Part shown: positions 1 to 36,237 of the stretch, piece after piece
Layout of the letters: every line of letters starts with the position of its first letter
Numbering within the stretch: position 1 is the first letter of the stretch
Assembly (NCBI GenBank): GCA_024709685.1
Contig: JANJWF010000130.1
Location: forward strand, 1 to 36,237
Direction of reading: 5' to 3'
DNA from: Thiobacillus sp.
Lineage (GTDB): Bacteria > Pseudomonadota > Gammaproteobacteria > Burkholderiales > Thiobacillaceae
DNA: 36,237 nucleotides
The notes under the pieces: generated by a model
Told to the model about the DNA's origin: nothing
Seen by the model: only the letters and a program-made list of their open reading frames with translations
Database searches by the model: none
Made by a program: the position numbers and the translations under genes

Positions 1-68
1 GGGTTGCAGGTCAGGCCCAAGTGGAAGACGTGACAACCTCCTTTGATGAACTGATGGGACGTGCCTGA
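1..68 (+). CDS. tig: Trigger factor, C-terminal end only (partial)
   Basis: Only the last 21 codons are present, read from position 3 to the TGA at 66-68. The translated tail ends SFDELMGRA, which resembles the ...FDELM-type end of trigger factor, the ribosome-bound peptidyl-prolyl isomerase and chaperone. Its stop overlaps the ATG of the next gene by one base (TGATG), so clpP is probably translationally coupled to it. The order tig-clpP-clpX-lon is the classical proteobacterial arrangement and supports the call. The gene is cut by the window edge, so nothing can be said about its other domains. Confidence 0.85.
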
Positions 69-703
69 TGCGCATTGATTTTGAACGGAATTCCTTCGAG
101 CCGCAGGGCCTGGGGCTGGTCCCCATGGTCGTCGAGCAGAGCGGCCGCGGCGAGCGTGCCTACGACATCTACTCGCGTCTGCTGAAGGAGCGGGTCATCT
201 TCCTGGTCGGCCCGGTGAACGACGCCACCGCCAACCTGGTGGTCGCGCAGATGCTGTTCCTCGAGTCGGAGAACCCCGACAAGGACATCTATTTCTACAT
301 CAACTCGCCGGGCGGTTCGGTCTCGGCCGGCCTTGCGATCTACGACACCATGCAGTTCGTCAAGCCGGACGTGTCCACGCTCTGCATCGGCCAGGCGGCC
401 AGCATGGGGGCGTTCCTGCTCACCGCAGGCGCCAAGGGCAAGCGCTACTGCCTGCCCAACTCGCGCGTGATGATCCACCAACCGCTGGGCGGATTCCAGG
501 GCCAGGCCTCGGATATCGAGATTCACGCCAAGGAAATCCTATATTTGAAAGCGCGCCTCAACGGCATGCTGGCAAAGCACACCGGGCAGAGCCTGGAAGT
601 GATCGATCGCGATACCGACCGCGACAACTTCATGAGCGCGGAAGAATCGGTGAACTATGGGCTGGTCGACAAGGTGCTGACCAGCCGCAATGAAGCATCG
701 TAA
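68..703 (+). CDS. clpP: ATP-dependent Clp protease proteolytic subunit ClpP
   Basis: 211 residues, the usual length for a proteobacterial ClpP. It forms the cytoplasmic tetradecameric serine-protease barrel that degrades substrates unfolded by ClpX or ClpA. The catalytic triad can be read directly: Ser112 in QAASMGAF, His137 in MIHQP and Asp186 in the DRDTDRD stretch. All three are offset by the same 15 residues from the E. coli mature numbering. The residues before LVPMVVEQ correspond to the propeptide normally removed by self-cleavage. The start overlaps the tig stop (TGATG), and clpX follows after 17 bases, so the genes probably form one transcript. No anomaly seen. Confidence 0.98.
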
Positions 704-720
704 TCAAGCAAGGAACAGGC

Positions 721-1995
721 ATGGCGGACAAGGGCTCGGGCGACAAACTTCTTTACTGCTCCTTCTGTGGCAAAAGCCAGCACGAAGTGCGCAAGCTGAT
801 TGCTGGGCCGTCGGTATTCATCTGTGATGAATGCGTCGAGTTGTGCAATGACATCATCCGCGAGGAAGTCCAGCAGGCGGACGGACAGAAGGGTGCAAGC
901 TCCGACCTGCCTACGCCGCACGAAATCAGCGGCATCCTCGACCAGTACGTGATCGGCCAGGGCCAGGCGAAAAAAGCGCTCGCGGTCGCGGTCTACAATC
1001 ACTACAAGCGTCTGCGCAGCAACAGCGGCGCGACCGGCGACGTCGAACTCGCCAAGAGCAACATCCTGCTGATCGGCCCGACGGGCTCGGGCAAGACGCT
1101 GCTTGCACAGACGCTGGCACGTCTGCTGAACGTGCCTTTCGTGATCGCCGATGCCACCACGCTGACCGAAGCCGGCTACGTGGGCGAGGATGTCGAGAAC
1201 ATCATCCAGAAACTGCTGCAGAAGTGCGATTACGATGTCGACAAGGCCAAGCAGGGCATTGTTTACATTGATGAAATCGACAAGATCTCGCGCAAGGCCG
1301 ATAACCCGTCGATCACCCGTGACGTGTCGGGCGAAGGCGTGCAGCAGGCGCTGCTGAAACTGATCGAGGGCACCACCGCCTCGGTGCCCCCGCAGGGCGG
1401 GCGCAAGCACCCGAACCAGGAATTCGTCCAGGTCGACACCAGCAACATCCTGTTCATCTGCGGCGGGGCGTTCAGCGGGCTGGAAAAGGTCATCCGCGGC
1501 CGTACCGAAAAGGGCGGCATCGGTTTTGGCGCGCAGGTCAAGAATGTCGACGAGACCAAGCGCGACGTCGAACTGTTGCACCAGGTCGAGCCTGAAGATC
1601 TCATTAAATATGGCCTGATCCCGGAATTTGTCGGACGTTTGCCGGTGGTGGCAACGCTCGATGAACTCGACGAGGCTGCACTGGTACAGATCCTGACCGA
1701 GCCGAAGAACGCGCTGACCAAGCAGTTCGCCAAGCTGTTCAAGATGGAAGGCGTCGAGCTCGAATTCCGCGAGGAAGCGCTCAACGCCATCGCCAAGCGC
1801 GCGCTGGCGCGCCGCACCGGTGCGCGCGGCCTGCGATCGATCATCGAGCACGCCCTGCTCGATACCATGTACGACCTTCCCTCGCTCAAGGGGGTCAGCA
1901 AGGTGGTGGTGGACAATGGCCTGATCAATGGCGAAGGCAAGCCCTTGCTGATTTACTCCGAACAGAGCGACCAGCCACTGGCCGCTGGTGCCTGA
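721..1995 (+). CDS. clpX: ATP-dependent protease ATP-binding subunit ClpX
   Basis: 424 residues, typical for ClpX, the AAA+ unfoldase that feeds tagged proteins to ClpP. The N-terminal zinc-binding domain has four cysteines at 13, 16, 35 and 38. Walker A GPTGSGKT is at 119-126 and Walker B VYIDEID at 181-187. The pore-1 loop GYVG is at 152-155, the RKH loop at 228-230, and a GGIGFGA loop for ClpP docking lies downstream. An AGGAA ribosome-binding site sits about eight bases before the ATG. It lies 17 bases after clpP. A hairpin follows the stop and a heat-shock-type promoter for lon overlaps its distal arm, so lon can be expressed separately from clpPX. Confidence 0.98.
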
Positions 1996-1998
1996 CCC

Positions 1999-2027
1999 GA
2001 TGGCTGGCAGGGAACCTGTCAGCCATC
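1999..2027 (+). terminator. Hairpin after clpX, weak terminator candidate
   Basis: A 13-bp stem (arms 1999-2011 and 2015-2027, one G-U pair) closes a three-base GAA loop. It starts four bases after the clpX stop. The following TTGAATTCC is a poor U-tract, so termination may be partial. The last base of the distal arm is also the first base of the putative lon -35 element. Confidence 0.55.
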
Positions 2028-2054
2028 TTGAATTCCAACCTATGCCCCCCAATT
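2027..2054 (+). promoter_or_regulatory. Sigma-32 (heat-shock) type promoter for lon
   Basis: CTTGAAT at 2027-2033 and CCCCAATT at 2047-2054 are separated by 13 bases. The RpoH consensus is CTTGAA, 13-14 bases, CCCCATnT. The expected transcription start is near 2060, giving a leader of about 50 bases before the lon ATG. lon is a known RpoH regulon member in E. coli; its use here is inferred from sequence match and position. Confidence 0.72.
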
Positions 2055-2111
2055 GTGGATGAGCGTGGTTGATATGCCGCGCATCCTTTCCTCAACCCTT
2101 ACCAGGAAATC

Positions 2112-4529
2112 ATGATGAGCGACGACATAATCAAGGAACAGGTCGATCTGCCGTTGTTGCCGCTTAGAGATGTGGTGGTGTTTCCCCACATGGTCATCCC
2201 CTTGTTCGTTGGCCGTCCCAAATCGATCAAGGCACTGGAAACCTCGATGGAGTCGGGCAAGAGCATCCTGCTGGTCGCGCAAAAGACTGCCGCCCAGGAC
2301 GATCCCACTCCGGAAGACCTGTACGGCACCGGCAGCGTGGCTACTGTCCTGCAGATGCTGAAACTGCCCGACGGCACGGTCAAGGTGCTGGTGGAGGGCA
2401 ATCAGCGCGCCCGCGTGCTGGAGGTGACCGATACCGGCACCCATCTTGCCGCACGTGCCGAGATTCTTCCCGCCGAGGGCGAGGAACTGGTCGAGGTCGA
2501 AGCCATGCGCCGTGCCTTGCTGACGCAGTTCGACCAGTACGTCAAACTCAACAAGAAAATTCCGCCGGAAATCCTGACCTCGCTGTCCGGCATCGACGAA
2601 GGCGGCCGCCTGGCCGATACCATCGTTGCGCACCTGCCGCTGAAGCTGGAGCAGAAGCAGGAAGTGCTGGAAATGATAGGCGTCAACAAGCGGCTTGAGC
2701 ATCTGCTCGGACTGCTCGAGGGCGAACTCGACATCCTGCAGGTTGAAAAGCGCATCCGTGGCCGCGTCAAGCGGCAGATGGAGAAGAGTCAGCGCGAGTA
2801 CTATCTGAACGAACAGGTCAAGGCGATCCAGAAGGAACTCGGAGATATCGAGGAAGGCGCCGAGATTGAAGAACTGGAAAATCGCGTCAAGCAGGCCGGC
2901 ATGTCGAAGGAAGCCGAAGCCAAGGCTCTGGGCGAACTGAAGAAACTGCGCATGATGTCGCCGATGTCGGCCGAGGCCACCGTGATCCGCAGCTACGTCG
3001 AGGCCATGGTCGGGCTGCCCTGGAAGAAGAAGACCAAGATCAGCAAGGATCTGGTCAAGGCCGAACGCGTGCTTGACCAGGACCACTATGGCCTCGACAA
3101 GGTCAAGGAACGGATTCTGGAATATCTTGCGGTGCAGCAGCGCGTCGACAAGGTGAAGGCACCGATCCTCTGCCTGGTGGGACCACCCGGGGTGGGCAAG
3201 ACTTCGCTCGGCCAGTCGATCGCACGTGCAACCAATCGCAAGTTCGTGCGCATGGCCTTGGGCGGCGTGCGCGATGAATCCGAGATTCGCGGCCACCGTC
3301 GCACCTACATTGGCTCGATGCCGGGCAAGATCCTGCAAAGCCTGTCCAAGATCGGCGTGAGGAATCCGCTGTTCCTGCTTGATGAAGTGGACAAGATGGG
3401 CCAGGATTTCCGTGGCGATCCGTCATCAGCGCTGCTGGAAGTGCTCGACCCCGAGCAGAACCACACGTTCCAGGACCATTACATCGAAGTAGAATACGAC
3501 CTGTCCGATGTAATGTTCGTCGCTACGGCCAACTCCCTCAATCTGCCCGCACCCTTGCTGGACCGGATGGAGGTGATCCGCCTGTCGGGCTACACCGAAG
3601 ACGAAAAAATCAACATCGCCGAGCGTTATCTGGTGCCCAAGCAACTCAAGGTCAACGGCATCAAGGAAGACGAGCTTGCGATTGCCGAATCGGCCATTCG
3701 CGATATCGTGCGTTACTACACGCGTGAAGCCGGCGTGCGCAGCCTCGAACGTGAGATTTCCAAGATCTGCCGCAAAGCTGTCAAGGCGCTGCTGCTGAGA
3801 AAGCAGAAGACGAAGATCAGTGTCACTTCGCGCAATCTGGAAAAGTATCTGGGGGTGCGGCGCTTCAGCTTCGGCATCGCCGAGCAGGTCAACCAGGTCG
3901 GGCAGGTGACGGGTCTCGCATGGACCGAAGTGGGTGGCGAATTGCTCACCATCGAGGCGGTTTCGCTGCAGGGGCGCGGCAAGATGACCACCACCGGCAA
4001 GCTGGGTGAAGTGATGCAGGAATCCATCCAGGCCGCGCTATCCGTGGTGCGCTCGCGTTCACGCAAGCTTGGCATTCAGGAGGACTTCTACCAGAAGCGC
4101 GACATCCACATCCACCTGCCGGAAGGTGCCACGCCCAAAGACGGGCCATCGGCCGGTATCGCGATCTGCACGGCGATGGTGTCGATCCTTACCGACATTC
4201 CGGTACGTGCGGATGTTGCCATGACGGGCGAGATCACACTGCGAGGCGAAGTGTTGCCGATCGGCGGCTTGAAGGAAAAGCTCCTGGCGGCGCATCGAGG
4301 CGGCATCAAGACCGTGCTGATTCCCCAGGAAAACGTCAAGGATCTGACCGAGATTCCTGACAACATCAAGAACAAGCTCGATATCCATCCGGTCAAGTGG
4401 ATCGATCAGGTTCTTGAACTGGCATTGGAACGCATGCCTGAACCCTTGGCGGATCAACCCGAAGCCGAAGCGCCTGCCATTGCAGTGCCGGAAGAGGATG
4501 CAAACTCGACCGCAGCACTCAAGCATTGA
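2112..4529 (+). CDS. lon: ATP-dependent protease La (Lon)
   Basis: 805 residues, the standard length of LonA. It is a homohexameric cytoplasmic AAA+ protease that removes misfolded proteins and some short-lived regulators. The N-terminal substrate-binding domain covers about 1-310. Walker A GPPGVGKT is at 357-364 and Walker [11 protein letters not shown] at 419-428. The serine-lysine dyad is Ser680 in PKDGPSAG and Lys723 in GLKEKLL, one residue off the E. coli numbers. The start is ATG ATG; the first is preceded by AGGA at a sensible distance. Residues after about 775 form an Ala/Glu/Pro-rich tail of the kind that varies between species. A sigma-32-type promoter precedes it and a strong terminator follows. 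Confidence 0.98.
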
Positions 4530-4551
4530 GTATTTTCAGACCACTCATCGG

Positions 4552-4580
4552 AATCCCGCGCCAGCCGCGGGATTTTTTTG
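4552..4580 (+). terminator. Rho-independent terminator of lon
   Basis: A 9-bp perfect stem (4552-4560 with 4566-4574) has loop CCAGC and seven T residues at 4573-4579. It lies 22 bases after the lon stop and separates lon from the hupB promoter. Confidence 0.93.
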
Positions 4581-4600
4581 TCCACTGCCCGGAAAACCGC

Positions 4601-4630
4601 TTGACACAAGGTTTTCGGGGTTGCTATAAA
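4601..4630 (+). promoter_or_regulatory. Strong sigma-70 promoter of hupB
   Basis: A perfect -35 TTGACA (4601-4606) is followed after 18 bases by TATAAA (4625-4630). The TGC just before the -10 gives an extended -10 (TGnTATAAA). The expected transcription start is near 4637. A strong promoter fits the high expression known for HU. Confidence 0.88.
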
Positions 4631-4636
4631 AGCGTC

Positions 4637-4653
4637 CACAGGGCTTTCCTGTG
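4637..4653 (+). other. 5' stem-loop of the hupB mRNA
   Basis: CACAGG (4637-4642) pairs perfectly with CCTGTG (4648-4653) around the loop GCTTT. The stem begins at the predicted transcription start, so the mRNA would begin with a hairpin. 5'-terminal stems of this kind are known to slow RNA decay in other messages; that role here is inference. The ribosome-binding site (AAAGGGGA, 4663-4670) is outside the stem. Confidence 0.5.
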
Positions 4654-4676
4654 CCACTGAACAAAGGGGACAACAC

Positions 4677-4949
4677 GTGAACAAATCCGAATTGATCGAC
4701 GCCATCGCCGACTCGGCTGACATCTCCAAGGCTGCCGCTGGCCGTGCACTGGACGCAACGGTTGAAGCAGTCAAAAAAGCGTTGAAGAAAGGCGACATGG
4801 TAACGCTGGTCGGTTTCGGCAGCTTCTATGTCGGCAAGCGTGCCGCACGCACGGGACGCAATCCTCGCACTGGCGCAGCGATCAAGATCAAGGCTGCCAA
4901 GGTACCGAAGTTCCGCGCTGGCAAAGGCCTGAAAGACGCCATCAATTAA
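4677..4949 (+). CDS. hupB: DNA-binding protein HU (beta type)
   Basis: 90 residues, the standard HU length, with a GTG start preceded by AAAGGGGA. HU is the small basic nucleoid protein that bends DNA as a dimer. The family signature is visible: [18 protein letters not shown], the DNA-gripping beta-arm around residues 46-63, followed by the [12 protein letters not shown] end. The order lon-hupB is conserved in gamma- and betaproteobacteria, which supports HU rather than IHF. The gene has its own promoter and is isolated from lon by a terminator. It may be co-transcribed in part with the tRNAs that follow, since only a weak hairpin lies after its stop. Confidence 0.97.
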
Positions 4950-4953
4950 CAAA

Positions 4954-4971
4954 AAATGCAGCAATGCATTT
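4954..4971 (+). terminator. AT-rich hairpin after hupB, weak terminator candidate
   Basis: AAATGCA (4954-4960) and TGCATTT (4965-4971) form a 7-bp stem closed by a GCAA tetraloop, five bases after the hupB stop. The stem is AT-rich and has almost no U-tract after it. It overlaps the start of the tRNA-Val -35 element, so it may equally be an RNA-processing or 3'-end stabilising structure. Confidence 0.4.
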
Positions 4972-4998
4972 GGCAGGGCCCAAAAATGAAGATATAAT
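4970..4998 (+). promoter_or_regulatory. Sigma-70 promoter for the tRNA-Val/tRNA-Asp pair
   Basis: TTGGCA (4970-4975), 17 bases, then a perfect TATAAT (4993-4998). The predicted start near 5005 is about seven bases before the mature tRNA-Val 5' end. Confidence 0.85.
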
Positions 4999-5011
4999 TT
5001 TGGTCTTTGTC

Positions 5012-5087
5012 GGGTGCTTAGCTCAGCTGGTAGAGCGTCGCCCTTACAAGGCGAATGTCGGCGGTTCGAGCCCGTCAGCACCCACCA
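5012..5087 (+). tRNA. tRNA-Val (anticodon UAC)
   Basis: The cloverleaf is complete. The acceptor GGGTGCT pairs with AGCACCC, with discriminator A and an encoded CCA at 5085-5087. The D arm is GCTC/GAGC. The anticodon loop is CTTACAA with anticodon TAC at 5045-5047 on a perfect 5-bp stem. The T arm GGCGG/CCGTC has one G-U pair and loop TTCGAGC. It is the first of two tRNAs sharing one promoter. Confidence 0.97.
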
Positions 5088-5139
5088 GCTTTGGACAAGC
5101 ACAGGCGTTCAGGTTTCAAGCAGTACAGTTTTGCAGCGA

Positions 5140-5216
5140 GGAGTGGTAGTTCAGTTGGTTAGAATACCGGCCTGTCACGCCGGGGGTCGCGGGTTCGAGT
5201 CCCGTCCACTCCGCCA
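5140..5216 (+). tRNA. tRNA-Asp (anticodon GUC)
   Basis: The acceptor GGAGTGG pairs with CCACTCC, with discriminator G and encoded CCA (5214-5216). The anticodon GTC is at 5174-5176. The T loop TTCGAGT sits on a stem with one G-U pair. It follows tRNA-Val after 52 bases and is followed at once by a strong terminator, so both tRNAs probably come from one precursor. Confidence 0.97.
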
Positions 5217-5222
5217 ACATTT

Positions 5223-5250
5223 AAAAGGCGAACGCAAGTTCGCCTTTTTT
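5223..5250 (+). terminator. Rho-independent terminator of the tRNA operon
   Basis: AAAAGGCGAAC (5223-5233) pairs with GTTCGCCTTTT (5238-5248) around a GCAA tetraloop, followed by more T. It starts six bases after the tRNA-Asp CCA end. The following 126 bases up to ppiD hold no feature I can support beyond the ppiD ribosome-binding site. Confidence 0.94.
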
Positions 5251-5376
5251 CATTTCGGCATCCTTTTCACACCGTCGATCGCATCCTGCCTGCGCCAATT
5301 TAATCGCTCCGGGGGAGACGCCGGCCGCAAAGTGCGCGAGAATTCGCGCTGATGTTTTTTACTGGAGTAGAAGACC

Positions 5377-7272
5377 GTGCTCGAAGCAATCCGCAAGCAT
5401 GCCAAGGGTTGGCTGGCGAAAGTCATCCTGGCGCTGATCGCAATTACCTTCGCCCTGTTCGGCGTGGATTCCTACATGAAGAGCGACAGCAGCGGTGGGC
5501 TGGTCGCCGAGGTTGGCAAGGTAGGGATTTCGAGCCAGGAACTGAGCCGGGAAATCAAGGCGCAGAGCGACCGCATGCGCGAGGCGCTTGGCCCTGCCTT
5601 CGACCCCGCTGTCACCGAGACGGCCGAATTCCGTAAGCAGGTGCTCGACAACCTGATCGAGCGCAAGGCCTTGCTGCTTGAAGCACAAAAGCTGAAGATG
5701 CTGGCGCCCGACGCGTATATCGCTTCGGTGCTGGGGCAGATCCCGGCCTTCCAGCAGGACGGCACCTTCTCGCAGCAGCGTTACGAGGCGGTGCTGCGCC
5801 AGAACGGCCGTACACCCGCCGAGTTTGAACGCGAGTTGCAGCAGGCATTCATGCTGGATGCCGTCACCAGCCCGGTTGCGCTCGCAGCCTTCCCGTCGGA
5901 CACTTCGACGAAGCAGCTCGCACGTCTGGTGGCACAACAGCGTGAAATTTCCTGGACGGACCTGCCGGCTTCCGCAGTGGCATCGCAGGTCAAGGTGACG
6001 CCTGCCGATATCGAGGCTTATTACACGGCCAACAAGGCCGCGTTCACCGAACCCGAGCAGATCCGCGCCGAATATCTGGTACTGGATGTTGCCACCGTAG
6101 CTGCGGGTATCGAGGTGAGCGACCAGGCCGTGGCGGACTACTACGCGGCCAACGCTGCGCAGTTCGGCCAGCCCGAGCTGCGCAGCGCGAGCCATATCCT
6201 GATTGCAGTGGACAAGAGCGCGGATGCGGCGACACGAGCGGCGGCCAAGGCGAAAGCTGCCGAACTGTATCAGATTTTGCAGAAAACGCCGGAGCGGTTT
6301 GCCGAACTGGCGCGCACCCAGTCGCAGGATCCCGGCTCTGCCGCCCAGGACGGCAGCCTCGGCAGCTTTGGCCGCGGCATGATGGTGAAGCCGTTCGAGG
6401 ATGCCGTGTTCAGCATGAAGCCCAATCAAATCAGCGAGCCGGTAGAAAGCGATTTCGGCTACCACATCATTCGGCTGGATGGGATCGAGGCTGCCAAGAC
6501 CGCTCCGCTGGCCGAAGTGCGTGCCGCAGTCGTCGACGAGTTGCGCAAGCAGCAGGCGCAAAAAGCCTTTGCCAATCTCGCCGACAACTTCAGCAATCTG
6601 GTCTATGAGAATGCAGCTTCGCTGCAGCCGGCGGCGACCGCTGCCAAGCTGACCATTCAGCAAAGTGGCTGGATGACGGCGAAGACTGCACCGCCCCCCT
6701 TCAATCATCCCGGCCTGTCGGCCGCGCTGTTCAGCCCGGAGTCGATCAAGTCGAAGCAGAATACCGAGGCCATCGAGGTGCAGCCCGGTACGCTCGTGTC
6801 GGCGCGAGTGACGGAACATCGCCCGGCACGCGTGCGTCCGCTGGCCGAGGTGTCGGCGCTGATCGAGGCCAAACTGCGGGAGGAGCAGAGTACGCGCCTG
6901 CTGACGCAGAAGGCCGAAGCGATGATCCAGGCGCTGGCAAAAGGGGAGGAGGCTGGCCTGAACTGGTCGGCATTCCAGGTGGTAGGCCGTCAGCCTTCGG
7001 CTACACTGGACCCGGCTGGCGCCAAGGCGGTGTTCCGTGTCAGCGCCGACAAGCTGCCGGCCTATACCGGTTTTTCCCGTCCCGATGGCTCATATCGAAT
7101 CGTGCGGGTCAGCCGCGTGCTGGAGGCGACCGAACTCGATCCGATGCTCTTGAGCTCGATCGAATCGGGCGTCGTTCAGGCGCAACAGCGTGCGGACATG
7201 AAGGCAATGGCCGCACTGATCTCCGCCGGGCAGAATGTGAAAATCAGACCCGGCGCGATCGAGGGCAGATAA
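5377..7272 (+). CDS. ppiD: Periplasmic folding chaperone / peptidyl-prolyl isomerase PpiD
   Basis: 631 residues (E. coli PpiD has 623). It is an inner-membrane-anchored periplasmic chaperone acting on newly exported proteins near the Sec translocon. A short basic cytoplasmic N-terminus is followed by one membrane segment at about 14-31 and a SurA-like N-terminal region to about 200. A parvulin (PpiC) domain covers about 267-372, recognisable from [19 protein letters not shown] and [12 protein letters not shown]-terminal helical region follows. The GTG start has GGAG (5364-5367) upstream, and the N-terminus matches the family pattern. The position after hupB is the conserved lon-hupB-ppiD order. 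A terminator shared with convergent fabI follows. Confidence 0.95.
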
Positions 7273-7288
7273 GCGGCTGTCCGCGAGC

Positions 7289-7320
7289 AAAAAAAAGCGC
7301 CTTGGAGGCGCGTTTTTTTG
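7289..7320. terminator. Bidirectional terminator between ppiD and fabI
   Basis: A run of eight A residues, the stem GCGCCT (7297-7302)/AGGCGC (7306-7311) with loop TGG, and then a T run. The A-tract on one side and the T-tract on the other let it end transcripts from both convergent genes. Confidence 0.9.
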
Positions 7321-7334
7321 TTGAATGGCCCTGC

Positions 7335-8117
7335 TCAGGTTTCTGCGCCGGCAGTTGAGTTGAAGCCCGCGTCGACGTAGGTAATCTCGCCTGTGACGCC
7401 GGAGGCCAGGTCTGAAAGCAGGAAGGCGGCGACATTGCCGACTTCCTCGATCGTCACGTTGCGGCGCAACGGTGAATTCTTGGCGGCTATGTCGAGTTTC
7501 TCGCCGAAGTTGGCAATGCCGCTGGCCGCCAGCGTCTTGATCGGACCCGCCGACACGGCGTTGACGCGAATCCCCTTGGGACCGAGGCTTTGCGCCATGT
7601 AGTAGACGCCGGATTCGAGGCTGGCCTTGGCGAGGCCCATGACGTTGTAATTGGGCACGGAACGCACGGCACCCAGATACGACAGTGTCAGCAGGGCAGC
7701 CTGGCGGCCTTCCATCAGCGGCAGCGCGGCCCTGGCCAGAGCGGCGAAGCTGTACGAACTGATATCGTGGGCGATGCGGAAATTCTCGCGGGTGACCGCA
7801 GAGAGATAATCGCCGGCCAGGGCTTCCTTCGGTGCAAACGCGATCGAGTGCACCAGGCCGTCGAAGCCGTCCCAGTGCTTGCCGAGTTCTGCGAACAGCG
7901 CGTCGATCTGCTCATCGCTGCCGACGTCGCACGGGAACACCAGGGTGGAATCGAACTCGTGCGCGAATTCCGTGACGCGATCCTTGATGCGCTCGTTCTG
8001 GAAGGTGAAGGCCAGTTCGGCGCCTTCGCGCCTGCAGGCAGCGGCGATGCCATAGGCGATCGAACGGTTGGATATCACGCCGGTGATCAGCAAGCGTTTT
8101 CCTGCAAGAAATCCCAT
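7335..8117 (-). CDS. fabI: Enoyl-[acyl-carrier-protein] reductase (NADH), FabI
   Basis: 260 residues, the standard FabI length. It catalyses the last reduction of each fatty-acid elongation cycle in the cytoplasm. It is a short-chain dehydrogenase fold with ITGV at 11-14 for the nucleotide. The FabI-type active site is Tyr147, Tyr157 and Lys164 (SYLGA and YNVMGLAK). The start at 8117 gives the conserved MGFLAGKR N-terminus; the frame stays open far upstream but that extension is antisense to the next gene. Residue 93 is Ala where E. coli has Gly. Ala also occurs at this place in susceptible FabI enzymes such as that of S. aureus, so I do not read triclosan resistance from it. Confidence 0.97.
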
Positions 8118-8150
8118 GTTGGTCTCGAAGAGTTGAATTGAATTACACAG

Positions 8151-8156
8151 ATTATA
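8151..8156 (-). promoter_or_regulatory. -10 element for fabI
   Basis: On the minus strand this reads TATAAT, placing a start about 27 bases before the fabI ATG. No good -35 is seen at 16-18 bases. On the plus strand the overlapping bases 8153-8158 read TATAAC, so the same AT patch may serve the divergent transporter operon. Confidence 0.5.
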
Positions 8157-8195
8157 ACGGCTGACGTTGGCAGCGTGCTTGGGTACACTTGCGGC

Positions 8196-10343
8196 ATGGT
8201 GCGTACCGGGATGATTTTGCTGGGAGTGGGTCTGAGCCTGATGGCGGGATGCTCCGACAGCTGGAACAACCCCTATCCCGGCAGCGGCGCGCGCGCCAGC
8301 GTGCTTTACAGCGCGTTTTCCGAGCGCCCAAAGCATCTCGACCCGGCGCGCTCCTACAGCTCCAACGAAGTGGAATTCACCGGCCAGATCTACGAGCCGC
8401 CGCTGCAGTACCACTTCCTCAAACGCCCCTATACGCTCATTCCTCTGACCGCCGAGACGGTGCCGAAGCCGCGCTATGTCGACGCGGCCGGCAATGCCCT
8501 GCCAGACGACGCGCCGTCCCCGCTCATCGCTGAAAGCGTCTACGAAATCCGCATCCGCTCCGGTGTCCGCTACCAGCCGCATCCGGCGTTCGCGCGCGAC
8601 GGGGCGGGGCGCTATCGTTACCATGCGCCGAGCGCTACCGGTTCGGCGGCCAAGCGGCGGATCAGCGATTTCGAGCATACGGGTACCCGCGAACTGGTCG
8701 CGGAAGACTACGTCTACCAGATCAAGCGGCTGGCGAGCCCACGGCTCAGCTCGCCGATCTTCGGCCTGATGAGCGAACATATCGTCGGCCTGAAGGCGCT
8801 CGGCGACACGCTGGAGAAAGCAGCCGCGGCGAATCCCGGAGCGGCGCTGAACCTCAACGATTTCGCGCTTGAAGGTGCAGAGGTTGTCGACCGCTACACA
8901 TACCGCATCCGCATCAAGGGCAAATACCCCCAGTTCGTGTATTGGCTGGCGATGCCTTTCTTTGCGCCAGTCCCCTGGGAAGCGGAGGTTTTCTACGCGC
9001 AGCCCGGGATGGCAGACAACAATCTCACGCTCGACTGGCAGCCGGTCGGCACCGGCCCCTACTATCTGGTGGAGAATAATCCCAACCGCCGCATGGTGCT
9101 GAAGAGAAATCCCCATTTCCATGGCGAGAACTATCCAGGCGATGGCAATGACGACGACAGGAAGGCCGGCCTGCTGGCCGACGCCGGCAAAACGCTGCCG
9201 CTGGTAGACGAAGCCGTATTCAGCCTGGAAAAGGAAACCATTCCCTACTGGAGCAAATTCCTGCAGGGCTACTACGACAGCTCCGGCATCAGCTCCGACA
9301 GCTTCGACCAGGCGGTGCGTTTTTCGGCAAGCGGAGAGCCGCAGCTCACCGACGAAATGGCAGACAAGGGCATCGGGCTCGTCACGGCGGCCCAGGCTTC
9401 GCTCTGGTATGTCGGCTTCAACATGCTCGACCCGCTGGTGGGGGGCTTGGGCGAGGACCGCCAGAAGCTGCGGCAGGCGCTCTCCATCGCCTTCGATTAC
9501 GACGAGTTCATTTCGATATTCCTCAACGGCCGCGGCATCCCCGCGCAGGGGCCGATTCCGCCAGGGCTGTTCGGCCATGTCGACGGGGTGGCCGGGCTGA
9601 ATCCCTATGTGTACGAGGCGCGCGATGGCAGGATCCAGCGTCGTTCCATCGAAACCGCCAAGAGGCTGCTGGCCGAGGCCGGCTACCCGAATGGGCGCAA
9701 GGCGAAGACCGGCGAGCCGCTGGTGCTGTACTTCGACACCATGGCGAGCGGGCCCGATGCCAAGTCGCGGCTCGACTGGATGAAGAAGCAGCTCGACAAG
9801 CTCAACGTCCAACTGGTAGTGCGCGGCACCGACTACAACCGCTTCCAGGACAAGATCCGCAAGGGCAACGCGCAGCTGTTCGAGTGGGGCTGGAACGCCG
9901 ACTACCCCGATCCGGAAAACTTCCTCTTCCTGTTGTACGGCCCGCACAAGAAAGTTGCCAGCGGCGGCGAGAACGCGGCGAACTACGACAATCCCGAATT
10001 CAATCGTCTGTTCGAGCGCATGAAGGACATGGACAACGGCCCCGAGCGCCAGCAGGTGATCGACACCATGCTGGAGATCGTCCGCCGCGATGCGCCGTGG
10101 ATCTTCGCCTACTATCCCAAATCCTTCGGCCTGCGCCATGGCTGGGTGCATAACGTGAAGCCCAATCTGATGGCCAACAACACGCTCAAGTACCGGCGCA
10201 TCGACCCGGCGCTGCGCGAGGCGCGGCGCAAGGAATGGAACAAGCCGGTGCTGTGGCCGATCGCGTTGCTGGCGGGAGGCCTGATCGCCGTGATCGCACC
10301 GGCGGTGATCGCGTGGCGCAGGCATGAACGGAAGACCGCCTGA
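8196..10343 (+). CDS. Peptide-type ABC transporter substrate-binding lipoprotein (family 5, YejA-like)
   Basis: 715 residues, longer than E. coli YejA (about 600). Sequence style and operon context place it in the SBP_bac_5 family, which binds peptides and similar solutes. The ATG at 8196 gives a lipoprotein signal with lipobox LMAGC; an upstream GTG (8175) is in frame but spoils the signal peptide. The C-terminus has a hydrophobic segment of about 22 residues ([20 protein letters not shown]) followed by WRRHERK. This would anchor the protein at both ends, unusual for a binding protein. Its stop overlaps the next start (TGATG). It is the first gene of a four-gene importer operon divergent from fabI. 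The substrate is not readable from sequence. Confidence 0.85.
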
Positions 10344-11320
10344 TGTTGGCCTACATCCTGCGCCGCCTGTTGTATGCGATTCCGATCCTGATCGGCGTCA
10401 ACCTGCTGACCTTCACGCTGTTCTTCGTCGTCAACACGCCGGACGACATGGCGCGTCTGCAGCTCGGCGTCAAGCACGTGACGCCGGAGGCGATCGGGCG
10501 CTGGAAGGCCGAGCACGGCTACGACAAGCCCTTGCTGCTGAATGCCGAGGCGAAGGGGGCGGCGCAGTTCACCGATACGATCTTCTTCAAGCATTCGGCG
10601 GCGATGTTCGCGTTCGAATTCGGCAAGGGCGACGATGGCCGCGACATTGCCAGCGAAATCCACGCCCGCATGGGGCCGAGCCTGGCGATCGCGCTGCCGG
10701 TGTTCGTCATCGGCCTGATGGTCAACATCACCTTCGCTCTCTTGATGGTGTTCTTCCGTTCCACTTACCTCGACATCTGGGGAGTGGTGTTGTGCGTGGT
10801 GCTGATGTCGATCTCGGGGCTGTTCTACATCATCGCCGGGCAGTATTTCATCGCCAAGCTGTGGAATCTGCTGCCGATCTCGGGCTTCGCCGGCGGCATC
10901 GATGGTCTCAGGTTCGTCCTGCTGCCAGTACTGGTAAGCGTGGTGGCGGGACTTGGCAGCGGCGCACGCTGGTACCGCACGATCTTTCTCGAGGAAATAG
11001 GCAAGGACTACGTGCGCACGGCGCGTGCAAAGGGCTTGTCTGAAATCAGGGTACTGTTCCGCCACGTGCTGAAGAACGGCATGATCCCGATCCTGACCGG
11101 CGCCGTGGTCGTGCTGCCGCTGCTGTTCATGGGCAGCCTCATCACCGAGTCCTTCTTCGGCATTCCGGGGCTCGGCAGCTACACGATCGACGCGATCCAG
11201 GCGCAGGACTTTGCGGTGGTACGTGCGATGGTGTTCCTCGGTTCCTTCCTCTACATCGTCGGCCTCATCCTCACCGACATTTCGTATTCGTGGGTGGATC
11301 CCAGGGTGAGGCTGCAGTGA
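10343..11320 (+). CDS. Peptide-type ABC transporter permease (YejB/DppB-like)
   Basis: 325 residues, an integral inner-membrane permease. The first membrane segment (about 10-30) follows the [13 protein letters not shown] pattern typical of DppB/YejB N-termini. A periplasmic stretch runs to about 112, and then come the binding-protein-dependent permease core and further membrane segments. The EAA loop that docks on the ATPase is at about 216-236 ([17 protein letters not shown]). The protein ends DPRVRLQ, the common DPR ending of this family. It overlaps the binding-protein stop by one base, and its own stop overlaps the GTG of the next permease. Confidence 0.9.
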
Positions 11321-12723
11321 AATTCATTCCCGAGCCCCTGTGGACCGATTGGCTGATCTTCGCGCTGCTGGCAGCCGCACTGGCACTGGTATGGGTCATC
11401 CGGCGTCAGGAACATCTGCTTGCACCGTGGCGGAGGGTGGCGCAGCGCCCGATGGCAGCGGGCGCTGCGCTGGTGTTAGGTACGTTTGTCGTGATCGGAC
11501 TGTTCGATTCGCTGCATTACCGCGAGCGGCTGCCCGAGAGTCCGGCCGACCGGCCGCAATACTCGGTCGAAGTGCTTTCCGTGTTCGACGCGCTGGTGCG
11601 CGACCTGCGCACCCAGCAGGAAAAAACCTATTCGGCGCCGCTGGCGATGCAGCTGTATGCCAAGGAATTCATCGAACGCGACAACGGGACGGTCCGTGAC
11701 TATCCGCGCCTGCGTTATGGCGGTGCGCATCTGGCGCGTGCCGATGAGCGCTTGCCCGACATCGCCTGGCGCAGCCTCACCGGCCTGACGTGGGGCCTGG
11801 TGGCCAGTCTGTTTCTGCTCGGTTTGCTGGCGTGCTGGCAGTCGCGTCGCATGCACACTTCCTTGGGAACCTGGCTGGGGAACTGGGGGGGAGGGCGTCT
11901 CGACTGGCCCGGGCGGACGGTTGTTTTCATCGTGTCGCTGATCCTGGTGGTGAGTTGCGTGCTCGTGCAACTGGCGTCGGGCTATCACGTGTTCGGCACC
12001 GACAAGGTCGGACAGGATGTGCTCTACATCAGCCTCAAGAGCATTCGCACCGGCCTGGTGATCGGCACGCTGACCACGCTGGTCACGCTGCCGCTGGCGA
12101 TCGGCCTCGGCATCGCAGCGGGCTACTTCCGCGGCTGGGTCGACGACGTGATCCAGTACGTCTACACCGTGCTGAACTCGATCCCCGGTGTACTGCTGAT
12201 CGCGGCGGCGGTACTGATCGTGCAGGTATACATCGAATCCAACCCGGAAAGGTTCGACACTGCGGCGGTGCGCGCCGATATCCGCCTGCTGGCGCTGTGC
12301 CTGATCATGGGCGTGACCAGCTGGACCGGATTGGCACGCCTGCTGCGCGGCGAATCGCTCAAGCTCCGAACGCTCGATTATGTGGAGGCGGCACGCGCCT
12401 TCGGGGTGTCGCACGCGCGCATCATCAGCCGTCACATCCTCCCCAACGTGTTCCACCTGGTGCTGATCGCGATCGTGCTCGATTTCTCAGGGCTGGTGCT
12501 TGCCGAGGCGGTGCTGTCCTACGTCGGCGTGGGTGTCGATCCCGCCACCTATAGCTGGGGCAACATGATCAATGGCGCGCGCCTCGAACTCGCGCGCGAG
12601 CCGGTCGTCTGGTGGCAGCTCGGCGCCGCCTTTGCCTTCATGTTCGCGCTGGTGCTGGCGGCCAACCTGTTTGCCGACGGTGTGCGCGATGCCTTCGATC
12701 CCCGCCTGGAAGGCCGGCGATGA
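11317..12723 (+). CDS. Peptide-type ABC transporter permease (YejE/DppC-like), enlarged
   Basis: 468 residues from the GTG at 11317, chosen because it overlaps the previous stop (GTGA); in-frame starts further upstream lie inside the previous gene. The canonical part starts around 200: a membrane segment, the GTDKVGQD motif at 227-234 (usual form GTDxxGRD), the permease core and the EAA loop at about 345-375. It ends in [11 protein letters not shown]. The first 200 residues are extra relative to E. coli YejE (341 aa). They hold membrane segments at about 11-29, 47-63 and 153-173 and an 85-residue soluble loop between the second and third. The stop overlaps the ATPase start (ATGA). Confidence 0.88.
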   Translation: MKFIPEPLWTDWLIFALLAAALALVWVIRRQEHLLAPWRRVAQRPMAAGAALVLGTFVVIGLFDSLHYRERLPESPADRPQYSVEVLSVFDALVRDLRTQQEKTYSAPLAMQLYAKEFIERDNGTVRDYPRLRYGGAHLARADERLPDIAWRSLTGLTWGLVASLFLLGLLACWQSRRMHTSLGTWLGNWGGGRLDWPGRTVVFIVSLILVVSCVLVQLASGYHVFGTDKVGQDVLYISLKSIRTGLVIGTLTTLVTLPLAIGLGIAAGYFRGWVDDVIQYVYTVLNSIPGVLLIAAAVLIVQVYIESNPERFDTAAVRADIRLLALCLIMGVTSWTGLARLLRGESLKLRTLDYVEAARAFGVSHARIISRHILPNVFHLVLIAIVLDFSGLVLAEAVLSYVGVGVDPATYSWGNMINGARLELAREPVVWWQLGAAFAFMFALVLAANLFADGVRDAFDPRLEGRR

Positions 12724-14684
12724 AGCCGCTGCTCGACGTTCGCGGTCTCGTCACCGACATCGGTGCCGTGCGGGTGGTCGACGGCGTGTCGTTCCACGTC
12801 GCAGCGGGGGAAACCTACGCGCTCCTTGGCGAGTCGGGCTGCGGCAAATCGATGACGGCGCTGTCCATCATGAGGCTGCTGCCGGACGGCGGCCGCGTCA
12901 CGTCCGGTGCGGTCGACCTCGACGGGCAGGACGTGCTGGCGTTGCCGGAACGCGAGATGCGTCGGGTCCGAGGCGGGCGCATGGCGATGATTTTCCAGGA
13001 GCCGATGCTCGCGCTAAACCCGGTCATCAGGGTGGGCGAGCAGATCATCGAGGCCGTAGCGCTGCATCAGAACCTCGCCGGGCAGGCGGGCCGGGATGCT
13101 GCGCGTGACCTGCTCGATGCGGTGGGCGTGCCGGATGCGGCGCGCCGACTGGACACTTATCCGTTCGAACTTTCCGGCGGCCTGCGCCAGCGGATGATGA
13201 TCGCGATGGCGCTGGCTGGCCAACCCAAACTGCTGATTGCCGACGAGCCGACCACGGCGCTCGACGTGACCATCCAGGCGCAGGTGCTCGAGGTACTGCG
13301 CCGGCTCAGGGTCGAGCGGCAGATGGGCATGCTGCTGATCACGCACGATCTCGGCGTGGTGGCCGAGAATGCCGACCGCGTGGGCGTGATGTATGCCGGC
13401 GAGTTGCTGGAAGAGGGGACGCGCGAGTCGTTCTTCGCCGCTCCGCAGCACCCCTATAGCCGCATGCTGTTCGAAGCGTTGCCGCGTGCCGGTGATGGCG
13501 GGCGCCTGACGGTGATTCCCGGTCAGGTGCCGAAGCCCGATAGCGAACTCAAGGGCTGCCGCTTCGCGCCGCGTTGCCCGCATGCGGTCGTGCGTTGCCG
13601 CGAGGAGTCGCCCGACTGGCAGACGGTCGACGGGCAGCGTGTGCGGTGCCATCTGGCCGGACAACTGCCTGCCCGGTTGCCGCGCGAGATCGTCGCGAAC
13701 GCGGTTTCGACGCAGGCGATGCAGCCCCTGCTGCAGGTCGACGGCCTGAAGGTGTATTTCCCGGTCCGTCGCGGCCTGCTACAGCGCACAGTGGACCAGC
13801 TGCGCGCAGTCGATGGCGTGTCCCTCGACATCCAGGCGGGCCGCACCCTGGCGCTGGTGGGTGAGTCGGGGTGCGGCAAGACCACGGTGGGCAAGGCGTT
13901 GCTGCGGCTGACCGAGCCGACGGCAGGCCGCATCGTGCTGGCCGGCGAAACCATTACCGCGAAGAACGCGCCTGTCCTGCGGCGACGGGCGCAAATGGTG
14001 TTCCAGGATCCGTTCAGTTCGCTCAATCCTCGCATGCGGGTGGCCGACATCCTGCTCGAAGGCATGGATGCGCTCGGAGTGGGCGCAGCACATCAGCGCC
14101 GCGACGCGGTGGCGCGGTTATTGGGCCAGGTGGGGTTGCCGGACGATGCGGGGGGCCGCTATCCGCACGCATTTTCCGGTGGCCAGCGCCAGCGCATCGC
14201 GATCGCGCGGGTGCTGGCGGTGTCGCCCCGGCTGGTGATCTGCGACGAGCCGACCAGTGCGCTTGACGTCTCGGTGCAGGCGCAGATCCTGAACCTGCTG
14301 AAGGACCTGCAAAATGAACTGGGTCTGGCTTACCTCTTCATCACCCACAATCTGGGCGTGGTCGAATATTTGGCGCATGAGGTGGCGGTCATGTACCTCG
14401 GGCGCATCGTCGAACACGGCGCGGTGGCCGACGTGCTGCACGCGCCGCGCCATCCCTATACCCAGGCGCTGGTGAGCGCGGTGCCGCGCATCGAGTCGCA
14501 CGTCGGTGAGGGTATCAGCCGGCTGGCGGGCGACCAGCCGTCGCCGCTCAACCCGCCGAGCGGCTGCCATTTCAATCCACGCTGTCCCCATGCCGGTGAG
14601 CTCTGCCGCCAAACGTATCCCGATCGGACCGATCTGGCGAACGGGCACTGGGTACGCTGTCACTGGGTGGCGGGGCGAATCTGA
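12720..14684 (+). CDS. Double ABC ATPase of peptide-type importer (YejF/GsiA-like)
   Basis: 654 residues with two fused ABC domains, equivalent to DppD plus DppF in one chain. Domain 1 has Walker A GESGCGKS at 37-44, signature LSGGLRQ at 151-157 and Walker B LLIADEPT. Domain 2 has Walker A GESGCGKT at 381-388, signature FSGGQRQR at 485-492 and Walker B LVICDEPT. Each domain ends with the oligopeptide-transporter C-terminal region, visible as Cys-rich [11 protein letters not shown] and [11 protein letters not shown]; such regions carry an iron-sulfur cluster in some relatives. The ATG overlaps the permease stop (ATGA). Both sites look catalytically complete. One operon therefore encodes a whole importer. 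Confidence 0.93.
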
Positions 14685-14707
14685 AAATTCCTGGTGAGGA
14701 GGCCCGA

Positions 14708-14905
14708 ATGAATACCGGCAAGCACCGTCGCAATTTCTGGATCGGCAACGGCGTGTTGGCCGTGGCAATGCTGACACTGTTTTTCATGGGGCCGCTGTCG
14801 GACGCGCTCGGCATCTGGGCGGCGGTGCTGTGGATGGTGCTGGCCGCGGTGGGCATGGCACTGGTGATGTCGGACAAGACCGGGGAGCCGCCGTCGCCTG
14901 ACTGA
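14708..14905 (+). CDS. Small two-segment membrane protein, unknown function
   Basis: 65 residues. A strong ribosome-binding site (AGGAGG, 14697-14702) lies five bases before the ATG, 23 bases after the ATPase stop, so it is probably the last gene of the transporter operon. A short basic N-terminus (NTGKHRRNFW) is followed by two hydrophobic segments at about 12-30 and 35-54 and an acidic, proline-containing tail. I do not recognise the family. The position suggests an accessory subunit of the importer or an unrelated rider; nothing in the sequence decides between these. Confidence 0.7.
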   Translation: MNTGKHRRNFWIGNGVLAVAMLTLFFMGPLSDALGIWAAVLWMVLAAVGMALVMSDKTGEPPSPD

Positions 14906-14957
14906 TCCGGATTGGCCAGGGCCAGGCCTTCCACGGGTTCTAGCCCTCGCGGTCTTT

Positions 14958-16565
14958 TCAGGGCTTCCTGACGATGACCTTCTGCCCCGCATGCACCGTG
15001 CTGGTCTTGCTGAAACCCGGATTCCATGCCTTGATATCCGTCAGGCTGATATCGAAGCGCTGTGCAATGGCGTTCAGGTTGTCGCCGGGCTTGACGGTGT
15101 AGCGAGCGGTTTGGGTGGGGCTTGTGGGGGCGGTCTTGAGCCGCGCGGGCCGGATGGCGTCGGTTTCGCGTGCACCGGGCTCGCTCGACGGCAGCCGCAC
15201 GACCTGGCCGATTTTCAACTCGGTGCCGAGTTTGGGGTTGGCCGCAGCCAGTTGGCGGACACTCAGACCATAACGGCGCGCGACGCTGAACAGGGTGTCG
15301 CCGCGCCGCACCAAGTGCCGGCCCGTGGACGGTGAAGCCGTATCCGTAGCCGCCACCCCGCGTCTTTTCACCGGAACCAGAATGGTCTGCGCGCGGGCAA
15401 ATTTGCCGCGCTTCAGATGAAACTGGTTGTGTTCTGTGAGGCGGACGACGCTGACGCCAAATCGCTTGGCAATGGTTCCCGGGCGTTCACCTTTCTTCGC
15501 TGCATAGGGTTGCCAGGTATCCCAGGTGCCGGTTTCCAGATTGCGCTGAAACGTATCCACCTTGTCGACCGGGAGCAGCAAATTGACCGGCGTGTCGGAA
15601 TGAATCAGCTTGCGCGGAAAGGCGGCGTTCAATGCGATGAACTCGTTGCTGCTCATGTTCGCGAGACGTGCGGCGGAATGGACGTCCATGCTGGCGCGGA
15701 CGGTGACCTGATCGAAGTAGGGCTGATTGGGCAGCGCTTCGATGGCGAGGCTGTAACGCTCGGGGCTGTCTATCAGCTTCTTGATGGCAAGCAGCCTGGG
15801 GACGTAGTGGCGGGTCTCGTTGGGCAGATCCAGGCTGGCGTAGTCGGTCGGGAGCCCCTCCTGGGCATTTCTGCGGATGGCGCGGGTGACGCAGCCTTCG
15901 CCACAGTTGTACGCAGCCAGCGCCAATTGCCAGTCGCCAAAATCGAGATAGAGCTTGGCCAGGTAGTCGAGCGCGGCCCGGGTGGCGGCGGTGAAGTCGC
16001 CCCGGCCATCGTACCAGTTGTCCTGCCTGAGGCCGTAGTCGCGCCCCGTGGCAGGCATGAATTGCCAGATGCCGGAGGCCGCGGCGGGTGACAAGGCAGC
16101 GGAGTTGTACGCACTTTCGATCATCGGCAGCAGCGCGATCTCCATCGGCATGGCGCGCCGGTCGAGTTCCTCGACGATATGGTAGAGATAAGGGCGTGAG
16201 CGCTCGACCAGGCGCAGCACACTTTCCGGCCGTGCCGCGAACCAGGACTCATGGAGGCCGATGAGCGGGTTCAGGGAGGTATCTTCGGCGATCCCGAAGC
16301 CATTGCGGATGCGCTGCCAGACATCATCCTGGGAGGTCTGGGCTATGGTTTCGCCCTCGACCGCGTCTCGAGCGGCTTCGGCGGTTTCGCCTTGGGCCTC
16401 ATCCTGGGGAAGGGTGGCAGCCGCGTCTCCAGTCGAGTCTCGGAAGGCGCCGTCTTGCCACTCCAGGGGCCGGTAATTGGTGAGGGATTCCTCGGCAACC
16501 GCCGGATAGCTGAAGAGCAGCGCCAGCACGGCCAGACTGAGCCTATTCATTTTGACATGGGCCAT
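14958..16565 (-). CDS. mltD: Membrane-bound lytic murein transglycosylase D with LysM repeats
   Basis: 535 residues from the ATG at 16565, which gives a signal peptide (MAHVKMNRLSLAVLALL..., cleavage near AVA-EE at 24-25). The ATG at 16550 is an alternative, but its upstream bases hold no ribosome-binding site. The enzyme cleaves peptidoglycan glycan strands in the periplasm, forming anhydromuropeptides. The lysozyme-like SLT domain at about 130-235 has catalytic Glu150 in MIESAYN and a GIWQFMPATGRDYGL stretch. Three LysM-type peptidoglycan-binding repeats follow at about 353-399 (degenerate), 416-459 and 488-533. No clear lipobox is seen, although E. coli MltD is a lipoprotein. It lies downstream of gloB, as in enterobacteria. 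Confidence 0.94.
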   Translation of the reverse strand: MAHVKMNRLSLAVLALLFSYPAVAEESLTNYRPLEWQDGAFRDSTGDAAATLPQDEAQGETAEAARDAVEGETIAQTSQDDVWQRIRNGFGIAEDTSLNPLIGLHESWFAARPESVLRLVERSRPYLYHIVEELDRRAMPMEIALLPMIESAYNSAALSPAAASGIWQFMPATGRDYGLRQDNWYDGRGDFTAATRAALDYLAKLYLDFGDWQLALAAYNCGEGCVTRAIRRNAQEGLPTDYASLDLPNETRHYVPRLLAIKKLIDSPERYSLAIEALPNQPYFDQVTVRASMDVHSAARLANMSSNEFIALNAAFPRKLIHSDTPVNLLLPVDKVDTFQRNLETGTWDTWQPYAAKKGERPGTIAKRFGVSVVRLTEHNQFHLKRGKFARAQTILVPVKRRGVAATDTASPSTGRHLVRRGDTLFSVARRYGLSVRQLAAANPKLGTELKIGQVVRLPSSEPGARETDAIRPARLKTAPTSPTQTARYTVKPGDNLNAIAQRFDISLTDIKAWNPGFSKTSTVHAGQKVIVRKP

Positions 16566-16589
16566 TTTTGATTCCGGGCAAGTTGGTCT

Positions 16590-16605
16590 CCCGTACTCAT
16601 ACGGG
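16590..16605 (-). other. Perfect hairpin between gloB and mltD
   Basis: CCCGTA and TACGGG form a 6-bp perfect stem with a four-base loop in the 70-base gap between gloB and mltD. No U-tract follows on the minus strand, so it is not a standard terminator. It could be an mRNA processing or stability element in the gloB-mltD transcript. Confidence 0.4.
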
Positions 16606-16635
16606 TGCCATCCTAAGCGCCTGAAGGGGGATTGG

Positions 16636-17406
16636 TCAACCATCCCAGGCATCCTTGGCGCCGCGGATGGCGCCGAATACTTCGGCAGGGTCCGGATTGC
16701 GGCGATTCAGATAGCGGGCGGCAAAGGCGGTCATGTCGGGGCTGTGAAAGCGCAGGAAGGGATTGGTGGCCTTTTCCAGCGCCAGGGTCGAGGGCAGCGT
16801 GGGCTGCCCGTGCGCACGCAGGTCGCGGTCGGTACGCTCGCGTTCAAGCAGGGCAGGGTTGTCGCCGTCAAGGGTCTTGGCGAAGTCAATATTGCTCAGG
16901 GTGTATTCATGCGCGCAGCAGACGCGAGTAGTATCCGGCAACGCTAAAATAGCATCGAGGCTGGCGGCCATCATGGCTGGACTGCCCTCGAACAGTTTGC
17001 CGCAGCCGCAGCCGAAAACGGTGTCGCCACAGAACAGGCAACCGTGGCCGACATAGCTGATATGGTCGAGGGTATGACCCGGCGTCGCCAGCACCTCGAG
17101 ATGCAGGTCCAATTCGAGGATATTCACCGAATTGCCGCCGTGCAGGCGATGCGTGACGGCAGGAATGGCAGCGTTGTGGGAAGCGTAAACGGCACAGCCG
17201 TAGCGTTGACGCAACCAGCTGTTGCCGCCAGTATGGTCGCGGTGATGGTGGGTGATGAGCAAGGCGGCCAGCGCAAGGCCGTGCGCGTCGAGGAAGGCGG
17301 CCAGCGGCGCTGGATCGCCGGGATCGACTGCGACCGCGCGATGCGCGTCGTGCAGGACCCAGATGTAGTTGTCTTCGAACGCGGGCAGGGGAATCAGCTT
17401 CAGCAT
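16636..17406 (-). CDS. gloB: Hydroxyacylglutathione hydrolase (glyoxalase II)
   Basis: 256 residues, typical for GloB, a cytoplasmic metallo-beta-lactamase-fold enzyme. It hydrolyses S-lactoylglutathione to D-lactate and glutathione in methylglyoxal detoxification. Metal ligands are clear: His53, His55, Asp57 and His58 in THHHRDH, His111 in TPGHT, Asp128 in CGDTVF and His166 in CAHEYT. The segment after Asp128 reads FGCGCGKLFEG; the usual family form is FSAGCGR, so an extra cysteine is present near the active site. The C-terminal glyoxalase-II region (NPFLR) is intact. It is divergent from the methyltransferase gene with only 29 bases between starts, so any promoters overlap coding sequence. 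Confidence 0.95.
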   Translation of the reverse strand: MLKLIPLPAFEDNYIWVLHDAHRAVAVDPGDPAPLAAFLDAHGLALAALLITHHHRDHTGGNSWLRQRYGCAVYASHNAAIPAVTHRLHGGNSVNILELDLHLEVLATPGHTLDHISYVGHGCLFCGDTVFGCGCGKLFEGSPAMMAASLDAILALPDTTRVCCAHEYTLSNIDFAKTLDGDNPALLERERTDRDLRAHGQPTLPSTLALEKATNPFLRFHSPDMTAFAARYLNRRNPDPAEVFGAIRGAKDAWDG

Positions 17407-17435
17407 GATGGGGCAACCGAACAGGAGGAATGGCT

Positions 17436-18173
17436 ATGTTATCCAAGCTTGATGCAGCTTGGTTCGAGACACCGCTGGGGCAGCATCTACTGTTCCGCGA
17501 GCAACGCTATTTCGACAATGCGGTGTCGGACGTATTCGGCTTCAATGCGGTGCAGATCGGATTGCCGCAGATCGATTTTCTGCGCGACAGCCGTATTCCG
17601 CTGCGGGTGACCTGCGCGGTCGAGGCCCCTGCCCGGGTGCTGGCCGATCCCATGTTCCTGCCGTTCGAGAGCCAGTCGCTCGATCTGCTGCTGCTGCCGC
17701 ATGTGCTGGAATTCAGTGCCAATCCGCACCAGGTTCTGCGTGAGGCCGAGCGTGTGCTGCGTCCCGAAGGCCGCCTGGTGCTGGCAGGATTCAACCCGCG
17801 CAGCCTGTGGGGGCTGGCGCGCAAGCTGCAGGGCGGCGAGCGCGGCTATCCCTGGAACGGCAGCTTTCTAAATATTTCCCGGGTGAAGGACTGGATGGCG
17901 CTGCTCGGACTCGAGGTCGCGGCCGGCAGCATGTGCTGCTACCGTCCGCCGGTCAACCGCGAGAGCTGGCTGCGGCGGATGCGCTTCATGGAACCGGCGG
18001 GAGACCGCTGGTGGGCCATGGGCGGTGGCGTGTATTTCCTGCAGGCAGTCAAGCGCGTGCAAGGCATGAACGTCATCCTTCCGCAATGGAAAACACCGGT
18101 GGCGCAGCGACTGTTGTCGCCAGCCGCCAAGGTGATCAATCTCAAACAGTATCGGATGCGTCGTGAGCGGTGA
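17436..18173 (+). CDS. YafS-like methyltransferase-fold protein
   Basis: 245 residues from the ATG at 17436, which lies seven bases after AGGAGG (17423-17428). An ATG at 17430 is only one base from that site and is rejected. The middle part ([34 protein letters not shown]) is the post-I region of class I SAM-dependent methyltransferases (Methyltransf_11 type). The glycine-rich SAM-binding motif I (GxGxG) expected near the N-terminus is not visible; E. coli YafS lacks it as well. Position between gloB (divergent) and rnhA matches the enterobacterial gloB/yafS/rnhA/dnaQ block. Substrate unknown. The end overlaps rnhA by 11 bases. Confidence 0.85.
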
Positions 18174-18609
18174 CATCATCTACATCTATAGTGATGGCGC
18201 CTGCAAGGGCAATCCCGGCGCGGGCGGCTGGGGCGCCCTGCTGGTCGCGGGCGGGCACCGCAAGGAAATCAGCGGGGGCGAGGCCAACACCACCAACAAC
18301 CGCATGGAAATGACCGCGGTGATCCGAGCGCTGGAATCGTTGAAGCGCCCGTCCACGGTCGAGGTCCACACCGACTCGCAATATGTGCAAAAAGGCATCA
18401 GCGAATGGATGCCCGGCTGGAAAAAGCGCAACTGGCGCACGGCCGACGGCAAGCCGGTGAAGAACCAGGATCTTTGGTTGCAGCTGGACGCATTGAGTCA
18501 ACTGCACCGCATCGAGTGGAAATGGGTGCGCGGCCATGCCGGCCATCCCGAAAACGAGCGCGCCGATGCGCTGGCCAACCAGGGCGTGCTGCAGACACAG
18601 CAGCCCTGA
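18163..18609 (+). CDS. rnhA: Ribonuclease HI
   Basis: 148 residues with a GTG start inside the end of the previous gene (11-base overlap). It cuts the RNA strand of RNA-DNA hybrids in the cytoplasm, removing primers and R-loops. All catalytic residues are present, one position after the E. coli numbers: Asp11, Glu49, Asp71, His125 and Asp135. The basic handle region ([20 protein letters not shown]) at 86-105 that binds the hybrid is also present, so it is type HI with the handle. It is followed after 37 bases by dnaQ on the same strand; in E. coli rnhA and dnaQ are adjacent but divergent. Confidence 0.97.
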
Positions 18610-18646
18610 TAGCTCCCGATAACCAGAACCCCCCAAAAGGGCTTCA

Positions 18647-19351
18647 ATGCGACAAATCATCCTCGACACCGAAACCACGGGCCTCGACCCCAGCCAGGGA
18701 CATCGCATCATCGAAGTGGCGGCGGTGGAGATGGTCAGCCGGCGACTCACCGGCAACCATCTGCACCGTTACGTCAACCCGGAACGCGACATCGACGTCG
18801 GCGCGATGCAGGTGCACGGCATCACCCCGGAATTCCTGCAGGACAAACCGCGCTTTGCCGACGTTGCGCAGGAGTTCGTCGACTTCATCCAGGGCGCAGA
18901 ACTGATCATTCACAATGCGCCCTTCGACGTCGGTTTTCTCAACATGGAACTGCGCCTGCTTGAGATGGCACCGCTGGCAAACTGGTGCGGCGGCGTGACC
19001 GACACCCTGGCGATGGCGAAGGGGCTGCACCCTGGCCAGCGCAACAACCTGGATGCGCTATGCAAGCGCTATGGCGTGGATAACGCTGCACGAACCCTGC
19101 ACGGTGCATTGCTCGACTGCGAACTGCTGGCGGCCGTGTATCTCGCGCTGACCCGCGGGCAGGAGAGCCTGTCGATCGGGCTGGAAGCGCGCGGTATAGA
19201 GGCCGAACGGGCAGCACCACGTGCGCGCCCGAAGCCCCTGTTGCTGCAGGCTTCGACTGAGGAAGTGGCTGCCCACGCAAGCCTGCTCGAGGCGATTGCC
19301 AGGGAAAGCAAGGGCGCTTGCCTGTGGGGCATGGAGCAGGGGGCGGTTTGA
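18647..19351 (+). CDS. dnaQ: DNA polymerase III epsilon subunit (3'-5' proofreading exonuclease)
   Basis: 234 residues, close to E. coli epsilon (243). It proofreads for the replicative polymerase. The DEDDh exonuclease residues are all present: Asp7 and Glu9 (LDTETTGLD), Asp94 (NAPFDVGFLN), His152 and Asp157 (LHGALLDC). A likely beta-clamp-binding motif QESLSI lies at 172-177, at the place of QTSMAF in E. coli. The remaining C-terminus (about 180-234) is the segment that contacts the polymerase alpha subunit. An AAGGGC ribosome-binding site precedes the ATG. Its stop overlaps the likely TTG start of the next gene (TTGA), which couples a replication gene to a signalling pair. Confidence 0.96.
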   Translation: MRQIILDTETTGLDPSQGHRIIEVAAVEMVSRRLTGNHLHRYVNPERDIDVGAMQVHGITPEFLQDKPRFADVAQEFVDFIQGAELIIHNAPFDVGFLNMELRLLEMAPLANWCGGVTDTLAMAKGLHPGQRNNLDALCKRYGVDNAARTLHGALLDCELLAAVYLALTRGQESLSIGLEARGIEAERAAPRARPKPLLLQASTEEVAAHASLLEAIARESKGACLWGMEQGAV

Positions 19352-20301
19352 CTGCTTGGTTGCCGCACGGGTGGGCTGAACTGCTCCGCATTGCGTGGCT
19401 TGGCCTGGCTTGTGCCTGCCTGGCCCTGGCGTCGGGGCAAACTGCCGCGGCACGGGTGGCGGTGGTGTTGAGTGACGATTCGGCACCCTATCAGGAGGTC
19501 TATCAGGTGATCCAGGCGTACCTGGAAGGCGCCTCCCATGAGGCCACCCTGGTGTACGCGGGGAACCTGACCGCACGCTCGCTGAACGAGGCGCGTCTGG
19601 CCGTTGCAGTGGGCGTGCGCGCAGCCGAAGCACTGGCGACACTTGCCGATCGGACACCAGCGCTGGCGGTGCTGGTGCCGCGGGCGTGGTACCTCAAGAC
19701 GGGGTACGACCGACTCAGCGACGGCGGCCAGCGCGTCGCGTCGGCAATCTATCTCGACCAGCCGTTTGAGCGCCAGGCGCGGCTGATTCGCCTCGCCTTC
19801 CCCGAAGCGCGGCGCGTGGGCGTGCTGTTGAGCGCGGGCCAGAGCGGGCTGGTGGGCGAACTGGGCGAGGCCCTGCAGGCGCAACGGCTGAGCCTGATAT
19901 ACCAGATCTTGTCAGCGGACGTGCGTCTGATCGGGCCGCTTGAAAATGTGTTGTCGAGCGCCGATTTGCTGCTGGCCGTGCCCGACCCGCTGGTGTTCAA
20001 CCGCAACACCGCACAAAGCCTTTTTCTCACCTCGTACCGCTACCACGTCCCGGTGCTGGGCTATTCACGCTCGCTGACGCGCGCGGGTGCGCTGCTGTCG
20101 CTGCACACCAGTCCGGCGCAGATCGGTCACCAGGCCGCCGACTGGATAAACAGCGCTCTGGAGGATCCGGCAGTGCGCCTGCCTGCCCCGGCATATCCCG
20201 CTTATTTCAGCGTGTCCGTCAACGAACAGGTGGCACGTTCGCTCGGCTTGGCCGTGCCGCCCGAAGGCGAACTGGAAAAACGCTTGGGAGGAGGATATTG
20301 A
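19348..20301 (+). CDS. Periplasmic substrate-binding-like protein (ABC_sub_bind type), partner of the GGDEF-EAL protein
   Basis: About 317 residues. The likely start is the TTG at 19348, which overlaps the dnaQ stop and has a purine-rich GGAGCAGGGGG site upstream; in-frame TTG 19318 and GTG 19324 are alternatives. A signal peptide is visible (LLRIAWLGLACACLALASG, cleavage near TAA-ARV). The rest alternates strands and helices like PF04392-type binding proteins: RVAVVLSDD near the start, then a second lobe with RRVGVLLSAGQSG and PVLGYSRSLTRAGALLSLHTS. No ABC permease or ATPase accompanies it. It overlaps the GGDEF-EAL gene by one base, so I infer it senses a ligand for that protein. Confidence 0.75.
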   Translation: MTAWLPHGWAELLRIAWLGLACACLALASGQTAAARVAVVLSDDSAPYQEVYQVIQAYLEGASHEATLVYAGNLTARSLNEARLAVAVGVRAAEALATLADRTPALAVLVPRAWYLKTGYDRLSDGGQRVASAIYLDQPFERQARLIRLAFPEARRVGVLLSAGQSGLVGELGEALQAQRLSLIYQILSADVRLIGPLENVLSSADLLLAVPDPLVFNRNTAQSLFLTSYRYHVPVLGYSRSLTRAGALLSLHTSPAQIGHQAADWINSALEDPAVRLPAPAYPAYFSVSVNEQVARSLGLAVPPEGELEKRLGGGY

Positions 20302-22394
20302 TGACGGCTCCACTGGGGATACGGGGGCGGGTCATTGGCCTCGCGCTGGTGCCGACAGCCATCATCAGCATCTTGCTGCTATTCCAGCTCATCACCGGAA
20401 AAATCGATGATCTCGATCAGTCCTTGCGCACACGCGCCGTGGCAATTGCCCGCCAACTAGCGCCGGCGGCCGAATACGGCGTCGCCTCGGGCAATCTCGA
20501 GGTGCTGCAGACCCTGCTCGAGAAGGCGGCGATCGAGCCCGATATCCGCGGTGTGGCGGTGTTTGCCGAGGATGGCACGCGGTTGGCGCAGGTTGGCCGG
20601 GGATCATGGCGGCAGCCGCTGCCAAAACTGCCCGCTGACCGCATCCAGCAGAATGAATACGAGGATCGGCTGGTGTACTACGCGCCGATCACCCGTACCG
20701 AGGTGGTCGTGGACGATTTCCAGCTGCTCGACGTGCCTGCTGCCCGGCAGTCCGGCACCCATACCCGGCTCCTGGGCTGGGTGGGGCTCGAGGTGTCGCG
20801 CAGCGCCACCATCCGCAGCCAGCGCGATGCCATCCTGCGTAGCCTGGCGATCCTGCTGGTCGGGCTGGGTACAAGCTTCTATCTCGCCTGGCGCATCGGG
20901 CGCCAGATCACCCGACCGATCCTGGCCCTGACCCATACCGTCAGCCGCATCGGCGAAGGGCATTTCGGCGAACGGGTGGAGCACACAGGACAAGCCGAGC
21001 TTGGCATGCTGCAGCGTGGCGTCAATCACATGGCTGAGCACCTGCAGGCGATGCAGGACCAGATGCAGGAAAGGATCGACCAGGCCACCGCGCGTCTGAT
21101 CTATCAAGCCAGCCACGATGCCCTGACCGGGCTGATCAACCGCAGCGAATTCGAGCAGCGGCTGGAACGCACGCTGTCGTCCGCCCAGCAGCAGGGGCGC
21201 GAACACGTGCTGTGCTATATGGATCTCGACCAGTTCAAGGTGATCAACGATACGTGCGGCCACGCGGCGGGCGACGAGCTGTTGCGCCAGCTGGCGTTGC
21301 TGCTGAAGAGCAAGCTGCGGAAACGCGACACGCTGGCGCGTCTGGGGGGCGACGAGTTCGCCCTGTTGCTGGAAAACTGCAGCATCCAGGATGCGCTGGA
21401 GGTGGCCGACGCGTTCCGCGCCGAGGTACAGCGCTACCGCTTCAAATGGGGGGACCGCATCTTCTCCGTCGGCATGAGCGTGGGCGTAGTGGCGATCAAC
21501 CGTGACAGCGGCACGACGGCGAGCCTGCTATCGGCGGCGGATGCCGCCTGCTATGTGGCAAAGGGGCGTGGCCGCAACCAGATCCATCTGTATGAAGGCC
21601 GCGACCACGACCTGGCCCGCCATCGCGGGGAAATGCAGTGGGTGACGCGCGTCCAGCGGGCCCTCGAGGAGCATCGCCTGAGGCTGTCCTGGCAGGAAAT
21701 CCGCCGCACCGATGGCGTGCCGGAATCGCGCCGCCATGTCGAGTTGCTGCTGCGGATGCTGGACGACGACGGCAGCGTGATCCTGCCCATGGCGTTCATC
21801 CCGGCGGCCGAGCGTTATTCCATCATGCCCGCGCTGGATCGCTGGGTCATCGAGGAAACGCTGCGCGTATGCAAGCAGCATCTGGTGGCCGAGCGGCAAA
21901 TGCATTGCCTTTTTGACATCAACCTCTCGGGCGCGTCGCTGAAAGATCCCGAATTTCGCACCATGCTGCTGGCGTGCCTGCACGACAACCCTGTCCTCGG
22001 ACCGCACTTGTGCTTCGAAATCACCGAAACAGCTGCTATCGGCAACCTCTCCGTGGTCAACGAATTTATCGATGCCATGCGCGGCTTTGGCTGTAGTTTC
22101 GCGCTGGATGATTTCGGCAGCGGCCTGTCGTCATTCACCTATCTGAAGAACCTGAAAGTGGATTACCTCAAGATCGACGGCGCATTCGTGCGCGATATCA
22201 CGCGCAACCCGATCGACCGCTCCATGGTCGAGGCGATTAACCACATCGGCCACCAGATGGGGCTGAAAACCGTCGCCGAATACGTCGAATCGGAGGAGAC
22301 GCTGGCCCTGCTGCGGCAGATCGGCGTGGACTACGTGCAGGGGAACGGTGTCCACCTGCCGGAGCCGCTGGAAATTCTCTGCGGCAAGCTCTGA
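20301..22394 (+). CDS. Membrane sensor HAMP-GGDEF-EAL protein (cyclic di-GMP turnover)
   Basis: 697 residues from the ATG at 20301 (AGGAGG at 20289-20294; TGATG overlap with the previous stop). One membrane segment lies at about 10-30. A periplasmic region with LAPAAEYGVASGN resembles the sensor of BarA-like kinases. A second membrane segment at about 176-196 and a HAMP region to about 250 follow. The GGDEF motif is intact at 349-353, with a product-inhibition I-site RKRD at 340-343, so diguanylate cyclase activity is plausible. The EAL domain reads ELL at 481-483. It keeps INLS, FEITE, LDDFGSG, LKIDG and AEYVE, but ends QGNGVHLP where QGYL/F is usual. Phosphodiesterase activity is uncertain. 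Confidence 0.92.
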   Translation: MTAPLGIRGRVIGLALVPTAIISILLLFQLITGKIDDLDQSLRTRAVAIARQLAPAAEYGVASGNLEVLQTLLEKAAIEPDIRGVAVFAEDGTRLAQVGRGSWRQPLPKLPADRIQQNEYEDRLVYYAPITRTEVVVDDFQLLDVPAARQSGTHTRLLGWVGLEVSRSATIRSQRDAILRSLAILLVGLGTSFYLAWRIGRQITRPILALTHTVSRIGEGHFGERVEHTGQAELGMLQRGVNHMAEHLQAMQDQMQERIDQATARLIYQASHDALTGLINRSEFEQRLERTLSSAQQQGREHVLCYMDLDQFKVINDTCGHAAGDELLRQLALLLKSKLRKRDTLARLGGDEFALLLENCSIQDALEVADAFRAEVQRYRFKWGDRIFSVGMSVGVVAINRDSGTTASLLSAADAACYVAKGRGRNQIHLYEGRDHDLARHRGEMQWVTRVQRALEEHRLRLSWQEIRRTDGVPESRRHVELLLRMLDDDGSVILPMAFIPAAERYSIMPALDRWVIEETLRVCKQHLVAERQMHCLFDINLSGASLKDPEFRTMLLACLHDNPVLGPHLCFEITETAAIGNLSVVNEFIDAMRGFGCSFALDDFGSGLSSFTYLKNLKVDYLKIDGAFVRDITRNPIDRSMVEAINHIGHQMGLKTVAEYVESEETLALLRQIGVDYVQGNGVHLPEPLEILCGKL

Positions 22395-22421
22395 ACGGCA
22401 GTCCGGCCGGCGGATGGCGTG

Positions 22422-22631
22422 TCAGTCCGCGACACCGAACCCCGCATCGACGACCGCCTGGACCAGCGCGGCCCGGTCGACCCGCATCTCGTCGTAAACC
22501 ACGTGCGCCTGGCCGGGAGAGAGGCTGACCTCGACGCTATGCACGCCCGGCAGGGCCGCCAGGACCTTGTGCACGCTGTTGACGCAACCGCCGCAGGTCA
22601 TGCCGGTGACGGAGATGGTGATTTCACTCAT
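22422..22631 (-). CDS. Heavy-metal-associated (HMA) domain protein, CopZ-like metal chaperone
   Basis: 69 residues, a single HMA domain with the GMTCGGC motif (Cys13 and Cys16), which binds Cu(I) in CopZ/Atx1-type chaperones. The rest shows the usual ferredoxin-like pattern: AALPGVHSVEVSLSPGQAHVVYD and a closing AGFGVAD. No copper ATPase or CueR-type regulator is in the window, so it stands alone between a signalling gene and flgM. A 10-base palindrome CGAATATTCG lies at 22645-22654, 14 bases before the ATG, and might be an operator or part of the leader. Metal specificity (copper rather than mercury) is inferred from length and cytoplasmic nature. Confidence 0.9.
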   Translation of the reverse strand: MSEITISVTGMTCGGCVNSVHKVLAALPGVHSVEVSLSPGQAHVVYDEMRVDRAALVQAVVDAGFGVAD

Positions 22632-22698
22632 GCTGAGCCCCGAACGAATATTCGAGGACTGATTCTATTCCGTTTCCAAATCGGGGGTGGAGGCGGAA

Positions 22699-23007
22699 TT
22701 ATTTTTTGCGCGGGCGCTTGCGCAGGGTTTCCTTGGTGTGGTCGATCAGGCGGTCGGCCACCACCTCGGCGTCGACGGCAAAGGTACCGTTGGCGAGCGC
22801 GGCCTTGACTGTTTCGACCTTGCCCGCGTCGGCGACGTCGACCGAGGCCAGTTGGGATTCCAGCGCGCGGACGCGGGTGCTCGATTCAGTCAACGTCAGC
22901 GAATCGCTGCCACTTTTTACGGCGGCAGCCGGCTTCTCCGTCCCCTTGCCTTTGGCGGCGGATACTTTGTTCGCGGCGGGCGGGGTGATGCGCTTGTCAA
23001 TTTTCAC
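22699..23007 (-). CDS. flgM: Negative regulator of flagellin synthesis (anti-sigma-28 factor FlgM)
   Basis: 102 residues with a GTG start and AGGA upstream. The N-terminal third is low-complexity, Lys/Ala/Pro-rich and probably disordered, as in other FlgM proteins. The C-terminal part (about 36-95) matches the FlgM domain in pattern: VRALESQLASVDVADAGKVE, then ALANGTFAVDAEVVADRLID. FlgM binds FliA (sigma-28) and is exported through the flagellar hook when assembly is complete. It normally sits beside flgA or flgN; here no flagellar gene is near. A sigma-28-like promoter lies directly upstream. The C-terminus is unusually basic (RKRPRKK). Confidence 0.82.
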   Translation of the reverse strand: MKIDKRITPPAANKVSAAKGKGTEKPAAAVKSGSDSLTLTESSTRVRALESQLASVDVADAGKVETVKAALANGTFAVDAEVVADRLIDHTKETLRKRPRKK

Positions 23008-23059
23008 GAGATGAATTCCTGTGGCCTGATTTCCGGAATGGATTTGTTCATCAGATGGG

Positions 23060-23086
23060 AATACGGCATCCAGCCGGAAAACCTGA
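23060..23086 (-). promoter_or_regulatory. Sigma-28-like promoter of flgM
   Basis: On the minus strand TCAGGTTT (23086-23079) and GCCGTATT (23067-23060) are separated by 11 bases. The FliA consensus is roughly TAAAGTTT, 11 bases, GCCGATAA. The expected leader is about 45 bases. flgM has a sigma-28-dependent promoter in Salmonella, which fits. Confidence 0.6.
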
Positions 23087-23094
23087 GCCCTAGT

Positions 23095-24330
23095 TTACCC
23101 TAGTACATGCGAGGCTAGCCCATCTGCCAGTTTGGGCTCGAACCAGGTGGACTTGGGCGGCATCACTTCGTTGGCATCGGCCACCGCCATGAGATCCTCC
23201 ATACGGGTGGGGTGGAGTGAGAGCGCCAGTGCCATTTCGCCGCTGTTGACCCGCTTTTCCAGTTCAGCCAGGCCGCGGATACCGCCGACGAAATCGATGC
23301 GCTTGTCGCGCCGCGGGTCGGTGATGGCGAGAATGGGCGCGATCAGGTTGTTCTGCAGTAGGCTGACGTCCAGGCGCCCCACGGGGTCAGCCGGAACCAG
23401 GTTCGGGCGGATGTCGAGACGGTACCAGCGGCCGGCCAGATAGAGGCCGAAACTGCCTGGGTGCGCCGGCTTGACTGCCTCGGCTGCAGGCGTGACGCTG
23501 AAGGCGCTGCCCACGCGCTCGAGGAAGGTTTCTGCGCTCAATCCGTTGAGGTCGGTGATGACGCGGTTGTAATCCATGATGCGCATCTCGTGTGCGGGAA
23601 AAATAACCGACAGGAAGAAGTTGTAGGGCTCGGCGCCGGTATGCCCCGGGTTGGCAGCACGGCGTGCGGCGGCGATGCGCGAAGCCGACGCGGAACGGTG
23701 GTGGCCGTCGGCGATGTAGAGCGCGGGCATGGCGTTGAATGCGGCGGTGATGCGTGCCTGGATCGTGGCGTCGTGGATTACCCATACGGTATGGCGCACG
23801 CCGTCGAGCTCGGCGTCGGAATCGGGCGCGCCGCTGGACGCAGCAGCCAGGATCGCGTCGACCTCGGGCGCCGCAGGGTAGGCCAGAAGCACCGGCCCGG
23901 TCTGCGCGTCGAGCGCGTCGATCTGCCGCACGCGGTCGTCCTCCTTGTCGGGACGGGTGAATTCGTGCTTGCGGATGCGGTTGGTATCGTAGTCCGCCAC
24001 CGAGGCGGCGGCCACGATGCCGGTCTGGCTGTGGCTGCCCATCACGATGCGATAGGCGTAGTAGCAGGGCGCCGGGTCGCGCACCAGTACGCCGGCCTGG
24101 ATCATGTTTCGGAGATTGTCTGCGCCCTTGGCGTAGACCTCGGGCGCGTAAGGATCCGTGCCCGCCGGCAGGTCGATCTCAGGCTTGGAAATATGCAGGA
24201 AGCTCCACGGACGGCCGCTGGCGCGCCCACGGGCTTCCTCGGTTGACAGCACGTCGTAGGGGGGGGCGACGACATCGTCGGCACGTCCTGCAGCGGGGCG
24301 AAGGGCGGCAAATGGCTGGATGAGGTTCAT
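23095..24330 (-). CDS. DUF1015 family protein
   Basis: 411 residues, a usual length for this family. The start MNLIQPFAALRPAAGRADDVVAPPYDVLS is the recognisable DUF1015 N-terminus, and IADGHHRSASA around residues 209-219 is the most conserved motif. The name rests on these motifs; I cannot assign a reaction. No signal peptide or membrane segment is seen, so it is probably cytoplasmic. It starts eight bases after the mfd stop on the same strand, so the two are likely co-transcribed, although a functional link to repair is not established. The C-terminal end (KSTWFEPKLADGL) is also typical of the family. Confidence 0.88.
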   Translation of the reverse strand: MNLIQPFAALRPAAGRADDVVAPPYDVLSTEEARGRASGRPWSFLHISKPEIDLPAGTDPYAPEVYAKGADNLRNMIQAGVLVRDPAPCYYAYRIVMGSHSQTGIVAAASVADYDTNRIRKHEFTRPDKEDDRVRQIDALDAQTGPVLLAYPAAPEVDAILAAASSGAPDSDAELDGVRHTVWVIHDATIQARITAAFNAMPALYIADGHHRSASASRIAAARRAANPGHTGAEPYNFFLSVIFPAHEMRIMDYNRVITDLNGLSAETFLERVGSAFSVTPAAEAVKPAHPGSFGLYLAGRWYRLDIRPNLVPADPVGRLDVSLLQNNLIAPILAITDPRRDKRIDFVGGIRGLAELEKRVNSGEMALALSLHPTRMEDLMAVADANEVMPPKSTWFEPKLADGLASHVLG

Positions 24331-24338
24331 AAGATGAT

Positions 24339-27300
24339 TTATTTTGCGGAAACAAGGGGTTCGCCCACGGGTTGACCCAACGCGGCCAGGAAGGCGGTCA
24401 CTGCGCCGACACGCCGGGCGAGGTCGGGCAGGGGGATGGTCAGCTTCAGCCGGTCGGGGCCGGCGAGCCGGTATCCGGCCTTGCCCTGGATCAACTCAAT
24501 GATTTTACCCGGATCGACGGGCGGGTTGGGGACGAACTGCACGCTCATGCCCTCGCCGGATACGTCCAGCCGGACAATGCCGTAGGGGCGGGTGGCCATG
24601 CGCAGGCGGTGCACCGCCAGCAGGGCGCGTGCCGTATCGGGCAGCTCACCGAAGCGGTCGACCAGCTCCTCCTGCATCTGCGTCAGGTCGTCCGGGGTCT
24701 GGCAACTCGCCAGCCGCTTGTACAGCACCAGCCGCTCGTGCACGTCGGGGCAGTAATCCACCGGCAGCAGCGCGGGCAGGTGCAGGTTGATCTCCGAGAC
24801 CACGCCGAGCGGCTGGCTCATGTCGGGTTCCTTGCCGGCCTTCAGGCTCGCGACTGCGCCGGCCAGCATGTCGTTGTAGAGCGAGAAGCCGACTTCGAGG
24901 ATCTCGCCGCTCTGCTTTTCGCCCAGCACCTCGCCGGCGCCGCGGATGTCCATGTCCTGCATGGCGAGATGGAAGCCCGAGCCGAGTTCCTCCATCAGCT
25001 GGATGGCCTCCAGGCGTTTCTTCGCTTGCGACGTGAGGGTACGATCTTCCTCCACCAGCAGATAGGCGAAGGCCTGGTGGTGCGAACGCCCGACGCGGCC
25101 GCGCAGCTGATGCAACTGCGCCAGGCCGAACTTGTCGGCGCGGTTGATGATAATGGTGTTGGCGGTGGGAACGTCGATGCCGGTCTCGATGATGGTCGTG
25201 CACAACAGGATGTCGTAGCGCTGCTGGTAGAAGTCGCGCATCACCTGCTCCAGCTCGCGCTCGCTCTGCTGGCCGTGGCCGACGCGGATGCGCGCTTCCG
25301 GCAGCAGCTTTTCCAGCCGCTCGCGCATGGCCTGGATGGTGCTGACCTCGTTGTGCAGGAAATATACCTGGCCGCCGCGTTTCAGCTCGCGCAGTACCGC
25401 CTCGCGGATCAGCCCGGCGGAGAAGGACTGCACGAAGGTCTTCACCGCCAGCCGCTTCTGCGGCGCGGTGGCAATCACCGAGAAGTCGCGGATGCCCTCG
25501 AGCGACATCGCGAGCGTGCGCGGGATCGGCGTCGCGGTGAGTGTCAGCACGTCGACCTCGGCGCGCAGCGCCTTCAGCCGCTCCTTCTGCCGCACGCCGA
25601 AGCGGTGCTCCTCGTCGAGGATGACCAGGCCGAGACGGGCGAACTTGACGTCCTTCTGGATCAGCCGGTGGGTGCCGATGACGATGTCGACCTTGCCGTC
25701 CGCGAGCGCCTGCAGGGCCTCGGCTTGTTCCTTGGGGCTGCGGAAGCGCGACAGCTCGGCGAGCTTCACCGGCCAGGCCGAGAAGCGGTCGGAGAAGTTG
25801 TTGAAGTGCTGCTCCGCGAGCAGCGTGGTCGGGACCAGCACCGCCACCTGGTAGCCGCCCATCACCGCCATGAAGGCGGCGCGCAGGGCGACCTCGGTCT
25901 TGCCGAAGCCGACGTCGCCGCACACCAGTCGGTCCATCGGCTTGCCCGACTGCATGTCGGCCATCACCGCGGCGATGGCGGCGGCCTGGTCGGGCGTCTC
26001 CTCGTAGCCGAAGCCTTCAGCGAAGGCCTCGTAGTCGTGCGGCGAGAACTTGAACGCGTGGCCCTCGCGCGCTGCGCGCAGCGCGTACAGGTTCAGCAGT
26101 TCGGCGGCGGTGTCGCGTGCCGCCTGCATGGCCCGCCGGCGCGCCTTTTCCCACTGGTCGGTCCCGAGCTTGTGCAGCGGCACCTCGCCTTCACCGGCAC
26201 CGGAGTAGCGCGAGATCAGGTGCAGGTTGGCGACCGGCACGTAGAGCTTGTCGCCCTTGGCGTACTCGAGTTGCAGAAACTCGGTGTCGCCGTCGCCAAG
26301 GTCCATGTTGATGAGGCCGAGGTACTGCCCGACGCCGTACTGGGCGTGCACCACCGGGTCGCCGGGCTTGAGCTCGGAAAGATCGCGCAGCAGGTTGTCG
26401 ATCTGGGTGGCGCGGGTCTCGCGCGCGCGCCGGGTCTTCGGCGGGACTGCGTAGAGCTCGGTTTCGGTGATGACGGCGAGCGCGCCGTCTGCCGTGACGA
26501 AGCCCTCGGCGAGCGGGCCGTGGGTGAGCAGGATGCGGCCGGGCTGCTGCTGGCAGTTGGCCCAGCCCTCGCACGGCGCGGCGTCGAGGCCATGCTCGGC
26601 GAGGTACTCATGCAGGGTTTCGCGCCGCCCGGCAGACGGTGCGACGATCAGCGTCGTGCCTTGGAAGCCATCGATAAAGCCCTGCAGCTTGGCGACCGGG
26701 TGGACCTCGCGGCGATCGACCGAAATGGCCGGGACGGAGCGGGCGAGCCCGTCGCCGGCCTGCTCGATATCCAGCCGTGCATAGCCCTTGGCTAGGCTGA
26801 AGAAGGCGTCGGTCGCCAGGAACAACTCGGTGGGCGCAAGCAGCGGCCGGTCCTTGTCGCCGGCGAGCAGCCGGTGGCGCCCCAGCGCGTCGGCCCAGAA
26901 TGCCTGGCCGGCGGGGTCGAGTGCGCCGTGGGCGACCAGCAGCGTATGCTTCGGCAGGTAGTCGAACAGAGTCGCCGTCTCCTCGAAAAAGAGCGGCAGG
27001 TAGTACTCGATGCCAGCGGGCGCGAGGCCGTTGCTGACGTCCTTGTACAGCTTGGACTTCGACGGGTCGCCCTCGAAGTATTCGCGGAACTTCTGGCGAA
27101 AGCGGGTGATGCCGGCTTCGTCGAGCGGGAACTCGCGCGCCGGCAGCAGTCGCACCTCCTTCACCGGATAGATGCTGCGCTGGGTGTCGATGTCGAACGC
27201 GCGCAGTGTCTCGACCTCGTTGTCGAACAGGCCGATGCGATAGGGCAGGGTGCTGCCCATGGGGTAGAGATCGATCAGTCCGCCGCGGAACGAGAATTCG

Positions 27301-27764
27301 CCCGGCGCGTAGACCTGGTTCACGTGGGTGTAGCCGCCCAGCGCCATCTGCGCGCGGAAGGCGGCCTCGTCGAGGATTTCCCCTTGCTTGAGGAAGAAAG
27401 TGTGGGCGGCGAGAAAGGAGGGTGGCGCCAGCCGGTAGAGCGCGGTGGAGAGCGCCACCACGGCGATGTCGAATTCACCGCGCGAAATCTGGTACAGCGT
27501 CGCCAGCCGCTCGGAGATCAGGTCGGGATGGGGCGAGAAGCTGTCGTAAGGGAGCGTTTCCCAGTCGGGGAAGGCGCACACCCGCAATTCAGGGTCGAAC
27601 CAGCGCAGTTCCTCGGTCAGGCGGTTGGCGTCCCACGCGCTCGCGCACACCACCACCAGCGGCGTGGCGCGGCGCGCCAGCTCGGCCAGATAGAGTGCGT
27701 CGGCTGCGCCGGCAAGACCGGATTCGCGGCCTCCTGCGGAAAGGGCGGTGTGGGAAAACAGCAT
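24339..27764 (-). CDS. mfd: Transcription-repair coupling factor Mfd
   Basis: 1141 residues, the standard Mfd length. It removes RNA polymerase stalled at DNA damage and recruits UvrA. The N-terminal UvrB-like domains cover about 1-340. The CarD-like RNA-polymerase-interacting domain lies at about 465-525 (PGDPVVHAQYGVGQYLG). The RecG-like translocase has Walker A GDVGFGKT at 616-623, a DEEH box in LVILDEEHRFGV and the helicase motifs TATPIPRTL and GRVGRS. The C-terminal TRCF domain follows. The start at 27764 gives a plausible N-terminus. It is divergent from ppa across 123 bases and followed at once by the DUF1015 gene. Confidence 0.97.
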   Translation of the reverse strand: MLFSHTALSAGGRESGLAGAADALYLAELARRATPLVVVCASAWDANRLTEELRWFDPELRVCAFPDWETLPYDSFSPHPDLISERLATLYQISRGEFDIAVVALSTALYRLAPPSFLAAHTFFLKQGEILDEAAFRAQMALGGYTHVNQVYAPGEFSFRGGLIDLYPMGSTLPYRIGLFDNEVETLRAFDIDTQRSIYPVKEVRLLPAREFPLDEAGITRFRQKFREYFEGDPSKSKLYKDVSNGLAPAGIEYYLPLFFEETATLFDYLPKHTLLVAHGALDPAGQAFWADALGRHRLLAGDKDRPLLAPTELFLATDAFFSLAKGYARLDIEQAGDGLARSVPAISVDRREVHPVAKLQGFIDGFQGTTLIVAPSAGRRETLHEYLAEHGLDAAPCEGWANCQQQPGRILLTHGPLAEGFVTADGALAVITETELYAVPPKTRRARETRATQIDNLLRDLSELKPGDPVVHAQYGVGQYLGLINMDLGDGDTEFLQLEYAKGDKLYVPVANLHLISRYSGAGEGEVPLHKLGTDQWEKARRRAMQAARDTAAELLNLYALRAAREGHAFKFSPHDYEAFAEGFGYEETPDQAAAIAAVMADMQSGKPMDRLVCGDVGFGKTEVALRAAFMAVMGGYQVAVLVPTTLLAEQHFNNFSDRFSAWPVKLAELSRFRSPKEQAEALQALADGKVDIVIGTHRLIQKDVKFARLGLVILDEEHRFGVRQKERLKALRAEVDVLTLTATPIPRTLAMSLEGIRDFSVIATAPQKRLAVKTFVQSFSAGLIREAVLRELKRGGQVYFLHNEVSTIQAMRERLEKLLPEARIRVGHGQQSERELEQVMRDFYQQRYDILLCTTIIETGIDVPTANTIIINRADKFGLAQLHQLRGRVGRSHHQAFAYLLVEEDRTLTSQAKKRLEAIQLMEELGSGFHLAMQDMDIRGAGEVLGEKQSGEILEVGFSLYNDMLAGAVASLKAGKEPDMSQPLGVVSEINLHLPALLPVDYCPDVHERLVLYKRLASCQTPDDLTQMQEELVDRFGELPDTARALLAVHRLRMATRPYGIVRLDVSGEGMSVQFVPNPPVDPGKIIELIQGKAGYRLAGPDRLKLTIPLPDLARRVGAVTAFLAALGQPVGEPLVSAK

Positions 27765-27849
27765 GCAAAAACTCTGATTATCCTAGAAACGCCGGCGGGG
27801 TGCACCCGGTAAGACGGCTCGGGGGGGCGGTCGGGCGAAAGCGGGCGGG

Positions 27850-27855
27850 TATAAT
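27850..27855 (+). promoter_or_regulatory. -10 element of ppa
   Basis: A perfect TATAAT lies 32 bases before the ppa ATG, implying a leader of about 26 bases. The region 17 bases upstream is GC-rich with no recognisable -35. Confidence 0.55.
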
Positions 27856-27887
27856 CGCCGGCTTTCCTGTTTTTACCCCTGAACACC

Positions 27888-28436
27888 ATGAGCCTCGACC
27901 GCGTTAGCTCCGGCCGCAACCTGCCGGATGACTTCAACGTCATTATTGAAATTCCTGCCCACGGCGAACCGATCAAATACGAGGTCGACAAGGAGTCCGG
28001 CGCCATGTTCGTCGACCGCTTCATGTCGACTGCCATGCACTACCCCTGCAACTACGGCTACATCCCGCACACCCTGTCGGAAGACGACGATCCGGTCGAT
28101 GTGCTGGTGATCACACCTATCCCTCTGATCCCCAGCGTGGTCGTGCGCTGCCGTCCCATCGGCATGCTGAAGATGACCGATGAAGCCGGCATCGATGCCA
28201 AGCTTTTGGCGGTGCCGGTCGACAAGCTGTGCGGTCTCTACCAGGGCGTGAACAAGCCGGAAGACCTGCAGCCGCTGCTGCTGGCGCAGATCGCCCATTT
28301 CTTCGAACACTACAAGGATCTTGAAAACGGCAAGTGGGTCAAGGTCGAAGGCTGGGTCGGGGTGGATGACGCCCGTGCGGAAATTCTTGCCGGCGTCGAA
28401 CGCTACCGCAACGCTGCAGACAAGCCGGCGTTCTGA
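27888..28436 (+). CDS. ppa: Inorganic pyrophosphatase (family I)
   Basis: 182 residues, typical of bacterial soluble pyrophosphatase, which hydrolyses diphosphate to drive biosynthesis in the cytoplasm. The family signature D-x-D-P-V-D is at 66-71 with the metal-binding aspartates. Other conserved residues of the fold are visible: KYEVDK at 30-35, Tyr52 and Tyr56-Tyr58 in the [10 protein letters not shown] stretch, and VEGW near the C-terminus. The ATG overlaps no other gene, and the ribosome-binding site is weak. Its stop overlaps the start of the following phosphoesterase (TGATG), so the pair is one operon. Confidence 0.96.
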
Positions 28437-28987
28437 TGAAAGTCTGCATCGTTTCCGACTCGCATGACAACCGGCGCCTCCTCGGTGCCGCGGTCGAGCA
28501 TGCCAGGGCGCACGGGGCGGAAGCGGTGCTGCACTGCGGCGACGTGGTCGCCCCGACCACGCTGCGCGTACTGCAGAAATACGAATTGCCGGTGCACGTC
28601 ATCCACGGCAACAACACCGGCGATCTCTACAACATGATGCGGCTGGCTGCCGAACCCAACAGCGTGATCCGCTACCACGGCCAGGACGCGGCGTTCACCC
28701 TGGCCGACCGCAACCTGTTCCTGGTGCACTATCCCCACTATGCGCAGGCGCTCGCCTGCACCGGAGACTACGATATCGTGTGCTGTGGCCACGATCACAA
28801 GTCCAGCATCCTGCAGGTGGGCACTGTCAAGGGTGGCTACACGTGGCTGATCAATCCGGGTACCGTCGGCGGTGTTGGTGCCGCACCCACCTACGTCATG
28901 GCCGATCTCGCGACGATGCAGTTCGAGATCGTTGCGATCGAGGCGGCACCGGCTTCAGTCCTGCCTCCCGTTACCCCGCATATCTAG
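28436..28987 (+). CDS. YfcE/MJ0936-type metallophosphoesterase
   Basis: 183 residues, the size of the small YfcE-like phosphodiesterases. The calcineurin-type metal ligands are complete: Asp8 and His10 (SDSHDN), Asp36 (HCGDVV), Asn59 (IHGNN), His98 (VHYPHY) and His119/His121 (CGHDHK). E. coli YfcE cleaves model phosphodiesters, but the physiological substrate is not settled, and none can be inferred here. It is translationally coupled to ppa. Co-expression with pyrophosphatase suggests a role in general phosphate-ester turnover, which is only inference. A two-way terminator follows 25 bases after its stop. Confidence 0.92.
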   Translation: MKVCIVSDSHDNRRLLGAAVEHARAHGAEAVLHCGDVVAPTTLRVLQKYELPVHVIHGNNTGDLYNMMRLAAEPNSVIRYHGQDAAFTLADRNLFLVHYPHYAQALACTGDYDIVCCGHDHKSSILQVGTVKGGYTWLINPGTVGGVGAAPTYVMADLATMQFEIVAIEAAPASVLPPVTPHI

Positions 28988-29012
28988 TTGAAGTGGCTGA
29001 GGCCGGGTCCAT

Positions 29013-29040
29013 AAAAAACGGGGCATGGCGCCCCGTTTTT
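29013..29040. terminator. Bidirectional terminator between the phosphoesterase and the rhodanese genes
   Basis: AAAAACGGGGC (29014-29024) pairs with GCCCCGTTTTT (29030-29040) around the loop ATGGC. The A run and the T run allow it to end both convergent transcripts. Confidence 0.93.
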
Positions 29041-29062
29041 CATGTGTCGTTGCAGGCTCTAA

Positions 29063-29716
29063 TTATTTCGCCGGCTTGACGGTGGTCAGCCCCAGCACTT
29101 CCCAGTCCTGCATGCCGCCGCGGTACCACTTGATCTTGTCTGCGGGGTAGCCGATTTTCAGCAGACCCTTGATATTGGTGGGGGACTGGCCGCACCACGG
29201 ACCGTTACAGAACATGACGATGGTCTTGGCATTGTCGAACATGTTGAAACCGTCCTGGTTCTTGACGCCGAAATGTTTTTCAAGGAGTTCCTGAACGGTG
29301 ATGGGATCGGATTTGCCGATGTTGAGCTTGTCCCACGGAATGTTGATCGCGCCCGGGATGGTGCCTTTCTCGACCCAATCGGGGGTGCGCGAGTCGACGA
29401 CCATGATGTTCTTGTCGCCATCGCTCATCTTCTTCAGGTAATGAAGCACTTCCAGTTCCGAGATGGTTTCCACTCCGGGGGCCAGTTCGCCCGGCTGAAT
29501 GCAGAAGGGCGGGCACTTGCGCGAGGTCTTGACGAAGTCAGGATTGATCGTGTTTTTTTCATCCTGGTTGCGCATGATCGTGACTTTCTTGCCACCATGC
29601 ATGACTTCGACAGAGGGCAGATCAGCGGTGAGGTTGACATCCAGTGCACTGGCCGTCATCGGCAGGACGAGGGAGGTGAACAGTACAGATGCAGTGAACA
29701 GGGTGCGAAGCTTCAT
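29063..29716 (-). CDS. Secreted rhodanese-domain protein with extra CPPFC motif
   Basis: 217 residues from the ATG at 29716, eight bases after AGGAG; an in-frame ATG further upstream lacks a site and would bury the signal peptide. The signal sequence MKLRTLFTASVLFTSLVLP ends near ASA-LD (residues 24-25), so the protein is periplasmic. The rhodanese domain covers about 84-210, with VVDSR at 106-110 and active-site Cys170 in FCNGPWCGQSP; Cys175 lies in the same loop. A separate N-terminal motif KTSRKCPPFCIQP puts Cys68 and Cys72 close together. Rhodaneses carry sulfane sulfur as a persulfide, so a periplasmic sulfur-transfer or redox role is inferred. It follows a small secreted protein gene. 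Confidence 0.9.
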   Translation of the reverse strand: MKLRTLFTASVLFTSLVLPMTASALDVNLTADLPSVEVMHGGKKVTIMRNQDEKNTINPDFVKTSRKCPPFCIQPGELAPGVETISELEVLHYLKKMSDGDKNIMVVDSRTPDWVEKGTIPGAINIPWDKLNIGKSDPITVQELLEKHFGVKNQDGFNMFDNAKTIVMFCNGPWCGQSPTNIKGLLKIGYPADKIKWYRGGMQDWEVLGLTTVKPAK

Positions 29717-29754
29717 TAAAATGTCTCCTGAATTATGGTGGTGATTAATCAAGA

Positions 29755-29970
29755 CTAATTGCAGTTCGGTTCTTCGTTGCTTGTGCTGCTTTCAGACGAC
29801 TTCTTGCTGGCGGCTTCCTCCTTCGGCGTTGGATTGGATGGGTGCTCCTGAGCGTTTGTCGCTTCGGGTTTGGCAGACTGGGCTTCGGCATTGTCTGCAC
29901 CCACCGCATTGACAGAAATCAGCACGAGCACGGCTGCCATCATGGATGGCAGTCTGGATATCCTGGTCAT
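29755..29970 (-). CDS. Small secreted protein with a C-terminal Cys-Asn, unknown function
   Basis: 71 residues. A signal peptide (TRISRLPSMMAAVLVLISV, cleavage near VGA-DN at 24-26) is followed by about 45 residues rich in Ser, Ala, Glu, Asn, Pro and Lys. This part is probably disordered and ends EEPNCN, with the only cysteine of the protein. AGGAG lies 11 bases before the ATG. It is the first gene after a sigma-54-type promoter and is followed 38 bases later by the rhodanese gene. I do not recognise the family. One idea is that the terminal cysteine is a partner or sulfur acceptor for the rhodanese, which is speculation. Confidence 0.7.
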   Translation of the reverse strand: MTRISRLPSMMAAVLVLISVNAVGADNAEAQSAKPEATNAQEHPSNPTPKEEAASKKSSESSTSNEEPNCN

Positions 29971-30057
29971 TGAATATGAATCTCCTATTTAAGATATCAA
30001 TATACGCCGGTTTCTTTCCCGGTCGACGGGAGGCTTTTGGCGCCCGCACCTTACTCA

Positions 30058-30072
30058 GCACGTTGTGTGCCA
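30058..30072 (-). promoter_or_regulatory. Sigma-54 (-24/-12) promoter of the small protein-rhodanese operon
   Basis: Read on the minus strand from 30072, the sequence is TGGCACACAACGTGC, preceded by T and followed by T. The RpoN consensus is YTGGCACR, four bases, TTGCW; only one position differs, and the essential GG-10 bases-GC spacing is exact. The expected start near 30047 gives a leader of about 75 bases. Confidence 0.72.
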
Positions 30073-30078
30073 ACCATA

Positions 30079-30091
30079 TAAGTCTATGATA
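30079..30091 (-). promoter_or_regulatory. IHF-like binding site
   Basis: On the minus strand TATCATAGACTTA matches the IHF consensus WATCAA, four bases, TTR with one mismatch. It sits in an AT-rich patch between the sigma-54 promoter and the TGTCA repeats, the usual place for an IHF site that bends DNA toward a bound activator. Confidence 0.5.
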
Positions 30092-30126
30092 TAGAAGAAT
30101 AAAAAGATCTGCCCCGTCAGCCCGGC

Positions 30127-30166
30127 TGACAAGAATGTCATATGGATTTGTCATGATGTCATGACA
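30127..30166. promoter_or_regulatory. Pair of TGTCA inverted repeats, likely activator (enhancer) sites
   Basis: Site 1 is TGACA-AGAA-TGTCA at 30127-30140. Site 2 is TGTCATGA-TG-TCATGACA at 30149-30166, a perfect 8-bp inverted repeat that also contains TGTCATGA twice in tandem. They lie about 80-120 bases upstream of the predicted sigma-54 transcription start, the usual distance for enhancer-binding proteins. The activator is unknown and not encoded in the window. Confidence 0.6.
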
Positions 30167-30508
30167 TCCTTTCGGCTTGCCGCCGAGCCTGATGGCGTCT
30201 CTGTGGCACGCCGCGCGTCGTTTTCCTCCTGGACCGTCACAGCTGGCCACGCCCAAGGCGGCTGGCACGTCCGCGCGCGCTTTCGTGCGTCAATCCATCA
30301 CATTCCGAATCGCGGATACGCGCCGCTTTAGAAACGCGGAATTGTTCCGTTATGCAAGCGCCACGAACGCTTTGTGTGGACCGGCAACGCTTCGCGCAGC
30401 GATTTCCCGGTTGGTCAGGAGCGATGCCAACACATTTCATCTCGTGTGCGTGGCGCAAGAAAAAAAGCTTAAGGCATGACTCAAGATGCGTGCATCAGCG
30501 CCGTTAGC

Positions 30509-30537
30509 AATTCGACACTACTGATATTAATTCGACA
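30509..30537 (+). repeat. Two direct repeats AATTCGACA, 20 bases apart
   Basis: Exact 9-base copies lie at 30509-30517 and 30529-30537. The 20-base period is close to two helical turns, so a protein could bind both on one face. They lie about 130-155 bases before the start of the envelope operon. Confidence 0.55.
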
Positions 30538-30552
30538 TGGTTGTGGATAAAG

Positions 30553-30597
30553 GCAAGGGTGCGGCCGGTTTTTTACCGCATACGCAAGGGTGCTGCC
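30553..30597 (+). repeat. Imperfect direct repeat in the leader of the envelope operon
   Basis: GCAAGGGTGCGGCC (30553-30566) recurs as GCAAGGGTGCTGCC (30584-30597), one mismatch in 14, period 31. Between them CGGT and ACCG can pair around a T-run. A GGAG-TCAT-CTCC hairpin follows downstream. No known riboswitch family fits. Confidence 0.45.
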
Positions 30598-30665
30598 AGG
30601 GGTCGAAGGAGTCATCTCCTGGTTATTTTCGGCGTCACGGCTTCTCTGTCTTTCGGGTGGTTGAT

Positions 30666-31196
30666 ATGAAAAATTATTTGAACATCGCATCTCTTGGGCT
30701 GCTGTTCTCGGTGGCGTCTGGCGTCTGTGTTGCCGAAGAGGTTTCCAGGGAACAAATCAAGGGCATCGACGAGCAGGTCCAGGACATCAAGAAGGATGTG
30801 CTGGCGATCTCGACCGACCTGACCCAGCTGGAGGAGAAACTGCTCTATCCGTCCAATACCCAGGTCTCGCTGTTCGTGTCACTGGCGCAGGGCGAGAAAT
30901 TCCGCCTCGATGCCATGGAAATCAAGATCGATGGCAAGGACGCCGCGCATCACCTCTATACCTTCAAGGAACTCGAGGCGCTGCAGAAGGGCGGGGTACA
31001 GCGGATCTATACCGGCAACATCCGTTCGGGCGAGCACACCCTGGATGTGACGCTGATCGGGAAGACGGCGGGCAACAGCGATTTTCACCATAGCGCACAC
31101 TACACGTTCACCAAGGATGTCGGGCCCAGGCTGGTCGAAATCAAGCTGGCCGGGCCCGGTGCGAGCAGCAAAGACATCGAATTCAAAGACCGGTAA
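30666..31196 (+). CDS. Small periplasmic protein with coiled coil and beta-rich domain, first gene of the envelope operon
   Basis: 176 residues from the ATG at 30666, which gives a clear signal peptide (MKNYLNIASLGLLFSVASG, cleavage near CVA-EE at 23-24). The frame is open further upstream, but that part is not protein-like. Residues about 25-62 form a heptad-like helical stretch (IDEQVQDIKKDVLAISTDLTQ) suited to a coiled coil. About 63-176 looks beta-rich, with LFVSLAQGEKF, MEIKIDGKD and GEHTLDVTLIG, like an immunoglobulin-type sandwich. I do not recognise a named family. The next gene begins three bases after its stop. A part in a multi-protein envelope complex with the following two TPR proteins is inferred. 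Confidence 0.82.
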   Translation: MKNYLNIASLGLLFSVASGVCVAEEVSREQIKGIDEQVQDIKKDVLAISTDLTQLEEKLLYPSNTQVSLFVSLAQGEKFRLDAMEIKIDGKDAAHHLYTFKELEALQKGGVQRIYTGNIRSGEHTLDVTLIGKTAGNSDFHHSAHYTFTKDVGPRLVEIKLAGPGASSKDIEFKDR

Positions 31197-31199
31197 TTC

Positions 31200-33092
31200 A
31201 TGCTGCGCAGATCGCTCTGGCTGCTCGGACTGTGTGTCGCCGCACAGGCATTTGCAGCCGCTCCCCCGCAAAAGCCACCCCGCGATCTCTATCTCGGCGA
31301 GGCCTTCTATTACGCACAACAAGGCGAGTATTTCGACGCCATCAGCCGGCTCGACACCGAACTGGGGCAGTTTTACCGCCTCGACGAACGCCAGCTCGAT
31401 CCGTTCCACCTGCAGTCCAATTTTGCCGAATTCTCGGTGGGTGATTTCGAGCTTTCCTACCGCATGCACCAGCGTGCCGGCCGGGCAATCAAGGCGGTTC
31501 TCGAGGGCAACGTCAGCCAGGACATCAAGAACGAGGCGGCCTTCCGTCTCGCGCGCATCTATTACCAGAAGAGCGATCCGATCAACGCGCTGCATGCCAT
31601 CGAGCGCATCACCGGCAAGATTCCCGAGTCAATACGGGACGACGAGCAGTTCCTGCGGGCGCAGATCAGCATGGTCAACGGCCGCTTCCCCGAGGCCATC
31701 ACCATCCTGCAGGGGATGAAAGACTCCAGGGCGTATGAGGGCTTCGCCGGCTACAACCTGGGGATCGCGCTGATCCAGAACGGCCAGGAGAAGGAAGGCC
31801 TCGCGCAACTCGACAAGACCGGCCAGATCAGCAGCGAAAACGAGGGCACGCTGTCGATCAAGGACAAGGCGAACCTGGTGCTCGGCTATCGGCTGCTGGA
31901 GTCGAACCAGCCGGGCGAGGCCAGCCAGTACCTCGACCGTGTGCGGCTGGTCAGCCCGTTCTCCGAGAAGGCATTGCTGGGATCCGGATGGTCCTCCGTT
32001 TCCGCCGGGCGCTTCGACCGTGCCCTGGTGCCGTGGACCCTCCTGGTCAAACGCAATCCGACCGGCAAGGCGGTGCAGGAGAGCATGCTGGGCGTTCCCT
32101 ACTCTTATGCCCAGCTCAATTTGCACGGCAAGGCGGCGCTGCTCTATGGCAGCGCACTCGAATCCTTCGGGCAGGAACTGACCAAGCTGGATGCCTCGAT
32201 CGACACCATCCACAAGGGCAATTTCCTCAAGGCGCTGGTGCGTGAGGAACTGAAGCAGGATCCGAACTGGGTCATCCGCCTGCGCGAACTGCCGGAGACC
32301 CCGGAGACGTTTTACCTCAAGGACCTGATGGCATCCAACGACTTCCAGTCCTCGCTGCAGAATTACTTCGATCTTGAGGACCTGCGCAAGCGGCTCAACG
32401 CGTGGGACGAGTATCTCGATTCCTGGGAGGAGATCATCGATTTGCGGCGCAGGTACTATGAACCGCTGCTGCCCGACATCGACAAAAAATTCCGCACGCT
32501 CGACTCGCAGCTCAGGCTGCGTATGGAGCAGCGCCAGCGCCTCGACGACCGCCTGCAGCACATGTTGATCGCACCGCGACCGGATTTCCTGAAGACGGCC
32601 GACGAACGCATTCTGCAGAATCAGTTTGCGCGCCTCGAGGCGCAGTACAAGGACGACACCGGTGAAGGTGCCGAGGATGCCCGCCGTCGCATCAAGCGGC
32701 TGCAGGGCCTTGTCCAATTCGATATCCACACCACCTACGATCAGCGGCTGACCGACGCCTTCACGCATCTGCGCGAACTCGATGCCGACGTTGCGCGGCT
32801 GAAGAAGATCTATGCCTCGTTCGTCAGGACCCGGCAGGCGGCGACCCAGAGCTATCAGGGCTACGACGACCAGATTCGCCAGGCGCGCAATCGCTCGCGC
32901 GATGCCAAGGAACAGGTGGCGATGCTGATGGCCAGGCAGGGGCACATGCTCGAGTTGATGGCCGTCAACGAACTGGATCTGCGTCGCAGGCGGCTGGAGG
33001 AATACCAGATCCAGGCGCGCTTCGCCATGGCCGAGAGCTATGACCGCGCCGTCAAGGCACAGCAGCAGGCGGTGGGGGAGAAGGCGCAATGA
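31200..33092 (+). CDS. Secreted TPR and coiled-coil protein of the envelope operon
   Basis: 630 residues. The signal peptide MLRRSLWLLGLCVAAQAFA is followed by AAPPQKPPRD. Residues about 30-330 contain helical tetratricopeptide-like repeats, for example AFYYAQQGEYFDAISRLDTE at about 35-54 and similar pairs around residues 150-200 and 205-260. The C-terminal third (about 440-625) is strongly charged and helical, probably long coiled coils (LDSQLRLRMEQRQRLDDRL, LDLRRRRLEEYQIQ). No catalytic motif is seen; it should be a periplasmic scaffold. It starts three bases after the previous gene, and its stop overlaps the next start (ATGA). Exact family not known to me. Confidence 0.85.
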   Translation: MLRRSLWLLGLCVAAQAFAAAPPQKPPRDLYLGEAFYYAQQGEYFDAISRLDTELGQFYRLDERQLDPFHLQSNFAEFSVGDFELSYRMHQRAGRAIKAVLEGNVSQDIKNEAAFRLARIYYQKSDPINALHAIERITGKIPESIRDDEQFLRAQISMVNGRFPEAITILQGMKDSRAYEGFAGYNLGIALIQNGQEKEGLAQLDKTGQISSENEGTLSIKDKANLVLGYRLLESNQPGEASQYLDRVRLVSPFSEKALLGSGWSSVSAGRFDRALVPWTLLVKRNPTGKAVQESMLGVPYSYAQLNLHGKAALLYGSALESFGQELTKLDASIDTIHKGNFLKALVREELKQDPNWVIRLRELPETPETFYLKDLMASNDFQSSLQNYFDLEDLRKRLNAWDEYLDSWEEIIDLRRRYYEPLLPDIDKKFRTLDSQLRLRMEQRQRLDDRLQHMLIAPRPDFLKTADERILQNQFARLEAQYKDDTGEGAEDARRRIKRLQGLVQFDIHTTYDQRLTDAFTHLRELDADVARLKKIYASFVRTRQAATQSYQGYDDQIRQARNRSRDAKEQVAMLMARQGHMLELMAVNELDLRRRRLEEYQIQARFAMAESYDRAVKAQQQAVGEKAQ

Positions 33093-36000
33093 GCCATTTC
33101 CGCCTTACCGTGATCGCGTCATCCCTGCTGCTCGCCGCCTGTTCCACCACCGTCGAGGACCACGGAACGATCGGCCAGCTCAAGCAGGTCAAGCTCGATC
33201 TCAAGGACGAGCAGATCGAGGGCGGCATCGAAAAGGCGATGCAGAGCTACCAGAAGTTCCTCGACGACACGCCCGAGACCGCGATGACGCCGGAGGCGAT
33301 CCGGCGCCTCGCCGACCTCAAGCTTGAAAAGGAGTATGGCGTCGCGGAAAATCCCGCCAGGAGAACGGCCCCGTCGGCTGCCGGAAAAATCGACCGCCCG
33401 GCGGGCTTCGACGCCCGACGCCAGGCCGTACCCGCCAACGGTGCGGCGGGTGCGACCCAATCGGCTGCGATCTCCAGGCTCGACAACGAGTCGACGAAAG
33501 ATTTTGAGAAGCGCGCAGCCGCCACGGAAGCGATCAAATCTGCGATCGCCGGCGAGGCGATCGCCACCCCCGAGGGTACCGCGGATCTGCAGAACGCCAA
33601 CGCGGCGCAGGCCATCGTCCTCTACAAGCAGCTGCTCGAGAAATATCCGCTCTATCCGCGCAACGACCAGGTCCTGTACCAGATGTCGCGCGCTTACGAG
33701 GAGCTCGGCGAGGTCGAAGAGGCGATGAGCGTGATGAACCGGATGACCCGGGAGTATCCGACCTCACGTTACAACGACGAAATCCAGTTCCGGCGCGGCG
33801 AGTACTACTTCATGCGCAAGAAGTACCGGGATGCCGAAGATGCCTACAAGACCATCGTCGCGATGGGGGAGCACACGTCCTATTACGAGCTGGCGCTCTA
33901 TAAGCTCGGGTGGGCGTTCTACAAACAGGAGCTCTACGAAGACGGCCTGCACCGCTTTGTCGCATTGCTCGACCACAAGATCAAGACCGGTTACGACTTC
34001 GAAAACTCGAAGGACGAGTTCGAACAGAAACGCATCGAGGACACCTATCGCGTCATCAGCCTGAGCTTCTCGTATCTCGGGGGGCCGGAAGCCGTTGAGG
34101 AATATTTCAGGCAGAACGGCAAGCGCGGCTACGAGGTGAATATCTACAGCAACCTCGGCGAGTACTACCTGGACAAGCGCCGCTATGCCGACGCGGCCTT
34201 GTCGTACAAGACCTTCGTCAAGCTCAATCCGTATCACAAGGTCTCGCCTCACTTCGACATGCGTGTGATCGAGATCTACAAGAAGGGCGGATTCCCGAAG
34301 CTGGTCATCGAGGCCAACAAGGATTTTGCGACCAACTACGGACTCAAGTCGGAATACTGGAAGCACTTCGACGTCAACGCCTATCCGGACGTGCTGGCGC
34401 ACCTGAAGACCAACCTGAAGGAGCTGGCGAACTACTATCACGCCCTCTATCAGGACAAGCAGCACGTCAAGGACAAGGCCGAAAACTTCCGGGAAGCGCG
34501 CCACTGGTATGGCGAATTCCTCGAATCGTTCCCGAAGGACGGCGAAGCGCCGGTCATGAACTACCAGCTGGCCGACCTGCTGCTGGAGAACAAGTCGTAC
34601 GGCGAGGCCGCCGCGGAATACGAGCGTACAGCCTACGGCTATCCTGCGCACGAAAAAGCCGCGGCTGCCGGTTATGCGGCGGTCTATGCCCACCGCGAAA
34701 ATCTGCTGGCGGCACGGGAGTCCGGGCGAGACAAGGTCAAGCGCGAGGTCGTTCGCAGCTCGCTGAGATTTGCCGAGACCTTCCCGCAGCATGAAAAGGC
34801 GGCGCTGGTGATGGGCGCGGCGCTGGAAGACATCTACGCGATGAAGGACTATGCGCTTGCCGTGACCACCGGGCGCAAGATGGTCGCGAATTTCCCCAAT
34901 GCCGAACAGCCGCTGCGCCGTTCGGCCTGGCTGGTGGTGGCCCACTCCTCGTTCGAGCTGAACCAGTTCAAGGACGCCGAGGAAGGATATGTGAGCGTCC
35001 TGCAACTCACCCCGCAGAGCGATGCCTCGCACGCAGAACTGGTTGATAACCTCGCGGCCTCGATCTACAAGCAGGGCGAACAGGCGAACCAGCTCCAGGA
35101 CTACAAGACCGCTGCAGAGCACTTCCTGCGCGTCGGCCAGTCCGCGCCGACCTCGAGGATCCGTCCGGCGGCCGACTACGACGGGGCAACCGCGCTGATC
35201 CAGCTCAAGGACTGGGACCGGGCCGCGGATGTGCTGCTGTCGTTCAGGAAGAACTACCCGGGACACGAACTGCAGCCGGAGGTCACCAAGAAAGTCGCGC
35301 ATGTCTACCAGGAGGCAGGCAGGCCGGCGCTTGCTGCGGCCGAATACGAGCGCATCGAAACCGAGTCGAAGGACGAAGGCATTCGTCGCGAGGCCCTGCA
35401 GGTGGCGGCTGAGCTCTACACCAAGGCAAATGCGCAGGACAAGGCCCTGCAGGTGTATCGCCGCTTCGTGACCTATTTCCCGCACCCGGTCGAGATGGCG
35501 GTGGAGACCCGCAGCAAGATTGCCGAGGTGCTCAAGTCGCGCAACGACACGAAGGCTTATCTCGACGAGCTGAGGCAGATCGTCGAGGCGGATGCCAATG
35601 CCGGGTCGGAACGCACCGACCGTACCCGCTACCTCGGCGCCACGTCGGCACTGGTCCTCACCGAACCGCTTTTTGCCCAGTTCGCCGACATCAAGCTGGT
35701 GCAGCCGTTCGACAAGAGCCTGCAGAAGAAGAAGGCCGCGATGAAGTCCGCCAACGAAGCCTTCGGCAAGCTGGTGAAATACGAAGTGGGCGACGTGACT
35801 GCGGCTGCGACTTACTACATCGCCGAAATCTATTCCAATTTCAGCGACTCGCTCAAGAAATCCGAACGCCCGACCGATCTTAATGAACTGGAGAAGGAGC
35901 AATACGAGGAGGCGATCGATGAGCAGTCCTATCCCTTCGAGGAAAAAGCGATCCAGATCCATGAAAAGAACGTCGATCTGCTGAAGCAGGAGATCTACAA

Positions 36001-36237
36001 CAGCTGGATCGACAAGAGCTTTGTGAGACTCGCGACACTGATGCCTGGACGCTACGCAAAATTCGAGGAAAGCACCGGCTTCATTGCGGCGGTCGACGCG
36101 GCCAGCTATGCGGCACTGACCGATGCGCCGGTGGTGCCCGAACCGGTGGCGGTGCCTGCAGACAGCCCGACGCCATCGGCCGATTCGGCCCCGGCCGCCG
36201 AAACGGCAACACCCGCCGAGACGGTTGCGCCTGCCGA
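33089..36237 (+). CDS. Very large TPR lipoprotein, 3' end beyond the window (partial)
   Basis: The frame is open from the ATG at 33089 to the last base, 1049 full codons, with no stop. The N-terminus has a lipoprotein signal with lipobox LLAAC (Cys18). Many TPR-like helix pairs follow, for example AIVLYKQLLEKYPLYPRND, YYFMRKKYRDAEDAYKTIV and YYLDKRRYADAALSYKTFV, spread over about 190-950. From about residue 1010 it becomes a Pro/Ala/Thr/Glu-rich linker (VVPEPVAVPADSPTPSADS) at the window edge. Its start overlaps the previous stop (ATGA). It is likely an outer- or inner-membrane-anchored scaffold. Related TPR proteins occur in envelope machines with TolQ/TolR-type motors, so motor genes could lie downstream; that is inference. 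Confidence 0.88.
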   Translation, partial: MSHFRLTVIASSLLLAACSTTVEDHGTIGQLKQVKLDLKDEQIEGGIEKAMQSYQKFLDDTPETAMTPEAIRRLADLKLEKEYGVAENPARRTAPSAAGKIDRPAGFDARRQAVPANGAAGATQSAAISRLDNESTKDFEKRAAATEAIKSAIAGEAIATPEGTADLQNANAAQAIVLYKQLLEKYPLYPRNDQVLYQMSRAYEELGEVEEAMSVMNRMTREYPTSRYNDEIQFRRGEYYFMRKKYRDAEDAYKTIVAMGEHTSYYELALYKLGWAFYKQELYEDGLHRFVALLDHKIKTGYDFENSKDEFEQKRIEDTYRVISLSFSYLGGPEAVEEYFRQNGKRGYEVNIYSNLGEYYLDKRRYADAALSYKTFVKLNPYHKVSPHFDMRVIEIYKKGGFPKLVIEANKDFATNYGLKSEYWKHFDVNAYPDVLAHLKTNLKELANYYHALYQDKQHVKDKAENFREARHWYGEFLESFPKDGEAPVMNYQLADLLLENKSYGEAAAEYERTAYGYPAHEKAAAAGYAAVYAHRENLLAARESGRDKVKREVVRSSLRFAETFPQHEKAALVMGAALEDIYAMKDYALAVTTGRKMVANFPNAEQPLRRSAWLVVAHSSFELNQFKDAEEGYVSVLQLTPQSDASHAELVDNLAASIYKQGEQANQLQDYKTAAEHFLRVGQSAPTSRIRPAADYDGATALIQLKDWDRAADVLLSFRKNYPGHELQPEVTKKVAHVYQEAGRPALAAAEYERIETESKDEGIRREALQVAAELYTKANAQDKALQVYRRFVTYFPHPVEMAVETRSKIAEVLKSRNDTKAYLDELRQIVEADANAGSERTDRTRYLGATSALVLTEPLFAQFADIKLVQPFDKSLQKKKAAMKSANEAFGKLVKYEVGDVTAAATYYIAEIYSNFSDSLKKSERPTDLNELEKEQYEEAIDEQSYPFEEKAIQIHEKNVDLLKQEIYNSWIDKSFVRLATLMPGRYAKFEESTGFIAAVDAASYAALTDAPVVPEPVAVPADSPTPSADSAPAAETATPAETVAPA

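Follow-up and report, generated by a model that had tools for sequence, protein, structure and literature searches.

The window, i.e., the whole 36,237-nucleotide stretch analysed here (contig C79 of a Thiobacillus sp. genome of 2.55 Mb, 79% complete), carries two neighbouring genes on its minus strand, a small exported protein gene followed by a rhodanese gene, preceded by an array of putative control elements (Table 1). The signal peptide of the small protein was assigned by eye, and the closest named relatives of the rhodanese are mostly Thiobacillus records. A mechanical 158-aa GTG open reading frame in another frame (29792-30268, minus strand) overlaps the small gene as well as the control region and could mislead automatic annotation.

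Table 1. Features of the small protein/rhodanese locus and the candidate activator gene. Positions refer to the window unless a contig is named.
Feature	Position	Strand	Remarks
Single-domain rhodanese gene	29063..29716	-	217 aa; signal-peptide-like start; PF00581
Small exported protein gene	29755..29970	-	71 aa (from translation); signal-peptide-like start, low-complexity tail, C-terminal EEPNCN
Inferred leader	29971..30046	-	Predicted start ~30046, 12 nt past the -12 C; from promoter position
-24/-12 promoter TGGCACACAACGTGC	30058..30072	-	10/11 consensus positions, including the following T
IHF-like site TATCATAGACTTA	30079..30091	-	Putative; differs from the IHF consensus at one position
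Upstream activator site 2, TGACATTCTTGTCA	30127..30140	-	TGAC and GTCA halves conserved across 19 aligned upstream regions
Upstream activator site 1, TGTCATGACATCATGACA palindrome	30149..30166	-	Proposed FisR-type activator binding site; conserved in Thiobacillus
fisR-like activator gene	G000:C132:5898-7202		Divergent from sqr; PAS, sigma-54 AAA+, Fis HTH (PF08448, PF00158, PF02954)

The original prediction described four elements in front of the gene pair: TGTCA repeats, an IHF-like site, a -24/-12 promoter with one mismatch, and a leader with its own hairpin. The first three are present. TGTCA/TGACA elements lie on the minus strand at 30162-30166, 30157-30161, 30149-30153, 30136-30140, and 30127-30131. 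The sigma-54 promoter consensus is TGGCAC-N5-TTGCW, in which GG and GC are kept; read down from 30072, the string TGGCAC-ACAAC-GTGCT matches TGGCAC in full, leaves both GG and GC intact, and departs from TTGCW at one position (G for T). The usual convention relative to the -12 C places the predicted start near 30046, and the palindromes are centred near -112 and -88 relative to it. The fourth element did not hold up. Of 200 shuffles, 23 folded at least as stably as the leader hairpin (minimum free energy -20.6 kcal/mol, z -1.2), and relatives do not conserve the leader; the hairpin was therefore dropped as a regulatory element. As judged by comparison with related loci, the control region is real and conserved, the hairpin excepted.

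Searches for further operator copies and for an NtrC-family activator tied to sulfur or nitrogen metabolism, both suggested along with the original prediction, led to the same intergenic region. The whole genome contains exact TGTCATGACA twice: in this promoter, and at C132:5854-5863, between sqr and a divergently oriented fisR-like activator gene. The backward control decamer occurs once; it is therefore the location of the two copies, not their number, that matters. The sqr product is a relative of solved SQRs such as 3sz0 (E 1.2e-163), and the divergent arrangement links the activator to sulfide oxidation. With a PAS domain, a sigma-54 AAA+ domain, and a Fis helix-turn-helix, the activator has the domain make-up of the FisR type. 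Its cysteines C49, C60, and C67 lie 11 and 7 residues apart, a predicted sensor arrangement with the same spacing as Cys53/Cys64 of Cupriavidus pinatubonensis FisR, whose third cysteine we take to be C71. The pattern C-x10-C-x6-C is present in 29/29 activator proteins read, where the frame was picked by a C-x2-[VILA]SH motif and the first cysteine was thus partly preselected. The genome also holds an rpoN gene (Sigma54_DBD). The conserved elements, the rpoN gene, and a sulfide-linked activator with the same site support the proposal that the periplasmic sulfur pair would respond to a signal through a sigma-54 promoter and an upstream activator site. A FisR-type sensor and sulfide-derived sulfane sulfur are strong candidates, and the likely ones, for the activator and the signal of this promoter.

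Close orthologues of the activator (at least 62% identity) were found in 23 of the remaining 35 genomes of the genus and in a single genome from outside it, which gives a set of 25 (24 from Thiobacillus, including the genome studied here, and one from another genus). All 25 carry at least two TCATGAC/GTCATGA elements within ~130 bp upstream, and a divergent SQR-type N-terminus was read beside 25/25 when GTG/TTG-type starts were allowed and beside 16/25 with ATG only. Among five distant homologues (L135-L139, 43-51% identity), TCATGAC elements were found in 0/5 and an SQR-type gene in 0/5. Three of the five (L137, L138, and L139) are PAS-cysteine sigma-54 activators, 43-47% identical, that have divergent -24/-12 sites without TCATGAC and without a divergent SQR-type gene; these activators probably govern a separate regulon with its own operator.

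In other genera, the sensor gene is linked to the gene pair itself. At five Sulfuricellaceae-type loci (L054, L055, L056, L058, and L059), sqr and the fisR-like gene point away from each other, sqr is followed by the small gene and the rhodanese gene, and 3-4 strict elements are present at each. At L060, the fisR-like gene and the small gene/rhodanese pair diverge, and a perfect TGGCACGGTGATTGCT precedes the small gene; the rhodanese gene of L070 has fisR-like and sqr neighbours. Strict TCATGAC is absent upstream of the sensor at L060 and L070, which have one looser form each. The strict sensor regular expression matched 7/52 rhodanese loci and none of the Thiobacillus loci among the 52, the sensor being located elsewhere in those genomes. 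In a second, class-wide sample, the sensor lies no more than 2 kb from the rhodanese gene in four of six loci, the six being all those of 28 with -24/-12-like sites, and an SQR-type gene is also nearby in two of the six. At L212, one of three loci of this sample with both TCATGAC and -24/-12, no sensor was found within the 12.9 kb examined. A tree of 46 proteins, in which long branches leave the deeper order unsure, grouped the activator with those of L054-L060 (32 rows, 100/99); L135 falls inside this group on a long branch, and L070 stands one step outside it (33 rows, 97/94).

The distribution of the two genes bears on whether some other enhancer-binding protein, such as a two-component or nitrogen regulator, activates a genuine sigma-54 promoter here, with TGTCATGACA near sqr serving another factor. 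Ten strong Sigma54_activat matches in the same genome provide possible alternatives, and genome G023 (81% complete) has the rhodanese while no close sensor orthologue was found in it. Across the 36 genus genomes, both genes are present in 14, the rhodanese alone in one, the sensor without a close rhodanese in ten, and neither in 11 (Fisher p 0.005, with genomes treated without correction for relatedness); in the 20 genomes at least 90% complete, the corresponding counts are 10, 0, 5, and 5. The exact decamer is common only to this promoter and the fisR-like activator's own region, its elements accompany all 25 close sensor orthologues, and in other genera the fisR-like gene lies near the pair. 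We therefore regard activation by a different protein as unlikely.

Comparison of the upstream regions of orthologous operons, likewise suggested with the original prediction, found the -24/-12 and TGTCA elements kept in relatives. We defined a composite as a -24/-12 site with at least 9/11 matches and TCATGAC or GTCATGA 20-130 bp upstream, and searched 23 Thiobacillus-type rhodanese upstream regions (the window, L034-L052, L007, L016, and L018). The composite was present in 19/23 regions compared with 8/6900 shuffles, a figure that holds per sequence and not as 19 independent cases, as the regions are related by descent. The four regions missing the strict composite comprise L044 and L047, with degenerate sites by eye; L048, where part of the region is gone; and L018, which is without promoter and small gene. 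L018 (genome G015), a Thiobacillus rhodanese locus, shares with the window a nearby inorganic pyrophosphatase-like gene, and its genome contains the sensor. In an alignment of 19 regions, with L048 excluded from the column means, the majority frequency averages 0.81 over the palindrome, 0.70 over the second pair, 0.82 over the -24/-12 site, and 0.74 over the IHF-like site, compared with 0.51 for the spacer, 0.45 for the leader, and 0.42 further upstream. The -24/-12 site keeps GGCA and TGC in every one of these regions; in the IHF-like site, TCA is invariant and the terminal TA stands at 0.9.

This conservation also weighs on two readings that dispense with sigma-54. Under the first, a dimeric regulator of an ordinary kind would occupy the TGTCATGACA palindromes, and a sigma-70 promoter would resemble a -24/-12 site by coincidence. 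The palindromes have a size that suits many regulators, and the minus strand contains two sigma-70-like matches at 29973-30026, but these are near the chance level (0.8 expected, sd 0.9) and sit in a poorly conserved leader, so a sigma-70 promoter there was dropped. The invariance of GGCA and TGC argues further against this reading, as does the recurrence of the same elements near a -24/-12 site facing the divergent sqr in 23/25 close relatives of the activator; we judge it decidedly improbable. The second reading, that a sigma-54-like string arose by chance in a large intergenic region, can point to two-mismatch -24/-12-like strings elsewhere in these upstream regions, but deserves hardly any credence given the excess over shuffles and the column conservation.

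A genus-wide search for TCATGAC followed by -24/-12 matched 42/56 genomes, and the backward control 2/56. Matches were classified for the genome studied here, where they comprise the promoter described here, that of sqr, and a single site preceding an IS110-like transposase gene; in other genomes, some recur before the IS110-like element or may lie in coding sequence. The third site (G000:C40:682-748, TCATGAC plus TGGCAC-N6-TGC) was dropped as a further regulon member, since it lies ahead of a transposase gene that looks IS110-like and the same string turns up in several other genomes of the genus; it is probably unrelated to the regulon. In all 19 rhodanese promoters with the composite, the -12 element deviates from TTGC at its first base. 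The promoter may thus be weak, and the departure suggests that the rhodanese operon would have a weaker promoter than sqr.

The rhodanese matches PF00581 (E 4.7e-14), and its structural model (mean pLDDT 81) has a rhodanese fold, with 1uar as the best Foldseek hit (E 1.1e-5); by sequence, no solved-structure relative was found at E 0.01. Four cysteines (C68, C72, C170, and C175) are invariant in 34 aligned rhodanese sequences, within the motifs CPPFC and CNG-x-WC. The domain, the fold, and the invariant C170 of the catalytic loop place the protein in the rhodanese superfamily, with putative activity. Its loop reads CNGPWC and has a second cysteine at its end, a form from which classical rhodanese loops differ. 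At E 1e-50, the rhodanese was found in 80/369 genomes of the class, including that studied here. At L056 and L070, a second open reading frame directly follows the rhodanese gene (L056:6687-7379 and L070:6675-7367); its N-terminal part resembles a rhodanese copy and has a lipoprotein-like start.

The small protein varies in sequence and length, and its constant part is the tail E-P-x-C-[D/N/E/S] or close forms. This conserved cysteine tail is a new finding that goes beyond the original prediction. An upstream open reading frame with such a tail precedes 42/50 rhodanese genes; the tail expression was composed after inspection of these first 50 loci, and controls gave 69/5000 for Markov-generated sequences, 0/50 for reverse-complemented stretches, and 0/47 for downstream stretches. 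The 50 loci consist of 46 of the 52 rhodanese loci together with L007, L016, L018, and the window; six loci with missing 5' ends or weak matches (L053, L057, L062, L083, L084, and L085) were left out of this count. No such frame was found upstream at eight of the 50 (L018, L061, L068, L069, L071, L073, L074, and L077). The second sample, drawn from the best-scoring loci of the class search, contained the frame in 15/28; it comprised 29 loci, of which L201 gave no motif. L181 of that sample is the same sequence as L062, and the counted sets do not overlap by a test that required 97% identity across >800 bases. The small protein/rhodanese pair is widespread in the Gammaproteobacteria (GTDB sense). 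By eye, the small proteins of L070, L078, and L082 have a lipoprotein-signal-like N-terminus.

No NCBIfam match to the small protein was found at E 0.01, including any recognisable homology to the described sulfur carrier families SoxY, DsrC, and TusA, so that likeness to a carrier is functional only. SoxY and DsrC, folded domains whose arms are short, carry sulfur on a cysteine that lies at a flexible C-terminus or close to it. The cysteine of the small protein is similarly near the C-terminus, but the protein seems to consist of a signal peptide and a low-complexity tail only. A flexible tail with a cysteine, next to a sulfurtransferase, suggests a protein that accepts or carries sulfur, and the small protein may be a disordered, cysteine-tailed carrier of the periplasm. 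A fuller version of this idea, which we put forward tentatively and consider possible rather than probable, is a new type of periplasmic carrier: a disordered exported or lipid-anchored tether, with its cysteine no more than two residues from the C-terminus, that would be loaded by the four-cysteine rhodanese under a sulfide-sensor switch, its tail being the route by which the rhodanese would move sulfane sulfur between the products of SQR and the oxidation machinery.

Returning to control by a FisR-type sulfane-sulfur sensor acting on the sigma-54 promoter, we consider it probable that such a sensor activates this promoter and that sqr, the sensor, and the small protein/rhodanese pair form one small regulon. 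The TGTCATGACA site common to both regions, the elements retained by orthologues, and the linkage in other genera indicate that the pair is most likely switched on together with sqr by sulfide-derived sulfane sulfur. Sulfide entering the cell would be oxidised by SQR to polysulfide or persulfide and this product, wherever in the cell it may appear, would react with the PAS-domain cysteines C49, C60, and C67 of the sensor, turning its AAA+ domain into an active ATPase. The activator, bound at the TGTCATGACA repeats ~90-110 bp upstream, would then open the sigma-54 promoter through a DNA bend at the IHF-like site. The same regulator would act at the divergent fisR-like/sqr region and so drive sqr too. 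The exported rhodanese would handle sulfane sulfur outside the cytoplasm, with the cysteine-tailed small protein probably its acceptor or carrier.

Several parts of this model have counterparts in described systems. Cupriavidus FisR reacts with sulfane sulfur to form a tetrasulfide between Cys53 and Cys64, 11 residues apart (PMC9495516), and such bridges are described in a review as allowing FisR to activate transcription through higher ATPase activity (PMC12170894). Sigma-54-dependent control of sulfide-oxidizing genes by FisR is known from both Cupriavidus and Acinetobacter (PMC7315123, PMC9495516, PMC12170894). C. pinatubonensis FisR thus resembles the present activator in its sigma-54 dependence, its tie to sulfide-oxidizing genes, and its cysteine spacing; in contrast, its targets, as these sources describe them, are the sulfide-oxidizing genes and not an exported small protein/rhodanese pair. 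Acinetobacter baumannii FisR is likewise a sigma-54 activator, divergent from a sulfide-inducible operon with a predicted sigma-54 promoter, but according to the authors it is without regulatory cysteines, and the operon as described encodes SQR, PDO, TauE, and a homoserine dehydrogenase and no exported rhodanese (PMC7315123). Sensing chemistry therefore varies inside the FisR-named family. The FisR-like relative in Cupriavidus metallidurans, 43% identical to the present activator and placed in the neighbouring group of the tree, stands beside SQR-like and PDO-like genes; the TGTCATGA site is absent across 9.3 kb of this region, which was dropped as a carrier of the same operator.

Chemolithotrophs of the genus Acidithiobacillus offer two further comparisons. 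P21 of Acidithiobacillus ferrooxidans is, by its description, a similar exported rhodanese-like protein that is induced there by sulfur compounds (PMC6335251); the passages on P21 mention neither sigma-54 control nor a cysteine-tailed partner, and recombinant P21 is cited there as having no rhodanese activity (Ramirez et al. 2002, via PMC6335251). TspS/TspR also exerts sigma-54-dependent control over sulfur oxidation genes, but is described as a two-component system beside sox genes (PMC6335251), whereas the present activator is a predicted one-component PAS cysteine sensor. A sigma-54 two-component system is also described at a thiocyanate operon (PMC5744179). Passages of PMC11582611 and PMC2754497 contained nothing on a FisR-like sensor, and among titles and abstract openings of mostly non-subscription literature we found no report of an exported rhodanese with a cysteine-tailed partner under a FisR-type sensor.

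To our knowledge, both sulfide sensing and the movement of periplasmic sulfane sulfur are poorly understood in obligate sulfur oxidizers such as Thiobacillus. If the proposed model is true, it yields a small regulon whose operator is defined and whose sensor has a name, and FisR-type control would widen from sulfide detoxification to a chemolithotroph living on sulfur. The undescribed cysteine-tailed protein would also become a carrier candidate that is testable with one purified pair. In a separate setting, at L173 (Pseudoalteromonas xiamenensis), a related PAS-cysteine sigma-54 activator adjoins cytochrome bd oxidase genes, and sensors of this type may control a sulfide-tolerant oxidase there.
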